NCBI GenBank assembly: GCA_025355875.1
Contig: JANXYV010000187.1
Coordinates: forward strand, 1 to 51,685
Source: Prolixibacteraceae bacterium
GTDB lineage: Bacteria > Bacteroidota > Bacteroidia > Bacteroidales > Prolixibacteraceae
Length of the DNA: 51,685 nucleotides
Direction: 5' to 3'
Shown: positions 1-51,685 of the stretch, one piece after another
Layout of the letters: each line of letters opens with the position of its first letter
How positions within the stretch are numbered: position 1 is the first letter of the stretch
Translations under genes and position numbers: made by a program
Notes under the pieces: generated by a model
Database searches by the model: none
Seen by the model: only the letters and a program-made list of their open reading frames with translations
Told to the model about the DNA's origin: nothing

Positions 1-330
1 GAAACGTTTGCGGAACTCAGAGATGGTGTCATGGTCAGGGTGGTGGTTTCCGGCAACAAAACGGAAAGCAACAGAATCGTAAGTGGAACTCTCAATCTTA
101 CGCGAGCTGAATACTCCGGTAGAATAACCATAAAACAGCAAGGATAAAAGCATCCGTGGATCGTATGCTGTTGATCCAACTCCTTTATATTGAATGTAAA
201 CCCTTTTCATATCAAGCTTGTCAACTACATCAACAACAAAGCGTGCAAGATGATGCTCAGGTAACCAATCGCCCAGATCATATGGCATTAGCATTCGTTG
301 TTCCCTGTCTGCCCCTATAAATTTTTTCAT
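1..330 (-). CDS. IS1182-like transposase, N-terminal part (cut by window edge)
   Basis: Reading leftward from the ATG at 330-328 gives 110 uninterrupted codons beginning MKKFIGADREQRMLMPYD and containing FYGYSTGVFSSRKIES and HHPDHDTISEFRKR. These are typical of the N-terminal DUF772 region of IS1182/IS5-type DDE transposases, which bind the element ends before the RNase H-like catalytic domain. The catalytic domain and the far end of the element lie outside the window, so activity cannot be judged. The start lies about 50 bp inside the element end, as expected for an insertion sequence. Confidence 0.88.
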   Translation of the reverse strand, partial: MKKFIGADREQRMLMPYDLGDWLPEHHLARFVVDVVDKLDMKRVYIQYKGVGSTAYDPRMLLSLLFYGYSTGVFSSRKIESSTYDSVAFRFVAGNHHPDHDTISEFRKRF

Positions 331-382
331 GTACGCAAGATAATAATTATCCTGTAAATTACAAAGTCCGACAGGCTCCTAG
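331..382. mobile_element. Terminal region and inverted-repeat end of the IS1182-like element
   Basis: The non-coding tail of the insertion sequence runs from the transposase start to the end sequence AAAGTCCGACAGGCTCCTAG at 363-382. The same 20 bases recur at 477-496. I read GTCCGACAGGCTC as the terminal repeat and CTAG as the target or shared tetranucleotide. The other end of the element is outside the window, so the exact boundary is inferred from the repeat. Confidence 0.7.
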
Positions 383-396
383 GAGCCTGTCGGACT
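365..396. repeat. 32-bp perfect palindrome at the IS/MITE junction
   Basis: AGTCCGACAGGCTCCT (365-380) is followed directly by its exact reverse complement (381-396). It arises where the right end of the transposase element and the left end of the small element share one CTAG. Confidence 0.9.
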
Positions 397-496
397 ATAC
401 CCTTTAAAGCCCCTGAGAATTGCATATTTCAATTTGTTCTCAGGTAGGAGGGCGAATAAAAACGCCTAAAAAGGTCAAAGTCCGACAGGCTCCTAG
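379..496. mobile_element. MITE-like element with IS1182-type ends, CTAG-flanked
   Basis: This 118-bp segment starts CTAGGAGCCTGTCGGACT and ends AGTCCGACAGGCTCCTAG, a perfect 18-bp terminal inverted repeat that includes CTAG at both ends. It has no coding capacity. Internally an 8-bp stem (CCTGAGAA at 412-419 with TTCTCAGG at 437-444) forms a further hairpin. Its ends match those of the neighbouring transposase element, so it could be mobilised in trans. It could alternatively be the leftover end of a second, internally deleted copy. Confidence 0.65.
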
Positions 497-1500
497 ATTA
501 CGGGATTTACCTGGACAAGAAATTCAATCTGGGAAAACAGTTCAGCCTCACAACCGGCTTACGCAACGCTTTTTATTCGATCCGCAACGAGAAAAACTAC
601 TTTAAAGTTGAACCCCGTTTAGCCCTTACATTCACTCCCAATGAAAACACCAGTTACATGGGCACCTATGCGGTAATGACCCAACCCATCCACCTTTTAT
701 CGAACGGAAATGTTGGGTTACCTACTGACATTTGGGTTCCTTCAACCGAACTGATCCAACCCGAAACTTCCGACATCATCTCCTTTGGCATAAAAAATGC
801 GATTCGACCTGATTTAAAACTTTCGGTTGAAGCCTATTACAAACGGCTGAACCACGTCATTTCGTTCACCGAAGGCGACGGGATTCTGGACATTGGTCAA
901 AATTGGGAACAAAAAATAACTTCGGGCAAAGGTCGCGCCTGGGGCATAGAAACAGAACTCAGGCACAATACATCCAAGTTGGAAAGCTGGATAGGTTATA
1001 CGCTGGCCTGGAACGAGCGAAAATTTGAAGACATCAACAAAAACCGCTGGTTCCCCTATCAATACGACCGGCGGCACAAACTCGACATTGGGATAATCCT
1101 AAAATTAAGCAACGACTGGTCAGCATCGGCCACCTGGACGTATCAATCGGGGGCCCCGGCAACCTATTCCGGTCTCGACTATGCAGGGTTTCCCAATAGC
1201 CTGAACGATGAGACTACTGATTTCTTTACAGGCAAGCCAAATAACACCAATCGAATTCAATATTATCACTCAATTAACGGGGTTCGTTTACCTGCATACC
1301 ACCGCCTGGATATTGGGTTTACAAAAGAATGGACGGCTTACGGAAAAACAAAAGCGCTCTCACTAAGCATCTACAATGTGTATTCGAGGCAAAATCCCTA
1401 TTTTATTTATGCCAAAACTAAGCCCGACGGCTCAACCGGGTTGAAACAATTCTCTTTGTTTCCAATTATTCCTTCAATCAGTTACCGCATAAGTTTTTAA
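497..1500 (+). pseudogene. TonB-dependent receptor, C-terminal fragment truncated by IS insertion
   Basis: The frame is open from the element boundary at about 497. It reads YGIYLDKKFNLGKQFSLTTGLR and continues through the ATG at 658 to the stop at 1498-1500, about 334 residues in all. It shows alternating beta-strand segments of an outer-membrane barrel (for example GIKNAIRPDLKLSVEAYYK, GRAWGIETELRH, YNVYSRQNPYF) and ends in the aromatic YRISF, the usual OMP C-terminal signature. TonB-linked receptors are normally 700-1100 residues with N-terminal carboxypeptidase-like and plug domains. Those are absent here, so the gene is broken. The following DUF4249 lipoprotein gene, 10 bp away, is the usual partner. 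The internal ATG at 658 is not a true start because homologous-looking barrel sequence continues upstream of it. Confidence 0.82.
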
Positions 1501-1510
1501 TCTCTCAGCC

Positions 1511-2599
1511 ATGAACAAATATTACATATCAATTCTCCTTTTTCTGGTGGTGTCCTGCACCAAAGATCTGGAGTTGTCGTACGAAAAACCGGATCAAACA
1601 ATGGTGGTCAACTGTCTTTTTTTAGAAGATGAGTCGTGGGAAGTGACTCTGACCCGAATAAAATCGTATAACTACCAAACAGACTCGTATGTTGATGATG
1701 CCCGTGTTTCAATCGTTCCTGAAAACAACGACACCATTCCTCTGGAATATTTAAAAGATGGCATTTATGTTTCGAAAGAGAAGCCGGTAGGCGGCACTCA
1801 ATACCGTTTGGTTGTCCGCGATTCCAAAGGGGGAACAATCACTGCAACAAGTTCGATCCCTGTAAAACCAGTCGTTTCCGACATAATACCTTCAACTCAA
1901 CGAACCACCTATTATTCGAACGCCAATCTGAGCGATTACACAGTAATGCCAATGAATTTCAATATTTCAGCCAACAACCAGCCCAACTTCGTTCGTTTCA
2001 GGTTATCTACCTTTAATACTAAATGGGGATATAAACGGTATTTGGTTACGCAAGAAACCATATCAGCCCTGCGTGAAATGAAATTTCCCGAAGATTATTT
2101 AAGCGAACTGGGAAAATTAATCGGTATAAGTATGAGCAATTACGACTATTGGGGAATAATCCGTAAAATCGCCGAAAAATATGAACCTCCATACAATGTT
2201 GATATAACTTCAAAATTAAAAGAAATAAAAGTAACAACCCGGAATGAAGATTCCTTTCTAACCGGCTATTTATTCTCGAACAGCATTGGGTTTAACAATG
2301 TCTCAAAAGACATATTCAATATCTTGGGTGAATATTCTGGATTGAAGGAGGTAAGCCTTTTTGTTACATACATCCCGGTGATGAACAAAGGAAGCCAGAC
2401 CGACTTTAAAGAAGAATACTGGCTTGAAGTAACCGGAATGAGCGAGGATTATTACAAGTACCTGAAAACATACATCAAACAAGTTGAAACCAAAGGGAAT
2501 CCGTTCGCTTCGGTTATTGAAGTGCATTCAAACATAACGAACGGAGTTGGCATTTTTGCCGGGTATAACCGCCAAATAATACATTTTCAAGACTATTAG
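1511..2599 (+). CDS. DUF4249 family outer-membrane lipoprotein
   Basis: This 362-residue protein begins MNKYYISILLFLVVSC, a lipoprotein signal peptide with the lipobox cysteine at residue 16. The next part (DLELSYEKPDQTMVVNCLFLEDESWEVTLTRIKS) and the segment with GGTQYRLVVRDSKGGTITATSSIPV match the DUF4249 family. These Bacteroidota lipoproteins are usually encoded directly after a TonB-dependent receptor and are thought to sit on it at the cell surface. Their substrate is unknown. The gene is intact although the receptor gene 10 bp upstream is truncated by a mobile element, so it may now be an orphan transcribed, if at all, from the element or from a weak internal promoter. Confidence 0.85.
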   Translation: MNKYYISILLFLVVSCTKDLELSYEKPDQTMVVNCLFLEDESWEVTLTRIKSYNYQTDSYVDDARVSIVPENNDTIPLEYLKDGIYVSKEKPVGGTQYRLVVRDSKGGTITATSSIPVKPVVSDIIPSTQRTTYYSNANLSDYTVMPMNFNISANNQPNFVRFRLSTFNTKWGYKRYLVTQETISALREMKFPEDYLSELGKLIGISMSNYDYWGIIRKIAEKYEPPYNVDITSKLKEIKVTTRNEDSFLTGYLFSNSIGFNNVSKDIFNILGEYSGLKEVSLFVTYIPVMNKGSQTDFKEEYWLEVTGMSEDYYKYLKTYIKQVETKGNPFASVIEVHSNITNGVGIFAGYNRQIIHFQDY

Positions 2600-2686
2600 A
2601 GCCGTTCTTTAATCAGTTAAGAAATTTCCGCGACAAAATTTGTTACTACAATGCTTGTTAAGTGACCGTTACTTTTAACACATTCA

Positions 2687-2725
2687 TTCCCATATCTGTT
2701 TTCTTTTCCGAAAACAGATATAGGA
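2687..2725. terminator. Strong hairpin downstream of the DUF4249 gene, possible terminator
   Basis: ATATCTGTTTTC (2692-2703) pairs perfectly with GAAAACAGATAT (2710-2721) across a 6-nt loop. TTCC/GGAA extends the stem beyond one mismatch. It lies about 90 bp after the DUF4249 stop. The following sequence is A/T-rich but has no clean T run, so termination is plausible rather than certain. Confidence 0.5.
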
Positions 2726-2729
2726 ATAG

Positions 2730-3650
2730 ATATTTATAACTTTAGAAATAGTCTTGCTGAGAATTTAAAAGATCAACCACTTAAGGTACTGGCAATGAAT
2801 TATTTGACGGCCAAAGCCGAGGCAGGTGGGTTCTACTTCTCTCCATTATACTCCAGGGCTGCACTTCGTTCCGCCACCTTTCGTTACATTCCGTTCATTG
2901 TCAGCCTCCAGCCTCGGCTACCCTCGCAAGAGTGCTTTCTTCATTCCATTGCGCTCAGGCCAACCCGCAGTTTCATTCCGCTCCCCTTTGGCTTTTCCAC
3001 CCCACATTTCGGAACTCAAAGCCAAAACAGGAAGCTCCATTTCACCCAACCCTATTCGCTCAATTGCATTCAGACACCACACATGCTTTGCCCAACGCAA
3101 TCAGCGGTATGTCTGTTCACCCCCTGGAAACCAAAAGCCACACCGCCCTTTAATGGTTCAGGTAAAAAAGGATCATTCGCGCATGGCCTTGTGCTTGCAG
3201 CCGGTTCGTTTCACTCATTCAACCGTTCGCTGTACCGCTCGTACCTCTCGACACCGCTCACTAATTCGTTTTGTTAACCGCAACAGCTTCAACACCCACG
3301 TGTAAGTGTTTCGTGCCTCAACACCCACACTTTTCCCCACCCAGGACAACAGCTTTTCCGCTTATTTTTACCCGCGAATGGGTTACCCCAAAAACCTCTG
3401 GTTCCCGATCATTGTCGCTTTATTTTGCCTTTATTGATCGTTTCATGCTATTGAAATGAGAATAACTGTCCACGCACCTTCCGTTGCCAGTTATTTCCCA
3501 TTTCAACAGCACAGCATCATTATGCCCGAAATTTGACACTTCCTTTTTTTATAAAATTTGTGTCATAGAGTAAATATCACTTGTCAGATGAAATCGATGA
3601 AATAAGAATTGAGCAGATTGGGCCAAAATAGACTGTCAAATAGGGTTACT
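2730..3650. other. Gene-poor 0.9-kb region of unusual composition, function unknown
   Basis: I see no credible gene here. Around 2795-3305 two long frames on the plus strand and shorter ones on the minus strand overlap each other. None has a recognisable domain, and they are rich in Pro, Ser, Phe, His and Arg, as expected for translated non-coding DNA. Short motifs recur, such as CATTCC followed by C or G-rich blocks, and TCAACACCCAC occurs twice (3289-3299, 3318-3328). A long fold-back lies at 3451-3506 and a smaller TGACAC/GTGTCA pair at 3534-3565. It may be a multicopy intergenic repeat or a decayed mobile island. Confidence 0.5.
3451..3506. repeat. Long imperfect fold-back
   Basis: TTGAAATG (3451-3458) pairs with CATTTCAA (3499-3506), and AATAACTG (3461-3468) pairs with CAGTTATT (3488-3495). 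The two stems are separated by 2- and 3-nt internal loops and enclose a 19-nt loop. No T run follows on either strand, so it does not look like a standard terminator. Confidence 0.65.
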
Positions 3651-3695
3651 TAAAAAAACACCCAACCTTACACAACTGGGTGTAAACTTGGGTGT
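3651..3695 (-). terminator. Rho-independent terminator of the tRNA-Arg gene
   Basis: Read on the minus strand, ACACCCAA and TTGGGTGT (plus positions 3688-3695 and 3658-3665) form an 8-bp stem. It is extended by GTTTACAC against GTGTAAGG around a six-base loop and is followed by a run of Ts (plus 3652-3657). It lies about 35 bp after the 3' end of the tRNA. Confidence 0.8.
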
Positions 3696-3730
3696 CGTTA
3701 GCGTAATTTGCTCATTATCAATATTGTTTG

Positions 3731-3802
3731 TAGTCCCACCGGGAATCGAACCCGGATCTACGGTTTAGGAAACCGCTATTCTATCCGTTGAACTATGGAA
3801 CC
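3731..3802 (-). tRNA. tRNA-Arg (anticodon CCT)
   Basis: The minus strand gives a 72-nt cloverleaf starting GGTTCCATAGTTCAACGGAT. It has an acceptor stem (GGTTCCA against TGGGACT, with a G-U first pair), a T arm CCGGG-TTCGATT-CCCGG, and an anticodon arm GCGGT-TTCCTAA-ACCGT. The anticodon is CCT, which reads AGG arginine codons. CCA is not encoded. It is a single gene with its own terminator downstream, beside a gene-poor region, the kind of site often used for integration. No integrase is seen. Confidence 0.93.
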
Positions 3803-4096
3803 TTAATTTCTTCCTTTTTTGACTTCAATGAACTGTCAGGTCTAATAAAGACAACTTTTAAGTCATGTTTTTCCGAAAGTCCCCATGAGAGGGAATTAGG
3901 GGGTTTATTCCTTTTTTCAAAGGTGCTGCAAAAATATGCAAATATGCTGTCTATCCAAAAGGAGACCTACATATTTTTCAAGTTGAGGTTCCGGCAGAAA
4001 AGTCCTTAATTTTTACAATGTCTGAATTCATTCGGAATGATCAACAATTCCGTTGAAAAGTATTATTATATATTCGTTATTTTATCCGTCGATATA

Positions 4097-4127
4097 TTGG
4101 TGGTTACCCTTCGTATCTCTACTTTTG
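4097..4127 (+). promoter_or_regulatory. Bacteroidota-type promoter for the sdhCAB operon
   Basis: A TTG at 4097-4099 and TACTTTTG at 4120-4127 match the -33 TTG and -7 TAnnTTTG elements of Bacteroidota primary-sigma promoters with a 20-bp spacer. The start codon of sdhC is 50 bp downstream. The rest of the 374-bp gap between the tRNA and sdhC (3803-4176) shows nothing else I can identify. Confidence 0.75.
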
Positions 4128-4176
4128 TAACACGAATAAAATTGAATCTAGTTATAAAATAAAAATCTGTTATTCT

Positions 4177-4890
4177 ATGAGCAATTTACTGACAGCCTCT
4201 ATCGGACGGAAACTCCTGATGAGCGTTTCAGGTTTGTTCCTGATTTTGTTCCTCTTTGTGCATTTAACACTCAATTCTTTCCTTCTGCTCGATAAAGTAT
4301 TGGGATTTAAGGAAGTAGGCCAGATGTTCAATGCCGGGGTTCATTTCATGGGAACCAACCCTTTGATCAAAGTTATTGAGCCAATGCTGGCCCTGGGATT
4401 TCTGATCCACATTATTTATTCAGTGATCCTGACAGTCCAGAACATGAAAGCCCGAGGCCCGCAATCGTATGCTTCTGGAAACAAAACTTCGGATGTGGAA
4501 TTTGCTTCTCAAAACATGCTGGTGCTGGGCATCGTTATTTTCTCATTTCTGGCTGTTCACATCATGAACTTCTACATGCGGATGAAAGGATTCATTACCT
4601 GGGAAGCCGGTGAGGTGGAGTTTCCATTCTTTGGATCAATGGCCAAGGGCGAAAATGCCTATGCTTTGGTACACGAGACTTTCAAAGTCCTGCCGATTGT
4701 ACTTCTGTACATCGTGGGTTCGGTTGCGCTTGCTTTCCATTTGTCACACGGGTTCTGGTCATCTTTCCAGACCATCGGCTGGAACAACTCCAAATGGATG
4801 CCCCGTCTGAAATGCCTCAGCAACATTTTGGCGATCATCCTGGGTGGTGGTTTTTCTGTCATCGCACTGGCTCAGTACCTGTTTTTCTAA
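4177..4890 (+). CDS. sdhC: Succinate dehydrogenase/fumarate reductase cytochrome b subunit
   Basis: This 237-residue membrane protein has five hydrophobic helices and histidines placed as in the single-subunit, di-heme cytochrome b558 of type B complexes (H29, H78, H128, H166, H188 and H191 are the candidates). It anchors the flavoprotein and iron-sulfur subunits and passes electrons between the quinone pool and succinate/fumarate. The C-A-B gene order with a 19-bp gap to sdhA is the standard Bacteroidota arrangement. In anaerobic relatives the complex works mainly as a menaquinol:fumarate reductase. The direction of use cannot be read from the sequence. Confidence 0.95.
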   Translation: MSNLLTASIGRKLLMSVSGLFLILFLFVHLTLNSFLLLDKVLGFKEVGQMFNAGVHFMGTNPLIKVIEPMLALGFLIHIIYSVILTVQNMKARGPQSYASGNKTSDVEFASQNMLVLGIVIFSFLAVHIMNFYMRMKGFITWEAGEVEFPFFGSMAKGENAYALVHETFKVLPIVLLYIVGSVALAFHLSHGFWSSFQTIGWNNSKWMPRLKCLSNILAIILGGGFSVIALAQYLFF

Positions 4891-4909
4891 TTTCCTTAAT
4901 AACTGAAAC

Positions 4910-6850
4910 ATGAGTAAGATAAATGCTAGAATTCCTGAAGGGCCGCTGGCTCAAAAATGGACCAACTATAAAGATCACCAGAAACTGGTAAATCCTTCCA
5001 ATAAACGTAAACTGGACATCATCATTATTGGAACCGGATTGGCCGGTGCCTCTGCTGCTGCTTCATTGGGCGAAATGGGATTTAATGTAAAAAGCTTCAC
5101 CATCCAGGATTCGCCCCGTCGTGCGCACTCGATTGCTGCACAGGGTGGAATTAATGCTGCCAAGAATTATCCAAATGACGGCGACTCTGTTTTCCGTTTG
5201 TTTTATGATACCATCAAAGGGGGTGACTACCGTGCCCGCGAAGCCAATGTTCACCGTTTGGCCGAAGTGAGCAACGACATCATCGACCAGTGCGTGGCAC
5301 AGGGAGTGCCTTTTGCCCGCGAATACGGCGGTTTGCTCGACAACCGTTCATTCGGTGGAGCGCAGGTGAGCCGTACTTTTTATGCCAAAGGACAGACCGG
5401 TCAGCAGCTTTTATTGGGCGCTTACCAGGCTTTGATGCGTCAGGTAAATCTGGGTTCGGTAACCATGCACACCCGCACTGAATTGGTTGACATCGTGATT
5501 GTGGATGGAAAAGCCCGCGGAATCATCGCCCGCGATTTGGTAACCGGCGAATTGCAGCGTCATTTCGGACATGCGGTGGTGTTGGCAACCGGAGGCTACG
5601 GAAATGCCTTTTTCCTTTCTACCAATGCCATGGGATCGAACGGATCGGCAGCCATCAAAGCGTACCACAAAGGAGCCATGTTTGCCAATCCTTGTTATGC
5701 ACAGATTCACCCAACTTGTATTCCGGTTCATGGCGAATCGCAAAGCAAACTGACTTTGATGTCAGAATCGTTGCGTAACGATGGCCGGATTTGGGTTCCA
5801 AAGAAAAAGGAAGATGCGGAAGCCATTCGCGCCGGAAAAATGAAACCAACACAAATTGGGGAAGACGACCGCGATTATTACCTCGAACGTCGTTATCCGG
5901 CGTTTGGAAATCTGGTTCCACGCGATGTTGCATCTCGTGCAGCCAAAGAACGTTGCGATGCCGGCTATGGAGTGGGAGCAACCGGCCTGGCTGTTTACCT
6001 CGATTTCAAATCATCTATCGATCGGCTTGGACAGCATACCATCGAAGAACGCTATGGAAACCTTTTCCAGATGTATAATAAAATCGTTGATGAAAATCCA
6101 TACGAAACGCCCATGATGATTTACCCTGCCATTCACTATACCATGGGTGGTCTTTGGGTTGATTATGAATTGCAGACCAATATCAAAGGTTTATTCTGTT
6201 GCGGTGAAGCCAATTTTTCCGATCACGGTGCAAATAGGCTTGGGGCTTCGGCCCTGATGCAGGGTTTGGCCGATGGTTATTTCGTTTTGCCTTACACCAT
6301 TCAGAATTACCTGGCTGACGATATCGCGGTAAAACGAATGACTACCAACGAACCTGAATTTACTGAAGCTGAAAAAGTGGTCAAAGCACGTTTCGAAAAG
6401 CTGATGAGCATCAGGGGAAAGCGTTCGGTCGACAGTCTGCACAAGGAACTTGGACTGGTGATGTGGGATTTTGTTGGAATGGGCCGGAACAAGGAGGGAC
6501 TTCAGAATGCCATCGAAAAAATAGCCGCCATTAGAAAAGAATTCTGGAGCAATGTGCGAATTCCCGGTAACATTCCCGGAATGAACATTGAGCTCGAAAA
6601 AGCCAGTCGCCTGGCCGATTTCATCGAAATTGGTGACCTTATGGCCCGTGATGCACTGAACCGGGAGGAATCCTGCGGGGGTCATTTCCGCGAAGAATAC
6701 CAGACTCCGGAAGGAGAAGCGCTTCGTCAGGACGATAAATTTGCCTACGTAGGCTGCTGGGAATACAAAGGTAACGATGTTGAACCTGAACTTCATAAAG
6801 AAGAATTGGTTTACGAAAGTGTTTCAATGGTTCAGCGTAATTACAAGTAA
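4910..6850 (+). CDS. sdhA: Succinate dehydrogenase/fumarate reductase flavoprotein subunit
   Basis: This 646-residue protein carries an N-terminal Rossmann FAD site ([21 protein letters not shown]) and the covalent-FAD motif [17 protein letters not shown] with H73 as the flavin-linking histidine. It also has the capping domain and conserved C-terminal segments ([40 protein letters not shown]). It interconverts succinate and fumarate at the membrane surface. The length is that of type B SdhA/FrdA from Bacteroidota and epsilonproteobacteria. It is the second gene of the C-A-B operon, 24 bp before sdhB. No oddities are seen. Confidence 0.97.
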
Positions 6851-6874
6851 TGGCTCTTAAAAAGGACATCAATC

Positions 6875-7630
6875 ATGGAAAAAACAATCAATATTACGCT
6901 TAAGGTTTGGCGTCAGAACGGTCCCAAAGAAAAAGGCCGTTTCGAAACCTATAAATTGGACAAAGTTTCGATCGACAGTTCATTTCTCGAAATGCTCGAT
7001 ATGGTGAACGAACAGCTCATCAACGAATACAAAGAACCGGTGGCATTCGATCACGACTGCCGCGAAGGCATCTGTGGAATGTGTTCGCTTTATATCAATG
7101 GCCGTCCTCACGGACCGGACGATGATGTAACCACCTGTCAGTTGCACATGCGCAAATTCAAGGATGGACAAACTATTACTATAGAACCATGGCGTTCTGC
7201 TGCATTCCCGGTCATCAAAGATTTGATTGTCGACCGTCGTGCTTTTGATAAAATCATTGCTGCCGGTGGGTATGTGTCGGTCAATACCGGTGGAGTTCCT
7301 GATGCCAACTCAATCGCCATTCCGAAAGTGGATGCCGACGAAGCAATGGATTCTGCTTCGTGTATCGGTTGCGGCGCCTGCGTTGCAGCCTGCAAAAACG
7401 GTTCTGCGATGTTGTTTGTATCTGCAAAAGTGAGTCATTTGGCCATGTTGCCACAAGGTCGCGTTGAAGGTGCCCGCCGAGCCAAGGCAATGGTTGCCAA
7501 AATGGATGAACTGGGCTTTGGAAACTGCACCAATACCGGCGCCTGCGAAGTGGAATGCCCTAAAAACATTTCTCTTTCGAATATTGCACGATTGAATCGC
7601 GAATTCCTAAGCGCGAAGTTTCAAGACTAA
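6875..7630 (+). CDS. sdhB: Succinate dehydrogenase/fumarate reductase iron-sulfur subunit
   Basis: This 251-residue protein has the three cluster motifs in order: [2Fe-2S] from C62, C67, C70 and C88 (CREGICGMC); [4Fe-4S] from C163, C166 and C169 ([11 protein letters not shown]); and [3Fe-4S] from C173, C218 and C224, with C228 as the last ligand of the 4Fe cluster ([14 protein letters not shown]). The pairing is assigned by family analogy. It relays electrons between the flavin in SdhA and the hemes and quinone site in SdhC. It is the last gene of the operon, followed within 90 bp by a strong terminator. Confidence 0.96.
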
Positions 7631-7680
7631 GTTTAGAGAAGAGGAAAAAGTCATTCGAAAAGGCTTTCAAATGAGATAAA

Positions 7681-7716
7681 AAGCTCCTGAAGTTAGTTCC
7701 TCAGGAGCTTTTTTTT
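7681..7716 (+). terminator. Terminator of the sdhCAB operon
   Basis: AAGCTCCTGA (7681-7690) and TCAGGAGCTT (7701-7710) form a 10-bp perfect stem around a 10-nt loop, followed by an eight-T run ending at 7716. It is a textbook intrinsic terminator, 51 bp after the sdhB stop. Confidence 0.92.
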
Positions 7717-7764
7717 GCAACGTTCGCAGTATACGGACTATTCAGCACTCTTTAAATCCAACAG

Positions 7765-7806
7765 AAAAGCCGGCCATGGAAGAAAAATGCTCCATGACCG
7801 GCTTTT
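7765..7806 (-). terminator. Bidirectional hairpin terminator ending the first RND operon
   Basis: AAAAGCCGG.CATGGA (7765-7780) pairs with TCCATG.CCGGCTTTT (7791-7806) with one mismatch and a 10-nt loop. A and T runs at the two ends make it usable from either side. It lies 23 bp beyond the minus-strand czcA stop and also backs up the sdh terminator. Confidence 0.82.
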
Positions 7807-7828
7807 CAGGAATTGAAGAGGAATTCAA

Positions 7829-10800
7829 TCAGACTCTTAACTTTTTCTTTGATTCACGGATGTGCAAAGCCTTGTGGTAAATAATCGGGAAAACCAGCAA
7901 GGTGAAAATCGTAGCAGTTACCAGACCTCCGATGATAACAATCGCCAAAGGTTTCTGACTTTCGGAACCAATCCCGTGACTGACTGCAGCAGGCATCAGA
8001 CCGATGGCAGCCATCATGGCGGTCATCACAACCGGCCTGGCCCTGACCTTGACTGCGTTAATGATAGCCTGGTTCAGGTCGTCGAGCGTTTTGGCCTGCT
8101 TATGGAATTCTGAAATCAGGATCACCCCGTTCTGTACACAAATACCGAACAAGGCAATGAACCCAACCCCGGCAGAGATTCCGAAATTCATTCCAGTCAG
8201 GTGAAGTGCCAGAATACCGCCGATTAAGGCAAACGGAACATTAATCAGAACATAGGCAGCATCTCTCACATTGTTGAACATGATGAAAAGCAGGATAAAT
8301 ATCAAAATCAAACTGATCGGAACTACCTGGCTCAGGCGTTTACTCGCCCGGACCTGGTTCTCAAATTCGCCGGTCCATCCGAACTGATATCCTGGCGGAA
8401 GTTTGATATTTGCATTGACCTTTTTTTGAGCTTCAGCAATTGTACTTCCCAAATCGCGTTCGCGCACCGAAAATTTGATGCCGATAAACCGTTTCGTATT
8501 ATCACGGTAAATAAAGGCAGGGCCTGTATCCTCGGTGATCGTAGCGATTTCTTTCAGAGGAATTGTCTTTCCGGTAATGGTGGGTATCATCAGCATCATG
8601 ATGTCGTTTTCCCCTTTCCGGAATTCCTTATCGTATCGGATTCGTATGTCGAACCTTTTTTCTCCTTCAAATTTCTGCGTGGCAGTTTTGCCGCCAATAG
8701 CCATTTCGATCACGGCCTGGGCATCCGACTTGGTAACCCCATAAATAGCCATTTTCTCTTCATCGAGTGTGACACTGATTTCAGGCTGGCCGACATTCCT
8801 CAGGATACCAACATCTTTTATCCCCGGAACATCTTTAATCTGGTCCTGAACTTTATTGGCGTAATCGTCAAGTGTACTCAAATCATCACCATAAATTTTC
8901 ACGGCATTTGCGCAGTTCATTCCGGCAACTGCTTCTTCCACGTTGTCGATGATCGGCTGTGAATAGTTGTAGACGATGCCCTGATAATTCCTGAGTCGGT
9001 TATCCATTTCTTCGACCAGATCTTCCGAAGAAATCTTGCGGGTCCATTCCTTTTTTGGTTTCAGGTTTACCTGCATTTGAACGTAATAAAAGCCACTCGG
9101 GTCGGTACCGTCGTTGCTTCGTCCGGTTTGCGATAAAACGCCATTCACCTCCGGAAATACCATCAATTCTTTCCGTAAAGTGGTAACCATCTCAACTGTT
9201 TTCGGCAGAGAATAACTCATTGGCATCTTGGCTTCGACCCAAAGTGCTCCTTCATTTAATTGCGGAAGAAATTCGGTTCCCAGCCATTTAGTCGAAAACA
9301 TGGTGAGTACAAAACAGATGCTGGCAATAAGAAGTGTCAGCTTTTTGCGGGCAAATGTCCAGTTAAATGCCCGTTCAACTCCATTTTTAACGGTTCGTGT
9401 AAAGAAATTGTCTTTCTCCCTGACGTTTTTGTTCAGCAATATTGAATTTAAAACCGGAACCAGTGTGAGTGTAAAAAGAAGAGCGCCAAGTAATGCAAAT
9501 CCAAGTGTCCAGGCCAAAGGAGAGAACATTTTGCCTTCCACTTTTTCGAAAGAGAAAATGGGAAGCAAAGCTGAAATGATGATCAGTTTGGAGAAGAAAA
9601 TAGCTTTCCCCATTTGTATCCCGGTATTCTTGATCAACCCCATTTTGGCCAGTTTGTTGAACTTTTCCATCCCCCGTTTATGTGCTTCATGGTCGAGGGC
9701 GACAAATATTCCCTCCACCATGACCACCGCCCCATCAATGATGATCCCAAAGTCGACGGCACCCAAGGAGAGCAGATTGGCGCTCATTCCTTTCAGCTTT
9801 AACATGAAAAAGGCGAACAAAAGCGACAATGGAATGATGATGGCCACAATAAAGGTGGTTCGCCAATCAGCCATAAATATCAGAACGATAAAAGTAACCA
9901 GCAGAATTCCTTCCAGAAGATTATGCATCACTGTTTCGGTACAATAACTCATCAGGTTATCGCGGTCGTAGAAAGTCTCCATTTTTACATCCGGAGGCAG
10001 GATGGATGTGTTCAGTTCATTGATTTTTTCCTTCACGCTAGCCAAAACGTCGCTCGGGTTTTCACCTTTGCGCATCACGATGATTCCTTCAACCACATCG
10101 TCGTTGTTGTTTAACCCAACCTGACCGACCCTTGGAGCACTACCCACCTGAACAGAAGCTACATTTTTGACCAGAATTGGATTGCCGTTAAAAATATCGA
10201 CAATGGTATTCTCAATGTCAGCTTTGCTGTCGATGAGGCCAATTCCCCGAACCACATACGCTTGTCCGTTTTTTTCAATGACATCGCCACCCACATTCAG
10301 GTTCGATTTGCTTACCGCATCGTACAGTTTCAGCGGAGTCAGGTTGTATTGTTCCAGCTTGACCGGATCGACTGATACCTCATAAATTTTCTGCTGTCCG
10401 CCAAAGGCCACAATGTCAGCCACACCAGGAACCCGGCGCAATTCCTTCTCAATGGTCCAGTTCTGAATGGTCAGCAAATCTCGGGTATCGCGCTGATCAC
10501 TTTTCAGAACGTACCTGAATATTTCGCCGGTTGGTCCGTATGGAGGCTGAACATCAGGTTCAACACCATCCGGCAGAGTCACATTCCGGAGTTGGTTATT
10601 TACCTGTTGCCGGGCGAAGAAATCTTCCACATCGTCGTCGAAGATGATTTTGATGGCGCTCAGTCCAAACATGGTGATGCTGCGTACATTAGTCTTTCGC
10701 TGCACGCTGTTCATGACAATCTCGATCGGAGTGGTCACAAATCGTTCGACTTCCTCAGCGCTCCGGCCATTCCATTGGGTGATGATGATGATTTGCGTGT

Positions 10801-10939
10801 TGGTTACGTCGGGAAAAGCTTCGATGGGTATTTTGACGAAGCTTACCACTCCCGCAATCACAATCAGTCCCACCCAGAAAAAGGTAAAGAATTTGTTTTT
10901 TAGGGAAAACCCGATAATATTTTTGATAAAGTTGTTCAT
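7829..10939 (-). CDS. czcA: Heavy-metal RND efflux pump, CzcA/CusA family (pump 1)
   Basis: This 1036-residue inner-membrane proton antiporter has the RND layout of 12 membrane helices and two large periplasmic loops. The N-terminal VKIPIEAFPDVTNTQI and the helix-4 motif DFGIIIDGAVVMVEG are hallmarks of the HME (heavy metal) subfamily. The DFGx3DGA form is the one associated with divalent cations (Zn, Co, Cd, Ni) in the Nies HME scheme, rather than the Cu/Ag type, but the motif ends in Gly where most members have Asn. In the second loop it reads AVAGMNCANAVKIYG, placing Met-Asn-Cys where pump 2 has VKG. It is the last gene of a leftward czcC-czcB-czcA operon, 8 bp from czcB. The actual metal cannot be fixed from sequence. 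Confidence 0.93.
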   Translation of the reverse strand: MNNFIKNIIGFSLKNKFFTFFWVGLIVIAGVVSFVKIPIEAFPDVTNTQIIIITQWNGRSAEEVERFVTTPIEIVMNSVQRKTNVRSITMFGLSAIKIIFDDDVEDFFARQQVNNQLRNVTLPDGVEPDVQPPYGPTGEIFRYVLKSDQRDTRDLLTIQNWTIEKELRRVPGVADIVAFGGQQKIYEVSVDPVKLEQYNLTPLKLYDAVSKSNLNVGGDVIEKNGQAYVVRGIGLIDSKADIENTIVDIFNGNPILVKNVASVQVGSAPRVGQVGLNNNDDVVEGIIVMRKGENPSDVLASVKEKINELNTSILPPDVKMETFYDRDNLMSYCTETVMHNLLEGILLVTFIVLIFMADWRTTFIVAIIIPLSLLFAFFMLKLKGMSANLLSLGAVDFGIIIDGAVVMVEGIFVALDHEAHKRGMEKFNKLAKMGLIKNTGIQMGKAIFFSKLIIISALLPIFSFEKVEGKMFSPLAWTLGFALLGALLFTLTLVPVLNSILLNKNVREKDNFFTRTVKNGVERAFNWTFARKKLTLLIASICFVLTMFSTKWLGTEFLPQLNEGALWVEAKMPMSYSLPKTVEMVTTLRKELMVFPEVNGVLSQTGRSNDGTDPSGFYYVQMQVNLKPKKEWTRKISSEDLVEEMDNRLRNYQGIVYNYSQPIIDNVEEAVAGMNCANAVKIYGDDLSTLDDYANKVQDQIKDVPGIKDVGILRNVGQPEISVTLDEEKMAIYGVTKSDAQAVIEMAIGGKTATQKFEGEKRFDIRIRYDKEFRKGENDIMMLMIPTITGKTIPLKEIATITEDTGPAFIYRDNTKRFIGIKFSVRERDLGSTIAEAQKKVNANIKLPPGYQFGWTGEFENQVRASKRLSQVVPISLILIFILLFIMFNNVRDAAYVLINVPFALIGGILALHLTGMNFGISAGVGFIALFGICVQNGVILISEFHKQAKTLDDLNQAIINAVKVRARPVVMTAMMAAIGLMPAAVSHGIGSESQKPLAIVIIGGLVTATIFTLLVFPIIYHKALHIRESKKKLRV

Positions 10940-10947
10940 CGTCTGAG

Positions 10948-12042
10948 TTAATCGTTTAAAGCATCATAAATCAACAATCCATTTTGTGAAATAACATTTT
11001 CATTTTCAGCAATACCACTCTGGATGTAGGTAATTTCGTCGAGCTGGCGGTAAACATCCACTTTGCGGGTCTCGATATGGTTTTTGTCTTTAAATACCAT
11101 CACCCAGTATTTGCTTTTGTCGAAAATGACGGCTGATGAAGGCACTGCCAACATTTTCTTGTTTTCTGAATAACTCACCGCCACGGTACAGTTCATTTCA
11201 GGCTTTAGCTTCAGATCGTCGTTTGTAATTTTGATCCTGGCCTTCATCGCCTTGGTGTCCGGATCAATAACATTAAATATCTTATCAATTTTAGCGCGGT
11301 AGATCACATCCGGGAAGGCAAACGTCTTAACTTTGGCATCGTAGCCAACCTGTATCTGGGCAATCTCGTCTTCGGTCACATTGGCAAGCACCCAAACTTC
11401 CTGAATGTCGGCAATGGAGAACAAGGGTTCCGAAATATTTTCGGGCAGTTGCTCATTCTGATTGATCCTTTTGGTGATCACAAAGCCACTGATTGGCGCG
11501 GTAACCGTGTAAATTGATCCTTCTTTCAGGTGATAAATGCTGTAAACTTCATTAATGCGGTTAAGCTCTGTCTGTGCACTTTCTACTTCCTTCTGAGCGG
11601 CTGCCACATCTTTCTCGGAGTTTAATTTTCCGGCAAAAAGATCCTGTGCAACCTGGAGGTCTTTCTCGGCAATGGCCAATTCGCCCTGCGCATCTGATTT
11701 TTCTTTTCTGAAAGTAGCCACTTCACGACTTTGAATCGTTGCCAAAACCTGCCCTTGCTTCACGTAGTCGCCCAGTTCGGCATTGATCGATTTGACAACC
11801 CCGGTAACAATCGGATAAACCTGGGCAGTTTTGTTATTGTCAGTCGCAATTTTTCCAAAGAGGTTGATCTCGTTTTTCACATCCTCAAACTGTACCTTGT
11901 GGAACTTACAACGCGCCATCATGGTGTCGCTCATCGAGAAAGCTGTCTCTGTTTTTTCACTTTTTTTGATGTTGCAGCCTGTGTTGAGGCAAATTAACCC
12001 CAGCAGTAACAGACCAATTGGTAATACTTTATTCATCTTCAT
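10948..12042 (-). CDS. czcB: RND periplasmic adaptor lipoprotein (CzcB/CusB type, system 1)
   Basis: This 364-residue membrane-fusion protein has a lipoprotein signal (LLLLGLICLNTGC, cysteine 23). It also has a lipoyl-like hairpin split by a coiled coil (VVKSINAELGDYVKQGQVLATI, then about 60 helical residues, then YTVTAPISGFVITKRI) and beta-barrel and membrane-proximal domains (VWVLANVTEDEIAQI; MLAVPSSAVIFDKSKYWV). It links the CzcA pump to the TolC-like channel. It lacks the N-terminal His/Met-rich metal-binding extension of some CusB proteins. It lies 8 bp upstream of czcA and 36 bp downstream of czcC. Met-rich MSDTMMARC after the lipobox could bind metal, but that is speculative. Confidence 0.92.
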   Translation of the reverse strand: MKMNKVLPIGLLLLGLICLNTGCNIKKSEKTETAFSMSDTMMARCKFHKVQFEDVKNEINLFGKIATDNNKTAQVYPIVTGVVKSINAELGDYVKQGQVLATIQSREVATFRKEKSDAQGELAIAEKDLQVAQDLFAGKLNSEKDVAAAQKEVESAQTELNRINEVYSIYHLKEGSIYTVTAPISGFVITKRINQNEQLPENISEPLFSIADIQEVWVLANVTEDEIAQIQVGYDAKVKTFAFPDVIYRAKIDKIFNVIDPDTKAMKARIKITNDDLKLKPEMNCTVAVSYSENKKMLAVPSSAVIFDKSKYWVMVFKDKNHIETRKVDVYRQLDEITYIQSGIAENENVISQNGLLIYDALND

Positions 12043-12078
12043 TATCGCTAATATTTTAATTTTCAGACTGATTTAAAA

Positions 12079-13332
12079 TTAGTACAAATCTTTCCCGACC
12101 AACATGTTTAATTGTTCGCCCGACAAAACGAGCTGGGTCTTCACTTTTGAAAGTTCGGAAAGGGCATCGTTGTATGCTTCAAAAAAGTCGACAAACTCGA
12201 TGATGGATACATTCCGTTTCTGGAAATTATCGGTCATCCCTTTGATAGTCGTTTCGAAATCCTGGTTATATAGTTTTGTTGCCTTTTTATACTCCAAAAC
12301 GGTTTGGTTATAGAACGAGTAGTAGTTTTGCAGACTTGTTGTGATTTCCATATTCATCGCTTTTAGCCGGTAATCCGATTCTTTCAGATTGAATTCGTTG
12401 GCCTTGATGTTTCCCTGGTTACGGTTGAAGAATGGCAATGCCATGTTAAACCCAACATTATATTGGTGATTAAAAAATCCACCGTGCTGATCGTAGGAAG
12501 TAAACAAGCCCAAATCGGGAATGGCCAGTTTTTTCTGGTAACGGAGGTTTTGCTCCATCAGTAACTTTTCCTGCTGAACGATGAGTAATTCTGGCCGGTT
12601 GGTAAGTGCTTCCTGCATCAGTTCGTCAACCGTTTTCACCTTGATGTAACTCGAAATTTCGCTTTCAGAAAACTGAAATTCAACCGGAGAAGTCACCTGC
12701 AAAACGGTTTGCACATTGGCCAGTGTTTCGGCATATTGGTGGAGTAATTCGGACCGGTCGTTGTTCAATTTGAGATAAGCGCCTTTCAAACGCACCAAAT
12801 CTTTCAGCGGAATGTTGCCTTTGTCGGTCTGAATTTGATAGGTACCTAAAATGGTATCGAGCAAAACCAATTGTTTGTTGTAAGTTTCAATGAGGAATTT
12901 TTGCTGGCCAAGGGCAAACAGGTCGCTGTGCAACTGGAATTTAAGCTGACGAACCAGTTGCTGAAAAGCGAGTTCGGCCAACTGGACATCAGTTTTGGCA
13001 ATTTCGATTTCCGATTTTCGCTTTCCTCCAAGCCGGAACAGTTGGTCGAGCTGAAAAGTCTTTTCTCCATCCGGTCCAATCTGGAAATACTTTTTGGTAT
13101 CCGAATCATAGAGGTGCAGACTGGTTGTCAAAACGGGGTTTTGAAACAGTTTGGCCTGTATAACCATCGCCTTTTGAGCTTCAATATTCATAGAGGAGGC
13201 CAGTAAATTGTAATTATTTGCCTGAAATAAGCTATCGGCTTGCCGAAGATTGACTTTTAACACATCGGATGCGTGCAGAGCGCCGCTTGATATAATGGCC
13301 ACCAGTAGAAAGCAGATTGGTTTTAGCTTCAT
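12079..13332 (-). CDS. czcC: RND outer-membrane channel, CzcC/TolC family (system 1)
   Basis: This 417-residue protein begins with a cleavable signal (MKLKPICFLLVAIISSGALHAS). It continues as two long helical repeats separated by short strand segments, the OEP/TolC pattern. Motifs such as NLRQADSLFQANNYNLLASSMNIEAQKA and LPFFNRNQGNIKANEFNLKES are typical of Bacteroidota CzcC. It trimerises to form the exit duct for the CzcAB pump. It is the first gene of the leftward operon, and the system 2 copy starts 246 bp away on the other strand. Confidence 0.92.
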   Translation of the reverse strand: MKLKPICFLLVAIISSGALHASDVLKVNLRQADSLFQANNYNLLASSMNIEAQKAMVIQAKLFQNPVLTTSLHLYDSDTKKYFQIGPDGEKTFQLDQLFRLGGKRKSEIEIAKTDVQLAELAFQQLVRQLKFQLHSDLFALGQQKFLIETYNKQLVLLDTILGTYQIQTDKGNIPLKDLVRLKGAYLKLNNDRSELLHQYAETLANVQTVLQVTSPVEFQFSESEISSYIKVKTVDELMQEALTNRPELLIVQQEKLLMEQNLRYQKKLAIPDLGLFTSYDQHGGFFNHQYNVGFNMALPFFNRNQGNIKANEFNLKESDYRLKAMNMEITTSLQNYYSFYNQTVLEYKKATKLYNQDFETTIKGMTDNFQKRNVSIIEFVDFFEAYNDALSELSKVKTQLVLSGEQLNMLVGKDLY

Positions 13333-13363
13333 TGATCAGTTTTTGAAGTTCTGTAAAAAGTCA

Positions 13364-13371
13364 CAAAAATA
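13364..13371 (-). promoter_or_regulatory. Candidate -7 element for the leftward RND operon
   Basis: The minus strand reads TATTTTTG (TAnnTTTG) 32 bp upstream of the czcC start at 13332. No well-spaced -33 TTG is evident, which might mean dependence on an activator such as the neighbouring response regulator. Confidence 0.45.
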
Positions 13372-13540
13372 ACATACTGTACCTTATTGAAGCCCTGAAA
13401 TGTGTAAATATTTCCTTAAGTTTTAAGCGTGACGCGCTGACTTTTAATGTTTTTAACAAAATTTAGCAAATAATAACCAATTCCGATTGTTTCTAATCCT
13501 GTTCTAATTTCAGCATAATCTTACCTTAATTTCGTATATT

Positions 13541-13548
13541 TAAATTTG
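13541..13548 (+). promoter_or_regulatory. Candidate -7 element for the rightward RND operon
   Basis: TAAATTTG fits TAnnTTTG and lies 30 bp before the ATG at 13579. Transcription from it would start at about 13553, which removes the in-frame TTG (13546) and ATG (13552) as starts. The 246-bp gap between the two operons holds both promoters and is A/T rich. No clear dyad operator stands out. Confidence 0.55.
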
Positions 13549-13578
13549 CAAATGATTAATCAATTCAAATCAAGGATT

Positions 13579-14871
13579 ATGCGGTATAAAAATCTACTTT
13601 CCTTCATTTTGACCTTGCTCTCGGTGAATCTTTTTGGACAGGAAGTTTTTAAGGACACCCTAAAAATCAATCTTCGGCAGGCCGACAGTGTCTTCGTTCA
13701 AAAAAACCTGACTTTGCTTGCCGAAAAGTGTAATATCGATGCGGCAAAGGCGCAGATTATTCAGGCAAAACTGTTTAAGAATATCACTATCGAGGTAAAT
13801 CAGAATGTGTACAATACCGAATACAAAACCAACGGTGGCCGCGAATGGTTCGACTGGACCGACAAGGGTGAAACCAGCGCCCAGCTTCAAAAACTATTTC
13901 TTCTGGCTGGAAAACGAAACAAGCAGATCAAACTGGCTGAATTAAACGCCAGCAAGGAAGAACAAATTTATTTTGATTTGCTGCGTACCTTAAAATTCTC
14001 ACTTCGAAGCGGTTTTTACAATATATATTATCTCAAGCAAATCCTTTCGGTGTATGACAAGGAAATTGCCTCGATGAACAATCTCATCAAAGCTTACCAG
14101 GGTCAGTTCGACAAAGGTTTTATCTCGAAAAAAGAATTGCTTCGGCTGAAATCGTCACTTTTCTCGCTTGAAAACGAAAAAATTGGGTTCAGCACTCAGA
14201 TGATCGGTAGCCAGAATGATTTCAATGTTTTAATGCATACTTCGAACATCTATTATTTGCCTCAACCCGACAAAAATTTATTGGATAAATTCAATCCTGA
14301 AAACCTGAAGATTCAGGCGCTGATTGATACGGCCTACCAGCACCGTTACGACCTGAAGTTGGCTCAATCCGACCTGAGCATCAGTCAGATGAATCTTTCC
14401 TTGCAGAAAGCGTTGGCGGTACCCGACCTGACCCTTTCCGGAGGGTGGGACAGAAACGGAAGTTTTATTCACAATTACAATTTCATCGGAATGCAGATTG
14501 ATCTGCCATTTTTCGACCGTAACCAGGGAAACATCAAGTCTGCCAAATCGACGATAGATGGTAACCAGTATAAACTTCTGGGAACCGAAGACCAGCTAAA
14601 GGCAGATGTGATAAGCGCTTATGCAAATGCCATGGAAACCAGTAAACTGTACAGCAAATTCGACAAACAGTTTATGTTGGATCTGGAATTGCTCAACGAC
14701 GAAATGTTGAAAAATTTTGAAAAAAAGAACATCAGCCTGATTGAATTCCTTGATTACTACGATGCCTACAAGGCAAATGCGGTTCAGTTAAATAATTTGT
14801 TGTACAACCGCATCAATGCATTCGAAAGTATCAACTTCAGTATCGGAAAAGACATTATCACCAATTTATAA
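13579..14871 (+). CDS. czcC: RND outer-membrane channel, CzcC/TolC family (system 2)
   Basis: From the chosen ATG at 13579 the 430-residue protein begins MRYKNLLSFILTLLSVNLFGQ, a clean signal peptide, with CAAGGA just upstream. Longer in-frame extensions to 13546 would precede the likely transcription start. The body has the two-repeat OEP helical pattern and shares the core segments INLRQADSVFVQKNLTLLAEKCNI and LPFFDRNQGNIKSAKS with the system 1 channel. It forms the outer-membrane duct of the second pump. Its stop overlaps the next start by one base (TAATG), so translation is probably coupled. Confidence 0.92.
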   Translation: MRYKNLLSFILTLLSVNLFGQEVFKDTLKINLRQADSVFVQKNLTLLAEKCNIDAAKAQIIQAKLFKNITIEVNQNVYNTEYKTNGGREWFDWTDKGETSAQLQKLFLLAGKRNKQIKLAELNASKEEQIYFDLLRTLKFSLRSGFYNIYYLKQILSVYDKEIASMNNLIKAYQGQFDKGFISKKELLRLKSSLFSLENEKIGFSTQMIGSQNDFNVLMHTSNIYYLPQPDKNLLDKFNPENLKIQALIDTAYQHRYDLKLAQSDLSISQMNLSLQKALAVPDLTLSGGWDRNGSFIHNYNFIGMQIDLPFFDRNQGNIKSAKSTIDGNQYKLLGTEDQLKADVISAYANAMETSKLYSKFDKQFMLDLELLNDEMLKNFEKKNISLIEFLDYYDAYKANAVQLNNLLYNRINAFESINFSIGKDIITNL

Positions 14872-15962
14872 TGACAGCAATGAGAACTATTCTATTAATC
14901 GTACTCTCCATTTTTATTCTGACCAACTGTTCGTGGAGAAAAAAAGAAGAAGTAAAAACTGAAACGGCAGCGTTTTGTATTCCTGACAGTTTGATGAACC
15001 AGATTAAACTTGATACAGTTTCGGTAAAACCAGTTTACAACGAACTCAACCTGATTGGAAAAATTACTTTTGATCAGGAAAAGGTGGTACGCATCTATCC
15101 GCTGGTGAGCGGTAATGTGGCCGAAGTCAGGGTTACTTTGGGTTCGCTGGTAAAGAAAGGACAGGTTTTGGCCGTGATCAAGAGTTCCGAAATGGCGGGT
15201 GCTGAGAATGATGTGGTATCTGCGCGTTCCAATCTGGCTGTTGCCGAAAAGAATTTTGCCGCTGCTGAGGATATGTTCAAAAGCGGGATTCTCTCTGACA
15301 AAGAATATACATCCTTTCAAAAAGAACTTGATAAAGCAAAATCGGAATCGAACCGGGCAAATACAGTGCTTTCGATCTACGGCGACGGAAATAAGGATTA
15401 TGTGGTTACCTCTCCCATTTCAGGATATATCGTCGAGAAGTTTGTCAATACCAACATGCAGATACGCGCCGATAACAGTACCAACCTTTTTACCATTTCA
15501 GACCTGAGCAACGTTTGGGCGCTTGCCAATGTGTATGAATCTGATATCGCTGAAATTACTGAAAATGAGTCGGTTGATATTACCACGATTTCTTATCCGG
15601 ATAAAAAATTCAAAGGCAAAATAGACAAAATCTACAATTTTCTTGATCCGGATACGAAAACGATGAAGATTCAGATTCAGCTTGAGAATAAAGACTATTT
15701 GCTGAAACCGGAAATGTTTGTTTCGGCGATTGTACATCATAAAACAAACAAGGAAATGCTTGCCATACCTGCACGATCGGTTATTTTCGACCGAAACCAA
15801 TACTGGGTGATCGTTTACAAAGGAAAATGCAACCTGAAGGCCCAAAAAGTGGATATTGTTACCTCAAACAGTGAAAATTCCTATGTTCGTTCCGGAGTGG
15901 CACCTGGTGATCAGGTCATTACAAACAGGCAACTGCTTATTTACAACGCGATGAATCAATAA
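14871..15962 (+). CDS. czcB: RND periplasmic adaptor lipoprotein (CzcB type, system 2)
   Basis: This 363-residue membrane-fusion protein has the lipobox SIFILTNC, a split lipoyl domain (VAEVRVTLGSLVKKGQVLAVI and YVVTSPISGYIVEKFV) around a coiled-coil hairpin, and the usual barrel and membrane-proximal domains (VWALANVYESDIAEI; MLAIPARSVIFDRNQYWVIVYKGK). It is clearly paralogous to the system 1 adaptor at every domain. It bridges czcC and czcA products in the periplasm. An alternative start at 14880 (MRTILLIVL) would shorten the signal peptide by three residues only. Confidence 0.92.
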   Translation: MTAMRTILLIVLSIFILTNCSWRKKEEVKTETAAFCIPDSLMNQIKLDTVSVKPVYNELNLIGKITFDQEKVVRIYPLVSGNVAEVRVTLGSLVKKGQVLAVIKSSEMAGAENDVVSARSNLAVAEKNFAAAEDMFKSGILSDKEYTSFQKELDKAKSESNRANTVLSIYGDGNKDYVVTSPISGYIVEKFVNTNMQIRADNSTNLFTISDLSNVWALANVYESDIAEITENESVDITTISYPDKKFKGKIDKIYNFLDPDTKTMKIQIQLENKDYLLKPEMFVSAIVHHKTNKEMLAIPARSVIFDRNQYWVIVYKGKCNLKAQKVDIVTSNSENSYVRSGVAPGDQVITNRQLLIYNAMNQ

Positions 15963-16010
15963 CCGGTTCCCGGTTACTTACGTGAAAGCAAAAAATTTAA
16001 TCCCGACAAC

Positions 16011-19000
16011 ATGAACAACTTCGTCAAGTTTATCATTGCCTTTTCCCTAAGGAACAAGTTCATTGTTTTTTTCAGTATCGCGATCATGATCGTTTGGGGT
16101 ATTTATAGTTATGTCAAAACTCCAATCGAAGCCTTTCCTGACGTTACCAATACCCAGATTACCATTATCACACAGTGGCCGGGTCGCAGCGCCGAAGAAA
16201 TTGAACGGTATGTAACTATACCCATCGAAATTGAGATGAATTCGGTTCAAAAGAAAATCAATGTCCGGTCAACCACACTTTTCGGATTATCGGTTGTTAA
16301 AATCATTTTTGATGATGGTGTTGACGATGCTTTTGCCCGGCAGCAGGTGAATAATCTTTTAGGAGCTGCTGATTTACCGGATGGAATAAAACCTGAAGTA
16401 GAACCACCATACGGACCAACCGGAGAAATTTTCAGGTATACCCTGAAAAGTGATACGCGGTCAGTCCGTGAACTGAAAACCTTCCAGGACTGGGTGATTG
16501 AAAGACAGATCCGTTCGGTATCGGGAGTAGCTGATGTGGTAAGTTTTGGAGGAGAGGTAAAAACCTACGAAATCCAGGTCAACCCGAATTTATTATCAAA
16601 GTACAACATTACCCCGCTTGAAGTCTACCAGGCGGTAAACCGCAGCAATATTAATGTTGGCGGGGATGTCATTGAGCATAACACACAAGGCTATGTCGTC
16701 AGGGGCATCGGTGTTCTTGACCATTTCTCTGAAATAGGTAACATTATTATTAAAAATATCAATGGCAGTCCGATCCTGATAAACAATGTGGCAACCGTGA
16801 TTGAATCCTGTTTACCCCGCTTGGGTCAGGTTGGACGCGATAATCAGCCTGACGTGGTGGAAGGCATCATTGTGATGCGAAAAGGAGAAGATCCGGGTGA
16901 AGTAATCAAAAATGTGAAGGATAAAATTGAAGAACTCAACACAAGCATTCTTCCGTCGGATATCAAAATTGATACCTTTTATAATCGTGAAACGCTCATC
17001 AGTTATGCAGTGGAAACCGTTCGCGGAAACCTGATCGAAGGAATTCTTTTCGTCACGTTCATCGTATTGATCTTCATGGCCGACTGGCGTACCACGCTGA
17101 TCGTTTCCCTGATCATTCCATTATCGCTACTGTTTGCTTTTATTTGTCTCCGGTTAAAGGGAATGTCTGCAAACCTGTTATCGATGGGAGCCATCGACTT
17201 CGGGATCATCATCGATGGTGCCTTGGTTATGGTTGAAGGAATATTTGTTGCCCTCGACAGCAAGGCGCGATCGGTTGGGATGGAAAAATTCAACAAGATG
17301 TCTAAATTGGGGATCATCAAAGAGACTGGTATCGAGATGGGCAAATCCATATTTATTTCAAAGCTAATCATCATCACTGCACTCTTACCAATCTTCTCAT
17401 TTCAAAAGGTTGAAGGCAAAATGTTTTCTCCCCTGGCTTTCACGCTCGGGTTTGCATTGCTAGGAGCGCTTATCTTTGCACTGACCTTTGCTCCAGCCAT
17501 GTCGAGCATCTTATTTTCTGAAAATGTAAAAGAAAGACATAATCCATTTTTATCTTTCATCATAAAAATCACCACCATTTTCTTCGACATCACATACCGG
17601 AATAAACGGATTAGCCTGCTTATTGCAGGAACTATTCTTGCACTGACTTTTTATTCTTTCCGGTTTCTGGGAAACGAATTTTTACCTCAGCTAAATGAAG
17701 GTGCAATCTACGTGAGAGCCTCGCTTCCAATGAGTGTTTCATTAAATGAAGCCGTTAAAACTTCGGAAGATATGCGCCATATCCTCAAATCATTTCCGGA
17801 GGTGAAACAGGTCATGTCGCAAACCGGCCGCCCGAACGACGGTACCGATGCAACCGGCTTTTACAATGTCGAGTTCCATGTCGATATCAATCATACCAAA
17901 GAAATGGATCGAAAAGAGAACCGCGATGCCCTGATCGACCGGATGACCCAAAAACTTTCAAAATATCCGGGAATTGTGTTCAACTTCTCGCAACCGATTC
18001 AGGATAATGTGGAAGAAGCAGTTTCCGGAGTGAAAGGTTCTCTGGCTGTAAAAATCTATGGCGAAAACCTTGAATTGCTGGAATCGAAAGCCGACAGTGT
18101 GTTCAAAATCATGAATAATATCAGAGGTGTGGCAGATTTGGGGGTCATACGGAACCTGGGACAACCCGAATTTCGAATTGAGCTCGACGAAAATAAAATG
18201 GCGCTGTACAATGTTGCAACTGCCGACTGTAACTCCGTGATTGAAATGGCCATAGGTGGAAAGGCTGCATCCATTTTTTACGAAGGTTATAAGAAATTCG
18301 ACATCCGGATTCGTTACCTGCCGGAATTTCGTGTTGATGAAAAGCAGATTGGAAACCTGATGGTGCCAACCTTATCCGGAACCCAGATCCCGATCAAGGA
18401 AATTGCCACCATTCGAAAAGTAAATGGTCCGATTTTGATTTTCAGGGACAAGAACCTTCGATTCATTGCCCTTAAGTTCTCGGCAAGGGGTCGCGACATG
18501 GGTTCAACGATTGCTGAATGTCAAAAAAAGATCAATGCGGCAATTACCTTGCCTAAAGGTTACTCCATGACATGGGAAGGCGATTTCGAAAATCAGCAAC
18601 GTGCATCCAAGCAATTAAGTATTGTGGTGCCGATAAGTCTGATTCTCATATTTTTCATCCTTTTTATCCTTTATGGAAATGTTACCGATGCCGGACTGAT
18701 ATTGATGAATGTTCCGTTTGCAATCGTCGGAGGTATTTTAGCTCTGCATCTTACAGGTACAAATTTTTGCATCTCGGCAGGAATAGGATTCATCGCCTTG
18801 TTCGGGATTTGCATCCAGAACAATGTTATTTTGTTGTCAAAATTTAAGAAAAACCTTCACCACCGGATGCATTTGGATAATGCCATCCGGTCGGGGGTAA
18901 TCGCCCGCATCAGGCCGGTGACCATGACAGCAACACTTGCAGCAATTGGACTTCTTCCGGCAGCTCTTTCAACCGGTATTGGTTCTGAATCTTCAAAACC

Positions 19001-19115
19001 ATTGGCAATTGTAGTTATTGGAGGTCTGGTAACTGCTACAACGCTAACGCTTTTCATATTTCCGATTATTTTCAAGGGAATTTACAAATACAGGCTAAAG
19101 GAATTGAATGACTAA
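16011..19115 (+). CDS. czcA: Heavy-metal RND efflux pump, CzcA/CusA family (pump 2)
   Basis: This 1034-residue pump is collinear with pump 1. It has the same N-terminus (MNNFVKFIIAFSLRNKF against MNNFIKNIIGFSLKNKF) and helix-4 motif DFGIIIDGALVMVEG with the divalent-type DFGx3DGA and Gly at the last position. In the periplasmic loop it reads AVSGVKGSLAVKIYG, the common family form, where pump 1 has GMNC. Near the C-terminus it has CIQNNVILLSKFKKN where pump 1 has CVQNGVILISEFHKQ. It is the third gene of the rightward operon, 48 bp after czcB and 41 bp before the response regulator. The two pumps probably arose by duplication and may differ in metal or inducer. Confidence 0.93.
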   Translation: MNNFVKFIIAFSLRNKFIVFFSIAIMIVWGIYSYVKTPIEAFPDVTNTQITIITQWPGRSAEEIERYVTIPIEIEMNSVQKKINVRSTTLFGLSVVKIIFDDGVDDAFARQQVNNLLGAADLPDGIKPEVEPPYGPTGEIFRYTLKSDTRSVRELKTFQDWVIERQIRSVSGVADVVSFGGEVKTYEIQVNPNLLSKYNITPLEVYQAVNRSNINVGGDVIEHNTQGYVVRGIGVLDHFSEIGNIIIKNINGSPILINNVATVIESCLPRLGQVGRDNQPDVVEGIIVMRKGEDPGEVIKNVKDKIEELNTSILPSDIKIDTFYNRETLISYAVETVRGNLIEGILFVTFIVLIFMADWRTTLIVSLIIPLSLLFAFICLRLKGMSANLLSMGAIDFGIIIDGALVMVEGIFVALDSKARSVGMEKFNKMSKLGIIKETGIEMGKSIFISKLIIITALLPIFSFQKVEGKMFSPLAFTLGFALLGALIFALTFAPAMSSILFSENVKERHNPFLSFIIKITTIFFDITYRNKRISLLIAGTILALTFYSFRFLGNEFLPQLNEGAIYVRASLPMSVSLNEAVKTSEDMRHILKSFPEVKQVMSQTGRPNDGTDATGFYNVEFHVDINHTKEMDRKENRDALIDRMTQKLSKYPGIVFNFSQPIQDNVEEAVSGVKGSLAVKIYGENLELLESKADSVFKIMNNIRGVADLGVIRNLGQPEFRIELDENKMALYNVATADCNSVIEMAIGGKAASIFYEGYKKFDIRIRYLPEFRVDEKQIGNLMVPTLSGTQIPIKEIATIRKVNGPILIFRDKNLRFIALKFSARGRDMGSTIAECQKKINAAITLPKGYSMTWEGDFENQQRASKQLSIVVPISLILIFFILFILYGNVTDAGLILMNVPFAIVGGILALHLTGTNFCISAGIGFIALFGICIQNNVILLSKFKKNLHHRMHLDNAIRSGVIARIRPVTMTATLAAIGLLPAALSTGIGSESSKPLAIVVIGGLVTATTLTLFIFPIIFKGIYKYRLKELND

Positions 19116-19156
19116 AAATGATGCTATTAATTTGCATGTCAGTTAATTAGTATATT

Positions 19157-19837
19157 ATGGCAAATATTCTGGTAATTGAAGATGAAGTAAATGTTTCTTC
19201 ATTCATTAAGAAAGGATTTGAGGAAGAAGGGCATTTCGCTGACGTTGCTTTTGATGGGGCGATGGGTCTTAGCCTGGCATGTACAAAAGAATATGATGTC
19301 ATTGTACTTGATATTGTTCTACCTCAAATGAACGGGATTGAGGTTTGCCAACGATACCGAAAGGAAATGGGTTTTGAAGTTCCAATACTTATGCTGACAG
19401 CACTCAGTACTACAGATGATATTGTTAAAGGTTTGGAGACAGGTGCTGATGATTATCTTGTTAAGCCATTCAAATTCAAAGAATTGCTGGCAAGAATTAA
19501 TGTGTTGTTGAGGCGAAAAAGTATTGGGTACAGTTCAAAGAAATATCTGTTCGCAGACCTCAGCCTGGATACCGATACAAAAGTCGTAATACGCTCAGGT
19601 TTGAAGATTGAACTTACTTCAAAAGAATTCAGGTTGCTCGAATTTTTTATGTCGAACCTTGGCAGAGTATTGTCGCGCACCACCATCCTCGAAAATGTTT
19701 GGGACAGAAACATTGATTTCAATACAAATATCGTTGACGTATATGTGAATTATTTGAGAAACAAAGTGGATAAAGGGTTTGACACAAAACTTATTCACAC
19801 AGTTATCGGAATGGGTTATGTTATGAAAGAAGAATAG
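19157..19837 (+). CDS. OmpR-family response regulator (CusR-like)
   Basis: This 226-residue protein has an N-terminal receiver with the acidic pair ED at 8-9, phosphoacceptor D52 (DVIVLDIVLPQMNG), T/S switch (MLTALS) and lysine in DDYLVKPF. A C-terminal winged-helix DNA-binding domain follows (ELTSKEFRLLEFFM, RTTILENVWD, VDVYVNYLRNKVD, HTVIGMGYVMKE). It is placed immediately after the second efflux operon and one base before its kinase. By analogy with CusR/CzcR it probably turns on one or both efflux operons when periplasmic metal rises. The target sites are not evident. Confidence 0.93.
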   Translation: MANILVIEDEVNVSSFIKKGFEEEGHFADVAFDGAMGLSLACTKEYDVIVLDIVLPQMNGIEVCQRYRKEMGFEVPILMLTALSTTDDIVKGLETGADDYLVKPFKFKELLARINVLLRRKSIGYSSKKYLFADLSLDTDTKVVIRSGLKIELTSKEFRLLEFFMSNLGRVLSRTTILENVWDRNIDFNTNIVDVYVNYLRNKVDKGFDTKLIHTVIGMGYVMKEE

Positions 19838-19838
19838 T

Positions 19839-21218
19839 ATGCAAATCAGGAGAAAAATATCCTTCATTTTTACCCTACTCACCTCATTGGTTCTTCTTTG
19901 GGCCTTTTCATTTGTTTATTATCTGACCTATCAGTCCACTAAAAGTGACTTCAGTAATCGTTTGCTGGAAAAGGCCGACTTAATTGCCCAGAAATATTAC
20001 GAAGAAGATGAATTAAGCAGACAGTTGTATCAGAAAATCATTGAGAAAAACTCAAAAAGCCTTCCCGAAGCCAATGAAATTACGTTAGATATAAAGAATC
20101 AACGGTTGGTATACGATTCATTGAAAGAGATTTTTCCTGAAAAGGATATAAATAGGCTCTTGTCTGGTCAAAACATAAAATTTTCGGTTGGCGACAAACA
20201 AGGTGTCGGTCTGTATTATCCCGACAATCAAGGAACATTTATTATTGTGGTTACTGCGATTGATGTCATTGGCATTCAAAAGCTTCAAAACCTTCTAAAA
20301 GTTCTGGTGAATATCTTTCTATGCAGCATTGTATTGATCTATTTCATCGGCTTGTTTTATTCACGAAGGGTGCTTTCACCGATTGGCTATATTATGAATA
20401 ACGTAAAGAAAATCAGGGTCTCCAATTTAAAACATCGGTTAGCAGAGAATAATGGGAAAGATGAACTTGGAGAATTGACCCGTATGTTTAATCAAATGCT
20501 CGAACGACTTGAACATGCATTTGACATGCAGAAGAATTTTATCCACAATGCTTCTCATGAATTGAAGAATCCGTTGACTGCAATCCTGGGAGAAACTGAA
20601 ATTGCACTTTCCAAAAAGCGAACTCAGGAGGAATATATTGAAGCTCTGGATAAAATTGGTATAGAAGCAGAGCGCCTTGATCTGCTTACCCGAAACCTGT
20701 TGAACCTGGCTCAGGCCGATTTTGAATTATCCGAAGTGAACTGCGAAGAAATACGAATGGATGAATTTCTATGGGAAATAAAGGACTATTTCGACAAAAC
20801 GGATTATAAAGACAGACTTTTCTTCCATCTTGCCAAGTTGCCTGAGAATTCAAAACTGACCATAATTTTGGGAATCAGTAATCTGCTTAAATCAGCCATT
20901 ATAAACCTGATAGATAATGCCTGTAAGTTTTCAGGACATCTGATAGTCGACATAATCCTCCATGTGGACAATGATTCGATATGCCTGACTGTATCCGACA
21001 AAGGCGTTGGCGTTCCTGAAAACGAGATGAACAATTTATTTCAACCATTCTTTAGGGCATCAAATGCCTATTCGTATAAAGGTTCAGGAATAGGTTTGTC
21101 TCTGGCCGATAAAGTCATTAAACTTCACGGTGGAATTATTGACTTTCATACTTCTTCCGGAATAGGAACAACCGTTGAAGTTCGTTTCAAAACGGCATCA
21201 CCCGATTCAGTTTCTTAG
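19839..21218 (+). CDS. Sensor histidine kinase (CusS-like), partner of the preceding regulator
   Basis: This 459-residue protein has an N-terminal membrane helix (IFTLLTSLVLLWAFSFVYYLTY), a periplasmic segment of about 120 residues and a second helix (VNIFLCSIVLIYFIGLFY). These are followed by HAMP, then HisKA with H240 (FIHNASHELKNPLTAILGE) and HATPase_c (NLIDNACKFS, DKGVGVP, GSGIGLSLADKVI). It autophosphorylates and passes phosphate to the receiver encoded one base upstream. The periplasmic segment is acidic and charged without an obvious Met/His/Cys metal site, so the metal it senses is unclear. Confidence 0.92.
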   Translation: MQIRRKISFIFTLLTSLVLLWAFSFVYYLTYQSTKSDFSNRLLEKADLIAQKYYEEDELSRQLYQKIIEKNSKSLPEANEITLDIKNQRLVYDSLKEIFPEKDINRLLSGQNIKFSVGDKQGVGLYYPDNQGTFIIVVTAIDVIGIQKLQNLLKVLVNIFLCSIVLIYFIGLFYSRRVLSPIGYIMNNVKKIRVSNLKHRLAENNGKDELGELTRMFNQMLERLEHAFDMQKNFIHNASHELKNPLTAILGETEIALSKKRTQEEYIEALDKIGIEAERLDLLTRNLLNLAQADFELSEVNCEEIRMDEFLWEIKDYFDKTDYKDRLFFHLAKLPENSKLTIILGISNLLKSAIINLIDNACKFSGHLIVDIILHVDNDSICLTVSDKGVGVPENEMNNLFQPFFRASNAYSYKGSGIGLSLADKVIKLHGGIIDFHTSSGIGTTVEVRFKTASPDSVS

Positions 21219-21561
21219 TTTTTCGTTCCTACATTCATGTCTTACACCGGTAAATTGCCACTTGCCGGGCATTTCTTAGGATTTCATTCCCCGGTTTCGG
21301 CCTTCAGAGGTTCGATTTTGACTATCACTATCGCTGATTTTGATTGGCCTGATAACCAAAAACATAGATTTTCAGGGTCAAACCGAATAGTTTATGAATA
21401 TCCGGTTGTTAATATCTTTCGCTTATTCCGGCACAACTTGCAGATATTCAGAAGTATGTTTGGGTTTTTAAACAATTTGCTGTTGATTAGTTATTTTGCG
21501 AAGATCAGAAAGATGAATGCCTAATTTGTATATTCGCAATAGTGAACCTAACATCCACGTT
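21219..21561. other. Intergenic region without a convincing gene
   Basis: A 95-codon plus-strand frame at 21237-21524 overlaps the next gene's frame. It is rich in aromatic residues, lacks any recognisable domain and looks spurious. TTATTTTG at 21491-21498 is one mismatch from the -7 consensus and could serve the next gene. I see no terminator after the kinase. Confidence 0.4.
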
Positions 21562-22296
21562 ATGCCTTACAGGAGATTACCGAATACAGATGTGGCCAGG
21601 CTTCGTGCCATAGAAGCCGGACTGGAACTTGGTAAGAGAACAGCGCTAAATAAGCTGGCTTTCAGCCAACAGACCCTCGAGAAACTGCAGACCTTTTATC
21701 CGCATTTTCTGGGAGCCATCCGGCAGCTGAATATCTCCAAGCAAAATCAGTTTGATCGTTCAAAAGAGTATGGTGAAATTTTCAGGAAAGCGAAACTTTA
21801 CCTTTCGCATTTTCTTCAGGTGGTCAACTTTGCTATTCTGAGAGGCGAGATGAAACCTGAGGTAATCGAATTTTACGGTCTGAAGATGAATTCAAAAGCG
21901 ACACCTCCGTTAAATCTGGAAGCCAATGTTTTAACCTGGGGCGAACGGATCATCGAAGGTGAGCAAAAAAGGGTAATGAAAGGTGGCAGCCCAATTTACA
22001 GTCCATCGATTGCATTGGTAAAAGTCCATTATGAAGAGTTCAAGGAAGCATACCGTCACCAGAAAATGCTCCAGAACATTACCAACCGCGCTTCGGTAAG
22101 AGTGGCTGAACTGCGGGAAGTATCTGACGAACTGATCCAGCAGATGTGGAACGAAGTCGAAAACTCGATGATTAACTTCTCTGATGACGAGAAACGTGAA
22201 AAAGCTTCGGAATACGGAATTATCTATGTTTACCGTTCTTCGGAGCTGAAGAAAACAGAGATTGAAAATTTGCAGCAGAGTATTGTCTTTTCTTAA
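21562..22296 (+). CDS. Conserved hypothetical protein, helical
   Basis: The chosen start gives 244 residues beginning MPYRRLPNTDVARLRAIEAGLELG. An ATG 45 bases earlier would add the low-quality leader MPNLYIRNSEPNIHV, which I discount. The protein is soluble, without signal or membrane helices, and mostly alpha-helical with two halves (residues about 1-100 and 110-230). I do not recognise a domain of known function. I have the impression of similar 'PYRRLPNTD' proteins being common in Bacteroidota, but that is from memory. It stands alone between the metal-response kinase and a convergent protease gene. Confidence 0.75.
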   Translation: MPYRRLPNTDVARLRAIEAGLELGKRTALNKLAFSQQTLEKLQTFYPHFLGAIRQLNISKQNQFDRSKEYGEIFRKAKLYLSHFLQVVNFAILRGEMKPEVIEFYGLKMNSKATPPLNLEANVLTWGERIIEGEQKRVMKGGSPIYSPSIALVKVHYEEFKEAYRHQKMLQNITNRASVRVAELREVSDELIQQMWNEVENSMINFSDDEKREKASEYGIIYVYRSSELKKTEIENLQQSIVFS

Positions 22297-22302
22297 TAAA
22301 AA

Positions 22303-23268
22303 TCAATCAATTCGTGATGCCTGTGAGTCAATCTGATTCATGGGCATTTTCGTTTTATCCTGTTTTCTGCGGTATATCAGGAAAAGCAAAAGACCGGTCA
22401 GTAATAGGCTGAAAACAGCCAGGGGGAATTGCTCCGGAGTGGTTCCCCAATCTTCAATATCTTTCGAAATGATCCCTTTGTCAATAAGATAATAACCCAA
22501 AACTCCCATGGTATTATTTACGAAATGTGCCAGAATAGGCACCCACATGGTGCCGGTCCAAACCAACAGGTAGCCAAACATAGCTCCAAGTACCATCCGA
22601 GGAAGAAAACCGTAAAACTGCAAGTGCATGGCGCTAAATAAAAAAGCCGCAATCCAGATCCCCCAGTGAGAGTTTCTGGTCCAGGTCGAAAATATCCTCT
22701 GAATAACGCCGCGAAACATGAGCTCTTCGCCTAGTGCCGGAAGTATGGCAACCATGAAAATATTGAACATTAACCCCGGGATATGCTCGACCTTCAGGAA
22801 TTTTTCGACCATGGTCTGGGCGGCATCCTCCATAGTTCTCATCCAGTTTTCAATGCCTGAAAGTGACTCCGGAAACTTCATCTGGCTATTGATTGCGCCT
22901 AGAAAATTAATAAATGGAATCACGAGCAACAAGCAAAGTGCAGCTAAAAGGTATGAAGAGCCTTTGGTTGAACGGTTAATCTGAAGATATTCTCCCATGT
23001 TTCCATGGAAAAGAAGTCCAAGGATAAAAGGCGGGACCACGAACAATCCAATCGACTGCAGTACCTGAAAATACTTCAGGAAATTGAGGCTTTCCGGAGA
23101 ATCGACACCACCCGGCGAAAGGCTGGTCATCAGGTTGGTCATTCCAAAGAATGGAACGGCCACGAGCATTCCAAGGACGATAAAAGCCAGCACCGAAGCC
23201 ACCATCACAAACAGGGCAAACATCAATTGGGGAAAAGGTTTCATTCCGCGAAAAGCAGTCGTGGTCAT
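22303..23268 (-). CDS. CPBP family intramembrane metalloprotease (CAAX-protease-like)
   Basis: This 321-residue protein has about eight hydrophobic segments and the family motifs: EExxxR (EELMFRGVIQ, E181-E182), FxxxH (FLFSAMHLQFYGF) and a third histidine motif (LAHFVNNTMG). The Glu and His residues form the metal site of the Rce1/CPBP fold, which cleaves near membranes or acts in bacteriocin self-immunity. The substrate in Bacteroidota is unknown. The C-terminal tail after the last helix is short and polar. It converges with the hypothetical gene (6 bp apart). Confidence 0.88.
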   Translation of the reverse strand: MTTTAFRGMKPFPQLMFALFVMVASVLAFIVLGMLVAVPFFGMTNLMTSLSPGGVDSPESLNFLKYFQVLQSIGLFVVPPFILGLLFHGNMGEYLQINRSTKGSSYLLAALCLLLVIPFINFLGAINSQMKFPESLSGIENWMRTMEDAAQTMVEKFLKVEHIPGLMFNIFMVAILPALGEELMFRGVIQRIFSTWTRNSHWGIWIAAFLFSAMHLQFYGFLPRMVLGAMFGYLLVWTGTMWVPILAHFVNNTMGVLGYYLIDKGIISKDIEDWGTTPEQFPLAVFSLLLTGLLLFLIYRRKQDKTKMPMNQIDSQASRID

Positions 23269-23290
23269 TGCGTTCTTTTTTGTTTGGGCG

Positions 23291-23298
23291 CAAAGGTA
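23291..23298 (-). promoter_or_regulatory. -7 element of the CPBP protease gene
   Basis: The minus strand reads TACCTTTG, an exact TAnnTTTG match, 22 bp before the start codon at 23268. No -33 TTG at ideal spacing was found. Confidence 0.55.
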
Positions 23299-23482
23299 AG
23301 TAAAACAAAATTCAAGTCATTGGTCATCAAAACAGGTCAGCAGTCATTTGGAAAAAGAGAAAAGTCATTGCTGGTCATTTGCTTCGCGTCAGTAATTGGA
23401 AAAACGCAGCGTAATTCATTATTAATGACCACAGAATGATTTAATGACAACCAATTACGATGAACACAACGACTCTTTCTTT

Positions 23483-23959
23483 TTATTGGCCGATCAGATC
23501 TTCCATTTCCTTGAGATGCAACTCAAAATGCTGCTGATAATATTCTATCATTTCCTGAAGCGAAATCAGTTTGGTTTCATTGCTGATCCATTGATTTCCA
23601 AGTTTGGTTTCATCTACATTCCGGATCACGTGGATCAGATGCAGGTTAGCATATTCCCAGAGTTGCACCAGGTTGTACCAATCCTCGCGCTGGTAATCCT
23701 GAATGGCAATCCAACGGTCGTTGTTGCCTTCGGTGGCATAATTCGGAAACGACATTGGATTCTCGCGATATTGCAAATGCACAATCCGGTGGTTGTTGTT
23801 CGAAGCCGAATCGACCAGATGTCCCAGAATTTGCCTGATGCTGCGGTTTTGGATATTTTTTCTGTCACTGAAGGTTTCCTCTGGAAGTGCCAGCAGTCGC
23901 GGTTCCCAAACTTCAAGATACTTCAGGATGTTTTGGCAGATGTTTTCAAATGGATTCAT
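23483..23959 (-). CDS. DinB-like four-helix metalloprotein
   Basis: This 158-residue protein is all helical and carries the histidine pattern of the DinB/YfiT superfamily: a first His in RQILGHLVDSASNNNHR and a pair in EYYQQHFELHLKEM near the C-terminus, together able to bind one divalent metal. Members include thiol-dependent S-transferases and many uncharacterised proteins, so no reaction is assigned. It is a single gene with no partner. The 214 bp between it and the protease gene contain short repeats of GTCATT. Confidence 0.82.
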   Translation of the reverse strand: MNPFENICQNILKYLEVWEPRLLALPEETFSDRKNIQNRSIRQILGHLVDSASNNNHRIVHLQYRENPMSFPNYATEGNNDRWIAIQDYQREDWYNLVQLWEYANLHLIHVIRNVDETKLGNQWISNETKLISLQEMIEYYQQHFELHLKEMEDLIGQ

Positions 23960-24082
23960 GATAGGATGATTTTAAGTGATAATCGATGATTTGTTGTTCT
24001 CGTATTTTTCTTCTGGTAAAATTAACGAAACTTTTCTTTAGATGTCTTGTTCAATTATCTGAACACATTTTAAATTGAATAA

Positions 24083-25171
24083 ATGAAAGCGTACAAATTA
24101 TTTACGCCTGAGAAGGTAGGTTCCATCGAAGTCAGAAACCGGTTGGTGATGTCGCCCATGACCCGCTGCCGGACCATCGGAAATGTGCCCAACGATTTAA
24201 TGGCTGACTATTACCGGCAGCGTTCGGGGGTAGGATTAATTATAACCGAAGGCGTGTCCCCTTCCGCCAATGGCCTTGGATACGCGCGTATTCCGGGAAT
24301 TTTCAGCAAGCAGCAAGTCGAAGGCTGGAAGAAAATAACCTCCGCAGTACATGAAAATGGAGGAAAAATTGTCATTCAGTTCATGCACTGTGGAAGGATC
24401 GCGCATCCGCTCAACATTCCTGAAGGGGCCGAAATTCTGGCTCCATCCGCTGTAAAACCAGCCGGACAAATGTGGACTGATGCTGCCGGAATGCAGGATT
24501 ATACGGTTCCGAAAGCGATGACTTCCGAAGATTTGGTGAGCACCAAAGCTGAATTTGTTACAGCAGCAAAGAATGCCATGGAAGCCGGATTTGACGGTGT
24601 TGAGCTGCATTCAGCCAATGGGTATTTGCTCGAGCAGTTCCTTTCGCCCATCAGCAACATCCGAACCGATCAATACGGGGGAAGCGTCGAAAATCGGTGC
24701 AGGTTTGTGCTCGAAGTAGCTGCTGCAGTAGCCGATACAATTGGCAAAGATAAAACGGGCATTCGGTTGTCTCCATACGGAGTGGCCAGCGATATGCCTC
24801 ATTACCCTGAAATTGATGCAACCTACCAGTATCTTTCGGAGCAGCTCAATAAGCTTGGTATCGCTTATATCCATTTGGTCGATCATTCGGCCATGGGTGC
24901 TCCGGAAGTTCCTTTAAACATCAAAAAACAAATCCGGAGTAATTTTAAAAATTCCGTCATTCTCGCAGGAGGTTACGAAATTGAAAGGGCAGAAGCCGAT
25001 ATTGAGAGCGATCTGGGCGATTTGATAGCTTTTGGCCGGCCATTCATCAACAATCCCGATCTGGTTGAAAGATTGGAAAACGGTTGGCCTTTATCCACTG
25101 ATCTGAATATGGATCAGTTTTATAGTGCCGACGAAAAGGGATATACCGATTATCCGGTTTACAAAGCGTAA
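24083..25171 (+). CDS. Old yellow enzyme family NADH:flavin oxidoreductase / alkene reductase
   Basis: This 362-residue TIM-barrel flavoprotein has PMTRCRT near the N-terminus (FMN contact) and the active-site block HSANGYLLEQFLSP with H176 and N179 binding the substrate carbonyl and Y181 as proton donor. NIRTDQYGGSVENRCRF and the FMN-phosphate segment ILAGGYE/IAFGRPFINNPDL follow. It reduces activated C=C bonds of enals, enones or nitro compounds with NAD(P)H. This is the NemA/OYE branch, cytosolic, without the extra domains of 2,4-dienoyl-CoA reductase. It is a single gene followed by a strong terminator. Confidence 0.93.
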   Translation: MKAYKLFTPEKVGSIEVRNRLVMSPMTRCRTIGNVPNDLMADYYRQRSGVGLIITEGVSPSANGLGYARIPGIFSKQQVEGWKKITSAVHENGGKIVIQFMHCGRIAHPLNIPEGAEILAPSAVKPAGQMWTDAAGMQDYTVPKAMTSEDLVSTKAEFVTAAKNAMEAGFDGVELHSANGYLLEQFLSPISNIRTDQYGGSVENRCRFVLEVAAAVADTIGKDKTGIRLSPYGVASDMPHYPEIDATYQYLSEQLNKLGIAYIHLVDHSAMGAPEVPLNIKKQIRSNFKNSVILAGGYEIERAEADIESDLGDLIAFGRPFINNPDLVERLENGWPLSTDLNMDQFYSADEKGYTDYPVYKA

Positions 25172-25184
25172 TTGTCAAAATAGA

Positions 25185-25230
25185 AAAAGTCCGGCGGGTG
25201 ATTTGAAAACAATCGTTCTGCCGGACTTTT
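25185..25230 (+). terminator. Terminator of the alkene reductase gene
   Basis: AAAAGTCCGGC (25185-25195) pairs with GCCGGACTTTT (25220-25230), 11 bp perfect, around a 24-nt loop. It begins 13 bp after the stop codon and ends in four Ts, and the A run on the other side would also let it work in reverse. Confidence 0.85.
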
Positions 25231-25273
25231 CATTTCCGGCGATTCATCCTTTTTTTGTTCCGGAATATAATCG

Positions 25274-25281
25274 TAATTTTG
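25274..25281 (+). promoter_or_regulatory. -7 element of the yhhQ transcript
   Basis: TAATTTTG matches TAnnTTTG. A TTG at 25255-25257 lies 16 bp upstream, shorter than ideal. Transcription would begin near 25287, just before the hairpin GCTTTC-TGT-GAAAGC and the riboswitch, leaving a leader of about 50 nt. Confidence 0.6.
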
Positions 25282-25287
25282 CCCCGA

Positions 25288-25335
25288 GCTTTCTGTGAAA
25301 GCCGTGTCCTTGGTAACCACGTAAAAAACAAGAAA
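25288..25335 (+). promoter_or_regulatory. preQ1-I riboswitch in the yhhQ leader (predicted)
   Basis: After a small hairpin (25288-25302), P1 is formed by CGTG (25303-25306) and CACG (25318-25321). The enclosed loop TCCTTGGTAAC contains CTTG (25309-25312), which pairs with CAAG (25329-25332) downstream to make the H-type pseudoknot. The A-rich linker TAAAAAA joins them. Loop and tail closely follow known preQ1-I aptamers (UAAC before the P1 3' strand, AAAAAAC in the tail). C25317 is the expected preQ1-pairing cytosine. The CAAG strand ends 3 nt before the ATG, so ligand binding should block ribosome entry. The downstream gene is a queuosine-precursor transporter, which supports the call. Confidence 0.85.
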
Positions 25336-26016
25336 ATGAAAAGAGAAGTATCTGTATTGTTTATGCTTGCAGGCATCTTATTTGCCACCTGTTTGTTGAT
25401 TTCCAACATCCTTGCCACCAAAATTTTAATGATCGGACCGTGGGCTGCCCCCGCCGGAGTTCTAATTTTCCCGATCGCCTACATCCTGAACGACGTGATC
25501 ACCGAAGTATGGGGATTCAGAAAAGCCCGGCTGATTATCTGGACAGGATTTTGTGTAAATATTCTGGCAGTGGTTTTTTTTACGGTCGGAATTGTGATTC
25601 CGGGAGCGCCATTCTGGCAAAACCAGGAAGCATTTGCCACTGTTTTGGGCAATACGCCAAGGATTGTGGTGGCCAGTCTGAGTGCCTATTTGATCGGTTC
25701 GTTCCTGAATGCGTTTGTAATAAGCCGTATGAAAGTGCTTACAAATGGCAAAGGTTTCTCCGGAAGGGCAATCCTGTCAACGGTGGTTGGCGAAAGCGCC
25801 GACTCATTGATTTTTATCTGCATTGCCTTTGCCGGTGTTTTTCCGATCGGAATACTGGTAACCATGATTTTTACCCAGGCGATGCTAAAAACCGTTTATG
25901 AAATACTGATCCTGCCGGTCACAATTTGGGTGGTTGGTTTTGTCAAAAGGGTGGAAGGAGTGGATGAATTCGACACCAACCTGTCCTATAATTGGTTCAG
26001 ATTGAAGGAAATTTAG
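25336..26016 (+). CDS. yhhQ: Queuosine precursor transporter, YhhQ/VUT (COG1738) family
   Basis: From the ATG at 25336 (MKREVSVLFMLAGILFATC) the protein has 226 residues and six hydrophobic helices. Family motifs are LLISNILATKI, GVLIFPIAYILNDVITEVWGF and the helix with GRAILSTVVGESADSLIF. COG1738 proteins import preQ0, preQ1 or queuine for tRNA wobble modification. A longer reading from a TTG at 25255 would run through the riboswitch and is rejected. The preQ1-I-like leader, and queC and queF 9 kb away, indicate preQ0/preQ1 as the most likely substrate. Confidence 0.92.
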   Translation: MKREVSVLFMLAGILFATCLLISNILATKILMIGPWAAPAGVLIFPIAYILNDVITEVWGFRKARLIIWTGFCVNILAVVFFTVGIVIPGAPFWQNQEAFATVLGNTPRIVVASLSAYLIGSFLNAFVISRMKVLTNGKGFSGRAILSTVVGESADSLIFICIAFAGVFPIGILVTMIFTQAMLKTVYEILILPVTIWVVGFVKRVEGVDEFDTNLSYNWFRLKEI

Positions 26017-26145
26017 TAGATTGCCTTCTTTAAACCATGGATAGAATCAGCTAAGCCGATAATTGTCAGAAACATCGCCAGATCCCAGCCACTTTTTATA
26101 CGGTACAGCTGACACCAGTATTAAAAATCCATTTAACGAAACCTG

Positions 26146-28086
26146 ATGAGAGATTGGAAATTCAACAGCGCTGATTTTAATTCTTACCCGACATATTCTG
26201 GTAATGATCTGGGAGTTACCTGGTCGAAGGAGCAAACCCAAATCAGGGTTTGGGCCCCGACGGCTATTCAGATCGAATTACTGATTTACCGGCAGGGTAG
26301 TGGCGGATCGGCTATCCGGATCGATCAGTTTGAAAAGGCCGAAAACGGAACCTGGATCATTCGCATCAATGGAAATCTGGATGGATATTTCTATACGATC
26401 AGGGTAAATGATGGAATCTGGCTGAATGAAACGCCTGGCCCCGAAGCGCGTGCCGTTGGAATAAATGGCAACCGCGGCTTGGTATTTGATCCGGCCGCAA
26501 CCAATCCGGAAGGATGGGAAACCGATCAGCGAATCGAAAGTGTCAATGCTTCCGATTCCATTATCTATGAGTTACATGTCCGCGATTTCTCCATTTCACC
26601 ATCTTCAGGAATGAAAAACAAAGGGAAATTTCTGGCCTTTACCGAAACGGGGACTCGTTCGCCTGAAGGCTTAAAAACAGGGATTGACCATCTGGTTGAA
26701 CTTGGGATTACCCACGTTCATCTTCTTCCGGTCTATGATTTCGCAACAGTAGACGAACAATCGCCCGATAAATCCTATAACTGGGGTTACGACCCACAGA
26801 ATTTCAATGCTCCGGAAGGAAGTTATTCGACCAATCCAAATACCATTTCGCGCATCCTTGAACTGAAGATGCTGGTGCAATCGCTTCACCGGGCGGGCAT
26901 TTGCGTCGTTTTAGATGTGGTTTACAACCATACCTACTATACCCGAAGATCGCCTTTCAACCAAACGGTTCCCGGATATTATTACCGGCAGAAACCGAAC
27001 GGGACATTTTCGAATGCCAGCGGCTGCGGAAACGAAATCGCCACCGAACGAACGATGGTGCGCAAATATATTCTTGATTCGCTTACCTATTGGGCCACCG
27101 AGTTTCATGTCGATGGGTTCCGCTTCGACCTGATGGGAATCTATGATCTGGAAACCATGAACCTGATCAGGACCCGGATGGATGCCATTTCGCCTTCCAT
27201 TCTTCTCTACGGCGAAGGTTGGGCAGCCGACAAAAGTCCTTTGGATGAAAAATGGAGGGCAGTGAAAAAGAATGTCTCGCATTTGTTCAGGATCGCAGTT
27301 TTTAACGATGATTTCCGCGACGGAATTAAAGGGAACAGCTTTAACGGGCATAGCAGGGGGTTTGTCAGTGGCCAGACAATCCAGGAAGAAAATATCAAAT
27401 TCGGGATTGCCGGCGCCTGCTTCCACCCACAGATCGTTTATGGATATGTGGAGCGTTCGAAATCGCCTTGGGCTTCCGAACCCTGGCAGTGCATCAACTA
27501 CGACTCGTGCCACGATAATCACACTTTGTACGACAAGCTGAAATTATGTTGCCCGGATATCACTGAAGAAAAGTTGATTCGTATGGTCATGATGTCCGGA
27601 GCGTTGGTACTGACCTCGCAGGGCATCCCTTTTATTTTTGCCGGAAACGAAATGGCACGAACCAAGCAGGGCGATTCTAATTCATACAAATCACCCGATA
27701 GCATCAATAAGATTGACTGGACACGGAAAAGCGTTTATCCACAGATTTTTAGCTATTATCAATCACTCATCAGCCTCCGGAAAGAGCATCCGGCTTTTCG
27801 GCTGAAATCGGCTTACCAGATCCGGAATCACCTCGTATTTTCTTCTGATTATCAACCTGGAGTAGCTTCGTACACCTTAATCAATCATGCCAACGGAGAC
27901 GATTGGCAGACGATCCTGCTTGTTTTTAACGGGAATCCGAATGAAATTACCTTTAAACTGAATGAGCAGGTTCCCTGGAGGATTGTCGCCCGCGATGCCG
28001 TGATCAATCCTGAAAGCACCGAATTTGTTTCGGGTCCGGAAATCAAGGTTTCAGGTATTTCGATGTTGATGCTGGTGGAGGATTAA
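26146..28086 (+). CDS. pulA: Type I pullulanase (GH13 debranching enzyme)
   Basis: This 646-residue protein has an N-terminal CBM48-like beta domain (about residues 15-110, with TQIRVWAPTAIQIELLIY). The GH13 catalytic barrel carries the pullulanase-specific YNWGYDP at 211-217, VVLDVVYNHTY, the nucleophile D328 (VDGFRFDLMG), the acid E357 (LLYGEGW) and the transition-state region INYDSCHDNHTLYDK. A short C-terminal beta domain follows. It hydrolyses alpha-1,6 links of pullulan, glycogen or amylopectin. No signal peptide is seen, so it probably acts on cytosolic glycogen or imported dextrins. It stands alone, without susCD or other amylases nearby. Confidence 0.93.
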   Translation: MRDWKFNSADFNSYPTYSGNDLGVTWSKEQTQIRVWAPTAIQIELLIYRQGSGGSAIRIDQFEKAENGTWIIRINGNLDGYFYTIRVNDGIWLNETPGPEARAVGINGNRGLVFDPAATNPEGWETDQRIESVNASDSIIYELHVRDFSISPSSGMKNKGKFLAFTETGTRSPEGLKTGIDHLVELGITHVHLLPVYDFATVDEQSPDKSYNWGYDPQNFNAPEGSYSTNPNTISRILELKMLVQSLHRAGICVVLDVVYNHTYYTRRSPFNQTVPGYYYRQKPNGTFSNASGCGNEIATERTMVRKYILDSLTYWATEFHVDGFRFDLMGIYDLETMNLIRTRMDAISPSILLYGEGWAADKSPLDEKWRAVKKNVSHLFRIAVFNDDFRDGIKGNSFNGHSRGFVSGQTIQEENIKFGIAGACFHPQIVYGYVERSKSPWASEPWQCINYDSCHDNHTLYDKLKLCCPDITEEKLIRMVMMSGALVLTSQGIPFIFAGNEMARTKQGDSNSYKSPDSINKIDWTRKSVYPQIFSYYQSLISLRKEHPAFRLKSAYQIRNHLVFSSDYQPGVASYTLINHANGDDWQTILLVFNGNPNEITFKLNEQVPWRIVARDAVINPESTEFVSGPEIKVSGISMLMLVED

Positions 28087-28130
28087 TCCGCAGGTTATAT
28101 TACAGATGCAATCATCCATAAAAATCCAAA

Positions 28131-29390
28131 CTAAATAGTTGGTTCCTGTCCTTCCGGTCTGGGTCCTTTGTTTACCTGAGGACGGTTTCGGTGCGGTCGG
28201 TTTCGTTGATTTCCCCGATCATTTGACCGTGCATTTTGCTCTCGTTCTTCCTTTGGACGAGGCTCCATGATCCTTTCAGCTTGAGGATTTTCTCCCGGAA
28301 CACGGTTAGCTTGTGGTTTTCGGTTTCGGTTGTTCCGGTTTTTCCTCACTTCGGGTTTGGTGAAGTATTTCTGATCCAATTCTCCCACGTTCATCATGTT
28401 TTCCTTCTTTGCTTCCGGCTCGGTATATCCTTCGAACGACGGTTTCTGTCCGCGCTTATTCATGTTCAGGAATTTTTTTACATCTTCCAAATCAAGCACA
28501 AAAACACGTCCTCCATCCGATTGGGAATAACTGTACCAGACTTTTTTCTGAAGAATATCGGTTTTGAAGTGTCTGGCCAATCCTTTTTCGGTATCAATGG
28601 CCAAAAGCTCGTGCGGAAAGTCTTCCAGGGCTTCGAGATAATGATCGAGTTCGAAGGTGAGGCAGCATTTCAGTTTGCCACAACGTCCGGCCATTTTTTC
28701 GGCATTGGGCGACAATCCCTGCTTGATGGCTGCGTCCGAGGTTACACTCGAAAAATCCGTCCTCCAAGTAGAGCAGCAAAGTGCACGCCCACACGAACCA
28801 ATACCGCCAATTCGCCCCGCTTCCTGACGAACCCCGATCTGCTTCATTTCAATCTTGATTCCGAAATCCCGCGCATAAAGCTTGATCAGGTCTCTGAAAT
28901 CGACCCGGTCGTCGGCAATATAATAGAAAATGGCTTTGTTGTTATCGCCACGAAACTCCACATCGCCAATTTTCATGTTCAGTAGTAACTCACTGGCTAT
29001 CTGGCGCGCACGAATCATCACTTTGTTTTCACGCGCCTTGGCTTCTTCCCATTTGATGACATCGGCCGGCGTAGCTTTCCGGTAAATCTTGTTCCATTCG
29101 TAACGTTCCGGTTTTTTTACTTTCCGCTTGAACTGAAGCTCGGCAAGTTTGCCGGTGAGTGAGACCGCCCCCACATCGTGCCCGGGTGAGCAGGCCACCA
29201 CAACCAGTTCGTCGCGTTTTAAAAACAGTCCGTCCTCGTTTTTGAAAAACTCTTTCCGGGTTCCTTTGAATCGTATTTCGACAATGTTCGATTCGTTGGT
29301 GGTGTCGGGTATATCGTTGAGCCAATCGTAAGTTCCAAGCATTGCTGGCCTGTCGAGGTCAGTATTTGTGTTGCATCCGCTGCATCCCAT
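28131..29390 (-). CDS. ricT: RicT/PSP1 domain protein
   Basis: This 419-residue protein contains the PSP1 C-terminal domain with its cysteine clusters (GSCGRALCCSTW and GRCGKLKCC), preceded by CSPGHDVGAVSLTGKLAELQFKRK. The N-terminus MGCSGCNTNTD carries further cysteines. In Bacillus RicT (YaaT) forms the iron-sulfur-containing Ric complex, which acts on RNA cleavage and phosphorelays. Bacteroidota versions have, as here, a long basic, Asn/Arg/Pro-rich tail (about residues 340-419) that may bind RNA. It is divergent from the DUF4105 gene. A TGCCTTTG motif 40 bp upstream is one base from the -7 consensus. Confidence 0.9.
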   Translation of the reverse strand: MGCSGCNTNTDLDRPAMLGTYDWLNDIPDTTNESNIVEIRFKGTRKEFFKNEDGLFLKRDELVVVACSPGHDVGAVSLTGKLAELQFKRKVKKPERYEWNKIYRKATPADVIKWEEAKARENKVMIRARQIASELLLNMKIGDVEFRGDNNKAIFYYIADDRVDFRDLIKLYARDFGIKIEMKQIGVRQEAGRIGGIGSCGRALCCSTWRTDFSSVTSDAAIKQGLSPNAEKMAGRCGKLKCCLTFELDHYLEALEDFPHELLAIDTEKGLARHFKTDILQKKVWYSYSQSDGGRVFVLDLEDVKKFLNMNKRGQKPSFEGYTEPEAKKENMMNVGELDQKYFTKPEVRKNRNNRNRKPQANRVPGENPQAERIMEPRPKEEREQNARSNDRGNQRNRPHRNRPQVNKGPRPEGQEPTI

Positions 29391-29595
29391 ATCTCTCTTT
29401 TTAAAAACAAAGGCACAATATTATCAATTTTTGGCCAAACTTGCTATTTTAATCCGATCTAAATAGCGAATTAAGGAGTTTATACTCTTTAATTAATAAT
29501 CCATCCATGGATATTCAAATTTCGGTCAATCCCCGAAAACCAGCTATTCAAACGAATCGAGTACATGTAAAAGCTCTATCTTTAAAGCCAAATTA

Positions 29596-30759
29596 ATGGT
29601 TATGAATTTCCGGCTATTTCTGATATTATTCTTGTTTGGTCTGTCTTTTCAATCGAAAATTCAGGCACAACAATTAAGTGCGGATTCTAAAATCAGTATC
29701 CTGACCTGCGATCCGGGGAAGGATGTTTATTCGATGTACGGACACACGGCCATTCGGGTAAGCGATGCGGAACAGAACCTCGATGTGGTATTCAATTACG
29801 GGGTTTTTAGTTTCGATTCTCCCAATTTTATGTACCGCTTTGCCAAGGGTCAAACCGATTACCTGATGATTGGGCAAAAATTCAGCAGTTTCATTCCTGA
29901 ATATCAGGAAGAAAAGCGAAGTGTCTACGAACAGGTATTGAACCTTTCGCCGGAAGGTAAGAATCGGTTGTTTCAGGCTTTGCTTCAGAATGTACGGCTC
30001 GAGAACCGGGAATACCGGTACAATTTTTTCAAAGACAATTGTGCCACCCGGGTGCGCGATATGATTGAGCGAAATACAGGCTCGACGGTACATTTCACCG
30101 AGAACCATCCGACCGAAAGCTATCGCGGTCTGATCAAAAAATTCCATCACTCTTTTCGCTGGATCGATCTTGGAATTGACCTGCTGGTGGGTAAAAAGGC
30201 GGATGAGCCGGTTTCAGCCTACGGACAAATGTTTTTGCCTGAATACCTGATGAACCAATTTGCGAACGCCGAAATCACGGTAGATGGAAAACCTCAGCCT
30301 TTGGTTCAGGAAACCCATACCTTGCTTGAATATCCCAATTCGAAACTGGACTCAGATTGGCCCTGGCCCGCTCTGTTTTTCGGACTTTTTTTCATACTCA
30401 TTCTTAGTCTTTCTTTTCGGGGTTATCTAAGGAGCAAAAAAGACGACCGTATCGATTACTGGCTTTTTTCGCTTAGCGGCTTTGCAGGGCTGATTATTGG
30501 ATGGTTCACGCTGTACTCCGAACATCCGGCAATGAGCCCCAACTACAACCTGTTGTGGGCATTCCCGCTCAACCTTTTCTTCGCATTTCTTTGGACTGTC
30601 AAAAAATGGCGGAAACAAACCCAAAATTACTTCTTCCTGACTGGTATTTTATTGATTCTTTCGCTGGTGATTGGCCAAGGGTTCAACCCGGCGGTGTATC
30701 TGATTATCCTCACTTTGCTGGTACGGGTTGTCATAAATCTGATTCCTCAGAAAAGTTAG
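29596..30759 (+). CDS. DUF4105 / Lnb-like periplasmic and membrane protein
   Basis: This 387-residue protein has an N-terminal signal (FLILFLFGLSFQSKIQAQ) and a periplasmic DUF4105 domain (about residues 30-230). Conserved H50 (SMYGHTAIRV) and C149 (YNFFKDNCATRVRD) look like a Cys-His pair of the papain-like NlpC/P60 superfamily. Five hydrophobic helices follow (about 255-385). The family is now often labelled Lnb N-terminal domain after the enzyme that rearranges acyl groups on lipoproteins in Gram-positive bacteria. A role in lipoprotein N-acylation would fit a Bacteroidota cell but is an inference. Starts at 29596 and 29602 are both possible. Confidence 0.83.
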   Translation: MVMNFRLFLILFLFGLSFQSKIQAQQLSADSKISILTCDPGKDVYSMYGHTAIRVSDAEQNLDVVFNYGVFSFDSPNFMYRFAKGQTDYLMIGQKFSSFIPEYQEEKRSVYEQVLNLSPEGKNRLFQALLQNVRLENREYRYNFFKDNCATRVRDMIERNTGSTVHFTENHPTESYRGLIKKFHHSFRWIDLGIDLLVGKKADEPVSAYGQMFLPEYLMNQFANAEITVDGKPQPLVQETHTLLEYPNSKLDSDWPWPALFFGLFFILILSLSFRGYLRSKKDDRIDYWLFSLSGFAGLIIGWFTLYSEHPAMSPNYNLLWAFPLNLFFAFLWTVKKWRKQTQNYFFLTGILLILSLVIGQGFNPAVYLIILTLLVRVVINLIPQKS

Positions 30760-30810
30760 AATTGTAAATTTTTCGGTCTATTCCGCATTCATCCTGCTTT
30801 GGTTGGAACG

Positions 30811-30818
30811 TAACTTTG
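30811..30818 (+). promoter_or_regulatory. -7 element upstream of the LiaI/LiaF-LytS-LytTR operon
   Basis: TAACTTTG matches TAnnTTTG and lies 93 bp before the ATG at 30912, predicting a leader of about 85 nt. No well-spaced TTG was found at -33. Confidence 0.5.
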
Positions 30819-30911
30819 CATCGTTCACCGATTTTAAGCTTCTCCTAACCGATCACTGATACGATGGTGAAATCCACTGACATATTTTTACGTCATCAAA
30901 ATAATCATGTC

Positions 30912-31289
30912 ATGGAAAAGCATATCGAACACAGAAGACATTCAGGATCTTTTTTTGCTTATGTACTCATCATTTTTGGGACACTTTGGATACTGCAACA
31001 AAATGGATGGGATATCCATTTCCCGGGCTTTGGTGAATTCTTTGCTGCCATTGGTAATTTCTTTGGCAACCTTGCGCATTGGACCAGTGCAGCATTACTC
31101 CCATGTTTGGTTATCATGATCGGAATTCTGATCATTGTTGGACGGAGGTTTTTCGGAGCTTTACTGTTCGTCATTTTATTAATGATCTTGCTGCCAGGTT
31201 TTCTGATCCTTCCGGGCATCCTGATGGTTCTTTTGTTCCCGCTTATTTTGATCATTATTGGAATAATTATCCTGTCAAAATTGTTTTGA
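30912..31289 (+). CDS. LiaI/LiaF-TM-like small membrane protein
   Basis: The 125-residue product begins MEKHIEHRRHSGSFFAYVLIIFG. A longer reading from 30864 adds MVKSTDIFLRHQNNHV and is less likely. It has four hydrophobic helices, with a His/Arg-rich cytoplasmic start and a loop WDIHFPGFGEFFAAIGNFFGN. It resembles the LiaI-LiaF transmembrane region/DUF5668 modules that precede LiaF proteins. It is probably the first gene of an envelope-stress operon with the LiaF-like protein, the LytS kinase and the LytTR regulator. Confidence 0.78.
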   Translation: MEKHIEHRRHSGSFFAYVLIIFGTLWILQQNGWDIHFPGFGEFFAAIGNFFGNLAHWTSAALLPCLVIMIGILIIVGRRFFGALLFVILLMILLPGFLILPGILMVLLFPLILIIIGIIILSKLF

Positions 31290-31364
31290 CGCAACAAATC
31301 ATCCGGATTACCGGTCAAATCGGTCGTTTTACCGATCTGCGGTCTTCCCGGAACTGAAAGTAAA

Positions 31365-31372
31365 TACATTTG
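31365..31372 (+). promoter_or_regulatory. Possible internal promoter before the LiaF-like gene
   Basis: TACATTTG matches TAnnTTTG 12 bp before the ATG at 31385 (21 bp before the ATG at 31394). If used, it favours the later ATG. No -33 TTG is apparent. Confidence 0.4.
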
Positions 31373-31384
31373 TAACAACGAAAA

Positions 31385-32122
31385 ATGCAAAACATGGAAC
31401 GTAGAGGTAGCGATAAACGGTTGTATTTTGGTGTAATCCTGATTGCATTGGGGTTCATCATGATCCTTGAAAAATTAAATCTGATTCCTGAATCAATGGC
31501 AGACATCCTCATATCGTGGCAAATGCTGCTGATTGGAATCGGGATACTCTCACTGATCGGAGGAAACCGGACTGCCGGTACCATTTTGATCGTAATTGGC
31601 GGCACATTCCTGATTCCACAGCTGATTACAGTCCCTCATGAACTCAGGCAGATCTATTTTCCACTTATCCTGGTTGCCATCGGAATCTCGATTTTGTTTC
31701 GCCAACGTGGCGGACATAGGCTACACTCCTTCAAAGAATCCGATCCGATTATTAACATCCCGTCAGGTGATTCATTCAATACCTTCGATGATTTTGTGAT
31801 CTTTGGCGGTCGCGAAATATTCGTTAACTCACAGGCTTTGGCCGGAGGAAAGGCCACTTCCATCTTTGGCGGAATCGAGTTCGATTTGCGGAAAGCCAAC
31901 CTTCAGCCGGGTGGTGCGATCATCGACTGTGTCAGTGTTTTCGGGGGCTGTGGCTTTAAAATCCCAATGGACTGGAACGTACGCAACGAAGTGACCACTA
32001 TTTTTGGGGCATTCACAGATAAACGCGGTGACACCTACAGTGACAAATATTACGATCCCTCCAAAACTATTGTTATAAAAGGAGTTTCAATTTTCGGTGG
32101 TATTGAAGTGAAACACTTCTAA
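31385..32122 (+). CDS. LiaF-like membrane protein with beta-helical C-terminal domain
   Basis: This 245-residue protein has a charged start, four transmembrane helices in the first about 105 residues (YFGVILIALGFIMILEKLNL and similar) and a cytosolic C-terminal domain. That domain holds repeated strand units FVIFGGREIFV, TSIFGGIEFDL, VSVFGGCGFKI, TTIFGAFTD and VSIFGGIEVKHF. This repeated IFGG pattern is typical of LiaF/DUF2154 'cell-wall-active antibiotics response' proteins, which hold their partner kinase inactive until envelope stress. Two bases separate it from the kinase gene, which supports that role. The start may be 31385 or 31394. Confidence 0.85.
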   Translation: MQNMERRGSDKRLYFGVILIALGFIMILEKLNLIPESMADILISWQMLLIGIGILSLIGGNRTAGTILIVIGGTFLIPQLITVPHELRQIYFPLILVAIGISILFRQRGGHRLHSFKESDPIINIPSGDSFNTFDDFVIFGGREIFVNSQALAGGKATSIFGGIEFDLRKANLQPGGAIIDCVSVFGGCGFKIPMDWNVRNEVTTIFGAFTDKRGDTYSDKYYDPSKTIVIKGVSIFGGIEVKHF

Positions 32123-32124
32123 CC

Positions 32125-33177
32125 ATGAAACACCCCTTAACCCATAATTACCGGCTTCTTGGTTACTATGCCTTGTTTTGGGTCGTAATAGGCATTATCA
32201 ATCTGGCACTTCAGGTGTTTTGGTACAATGTTCCATTGACCTATTCGTTGCTTGATACTGGAACAACTTATGTTTTATATCCGCTACTCGGCTCAAGCAT
32301 TTGGTACAGTATACGTTACAATAGCCTTGAGGAGGTTGGTATTGCCCGTTTAGTTCTGTTCCATTTTGTTGCGGCGTCTATTCTTTGCGGAATTTGGGTT
32401 TACATCAGCTACGCCATTTATCAGCCATTCATCTCAGAGAATAATGATTTCCTGAGCAAAGGAATTCCTTCCAAGATTTTTGCCGGTTACATCATGTATA
32501 CTATTTACCTGGTTTTCTTTTATGCGGTCAATTATTACGAAAGTCTGAAGGAAAAAATCAAGAAAGAAAGTGAATATAAATCCTTGATTCGTGAGGCCGA
32601 ATTGCAGGTACTAAAATCGCAGATCAACCCGCATTTTCTTTTTAACAGCCTGAATTCCATTTCGTCGCTGACTGTCAGCAATCCTGAAAAAGCTCAGGAA
32701 ATGGTGATCAACCTCTCCACTTTTATGCGATATTCGCTGATGCACAATGAAAAAGAAATGGTTTCGTTTTCACGGGAATTAGAAAATATTAAACTTTACC
32801 TGAGCATTGAGAAAGTCCGTTTCGGGAAGAAACTGAATGCTGAATTTGAGATTGATGCACACTGTCTGGAAGCTGAAATTCCAAACATGATTTTGCAGCC
32901 TTTGTACGAAAATGCCATCAAATACGGGGTTTACGAAACCACCGAACAGGTCACCATTAAAACCAGTTGCATGTGCGAAGGAAATGTTCTGAAAATTACC
33001 ATCGAAAACGAATACGATGCCAGCACGATAAAGCGGAAAGGTGAAGGAATCGGTTTGAGGAATATCCGTAAACGCATGGAGATTATATACAATCAGCCCG
33101 ATCTGATCAAAATAACCGATCATAAAACAAGTTTTGAAGTCCAATTAGTCATCCCACAAAAAACCATAGCATCATGA
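32125..33177 (+). CDS. LytS-type sensor histidine kinase
   Basis: This 350-residue protein has four hydrophobic helices (about residues 10-135), a short coiled coil and the His_kinase domain with H170 in QINPHFLFNSLNSISSL. A HATPase follows (LQPLYENAIKYGVYE; GEGIGLRNIRKRMEIIY). Kinases of this group lack an extracellular sensor domain and often depend on a partner membrane protein, here probably the LiaF-like protein encoded 2 bp upstream. The last four bases overlap the start of the regulator gene (ATGA), so the two are translated together. Confidence 0.93.
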   Translation: MKHPLTHNYRLLGYYALFWVVIGIINLALQVFWYNVPLTYSLLDTGTTYVLYPLLGSSIWYSIRYNSLEEVGIARLVLFHFVAASILCGIWVYISYAIYQPFISENNDFLSKGIPSKIFAGYIMYTIYLVFFYAVNYYESLKEKIKKESEYKSLIREAELQVLKSQINPHFLFNSLNSISSLTVSNPEKAQEMVINLSTFMRYSLMHNEKEMVSFSRELENIKLYLSIEKVRFGKKLNAEFEIDAHCLEAEIPNMILQPLYENAIKYGVYETTEQVTIKTSCMCEGNVLKITIENEYDASTIKRKGEGIGLRNIRKRMEIIYNQPDLIKITDHKTSFEVQLVIPQKTIAS

Positions 33178-33932
33178 GCGAAAAATTACAAACCCTGATT
33201 ATTGAAGACGAAGAACTGGCCCGAAACCTTTTACGCTCTTACCTGAATGATTGTCCTGATATTGAACTGATCGGTGAGTGTGAAAACGGCTTCGATGGCG
33301 TGAAAACCATCAACGACAAAAAACCCGACCTGGTATTTCTCGATATTCAGATGCCCAAAATTACCGGCTTCGAAATGATCGAACTGCTCGATTTCAAGCC
33401 TCAGATTATTTTCACTACTGCCTACGACCAATATGCGCTGAAGGCCTTTGAACTCAACGCGGTTGACTATCTGCTGAAACCCTTTTCGAAAGACCGGCTG
33501 CTTACCGCCATTGACAAAGCCAAACACCATATTCAGAATGAAGAGAAAATCGACGACAAACTGGAGGAACTTTCCAATTTCCGGGCTGGCGGGGAATTTC
33601 TTGACCGCGTCGTGGTAAAAGACCGGCATAAAATCCATATCATCACCGTTGATCAGATCCGGTACATCGAGTCGCTCGACGATTATGTGATGATTTACAC
33701 GGCTGATGGCCGTCATATCAAACAAAAAACCATGAAGTTCTTTGAAGAGAACCTCGACCCGAAAAACTTTATCCGGATCCATCGCTCTTATATTGTCCAG
33801 GTTGATAATATTGCCGAAATTCAGCAGTACGAAAAGGAATCGTATATCGTCATCCTGAAAGACAAAGACAAAACCAAGCTGAAAGTCAGCAAAACAGGGT
33901 ACAAAAAGATCAAAGAGGTGCTGCATTTCTAA
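33174..33932 (+). CDS. LytTR-family response regulator
   Basis: This 252-residue protein has a receiver domain with acidic EDEE near residue 11, phosphoacceptor D57 (PDLVFLDIQMPKITG) and DYLLKPFSKDRLLTA. The C-terminal LytTR DNA-binding domain (about 145-250) includes VKDRHKIHIITVDQIRYIESLDDYV and FIRIHRSYIVQVDNI. LytTR regulators bind pairs of short direct repeats. Its likely targets are this operon and other envelope genes. Start and kinase stop overlap by four bases. Confidence 0.94.
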   Translation: MSEKLQTLIIEDEELARNLLRSYLNDCPDIELIGECENGFDGVKTINDKKPDLVFLDIQMPKITGFEMIELLDFKPQIIFTTAYDQYALKAFELNAVDYLLKPFSKDRLLTAIDKAKHHIQNEEKIDDKLEELSNFRAGGEFLDRVVVKDRHKIHIITVDQIRYIESLDDYVMIYTADGRHIKQKTMKFFEENLDPKNFIRIHRSYIVQVDNIAEIQQYEKESYIVILKDKDKTKLKVSKTGYKKIKEVLHF

Positions 33933-33958
33933 AAGGGAAAAGTCTCAGACAAGTCCTT

Positions 33959-34567
33959 TTGAAAAGTCCCGTGATTATCGCTGGACTTTTTCTATTTTTG
34001 AGCATTCATTTTGTCTGTATGATCAACTGCCTTGTAAATCTGACCACCTCTGTTCCATTTTCATCCATTTCAAAACTGTTTGAAGATGTTGAAAAGGAAA
34101 CCCTGGTTTGGATTGTTCTTATTCTAGCTGCTATATTGCTCACAATAATGGGTTTGGAGCTTCGGAAATATGTCCGTAATAACCGATCCATCAGCTTTAC
34201 CCGATTTTTCAGAAAGGTCCAATTGGTGGTAAGTCTGCAAAAAGACCGTCCGCTTCGCCCGCAGGTTTTAACCATGACCATCCGAAATACCGGAAAAAAC
34301 GAAGCCGACATCAATGCGCCGGTGCTGGAATTCAGGAAAATATGGACAACCCGGAAATTTAAACTGAATGGAATCAGCGGGAATCAGATTTATCCGATGT
34401 TTATTGATGCCGGAAAAGTACACCAGTTGCGCATCGAAACCGCTACTTTTCACCAGTATGACCGTTCGATCCGTTCGTATTACTGGGCGCGAATTCTGGT
34501 AAGCGATGTAGAAGGCCGCAAGTGGAGATCAAATAAGGTAAAGCTTAGGAAAAGCCTGGTCACATAG
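33959..34567 (+). CDS. Hypothetical membrane protein
   Basis: The open frame gives about 202 residues with two hydrophobic segments (VIIAGLFLFLSIHFVCMINCLV and TLVWIVLILAAILLTIMGLEL) and a soluble, basic C-terminal half of strands. I recognise no family. The start is uncertain: TTG at 33959 and GTG at 33971 keep the first helix, while the first ATG (34019) falls inside it. It lies 26 bp after the LytTR gene and may be co-transcribed with it. Codon use resembles the neighbours, which argues that it is real. Confidence 0.6.
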   Translation: MKSPVIIAGLFLFLSIHFVCMINCLVNLTTSVPFSSISKLFEDVEKETLVWIVLILAAILLTIMGLELRKYVRNNRSISFTRFFRKVQLVVSLQKDRPLRPQVLTMTIRNTGKNEADINAPVLEFRKIWTTRKFKLNGISGNQIYPMFIDAGKVHQLRIETATFHQYDRSIRSYYWARILVSDVEGRKWRSNKVKLRKSLVT

Positions 34568-34668
34568 AAGTTACGGAAAAAGGAAGGAGTAATAAGGAAA
34601 ATTGAGCGATGCAATCCAATTCCTCATTTCTTGTTTCTGTTTCAATATTTATAGTCTATAAAACAATG

Positions 34669-35319
34669 ATGAACAAAGTATTAGTTGTTTTTTCAGGAGG
34701 ACAAGACTCCACCACCTGTTTGTTTTGGGCTCAGAAGGAATTCGATGAAGTGGAAACTCTTTGTTTCGACTATGGACAGCGGCACCGTATTGAAATGGAA
34801 GCTGCCCGATCTATCGCCGAAACTGCCGGTGTGCCGTTTACTCTGTTGAACCTGGATTTGCTGAAACAAATCACCCACAATTCACTCACCGATTCGAGCA
34901 TGGAGGTGGAAGAAGATAAACCGGAAAACCGGCCGCCAAACACCCTGGTTGAAGGAAGGAACATGTTGTTCCTGACTTTTGCAGCTATCTTTGCCAAAGG
35001 GAAAAATATTCCGAACCTGGTTACTGGTGTTGGTCAGGCCGATTTCAGCGGATATCCTGATTGCCGCGACGAGTTTATCCGTTCGCTCAACCAGACCTTG
35101 AACCTTTCGATGGATTACGAATTTAGAATTCATACCCCGCTGATGTGGAAATCGAAGCAGGAAATTTGGGCATTGTCCAATGAATTGGGGGTTTTTGATC
35201 TGGTGCGCACTCAAACCGTTACCTGTTACAACGGAATCATCGGAGCCGGTTGCGGACATTGTCCCGCCTGCCAGCTCCGAAAGAATGGATTGGAAGCATA
35301 TTTGGGAAAGAGTTATTAG
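34669..35319 (+). CDS. queC: 7-cyano-7-deazaguanine (preQ0) synthase
   Basis: The 216-residue product starts [17 protein letters not shown]. An adjacent ATG at 34666 is also possible, but the longer reading from 34609 is not supported. It has the PP-loop ATP-pyrophosphatase motif SGGQDSTT, the segment [16 protein letters not shown], and the zinc site [22 protein letters not shown] near the C-terminus. It converts carboxy-deazaguanine to preQ0 with ATP and ammonia. It is followed 71 bp later by queF, the next step of the pathway. Confidence 0.96.
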
Positions 35320-35390
35320 TCATTTGGAAAAAGGAAAGAGGAAATACTTGTATTCTCAGGCATTTTTGGAATTTGAAATTTGGAACTATT

Positions 35391-35861
35391 ATGAGCGATT
35401 TAAAAAACCTCGGAAACGAAAGCAAATACCTGTTCGACTATTCATCAGAAATGCTGGAAAGCTTCGATAACAAACATCCGGAGAACGACACCATGGTGAA
35501 ATTCAATTGTCCTGAATTTACCAGTTTGTGCCCCATCACCGGTCAGCCCGACTTTGCCACCATTTACCTGAGTTATATTCCCGACCAAAAGCTGGTCGAA
35601 AGCAAAAGTCTGAAGCTCTACTTATTCAGTTTCCGCAATCACGGCGCATTTCATGAAGATTGCATCAACATCATCATGAAAGACCTGATTGCGCTGATGG
35701 ATCCGAAATACATCGAAGTTTGGGGGAAATTTCTACCCCGTGGCGGGCTCAGTATTGATCCGTATTGCAACTATGGAAAGCCGGGTACCAAATACGAGCA
35801 AATGGCTGAATTTCGTATGATGAACCACGATTTGTATCCGGAGAGAGTAGATAACAGGTAA
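35391..35861 (+). CDS. queF: NADPH-dependent 7-cyano-7-deazaguanine reductase, type I
   Basis: The ATG at 35391 gives 156 residues ([17 protein letters not shown]), the usual length of single-domain type I QueF. A longer in-frame reading from 35250 overlaps queC and is rejected. C47 in [13 protein letters not shown] is the nucleophile that forms the thioimide with preQ0. [21 protein letters not shown] is the QueF signature, with the Glu and His used in binding. It reduces preQ0 to preQ1, the ligand predicted for the yhhQ riboswitch. Confidence 0.96.
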
Positions 35862-35871
35862 AGATTTATGT

Positions 35872-36567
35872 CTACTTCAGGGTTCCCTTCTCTGCATTTT
35901 CTATCATTTTTTTATTCGCGGTGATGTATATTTCAACACGGCGGTTTTTTGCCCTTCCTTCAGCAGTCGTATTATCCGCTACTGGCTCATCAAAAGCCTT
36001 CCCTTCGGTCTTCATACGTTCAGGCAGAATTCCATTGGCCGTCAAAAATTTCGAAACTGAGGCAGCTCTATCATTTGATAATTTGAGATTCATCTCACGC
36101 GAACCTTTATTATCAGTATGCCCATAAGTGGTTACATCAGTTTCAGGGCTTTGTTTTAACGAGGCCGCAAACTTTAGCAAAGCATCTTTCGATGAAGCAT
36201 TTAAATCGCTTTTCCCTGTATCAAACAAGATGCCACTATCAAATGTAACTTTAATTGCCTGCAGGTTATTCGCATCAGCAACGGTCTCAACTTTTGCTCC
36301 TTCAATTTTTTCAAGTTCAGCTTTTTGTTTATCCATTTTTTTTCCAATAGCCGCACCTGTACCCGCTCCAACAGTACCACCAATAGCTGCACCCAAGGCT
36401 GCACCTTTCGCATCACCACCAATCAATGCTCCGATTCCGGCACCCAAGAGTGCTCCACCGGCGCCTCCCATTACTGCACCCTTTGTAGAATTCTTACTGC
36501 TTGAGCAACTGCTCAAAAGAATTGCACTGCAAATAACAACTGACATTAATTCTCTAAAATTCCTCAT
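35872..36567 (-). CDS. OmpA-family lipoprotein with glycine-zipper segment
   Basis: From the ATG at 36567 (MRNFRELMSVVICSAILLSSC) the product is 231 residues with a lipobox cysteine. It is followed by a Gly/Ala-rich zipper (KGAVMGGAGGALLGAGIGALIGG and a second similar stretch) and a C-terminal OmpA domain (about 105-215). That domain has the peptidoglycan-binding motif TYGHTDNKGSREMNLKLSNDRAASV and NRRVEIYI. It anchors the outer membrane to the cell wall, like the YiaD family. A longer start at 36591 adds MLQFQIIK only. Confidence 0.92.
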   Translation of the reverse strand: MRNFRELMSVVICSAILLSSCSSSKNSTKGAVMGGAGGALLGAGIGALIGGDAKGAALGAAIGGTVGAGTGAAIGKKMDKQKAELEKIEGAKVETVADANNLQAIKVTFDSGILFDTGKSDLNASSKDALLKFAASLKQSPETDVTTYGHTDNKGSREMNLKLSNDRAASVSKFLTANGILPERMKTEGKAFDEPVADNTTAEGRAKNRRVEIYITANKKMIENAEKGTLK

Positions 36568-36696
36568 TTTTATTATTTGAAATTGTAACATAATTGCACT
36601 TGTCCGGGTTTACCCCAGAACAGACTAAAAGAAGTTAAGGATAACGTCTATTTATCCGAAATTAAATTGTTTTGCATATTCTCCTGGAAGAAAAAA

Positions 36697-37302
36697 TTAC
36701 CGTTTCATCACCCCGTAACAAAGAATTTTGACAATATTGTCAACACTATGTTCGAGGTTTACTTTGCTGTAATCGCCTGCTGCCAAAGGCATTTCCAAAC
36801 CTTTGATTGCTGTGGTAATTCCGATAGCAGCCAGGGTCAGGTCATAAACTTCAAATATGCTTTTGCGGACTCCTTCGATCAGGATTCGTTTGATCATCCG
36901 GATTTCTTCCTGCTGATGCCGATGTTTGATGTTTTCGATAAACTCAATCGCAGTAACGTCGTTTTCCAGTGCATTGTAAAAATTGGCCATGCTTCGGAAG
37001 GTAGTCAGTTTGGTTAAGATGTAATCTCTTAGCTTGTCAACCGGATCGGTATTGCGGTTCACCACAATTTCGAGTTCTTTCCGGAGGATGTCAACTTCCT
37101 TCTGGATGACTGCCTGAAAAAGATCTTCCTTGCTCGAAAAATAATAGTAAAGCGAACTCTTCCCTTTTCGGACGGCATTGGCAATATCATCAAGAGTGGT
37201 TTTTTTATAGCCGTATTTGCTGAATATTTCCTGAGCAATTTTGAGAATACTTTCGCGGTTTGCGTCTTTTTTATTCGACAAATTTTCTAGGTTCAGTGCC
37301 AT
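36697..37302 (-). CDS. TetR/AcrR family transcriptional regulator
   Basis: The ATG at 37302 gives 201 residues (MALNLENLSNKKDANRESILKIAQEIF). The upstream extension to 37368 runs through the promoter and is discarded. The N-terminal helix-turn-helix is clear (YGYKKTTLDDIANAVRKGKSSLYYYFSSKEDLFQAVI). The C-terminal ligand domain is helical and not assignable. A dyad AAAGTGAG-CCT-CTCACTTT lies 51-69 bp upstream over the presumed -33 region, suggesting autorepression. No efflux gene is adjacent, so its target is unknown. Confidence 0.92.
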   Translation of the reverse strand: MALNLENLSNKKDANRESILKIAQEIFSKYGYKKTTLDDIANAVRKGKSSLYYYFSSKEDLFQAVIQKEVDILRKELEIVVNRNTDPVDKLRDYILTKLTTFRSMANFYNALENDVTAIEFIENIKHRHQQEEIRMIKRILIEGVRKSIFEVYDLTLAAIGITTAIKGLEMPLAAGDYSKVNLEHSVDNIVKILCYGVMKR

Positions 37303-37330
37303 ATACGATAGGTTTATTTCAATCAGAAAA

Positions 37331-37338
37331 CAAATATA
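37331..37338 (-). promoter_or_regulatory. -7 element of the tetR gene
   Basis: The minus strand reads TATATTTG, an exact TAnnTTTG match, 28 bp before the ATG at 37302. Confidence 0.6.
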
Positions 37339-37352
37339 AAATAATTTCAGTA

Positions 37353-37371
37353 AAAGTGAGCCTCTCACTTT
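37353..37371. promoter_or_regulatory. Candidate TetR operator dyad
   Basis: AAAGTGAG (37353-37360), spacer CCT, then its exact reverse complement CTCACTTT (37364-37371). It sits 14-33 bp upstream of the tetR -7 element, where a bound repressor would block polymerase. Size and symmetry fit a TetR dimer. It also lies 32 bp beyond the stop of the RNase R gene. Confidence 0.6.
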
Positions 37372-37403
37372 GCTGCAAAGAAACTGTCAATTTCCAGAAT
37401 TCA

Positions 37404-39611
37404 TCATCTTCGCCCCTTTTTTTTATACCCTCCATGAGAAATATCAACTTCCACATTTCTTGAGTTTTCCTGGATCAGACGGAAATCAAGCTGTTTCTTT
37501 TCCAGGTTGGCCCTTGAAACCTCCACCTTAACTTCATCGCCAAGCTGAAAGGTGCGGTGCGAATGACGGCCGGTCAGGCAGTAATTCTTCTCATCGAAAA
37601 TGTAAAAATCGTCGTTGAGGGTATTCACCGAAACCATTCCCTCGCACTTGTTCTCCAACTCGACGTAAATCCCCCAATCGGTCACTCCGGAAATTACTCC
37701 GGAAAACTCCTGGCCGATTTTGTCCTGCATAAATTCGACTTGCTTGTATTTTATGGATGAACGTTCGGCATTGGCAGCCTTGTTTTCCATTTCGGACGAG
37801 TGTTTGCACAAGTCTTCATACTTCTGGGCATTCGCGGTTTTCCCTCCTTCGAGGTAGTGTTCCAGCAGACGGTGTACCATCACGTCGGGATATCGGCGGA
37901 TAGGCGATGTGAAGTGCGTGTAGAATGGGAATGAAAGTCCGTAATGACCGATGTTTCTTGTGGAATATACTGCTTTGGCCATGGTCCGGATGGCCAGTGT
38001 TTCAATTACGTTCTGCTCTTTTTTGCCCCTGACATTGGTCATCAGCTGATTCATCGAACTGGTGATTTGTCCGGGAGTGCCCAGCAGCAAACCATAGCCA
38101 AACTTGTGGATAAAATGGTTAAAATTGATGAGTTTGTCCGGATCAGGTTTGTCGTGAATACGGTAAACAAAGGTTCTCGGAGTTTTCTGATCTTCCGGAT
38201 TACCAATGAATTCGGCCACCCGTTTGTTGGCAAGTAGCATAAATTCTTCGACCAGCTGGTTACTTTCTTTAGCTTCCTTGAAATAGACTGAAAGTGGTTT
38301 GCCGTTTTCGTCGATGTTGAATTTGACCTCAATCCGCTCGAAGGCCATGGAGCCTTTTTTAAACCGGGCTTCGCGAAGTTTGACCGAAAGCCGGTACAAG
38401 GTAAGCACTTCCTCCTTCAGTTCACCTTCGCCGGTTTCGATAATCTGCTGAGCATCTTCGTAGGCAAACCGTTTGTTGGAATGAATGACGGTTCGTCCAA
38501 ACCATTGTTCCTGAATTTCGGATTGATCATTCAATTGGAAAATGGCCGAAAAGCAAAGTTTGTCTTCATTGGGCCGTAGTGAACAAACGCCATTCGACAG
38601 TTTCTCCGGAAGCATTGGAACAACACGGTCGACCAGATAAACCGAAGTGGCCCTTGAACAGGCTTCATCGTCGAGGATGGTTCCGGGCTTCACGTAGTGC
38701 GAAACATCAGCAATATGAACCCCAACTTCCCAAAAGCCATTTTCGAGTTTGCGGATAGAAATGGCATCGTCAAAATCTTTGGCATCCAGTGGATCGATTG
38801 TAATCGTGGTCACCCCACGCATGTCCCGGCGACGTTTAATTTCATCTTCAGGAATCAGTTCAGGAATCTTTTCGGCAGCTTTCAGTACACTCTCCGGAAA
38901 ACGTAAAGGTAAATCGTATTCGGCAAGGATGGCGTGCATTTCTGCGTTGTTATTGCCCACATCGCCCAAAACTTCAATGATTTCGCCGATTGGATTTTTG
39001 GCAGAGGCCGGCCATTCCAGAATTTTCGCGACCACTTTCTGACCGTCTTTCGCACCATTCAGCTTCTCATTTGGGATAAACAGGTCGAATCCCACTTTTC
39101 CCGAAGGAATAAAAAAGGCAAAATTGCGGGATACGGAGATCGTTCCAACAAAGGTGGATTTCGCACGCTCGGTAATCTCGACTACTTCGCCTTCAGGAGG
39201 CTGGTTCTTGCGCATGGCGTATAAGGTCACCTTCACCTTATCACCATCCATGGCATGATTCAGGTTTCGGGCCGAGACTAATACCGGCTTTTCGACTTCT
39301 TCCGAAGTCACGTATGCAAAACCCTGACGCTGCATGTCGACTGTTCCTGAAATGGTTCCGCTGCGTGCCTTGAGCTTATATTTTCCGCGCTGAACACTGT
39401 GCAAGTTTCCGCCTTCGGTCAATTCTTCAAGCACCACGAAGACCAGTTTGGTAATTTCCGGATCGTGTATTTTCAGGAGTTCTGCAATCTGTTTGTAGTT
39501 GTAGGTTCGTTCGGGGTGATCGTAAAACAAAGTCAGGATTGCATTTTTGAGTTTTGGCTTGTTAAAGGATTCGACCAGTTTGGCAATCTTCTGCTTTTTC
39601 TTTTTGGCCAT
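37404..39611 (-). CDS. rnr: Ribonuclease R
   Basis: This 735-residue 3'-5' exoribonuclease has an N-terminal winged-helix/cold-shock part (about 20-200, with SGTVDMQRQGFAYVTSEE) and the RNB catalytic domain. The metal-binding aspartates are in DPLDAKDFDD (273-282), and THFTSPIRRYPDVMVHRLLEHYL lies near its end. An S1 domain (FSGVISGVTDWGIYVELENKCEGMV) and a short basic tail ending KKKGRR follow. It degrades structured RNA, including rRNA and mRNA decay intermediates. It appears to be a single gene, and the downstream tetR has its own promoter. Confidence 0.96.
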   Translation of the reverse strand: MAKKKKQKIAKLVESFNKPKLKNAILTLFYDHPERTYNYKQIAELLKIHDPEITKLVFVVLEELTEGGNLHSVQRGKYKLKARSGTISGTVDMQRQGFAYVTSEEVEKPVLVSARNLNHAMDGDKVKVTLYAMRKNQPPEGEVVEITERAKSTFVGTISVSRNFAFFIPSGKVGFDLFIPNEKLNGAKDGQKVVAKILEWPASAKNPIGEIIEVLGDVGNNNAEMHAILAEYDLPLRFPESVLKAAEKIPELIPEDEIKRRRDMRGVTTITIDPLDAKDFDDAISIRKLENGFWEVGVHIADVSHYVKPGTILDDEACSRATSVYLVDRVVPMLPEKLSNGVCSLRPNEDKLCFSAIFQLNDQSEIQEQWFGRTVIHSNKRFAYEDAQQIIETGEGELKEEVLTLYRLSVKLREARFKKGSMAFERIEVKFNIDENGKPLSVYFKEAKESNQLVEEFMLLANKRVAEFIGNPEDQKTPRTFVYRIHDKPDPDKLINFNHFIHKFGYGLLLGTPGQITSSMNQLMTNVRGKKEQNVIETLAIRTMAKAVYSTRNIGHYGLSFPFYTHFTSPIRRYPDVMVHRLLEHYLEGGKTANAQKYEDLCKHSSEMENKAANAERSSIKYKQVEFMQDKIGQEFSGVISGVTDWGIYVELENKCEGMVSVNTLNDDFYIFDEKNYCLTGRHSHRTFQLGDEVKVEVSRANLEKKQLDFRLIQENSRNVEVDISHGGYKKKGRR

Positions 39612-39693
39612 CGATGAGGTTATTAAATTTTAGTGGAAGGTAAGAAAGATTTCCGGAACTGAACCAAAAAGCAGCCAATTTCGGAACCCGAAA

Positions 39694-39730
39694 CGGAAAA
39701 CGGAAAACGGAAAACGAAAAGGAAAAGGAA
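39694..39730. repeat. Short tandem repeat CGGAAAA
   Basis: Three perfect copies of CGGAAAA (39694-39714) are followed by degenerate units to 39730. They lie between the RNase R start and the hairpin downstream of the zinc-ribbon gene, and on the minus strand supply the pyrimidine-rich tract after that hairpin. Confidence 0.7.
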
Positions 39731-39772
39731 GTCCGGAATGTGGCAAGGATTCTCCCGGATGACATTCCGGAC
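39731..39772 (-). terminator. Hairpin downstream of the zinc-ribbon gene
   Basis: GTCCGGAATGT (39731-39741) and ACATTCCGGAC (39762-39772) form an 11-bp perfect stem with a 20-nt loop. It lies 14 bp after the zinc-ribbon stop and is followed on the minus strand by TTCCTTTTCCTTTTC, an impure T tract. Confidence 0.7.
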
Positions 39773-39786
39773 TGTTATGGCCGGAT

Positions 39787-40050
39787 TCAGTTTCTCCAGC
39801 GCTCGAGCCGAGGGATTCCCATGGCAAAAAATTTAGCCACGAGCTTCGGCATTTTCATCTCGATCATTTTTTCGATACAAAATGCTTTCATCTGCTGTGC
39901 AGTAAAATCAGGCTGGGTAAAAGCCCCGTCCTGATAGCAATAGCTGCAATACATTACCGATCTGGAGCCGTCGGCATGGATTCCCCCATTTTGCGGGTCT
40001 CTTTTCAGGGGCATTCCGCAGCTCTGGCAATTTTTGTAGACTTTTTCCAT
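39787..40050 (-). CDS. Small putative zinc-ribbon protein
   Basis: This 87-residue protein has CQSCGMPL near residue 8 and CSYCYQDG near 35, a four-cysteine zinc ribbon, with NGGIHADGSRSVMY between them. A helical C-terminal half follows (FTAQQMKAFCIEKMIEMKMPKLVAKFF). This matches the family annotated 'putative zinc ribbon domain' (PF12674-like), of unknown function. It is a single gene, divergent from the M1 peptidase, with a terminator-like hairpin after it. Confidence 0.88.
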   Translation of the reverse strand: MEKVYKNCQSCGMPLKRDPQNGGIHADGSRSVMYCSYCYQDGAFTQPDFTAQQMKAFCIEKMIEMKMPKLVAKFFAMGIPRLERWRN

Positions 40051-40119
40051 TTTGAATAACTTTTAAATGGTGAATTTTCTTCATTCAAATTTAGTAAATT
40101 TACCCGGAAACTGCCTGGT

Positions 40120-42054
40120 ATGAAACTTCAACTTTTACTCCTGATCCTGATTTTTGCCGTTCAATTTGTCTCCGCACAGGCTCCGAATCCCAATTTCATC
40201 GATAAAATGGCAATCGGTGAAGGCCGGAACCACCAGAAATTGTCGCGGTTTACCGAATCCGAAAGCTATGCTGACTACGATCTGATTTGGCAACGGTTAA
40301 CCCTTACAATTGATCCGGCGGTAAATTATATTTCAGGATCAGTTTTCTCGCAAGTCAAATGCATGAAAGAGAACATGCTTACGCTCCAGTTCGACCTCAC
40401 TGACTCACTCAAGGTTGACTCAATTAAATTTGATTGGAAAACCGTAAGCTTTAAGCACAATTCAGATAAAATAACCTTATCGCTTCCGGCTGGTATACAA
40501 GGAACCAGTTATCATCTGGTCGAAATATTTTATCGTGGCGTGCCTCCGAAAAATGGATTTGGATCTATCGCATTTGAAAAACACAACAATGTGCCCGTCA
40601 TGTGGACCTTATCTGAGCCTTATGGCGCTCTGGACTGGTGGCCCTGTAAGCAAAGTCTGGCCGACAAGATTGATTCAATGGAATTACTCATCACCTGTCC
40701 GGTACAATATAAGGCAGCCAGTAACGGCCGCTTGGTTTACGACAAGGTCATTGGCAATCAAAGAACTGTTAAATGGCGGACCCACTATCCGATCGCCACC
40801 TACCTGGTCGGAATTGCGGTGACCAACTACGAAACCTATTCCGATTCTCTGGATATTCCCGATGGAAAAAAACTGGAAATCCTGAATTATGTGTATCCTG
40901 AATACCTGGCAACAGCCAAAAGCAAATCCGCTGAGATTTTAAGCATCATGCAGTTTTACAATACCAAGTTTATGACCTATCCCTTTGCCAGCGAGAAATA
41001 CGGGCATGCCCAATTCGGCTGGGGCGGCGGAATGGAACATCAAACCATGAGTTTTATGACCAGTCTCGAATATGAACTGGTGGCGCACGAGATGGCTCAC
41101 CAATGGTTTGGCGACTACATCACACTGGCCAGCTGGCACGATATCTGGCTCAACGAGGGTTTTGCTACTTATCTGACGGGCCTGGTTTTCGAAAATCTTC
41201 AAAATGGAGTTTGGTGGCCGGTTTGGAAATCGCAGGTGGTGGCCAGTATTACCTCAAAGCCTGATGGTTCGGTTTATGTGGCCGATACTACTGATGTAAA
41301 CCGGATGTTCAACGGACGGCTGACCTACAACAAAGGAGCCTATCTTTTACAAATGCTGCGATGGGAAATCGGCGACAACAAGTTTTTCCAGGGATTGGAG
41401 AATTACCTGCACGATACGGCCATTGCCAATCAATTTGCCAGTCAGGATGAATTCGTCCATCATATGGAGGCTGCGGCTGACACTTCGCTGACCGGGTTTT
41501 TCAATGAATGGTATTACGGCGAAGGATATCCGACCTACCATCTGAACTATCATTCCGATCCGGTAAATCCAGCGAGACAAATTCTCCGGATCAGCCAGAC
41601 GGCTTCTCATTCATCGGTCAGTTTCTTTAAAATGCATGTTCCCATCCGGGTTTGGAAAGGTGGAAAATATACCGATCTGCGACTTTACAATACCATGCAA
41701 AATCAGGAGTTTGTAATCTCTGAACAGCCTTTCGATAAACTTGAGTTCGATCCTGATCAGTGGCTGATTGCCAAAAACGACCAGATTCTACCTGTAGTTG
41801 ATATTTCAAAGTCCAATGAAATTCAAATCATTCCTGAATATACCACGGAGAAAGTTCGGGTGATACTCCCCGAATTTTCAGGAAATGGAACTTTCCGGAT
41901 GGTGGATCAAAATGGAAGAATTATCCTGCAGGAATTGCTTTTGTCGCAAGACTCACGAATTGACATCAGTTCTCTGAAGAATGGAGTTTATCTGGTGGAG
42001 GTAGGAATCAAGGACCAAAAACGAATCGAAAAAATCATTATCAGTCAGAATTAA
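40120..42054 (+). CDS. Secreted M1-family metallopeptidase with T9SS sorting domain
   Basis: This 644-residue protein has a signal peptide (MKLQLLLLILIFAVQFVSAQ) and an aminopeptidase N-like beta domain. The thermolysin-like domain has HEMAHQWFGDY (H323, H327) and NEGFATY (E346), the HExxH-18-E zinc site, and GGGMEHQTMSF in place of the GAMEN substrate loop. A C-terminal beta domain (about 575-644, RMVDQNGRIILQE ... LKNGVYLVEV ... KIIISQN) has the shape of a type A type IX secretion signal. It therefore probably acts outside the cell, trimming peptides. The gene order gives no partner beyond the small redox protein 12 bp downstream. Confidence 0.92.
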   Translation: MKLQLLLLILIFAVQFVSAQAPNPNFIDKMAIGEGRNHQKLSRFTESESYADYDLIWQRLTLTIDPAVNYISGSVFSQVKCMKENMLTLQFDLTDSLKVDSIKFDWKTVSFKHNSDKITLSLPAGIQGTSYHLVEIFYRGVPPKNGFGSIAFEKHNNVPVMWTLSEPYGALDWWPCKQSLADKIDSMELLITCPVQYKAASNGRLVYDKVIGNQRTVKWRTHYPIATYLVGIAVTNYETYSDSLDIPDGKKLEILNYVYPEYLATAKSKSAEILSIMQFYNTKFMTYPFASEKYGHAQFGWGGGMEHQTMSFMTSLEYELVAHEMAHQWFGDYITLASWHDIWLNEGFATYLTGLVFENLQNGVWWPVWKSQVVASITSKPDGSVYVADTTDVNRMFNGRLTYNKGAYLLQMLRWEIGDNKFFQGLENYLHDTAIANQFASQDEFVHHMEAAADTSLTGFFNEWYYGEGYPTYHLNYHSDPVNPARQILRISQTASHSSVSFFKMHVPIRVWKGGKYTDLRLYNTMQNQEFVISEQPFDKLEFDPDQWLIAKNDQILPVVDISKSNEIQIIPEYTTEKVRVILPEFSGNGTFRMVDQNGRIILQELLLSQDSRIDISSLKNGVYLVEVGIKDQKRIEKIIISQN

Positions 42055-42066
42055 AATACCTTGGAA

Positions 42067-42495
42067 ATGAAAAAACCGCAAAACGCTGTCGAAAACTTTA
42101 AAACGCTTAATTGCTCGCAATCGGTGCTGATGAGCTTTTCGGATGAATTCAAAATAGATGCCGGTACGGTTGTACGGATTGCTGCCGGATTTGGTGGCGG
42201 AATGGCCATGGCCGAAACCTGTGGTGCAGTGACCGGAGCCTATATGGTTCTGGGTCTGAAATCAGGCACTGAAGGAAAAACCATTCCGGAAATCAAGGCT
42301 GAAACGAAAGCAGCCGTGCGCCGTTTCAACGAAATTTTCATTGCAAAGCATGGTTCACTGACCTGCAAGAAGTTGATGGGCGTCGATATTTCCACTCCGG
42401 AAGGTGCCGCTGAAGCAGCAGAGAAAAAACTTCATGATTCGGTTTGCAGCAATCTGGTTGCCTCTGCCGCAGAAATCCTGGAAAATCATTTTTAA
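42067..42495 (+). CDS. C_GCAxxG_C_C family putative redox protein
   Basis: The ATG at 42067 gives 142 residues. A TTG six bases earlier is less likely. Four spaced cysteines fall in LNCSQSVL, AETCGAVTGAY, LTCKKLMG and DSVCSNLV, the pattern of PF09719 proteins, which are thought to bind a cluster or undergo thiol redox chemistry. The glycine-rich GFGGGMAMAETCGA block is the most conserved part. Function is unknown. It lies 12 bp after the M1 peptidase and converges with the cyclase gene. Confidence 0.87.
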   Translation: MKKPQNAVENFKTLNCSQSVLMSFSDEFKIDAGTVVRIAAGFGGGMAMAETCGAVTGAYMVLGLKSGTEGKTIPEIKAETKAAVRRFNEIFIAKHGSLTCKKLMGVDISTPEGAAEAAEKKLHDSVCSNLVASAAEILENHF

Positions 42496-42525
42496 ATCCT
42501 GAAAAAGGAACCAATACTATCAGGT

Positions 42526-43566
42526 TTAATCCAGAACTTCATAAATAGTCACTTGATCGGCTTTATGTTTCAGGCTTGCTTCTCCCACCTTCTGACAATT
42601 GAACGATTCTTTTACCTTTTGGAAAGAGGTTTCATTGATCAGAATTTGCCCCATAGCAGCAGCCGATTGGAGACGCTGGGCAACATTTATAGTATCGCCG
42701 ATTACCGTGTAATCGAGTCGACGTAAGGTGGCCGAACCAATATTGCCTGAAATCATTTCTCCGCTGTTGATCCCGATGGAAACTTGGGGAAAAAATTTCA
42801 CATTCTCAGGCAAAACAGGTGAACTGTTTATTTTATTCCGGACGGCAAGGCTCGCATCAATGGCCCGGTCAAGATGATAATCTCCCCTGAAAACAGCCAT
42901 CACCGCATCACCAATAAACTTGTCGATATAGCCGCCTTGTGCAATGATCTCTTTCACCATCACTTCAAAATAGCTGTTCAATAATTTCACCACTGCATCG
43001 GGCGACTCATTTTCGCTGATGGAAGTAAAACTGCAGATATCAATAAAAACGATGGATGCTTCAACTGATTCGTTCGCCATAAGCGATGATTCGAATTCGC
43101 GGCTGCCCATGAAATTGAGTACCGTTTCATCGACATACATTTTCAGGATACTATTCTCGCGGATCGCTTTGAGGGTTTCGCGAATCTGGGCGCAATGCCG
43201 GATGGTTTTTTCCATGGTCAACGACAAGTCCTCAAAATTAATGGGCTTGGTGATGAAATCGAATGCGCCACGGTTCATAGCAGTTCGGATATTTTCCATA
43301 TCGCCGTAAGCCGAAACAATCACCGATTTAATCAGCGGACTGGATTCATTCAGCCTGCTGAGCAAAGTCAAACCATCCATTTCAGGCATGTTGATGTCGC
43401 TCAGTACAATGTCCACATCAGGATGTAACAGTATTTTTTCCAACGCATCCCGTCCGTTTACAGCAAAGATGAACTCGTACTCTTGTTCGCGTATTTTCTG
43501 GCGAAACTTTTGTTTGATGAGCATCTCCAAATCAACTTCGTCGTCGGCTACTAATATTTTTGCCAT
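42526..43566 (-). CDS. Receiver domain fused to class III adenylate/guanylate cyclase
   Basis: This 346-residue protein has an N-terminal receiver with phosphoacceptor D57 (VLSDINMPEMDG), a helical linker (about 120-165) and a class III cyclase domain. The metal aspartates D176 (VFIDICSFTS) and D220 (DKFIGDAVMAVF), purine-contacting K216, and DYTVIGDTINVAQRL with N294 and R298 for catalysis are all present. The domain therefore looks active, and Lys216 with Thr287 suggests ATP as substrate. Phosphorylation by one of the neighbouring kinases should control cAMP production. It is the last gene of a leftward cluster, 3 bp after the stand-alone receiver. Confidence 0.92.
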   Translation of the reverse strand: MAKILVADDEVDLEMLIKQKFRQKIREQEYEFIFAVNGRDALEKILLHPDVDIVLSDINMPEMDGLTLLSRLNESSPLIKSVIVSAYGDMENIRTAMNRGAFDFITKPINFEDLSLTMEKTIRHCAQIRETLKAIRENSILKMYVDETVLNFMGSREFESSLMANESVEASIVFIDICSFTSISENESPDAVVKLLNSYFEVMVKEIIAQGGYIDKFIGDAVMAVFRGDYHLDRAIDASLAVRNKINSSPVLPENVKFFPQVSIGINSGEMISGNIGSATLRRLDYTVIGDTINVAQRLQSAAAMGQILINETSFQKVKESFNCQKVGEASLKHKADQVTIYEVLD

Positions 43567-43569
43567 AAC

Positions 43570-43938
43570 TTACTGTTTAAATTTTTCTCGTAAATAATTA
43601 AAATCAACGGGTTTGGTTAAGAAATCGTCGGCTCCCAACTCTTTGGCCTTGTTAAAATTCTCAGCATCGCCATAAGCAGTGATCATCATAACAACCGGCG
43701 GGGGTATTAAATATTTTTGCTTGATGTGCCGAAGCAATTCCAGACCACTCATACCCGGCATGTTGATATCCGAAAGAATCAGTACTGTCTGATGTTCAGG
43801 CTGGGCAAGGTATGTGAGCGCTTCTTCGCCAGAAAAGGCAAATGCAAATTCAAGTTGTTTTTCCCTGATTTCTTTCCGGAACCTTTGCTCAAACAGGGTT
43901 TGAATATCTCTTTCGTCGTCAACTACTAATATTTTCAT
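43570..43938 (-). CDS. Stand-alone receiver domain protein
   Basis: This 122-residue CheY-like protein has DDE at 8-10, phosphoacceptor D57 (LILSDINMPGMSG), MITAYGD and ADDFLTKPVDF. It has no output domain. It closely resembles the receiver half of the cyclase encoded 3 bp downstream (shared segments FRKEIRE/FRQKIRE, SDINMP, YGDAEN/YGDMEN, LTKPVDF/ITKPINF), so the two probably arose by duplication. It may act as a phosphate sink or shuttle between the kinases and the cyclase. Confidence 0.92.
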   Translation of the reverse strand: MKILVVDDERDIQTLFEQRFRKEIREKQLEFAFAFSGEEALTYLAQPEHQTVLILSDINMPGMSGLELLRHIKQKYLIPPPVVMMITAYGDAENFNKAKELGADDFLTKPVDFNYLREKFKQ

Positions 43939-43956
43939 ATCCTATCAATTTGAAAT

Positions 43957-46900
43957 TTATACCGGTAATACAATTGTAAATACAGATCCTTCGCCTTCCT
44001 CAGTTTTCACTTTCAGCTCTCCCTGATGACCTTTGGTGACAATTTCGTAGCTCATACTCAAACCCAAACCGGTTCCTTCACCAGTAGGTTTGGTCGTAAA
44101 GAATGGCTGGAAAATTTTATCAATTACTTTCTGAGGAATTCCATTCCCATTATCCGAAACCTGGATTTCCACTTTCCCATTTAACCTTGATGTTTTAACT
44201 GAAACCGTTGGCTCAAAATCAGTGGGTATCTGTTTTTTCTTATCGGTTGTGGCATAAAACGCATTGGTTATTAAATTAAGGATCACCCGGCCAATATCTT
44301 GCGGGATGATGTTGATTTTGCCAATCGTTTCATCAAAATCAGTTTTCATGGTCGCATTGAACGATTTATCTTTTGCCCTTAATCCATGATAAGCCAATCG
44401 CAAATATTCGTCTGCCAAAGTATTGATATCGGTCGGTTCTTTTTGTCCGGAACTGGTTCGAGAATGCTGAAGCATTCCTTTTACAATGGCATCGGCGCGC
44501 TTGCCGTGATGATTGATTTTTTCAAGATTTTGCTTGATATCAGCCGCAATTGCTTTTGCCACATCAATTTCACCTTTATCCAGTTCCTCATTCATTTCAT
44601 CAATTAATTCATTGCTCACTTCCGAAAAATTATTGACGAAATTCAACGGGTTCTGTATTTCATGGGCAATTCCGGCGGTGAGTTCGCCGAGCGAAGCCAT
44701 TTTTTCGGACTGAATGAGCTGTGCCTGTGTGGATTTTAGTTCGGTATAGGCCTTTTCAATTTCTTTGGCTTGTGCTAATTCCCGTTCCCGGTTTCTTTCC
44801 TTTTCGGCGTGCAAAATACGTCGCCGCAAAAACCAATCAAATCCAAACACACCAACAATTAACAACAAGCCATAAATACAGTAGGCCCACCAGGTTCGCC
44901 ACCAGGGAGGAAGTATGATAATATCTATGCTTTTTTCGGCCCAAGCTCCATAGCTGTTGGCTCCTTTGATGTGAAACTTGTATTTGCCCGGAGGAATATT
45001 AAAATAGTAGGCTTTGTGTTCGGAGTTTGACTGTAGCCAGGTTTTGTCGTAATTTTCAAGATAATAAATTAAACGGTTTTGTTCAGGTTCGGCATAATCA
45101 ATTAGTGCAAACTCAAACGAAAAAACATTCTGGTCGTGACTGAGCCGTATTTCTTTGGTATTCACAAGACTCTCTTTTAGTGGTCCGTTGCTACCGGATA
45201 TAACAGCTTGATCGGCCAGACGGAATCCTGTAATCCCAATTTCAGGCGATTTTAGGTTCTTTTCAATTTCATCGGGATTAAGCCGGTAATATCCGGAACC
45301 AGTTCCAAAACAGAGGTTGCCATCATGGGTTTTATATCCTTCGTGCCAATACCAATTCGTTGAATTTACCCCATAACTTTTGCCAAATTTATTGGTTTGG
45401 TCTCGTTGTTCATTAATTCTTAGCAGGCCCATACTTGTGCTTACCCACAGGTTATTCCGCTTATCTTCGGCAATGCTCGAAGCAACTTGAATTCCACTCA
45501 ACAATGTGGGGTCGCTGTATCGTATAAAATCATCTTCATCCCGGTTGTATCTATATAGGCCTGTGGAGCCGCCAAGCCATAGAACTCCACTATTATCCTC
45601 CATAAAACAGAAGATAGTTGAACCTTTCAGGTAATTCTTACTTTTCTTTGTTTCGCTATTGAATAAAAATACTCCACCGCTGTTTAAAAGCCCAACCCAC
45701 AATTTATTGGTTCTATCCTCAAAAACAGTACTTACTACATTATTTCCAATACGAATTGTATCATCGTGCCGGAAGTAATATTGCGAAAAAGTACCCTTTT
45801 CACGATCCATGAGGTTCAACCCGTTCACCGTTCCTATCCAGAAATTTGAATTACTGTCTTCAAGGATTGAAAGTACTCTATTGTCGCTTAGTGTTTTATT
45901 ATTCAGGGAATCGTGTTTATATTGAATAAAACCACCACTCTTTGTATCCCACAAATTTAATCCGTTTGCTCCGCCAGTCCATAGATTTCCCTGCCGGTCT
46001 GATTTGATAACCTGTACCCAGTTCTCATTTTTATGGGTGGGATTAATCTTAGGAATCAGTGGTTTTCTCTGATGTTTATTCGGATCTGTAATGATCAGTC
46101 CGTCATTCCCTGCTGTCCAGAAATCACCGTTTGGCGCTTCGTACCATGCACTGATTCCTTTTGATGTCGTATTAAGAGGAATCTCCATTTTTATGGGATT
46201 GATGCGGTAAATGTTCCCATGTGTTATTCCACCTATCCAGAGAATACCATCGCGCGAATTAAAAGCCTGCCATGCCCCATTGTCTTTAAATCCTGAAGTT
46301 GCTGTTTCTATCCGCTTAAATTGAACGATTTTCGCCTCTTTTTGATTGAAGTAATAAATTCCGGAACCAACAGTCCCGAACCAGAAATTTCCGGCTGCAT
46401 CCTGGTTAATAAAAGTGATGTGTTCGTATACCGGGGTCTCTTTAGAAACGAGCGGGCCGCTCAGTTTTTCTGGATGGGCCGGATCGTAAATTAACCTTTC
46501 AAAAGTACCCTGTTTGCGGTTCATTTTGTGCAAGCCGTTTTTTGCAGTGCCAATCCATAAAACACCCTGATTATCTTCGTAAATAGCGCTTACTTTATTG
46601 CTGATCAGGCTATGGTCATTATTCGGATTGTTCAGAAAGCGAGTAAATGTACCTGTTCCCTTGTTAAGCCGGTTTAGTCCACCATCTGTAGGTTTGCCTC
46701 CATTGTCAGTATAAGGACTACCGGTTCCAATCCACAAAGCACCTTGCCTGTCTTCGTAGATTGCACGAACCTGGTTAAAGCTGAGGCTGGAAGTATTGTT
46801 TCCCTGATGCCTGAAATGGGTGAAATTATTGGTTTTAGGATCAAATTGATCGAGGCCTCCGTGCGTTCCAATCCACAAAATCCCCTGTTTATCTCGGAGA

Positions 46901-47319
46901 ATACAAGTTACCGTATCGCAACTAAGGCTTGCTGTATTTTCGGGGTTGTGCCGAAAATTGGTAAAAATATCGGTTTCGGGATTGTAACGGTCGAGACCTG
47001 AACCCAGGCTGCCAATCCAGATATCGCCATTGGAATCGGCATAAACAGATTCCAAAATACTACTGCAAATTGAATTTGGATTTTGCGGATTATGCTGAAA
47101 GGTAGTCAATTGACTCCCATTGTACTTGTGGAGGCCTTGTTTTGTGGCAAACCACATATTTCCATTTACATCCTGCGTAATGCCAACAACAAAATCGAAA
47201 TTGCCTCCTTCAGGAGGAGGTACAGTATTAAATACAACTGACTGGCCATACACCGTAAAAGACAAATTAACAAACAATAGTATCAGTGCTATTGAGCATA
47301 TTCGAAGCCTCATTTTCAT
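43957..47319 (-). CDS. Two-component propeller sensor histidine kinase
   Basis: This 1120-residue protein has a signal sequence and about 14 regulator-propeller repeats of the form GxLWIGT..GLxRxN (residues about 35-690), enough for two seven-bladed propellers. A Y_Y_Y domain (about 705-790) and one membrane helix (WAYCIYGLLLIVGVFGFDWFL, near 806-828) follow. After a coiled coil come HisKA with H886 (GIAHEIQNPLNFVNN) and HATPase_c (NLITNAFYA, DNGNGIP, GTGLGLSMSYEIV). It resembles hybrid HTCS sensors but lacks the C-terminal receiver and AraC domain, so it must pass phosphate to another protein, probably the receiver 18 bp downstream. The ligand is unknown. HTCS relatives often sense glycans. 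Confidence 0.93.
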   Translation of the reverse strand: MKMRLRICSIALILLFVNLSFTVYGQSVVFNTVPPPEGGNFDFVVGITQDVNGNMWFATKQGLHKYNGSQLTTFQHNPQNPNSICSSILESVYADSNGDIWIGSLGSGLDRYNPETDIFTNFRHNPENTASLSCDTVTCILRDKQGILWIGTHGGLDQFDPKTNNFTHFRHQGNNTSSLSFNQVRAIYEDRQGALWIGTGSPYTDNGGKPTDGGLNRLNKGTGTFTRFLNNPNNDHSLISNKVSAIYEDNQGVLWIGTAKNGLHKMNRKQGTFERLIYDPAHPEKLSGPLVSKETPVYEHITFINQDAAGNFWFGTVGSGIYYFNQKEAKIVQFKRIETATSGFKDNGAWQAFNSRDGILWIGGITHGNIYRINPIKMEIPLNTTSKGISAWYEAPNGDFWTAGNDGLIITDPNKHQRKPLIPKINPTHKNENWVQVIKSDRQGNLWTGGANGLNLWDTKSGGFIQYKHDSLNNKTLSDNRVLSILEDSNSNFWIGTVNGLNLMDREKGTFSQYYFRHDDTIRIGNNVVSTVFEDRTNKLWVGLLNSGGVFLFNSETKKSKNYLKGSTIFCFMEDNSGVLWLGGSTGLYRYNRDEDDFIRYSDPTLLSGIQVASSIAEDKRNNLWVSTSMGLLRINEQRDQTNKFGKSYGVNSTNWYWHEGYKTHDGNLCFGTGSGYYRLNPDEIEKNLKSPEIGITGFRLADQAVISGSNGPLKESLVNTKEIRLSHDQNVFSFEFALIDYAEPEQNRLIYYLENYDKTWLQSNSEHKAYYFNIPPGKYKFHIKGANSYGAWAEKSIDIIILPPWWRTWWAYCIYGLLLIVGVFGFDWFLRRRILHAEKERNRERELAQAKEIEKAYTELKSTQAQLIQSEKMASLGELTAGIAHEIQNPLNFVNNFSEVSNELIDEMNEELDKGEIDVAKAIAADIKQNLEKINHHGKRADAIVKGMLQHSRTSSGQKEPTDINTLADEYLRLAYHGLRAKDKSFNATMKTDFDETIGKINIIPQDIGRVILNLITNAFYATTDKKKQIPTDFEPTVSVKTSRLNGKVEIQVSDNGNGIPQKVIDKIFQPFFTTKPTGEGTGLGLSMSYEIVTKGHQGELKVKTEEGEGSVFTIVLPV

Positions 47320-47390
47320 ATAATCCTTGTGTTTGTTAAATGTTTCTGAGAATCAAATTAGATAACGCATTACTCTGATTATTGTTTCTG

Positions 47391-47468
47391 TTAACTATTG
47401 ATTAGCAAAATAGTAAACTCCGTCCCCTCGCCTTCTTTCGTTTCCACCTTCAACTCTCCGCCATGCGC
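47391..47468 (-). pseudogene. Remnant of a histidine kinase C-terminus
   Basis: On the minus strand, 25 codons from 47468 read AHGGELKVETKEGEGTEFTI then LLINS and a stop (TTA at 47391-47393). This is the same tail as that of the large kinase just upstream, up to the last few residues. Nothing of the rest of such a kinase precedes it. The 104-bp repeat does. Confidence 0.85.
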
Positions 47469-47475
47469 TCAAAAA

Positions 47476-47579
47476 TTGTCTGACCCACAGATTTTCAGGA
47501 TTAATGGATTTCACTGATTTCTTCATCTTCGTTTTATCTGCGTGATCTGTGTAATCTGTTCAATCAGTGATTCAGACAA
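47476..47579. repeat. 104-bp inverted-repeat-bounded element between kinase tails
   Basis: The segment is bounded by TTGTCTGA (47476-47483) and TCAGACAA (47572-47579), an 8-bp inverted repeat. It contains runs of near-repeated CAGATTACACAGATCACGCAGAT on the minus strand. It separates the remnant kinase tail from the intact kinase and provides the latter's TGA stop. It resembles dispersed intergenic repeats known from other bacteria, judged from memory only. Confidence 0.7.
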
Positions 47580-50500
47580 CTGGTAGCTGAATAGTAAATT
47601 CCGTGCCTTCACCTTCCTTTGTCTCCACCTTCAACTCGCCACCATGCGCCTTTACAATATCGTAAGCCAATGAAAGACCCAGCCCAGTTCCCTGTCCGGT
47701 AGGTTTGGTGGTGAAGAAAGGTTGGAAGATTTTATCAACGATATTGGCGGGGATGCCGGATCCGTTGTCTTTAACCCTGATCTCAACATGGGATCCCATT
47801 TTTTTTGTCGAGACGTTAACAGTTGGTTTGTAATCTGGTTGGGGTATGGATTGTGTTGGTGGTTGTAGAGACAAGGCATGCCTTGTCTCTACGGTTGCCG
47901 TTATTCGAATATTTGCCGCATAAAACGCATTGGTAATCAGGTTCAGAATGACCCGGCCGATATCTTGTGGAATGATGTTAATTTTTCCAATCGATTCGTC
48001 AAAATCGGTATTCATGGTGGCATTGAATGATTTGTCTTTTGCCCGCAAACCATGATATGCCAACCGCAAATATTCAGCAGCCAAAGCATTAATATCGGTT
48101 GGTTCTTTTTGGCCTGTACTGCTGCGGCTGTGTTGCAGCATCCCTTTCACAATGGCATCGGCTCGTTTGCCGTGGTGATTGATCTTTTCGAGGTTTTGTT
48201 TGACATCGTCAGCAAGTTCAGTTGCCAGTTGCCAGTTGCCAGCCGCCAGTTCATCCTTCATTTCATCGACCAACTCGGTGCTGACTTCCGAAAAATTATT
48301 GACGAAGTTCAACGGGTTCTGGATTTCGTGGGCAATTCCGGCGGTGAGTTCGCCGAGCGAAGCCATTTTTTCGGATTGTACCAATTGCGATTGAGCGGCT
48401 TTCAGATCGGATAAGGTTGTTTCAATACTTTTCTTCGCGATTTCCAGTTTTTTAAAGTCTTCGTACCGGGCGTATGCAATAGCAAAAGCTTCGGCCAGCG
48501 ACCTGACCAAATCAAGCTCGTCTATGGTGAGTGGCAGAACATTTCCGACGTAAAGCATGCCCTGCGCGAAAGGAACAAAATGCAGATCGAGCGATTCGGG
48601 TGGTTTCAATGTGCCCTGGTAAGTTTCTGTATTCTTTACCTGTCCTTCACTCACCATCGATTGCATCCATTTCAGGAATTGTTCTTTATTCCAGTGCGTT
48701 TTGAAAATCAGTCCCTTTCGCCAATAATCCACTGAGTTGATGGTGAGTTCACTGGAATCAAAAGGTAAATCCATTGCAGCGAGTGATTTACCATCAGGTG
48801 CCGACAAAAATACCTGTATATGTTTTGTCGATTCATTGATAATAAAAACGCCGCATCGAATAAAAGGTACGCCCAGCGCAATGAGCTCGTGCCAGATTAA
48901 TGGCGTGATGCGCTGCAGATCGTCGACAGATCGCATGGAGGCAATCTCAGCACGGACACGGTCGAGTGATGATGCCTTGATCGCTTTCCTGGCCTGAACT
49001 TCGGCCTTTTGTAATTCAATGTATCGTCTAAAGGTAAGGTCGATGATGGATTTGAACCGGTTCAGTATTTTAACTTCATTTTCGGTATATGGTTTTTCCG
49101 ACCACGAATACATTAAGCCTTCGGAGAATGAAAAGTAGTATCCGTACTCTATTTCTCTCATTTCTGAATTCTTTGCTGCCGGCAACTTAAAATTTCTGTT
49201 AACGCCTTCGTAATAGGTTTTCAATTCGGCTCCTTTCAACACCGAAATGCAATTTTCCTGATTCAGCCAAGCCTCATATTGCTGGTCGTAGGATACATGG
49301 CCCGACAAATCTATATCTCCAATTACGGCCAGTGCATCATTTCCATTCACCGTAGTAGCCGCATAGACTATGGCTTTCCGGGAATGTTTCGACAATAAAC
49401 CAACACCACAGCGAATAGAACCAATGCCCAGGTTTCTGATCTCCGTAAATACGGTGCTGGCTGCAGCGCTTACATCATCGCTGTTTTGCATAGCCATTGC
49501 CCGACCACGGACTTTTTCTAGTGCGGCTTCAATGGTAGCTTCGCGTGCCTGTGCTTCGGCTTTTTGCAAATCGAGATAACGACGATAGGTTTGCCCAAAA
49601 ACACCGGCAAATCGTTTAAAAATAATAGCAGCTTCCGAAGGTATCGGCTCCGCGGTAAATGCAAAAATAGATCCTTCCTCGAAATAGAAATCACTGTGAA
49701 ATTCCCTGGAAGGCAGGTCTTCCATATTAAAAAGGGTCGGATAGTATTTCGTATCATTTATTGCCTGATAATATGCAACTAAATCATCTCCAAGCATTGG
49801 ATAAGTGAAAAACTGTTCTTTCTTTTTCCAGGATTGATGGAATCCTGTCAGAAGCGGATGAACTGTCAAATCCAACTGACCGATAATTAAAGTAGCCTTC
49901 CCTTCCGGATTTGATCTGGCTGTCCAAACTTCGGCAAACATCGTATTGCCAAAAATCAAAATGCCGCAGCGGTTGGTTTCGATGCCGAGTTTCACCAGCT
50001 CGTCGAACATAGTGGCGACGGTGTCGCCTACATCCTGACTGTTGTGCATGGCCATTGTTTTGCTACGAACTCTTTCCAAAGCTGCTTCAATTTGTGATTC
50101 TCTTGCCTGGGCTTCTGCTTTTTGGAGGTCAAGGAAACGGGTATAAGTTCCATCAAACACAGCTGCAAACCGCTCCAAAATATCAATTGTTTCCCTTGGC
50201 CGGGGTTCAGGAGTTATAATTGTAAGAATTCCCCTGGAGAAGGTAGCAACATTCTGAACCCTGCGTTTGCCAAATATTTTCCGATCCACCGGCAGTTTCA
50301 ATTTCTTCAGGAACTGAAAATACCCTTCCAGTTCATTTCCCTGAAGATCAATTGTAATCGATTTAGTTCGATCCTTCCAGGCCCTGTACATCTTCTGCAT
50401 CACATACGGTTCATCCAGCGAGGTTTTAATCAGGGAATTAAATTGTTTGCCGCCATGCTCAGTAGCCCAGATTTCAAAAACATGTTCTGCTTCATTCACA

Positions 50501-51546
50501 ATTTCTATGGCCATCCTTTCCGGCATTTCGCCGAGTGCAATGAATTGTTCAAATAGAATTGCGGCAGTTTCGGCCAGTTCCTCACTTTTCTGCATTGCCA
50601 TCGTTCTTGCACGAACTCTTTCAAGAGCAAGTTGTATTTGCGCCTCCCTTGCCTGTGCTTCGGCTTTTTGAAGGTCGAGGAAGCGGGTGTAGGATTGTTC
50701 AAATTCTTTGGTGAACCGGACTATAATATCCTTTTCTTCAACAGTTGATTCACGGCTGTGTCCATAGCCGAGGAAACCAAATTTACAACTGGCTTCCGTT
50801 ACATAAAGGCCATTCGGAAAATCTTCAAGTTTTGCTCTATGGTCTTCAGGTATTGTGGAGAATAAATTATTGTACATCTGCCACGTCTGTGGAAGTATTT
50901 CTTTTGGGAACTGATGAGTACTTATGGTAAAGTATTCTCCTTTTTCCCAGTTATCAAACGCTTGTTTCCAAATCGATGACGCATCAATGTCAAGTACCTG
51001 TTCGGCCAGAAAACGGTTTCCTACGCTGCCACTGATTCTGAATGTAAATGAGTGAGTGGCTTTATCAATGATGCTGATGTGTGCATAAGGCGGACAAATA
51101 CCCAAAACATCAAACTGGTCAATCAGAACAGTCAGCAAATCGAATAATTCTTCGGAATGGTGCATTGCCATCGCCCGCGACCGAACCCTTTCCAATGCCA
51201 ATTGAATTTGTGCCTCTCTTGCCTGTGCTTCTGCCTTTTGAATGTCGGTAAAACGTCGGTAGGCCAACTCAAAAACATTGCGAAATCGTTTAAACAGATT
51301 AATTTCTATTTCTGTCAGGGGCCAATAGGTCGAAATTCCCAATGCAACAGGTCCCAGGGAGAACATATAATAATTGAGTGTTTTCGCCTCTTCCAAATAG
51401 ATATCAGCAAACTGATTGGTTGTTTTCTGGTATTCATACCAATCCTTAACTTGCTGATCTATTAAAGAAGTTTGAAAAAATTCGCCTGCTCCTTTCAACA
51501 TCTGGTTGGCAAACTGCTCTTGCAAATGATGTGTTTTATAACTCAC
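47572..51546 (-). CDS. Large sensor histidine kinase with repeated GAF-like modules
   Basis: This 1324-residue protein starts at a GTG (51546), as an in-frame TAG lies just before it. The next start would be ATG at residue 17. Five coiled linkers of the form LQKAEAQAREaqIxxALERVRxxxMAM occur near residues 100-130, 290-320, 470-500, 655-685 and 840-870. Each is followed by a GAF-like module of about 150 residues, and the protein begins with only the second half of a module. HisKA (H1073, GIAHEIQNPLNFVNN) and HATPase_c (NLITNAFYA, DNGSGIP, GTGLGLSLAYDIV) end it. There is no signal peptide or membrane helix and no receiver. The kinase core is nearly the same as that of the neighbouring propeller kinase. 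Confidence 0.92.
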   Translation of the reverse strand: MSYKTHHLQEQFANQMLKGAGEFFQTSLIDQQVKDWYEYQKTTNQFADIYLEEAKTLNYYMFSLGPVALGISTYWPLTEIEINLFKRFRNVFELAYRRFTDIQKAEAQAREAQIQLALERVRSRAMAMHHSEELFDLLTVLIDQFDVLGICPPYAHISIIDKATHSFTFRISGSVGNRFLAEQVLDIDASSIWKQAFDNWEKGEYFTISTHQFPKEILPQTWQMYNNLFSTIPEDHRAKLEDFPNGLYVTEASCKFGFLGYGHSRESTVEEKDIIVRFTKEFEQSYTRFLDLQKAEAQAREAQIQLALERVRARTMAMQKSEELAETAAILFEQFIALGEMPERMAIEIVNEAEHVFEIWATEHGGKQFNSLIKTSLDEPYVMQKMYRAWKDRTKSITIDLQGNELEGYFQFLKKLKLPVDRKIFGKRRVQNVATFSRGILTIITPEPRPRETIDILERFAAVFDGTYTRFLDLQKAEAQARESQIEAALERVRSKTMAMHNSQDVGDTVATMFDELVKLGIETNRCGILIFGNTMFAEVWTARSNPEGKATLIIGQLDLTVHPLLTGFHQSWKKKEQFFTYPMLGDDLVAYYQAINDTKYYPTLFNMEDLPSREFHSDFYFEEGSIFAFTAEPIPSEAAIIFKRFAGVFGQTYRRYLDLQKAEAQAREATIEAALEKVRGRAMAMQNSDDVSAAASTVFTEIRNLGIGSIRCGVGLLSKHSRKAIVYAATTVNGNDALAVIGDIDLSGHVSYDQQYEAWLNQENCISVLKGAELKTYYEGVNRNFKLPAAKNSEMREIEYGYYFSFSEGLMYSWSEKPYTENEVKILNRFKSIIDLTFRRYIELQKAEVQARKAIKASSLDRVRAEIASMRSVDDLQRITPLIWHELIALGVPFIRCGVFIINESTKHIQVFLSAPDGKSLAAMDLPFDSSELTINSVDYWRKGLIFKTHWNKEQFLKWMQSMVSEGQVKNTETYQGTLKPPESLDLHFVPFAQGMLYVGNVLPLTIDELDLVRSLAEAFAIAYARYEDFKKLEIAKKSIETTLSDLKAAQSQLVQSEKMASLGELTAGIAHEIQNPLNFVNNFSEVSTELVDEMKDELAAGNWQLATELADDVKQNLEKINHHGKRADAIVKGMLQHSRSSTGQKEPTDINALAAEYLRLAYHGLRAKDKSFNATMNTDFDESIGKINIIPQDIGRVILNLITNAFYAANIRITATVETRHALSLQPPTQSIPQPDYKPTVNVSTKKMGSHVEIRVKDNGSGIPANIVDKIFQPFFTTKPTGQGTGLGLSLAYDIVKAHGGELKVETKEGEGTEFTIQLPVV
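47865..47892. repeat. 28-bp perfect palindrome inserted in frame in the large kinase
   Basis: GTAGAGACAAGGCA is followed by its exact reverse complement. It encodes VETRHALSLQ within the ATPase domain, in a stretch of about 20 residues with no counterpart in the neighbouring kinase. Similar palindromes are dispersed in some other bacterial genomes, which I recall but cannot check. Confidence 0.85.
48215..48244. repeat. Heptanucleotide tandem repeat within the large kinase
   Basis: GTTGCCA is repeated three times in tandem (48221-48241), with partial units on either side. On the coding strand it encodes AAGNWQLATELA in the dimerisation helix region, where the neighbouring kinase reads DKGEIDVAKAIA. 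Seven-base units would shift the frame if copy number changed by one. Confidence 0.75.
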
Positions 51547-51589
51547 CTACTATATAACAAAAACGTAACATTCAGTATTTCAGTAGTTT

Positions 51590-51685
51590 TTAGCAAGCGT
51601 TTTTAAGTTTTATGATCTGCTTTTCCAAATAGGCAATTCGATCCTCTTTCCATCTTTTTTGTGATAGTCTCACCGTTTCTGGATT
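51590..51685 (-). CDS. C-terminal end of an unidentified protein (partial)
   Basis: Reading leftward from the window edge, 31 open codons (NPETVRLSQKRW ... YLEKQIIKLKNAC) end at a TAA (51592-51590), 44 bp before the large kinase. The sequence is charged and helical, perhaps a coiled coil. Too little is present to name it. Confidence 0.4.
   Translation of the reverse strand, partial: NPETVRLSQKRWKEDRIAYLEKQIIKLKNAC

Follow-up and report, generated by a model that had tools for sequence, protein, structure and literature searches.

The leader of yhhQ, a queuosine precursor transporter gene of a Prolixibacteraceae bacterium, is very probably a class I type II preQ1 riboswitch that acts as a translational off-switch. 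It was studied within a window of 51,685 nucleotides (the whole stretch of DNA analysed), a contig that is part of a 5.18-Mb assembly. The assignment draws on the anatomy of the leader, its conservation and compensatory changes in relatives, its link to queuosine genes, and a distance of 0-6 nt between aptamer and start codon. The riboswitch class is not new, and the yhhQ leader joins it as a further member. What is possibly new is an order-wide branch that falls under the Rfam cut-off, has a capping hairpin 5′ of P1 in roughly half of its leaders, and has no Shine-Dalgarno (SD) sequence.

All features lie on the forward strand. From the preceding gene to the yhhQ ATG, they follow in the order TAATTTTG box, P0 hairpin, P1, loop, P1′, TAAAAAA, CAAG, AAA, and ATG. 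The box (25274-25281) fits the Bacteroidota -7 promoter consensus TAnnTTTG (PMC7366714). P0, GCTTTC-TGT-GAAAGC (25288-25302), is seen in the sequence and in the centroid fold and abuts P1 with zero linker. The aptamer core (25303-25332; 30 bases) was delimited by descriptor scans, the model R1 described below, and covariation. It consists of P1 (CGTG/CACG, 25303-25306 and 25318-25321), the loop TCCTTGGTAAC between the P1 strands (25307-25317), the A-rich L3 TAAAAAA (25322-25328), which ends in A ahead of P2, and the pseudoknot P2, formed by the complementary strands CTTG and CAAG (25309-25312 and 25329-25332). U25307 is the first base after the P1 5′ strand, and the specificity base C25317 lies directly 5′ of the P1 3′ strand. 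The parts named in an earlier note on this DNA all lie where the note put them, as both the sequence and the descriptor scans show.

The P2 strand CAAG ends 3 nt before the ATG of yhhQ (25336-26016; 226 aa), and an A-rich translation-initiation region (25323-25335) overlaps L3 and the P2 3′ strand. The yhhQ product scores 165.9 bits against Pfam Vut_1 (PF02592) and 107 bits against NCBIfam TIGR00697 (cut-off 50.95), which upholds its earlier identification as a queuosine precursor transporter. Both queC and queF also lie in the window, and the genome further has tgt and a PTPS/QueD-family gene. Upstream, after the preceding FMN-oxidoreductase gene, stands an inverted repeat (AAAGTCCGGC...GCCGGACTTT, 25186-25230) that is perhaps the terminator of that gene; the terminator scan has no entry for it, probably owing to its long loop.

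The leader shows the features of class I: a P1 within 4-6 bp that is closed by G-C and followed by U, a loop-tail P2, and an A-rich L3. The types of this class reportedly go back to McCown et al. 2014. Type II is marked by AC before the P1 3′ strand and by no UU after the P1 5′ strand, as described in a 2024 review (PMC11625349). This AC is present in 132 of 132 distinct leaders, a set chosen by a model, and given the AC the preQ1-I assignment of the earlier note is refined, on sequence grounds, to type II.

The case rests on relatives because the single sequence does no better than chance. The 82-nt leader folds no better than its shuffles (z = 0.03), and a strict descriptor finds one site on both strands of the window against a mean of 0.6 in 40 first-order Markov sequences. 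The aptamer structure alone is not rare; its place and its conservation exceed chance. At the gathering score, Rfam gives no preQ1 match in the window. The covariance-model check that had been proposed earlier fell short, with RF00522 scoring 13.9 bits on 25250-25345 (E 0.78; gathering cut-off 39), the lowest E-value among the three Rfam matches for this segment. Sub-threshold Rfam matches to McaS, snoU36a, DGCR5, and others look like chance. RF00522 also stays under its cut-off in all of 20 other loci, 16 of which have the yhhQ-type aptamer form, and throughout 295 genomes of the class and 393 of the order. Bacillus subtilis, the positive control, was the sole RF00522 positive among 14 control genomes. 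Because it was found in the same search, and because the comparative evidence is strong, the Rfam misses are read as a sensitivity limit of RF00522, whose cut-off is a database threshold and not a structural feature of the class.

Relatives of yhhQ were sought by protein, not by motif, in 199 related genomes, and their leaders were then fetched. The nearest relatives are mostly Prolixibacteraceae, in keeping with the Bacteroidota host proposed earlier. The search yielded 88 places that cover the greater part of the protein at 45% identity or more, along with a fragment of 33 residues (82%). Contig ends truncate three of the leaders (L015, L113, and G116:C29), which were left out. The aptamer is present in 85 of the 86 intact orthologue leaders (at least 45% identity), a count that includes L122 on the descriptor alone, L126 on a partial match to the model, L008 through a leader identical to L002, and the G116 fragment judged by eye. 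The one exception is L130 (45%), and two more distant homologues (L131 and L132; 43%) also lack the aptamer. This aptamer form is likewise absent from seven homologues of 46-50% identity (L059-L064 and L068), which come from Clostridia and Coriobacteriia (Clostridiales, Eubacteriales, Bacillota, Saccharofermentans, Olsenella, and Coriobacteriaceae). Since these and the distant homologues are without it, the link between aptamer and yhhQ holds within the order and not for the protein family. The order meant here is that of the genome search, Bacteroidales in GTDB; NCBI places Prolixibacteraceae in Marinilabiliales.

Both helices carry compensatory changes, which sustains the earlier reading of the leader as a preQ1-I aptamer. 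P1 was assessed in 134 helices (the 132 distinct leaders plus L122 and L126): 535 of 536 cells are paired, with 18 both-side changes against a mean of 1.2 in shuffles that ignore relatedness, none of 2000 reaching the observed value. Its forms are CGTG/CACG, CGAG/CTCG, AGAG/CTCT, AGTG/CACT, TGAG/CTCG, GGAG/CTCC, and GGTG/CACC, with TGAG/CTCT, which has one mismatch, occurring once. For P2, assessed in 127 helices after seven long-loop leaders were left out, 505 of 508 cells are paired and there are 4 both-side changes, again reached by none of 2000 such shuffles. P2 is nearly invariant, and its changes come from about three lineages (L203 with L206 of one genus, L122, and L208). Most leaders have CTTG/CAAG; the others have ATTG/CAAT, ATAG/CTAG, CTAG/CTAG, GTTG/CAAA, or GTTG/CAAG. 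Changes of the pseudoknot to UAG/CUA also occur in relatives. In the smaller alignment A3 (17 sequences), 99.3% of cells pair and two pairs have both-side changes; when the partners are slid, every measure falls, except that further pair types appear at +2. The conservation of P1 and of CTTG/CAAG in relatives, the other check put forward earlier, was thus confirmed, covariation included.

The ligand pocket is conserved as well. The G-C pair closing P1, the U that follows, the AC before P1′, and the A before P2 are invariant in the 132 distinct leaders, which were model-chosen and for which the parser itself demanded the two C's. One of these is the specificity C (132/132, parser-required), which is also visible in the leader sequences themselves. 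In the numbering of Thermoanaerobacter tengcongensis (Tte), U25307 corresponds to U6, G25306-C25318 to G5-C16, and C25317 to C15. The base after the conserved U may be A, C, G, or T, and UU occurs in some relatives without being conserved. Because this base varies, the Tte C7 triple is not conserved. Seven leaders (L118, L119, L120, L123, L127, L147, and L207) have a longer loop of 13-15 nt and are without a simple fully paired P2. If one A-A mismatch is allowed, their P2 reads CYAG/CARG, which presumably resembles the Tte letters, and the seven are possibly a subtype closer to T. tengcongensis.

The distribution of the aptamer was surveyed with R1, a model made from the 17 distinct aptamers of A3, with P1 as its sole structure; leaders outside A3 served as test cases. 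Two MAFFT alignments (A1 and A2) were dropped because they misplaced P1 or P2 strands in divergent leaders. R1 matches 82 of 87 sources fetched through yhhQ (missing L122 and L130-L133) and all 9 sources fetched through the motif. At the source site (25300-25334) it scores 54.4 bits (E 5.2e-8), this aptamer being among the 17 of the model. The next-best match in the source genome has an E-value of 2.07, and the yhhQ site is the sole match below E = 1. Within the reach of R1, the earlier statement that queC and queF of this genome are without such a leader therefore stands.

Across the 393 order genomes, R1 gives 63 matches at E <= 0.01 in 55 genomes and 23 families (families counted by hand). 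The gene that follows is yhhQ in 52 cases, queC in 10, and queD in one, that is, a queuosine gene in 63 of 63. A BLASTP recheck of all 63 returned 50 yhhQ and 10 queC; L124 and L128 were too short for BLASTP and were assigned to yhhQ by position, at places found by protein. In the queD case (L151), TIGR03367 scores 71.9 bits on a 70-residue piece of a 110-residue protein, against a whole-protein cut-off of 89.25. The earlier proposal that only import is ligand-controlled may be kept for the source genome but not for the order, where the aptamer also precedes queC and queD. R1 has no match in the other 338 order genomes at these strict filters, under which weak copies go undetected: G122 and G127 were missed although the descriptor fits their divergent leaders, L122 and L126. 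In a sample of the phylum, R1 matches 2 of 306 genomes, both inside the order. In the class sample, none of the six matches from other orders (E 0.007-0.1) has an ORF resembling yhhQ, queC, or queF within 260 nt. L140-L144, L146, and L148 of that sample (E 0.007-0.1), with their re-fetched copies L209-L215, were rejected as chance, having no such ORF within 260 nt, while L145 and L147 are yhhQ leaders and were retained. As far as sampled, the branch appears confined to the order.

These results bear on whether a metabolite is sensed at all. The leader could instead be a conserved A-rich initiation element or a protein-binding site beside which the hairpin is incidental. Start regions in Bacteroidota are generally A-rich (PMC6847099), primary-sequence conservation is strong, and the stand-alone fold is weak, as this explanation would have it. 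It is nonetheless highly improbable, as both helices show compensatory changes, the pocket letters are invariant, and every R1 match lies at a queuosine gene. Moreover, in five queC leaders 67-167 nt separate the end of the match from the ATG, so that it cannot act as a start signal there.

The same five leaders (L166, L182, L198, L200, and L202) are relevant to the level of control. Their spacers hold predicted stems, with T-runs in three of the five, and attenuation of transcription is possible in them. As an explanation for yhhQ itself, attenuation in place of translational control is very unlikely: all 122 distinct yhhQ leaders place the end of the aptamer 0-6 nt from the ATG, which leaves no room for a terminator, and a sigma-70 promoter and terminator scan yielded nothing useful, with no terminator-like site in 25100-25400. 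The spacing in relatives matches the translational placement that the earlier note had deduced from the 3-nt distance in the source leader.

Which 7-deazaguanine is bound is a separate question. The same pocket might sense preQ0 or queuine, given that YhhQ reportedly favours preQ0 over preQ1 as its import substrate, that the type II Tte aptamer has an affinity for preQ0 just 17-fold lower than for preQ1 (PMC10622847), and that the aptamer also stands before queC, whose product is preQ0. Such a ligand is unlikely, since the class I aptamers of Tte and E. coli prefer preQ1 (PMC10622847), every class I type binds the same ligand according to a review, and the conserved U, C, and closing G-C are the letters of preQ1-I.

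For a preQ1 switch of this build, we infer the ligand, the direction of control, and the occlusion step as follows. At low preQ1, the P1 hairpin would leave the A-rich tail single-stranded, and ribosomes would initiate on yhhQ. When preQ1 is present, it would pair with C25317 atop G25306-C25318, CTTG would pair with CAAG, and the A-run would dock along P1. The bound pseudoknot would bury the start region from -4 to -14, and synthesis of the importer would stop. The switch is thus likely to be the burial of start-region adenines by the ligand-bound pseudoknot.

The start region contains no Shine-Dalgarno sequence (25323-25335 of the yhhQ leader). In Flavobacterium johnsoniae, translation is high with A at -3, -6, -12, and -13 and low with pairing close to the start (PMC6847099). 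Here, these positions are 25333 in the spacer, 25330 in P2, and 25324 and 25323 in L3, each an A; across the 122 yhhQ leaders, A is found at -3, -6, -12, and -13 in 57, 70, 98, and 81%, respectively.

Upstream, the -7 box noted earlier recurs: 107 of 132 distinct leaders have TAnnTTYG no more than 55 nt before the aptamer, against a mean of 7.8 and a maximum of 14 in 100 shuffles. The transcript would start a few nucleotides downstream of TAATTTTG; with the promoter box close upstream, it would begin near the aptamer, and the start codon follows at once. The extra capping hairpin described earlier also has counterparts. In 68 of 132 leaders, 4 or more base pairs form a stem that leaves 0-3 nt up to P1 (30 shuffles: mean 22.4, maximum 32), with widely differing sequences, and the linker is exactly zero in 60 of 132. 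A fifth P1 pair occurs in 6 of 60 leaders with a zero-linker P0 and in 28 of 72 without one (Fisher P = 1.4e-4, a value that overstates the case because the leaders are related and the base beside P1 is already used by P0). These features agree with P0 capping a short P1 by stacking; it could equally well serve mRNA stability.

Taken further, the leaders might form an SD-less preQ1-I branch, confined to the order as sampled, in which the ligand hides the adenines at -6 and -12/-13, bases favoured by Bacteroidota ribosomes, and a zero-linker P0 stacks under the 4-bp P1, stabilises it, and replaces the fifth pair. The aptamer's own L3 and P2 strand would then be the ribosome-docking site. This proposal is tentative, somewhat less likely than its converse, and SD-less burial and P0 are unproven as branch features. 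With the leaders, 23 families of a single order gain a queuosine regulon that goes unreported by the standard RNA library; it comprises yhhQ and at times queC or queD. They also offer a compact system for asking how a translational riboswitch works in Bacteroidota, a phylum with SD-less messages (PMC6847099).

Known preQ1-I systems differ from the yhhQ leaders in several respects. Type II (RF00522; B. subtilis queC, T. tengcongensis) is alike in its H-type pseudoknot, short G-C-closed P1 followed by U, AC before P1′, A-rich L3, ligand C, loop-tail pairing, and association with queuosine genes. Here, however, the source leader scores 13.9 of the 39 bits, the tail has no SD, P0 accompanies about half of the leaders, and P2 is mostly plain CUUG/CAAG. 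In E. coli, a type III preQ1-I switch governs yhhQ. It is likewise a class I aptamer at the yhhQ start site with translational control; its P1 5′ strand is followed by UU, its loop is rich in pyrimidines, and its tail has an AAGG Shine-Dalgarno (PMC10622847). In contrast, the branch has U-N (U-C in the source), a CUUG loop, and CAAG-AAA-ATG in an A-rich, SD-less start region; the source leader shows neither UU flanking P1 nor an AAGG tail. Type I shares the class I pseudoknot but has UC before P1′ and UU after P1. A 2013 survey described preQ1 switches as mostly limited to Firmicutes (PMC3766115), and types I and II were reported in Bacteroidota by the 2024 review (PMC11625349). Among open-licence papers, none was found on a yhhQ leader in Bacteroidota.

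At E <= 0.01, RF00522 gives 13 matches in 11 of the 393 order genomes; ten loci were examined and three matches left out. Seven of the ten (L216, L217, L219, L220, L222, L224, and L225) are type I-like leaders (GACAGTTCG...ATCCTGTC, aptamer near 1501-1549) that score 25.5-30.4 bits and precede a queC 37-39% identical to that of the window. L221 and L223 look like chance, and L218 was placed in neither group. The type I-like queC leaders are a separate branch, and the order thus holds two preQ1-I branches, both under the Rfam cut-off.

Type I-like hairpins were also seen before yhhQ homologues. Upstream of the Clostridial and Bacillota homologues L059, L062, and L068, hairpins resemble type I, with TTC or TTA after P1 and no Rfam gathering match. 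Descriptor hits in these three and in L133 were rejected, being not of the present form and looking like type I. L133 (175-221) belongs to a yhhQ homologue of 34% identity whose genome (G034) is of the same family; its leader is type I-like and scores 21.1 bits with RF00522, and two switch types may thus serve the same gene family.
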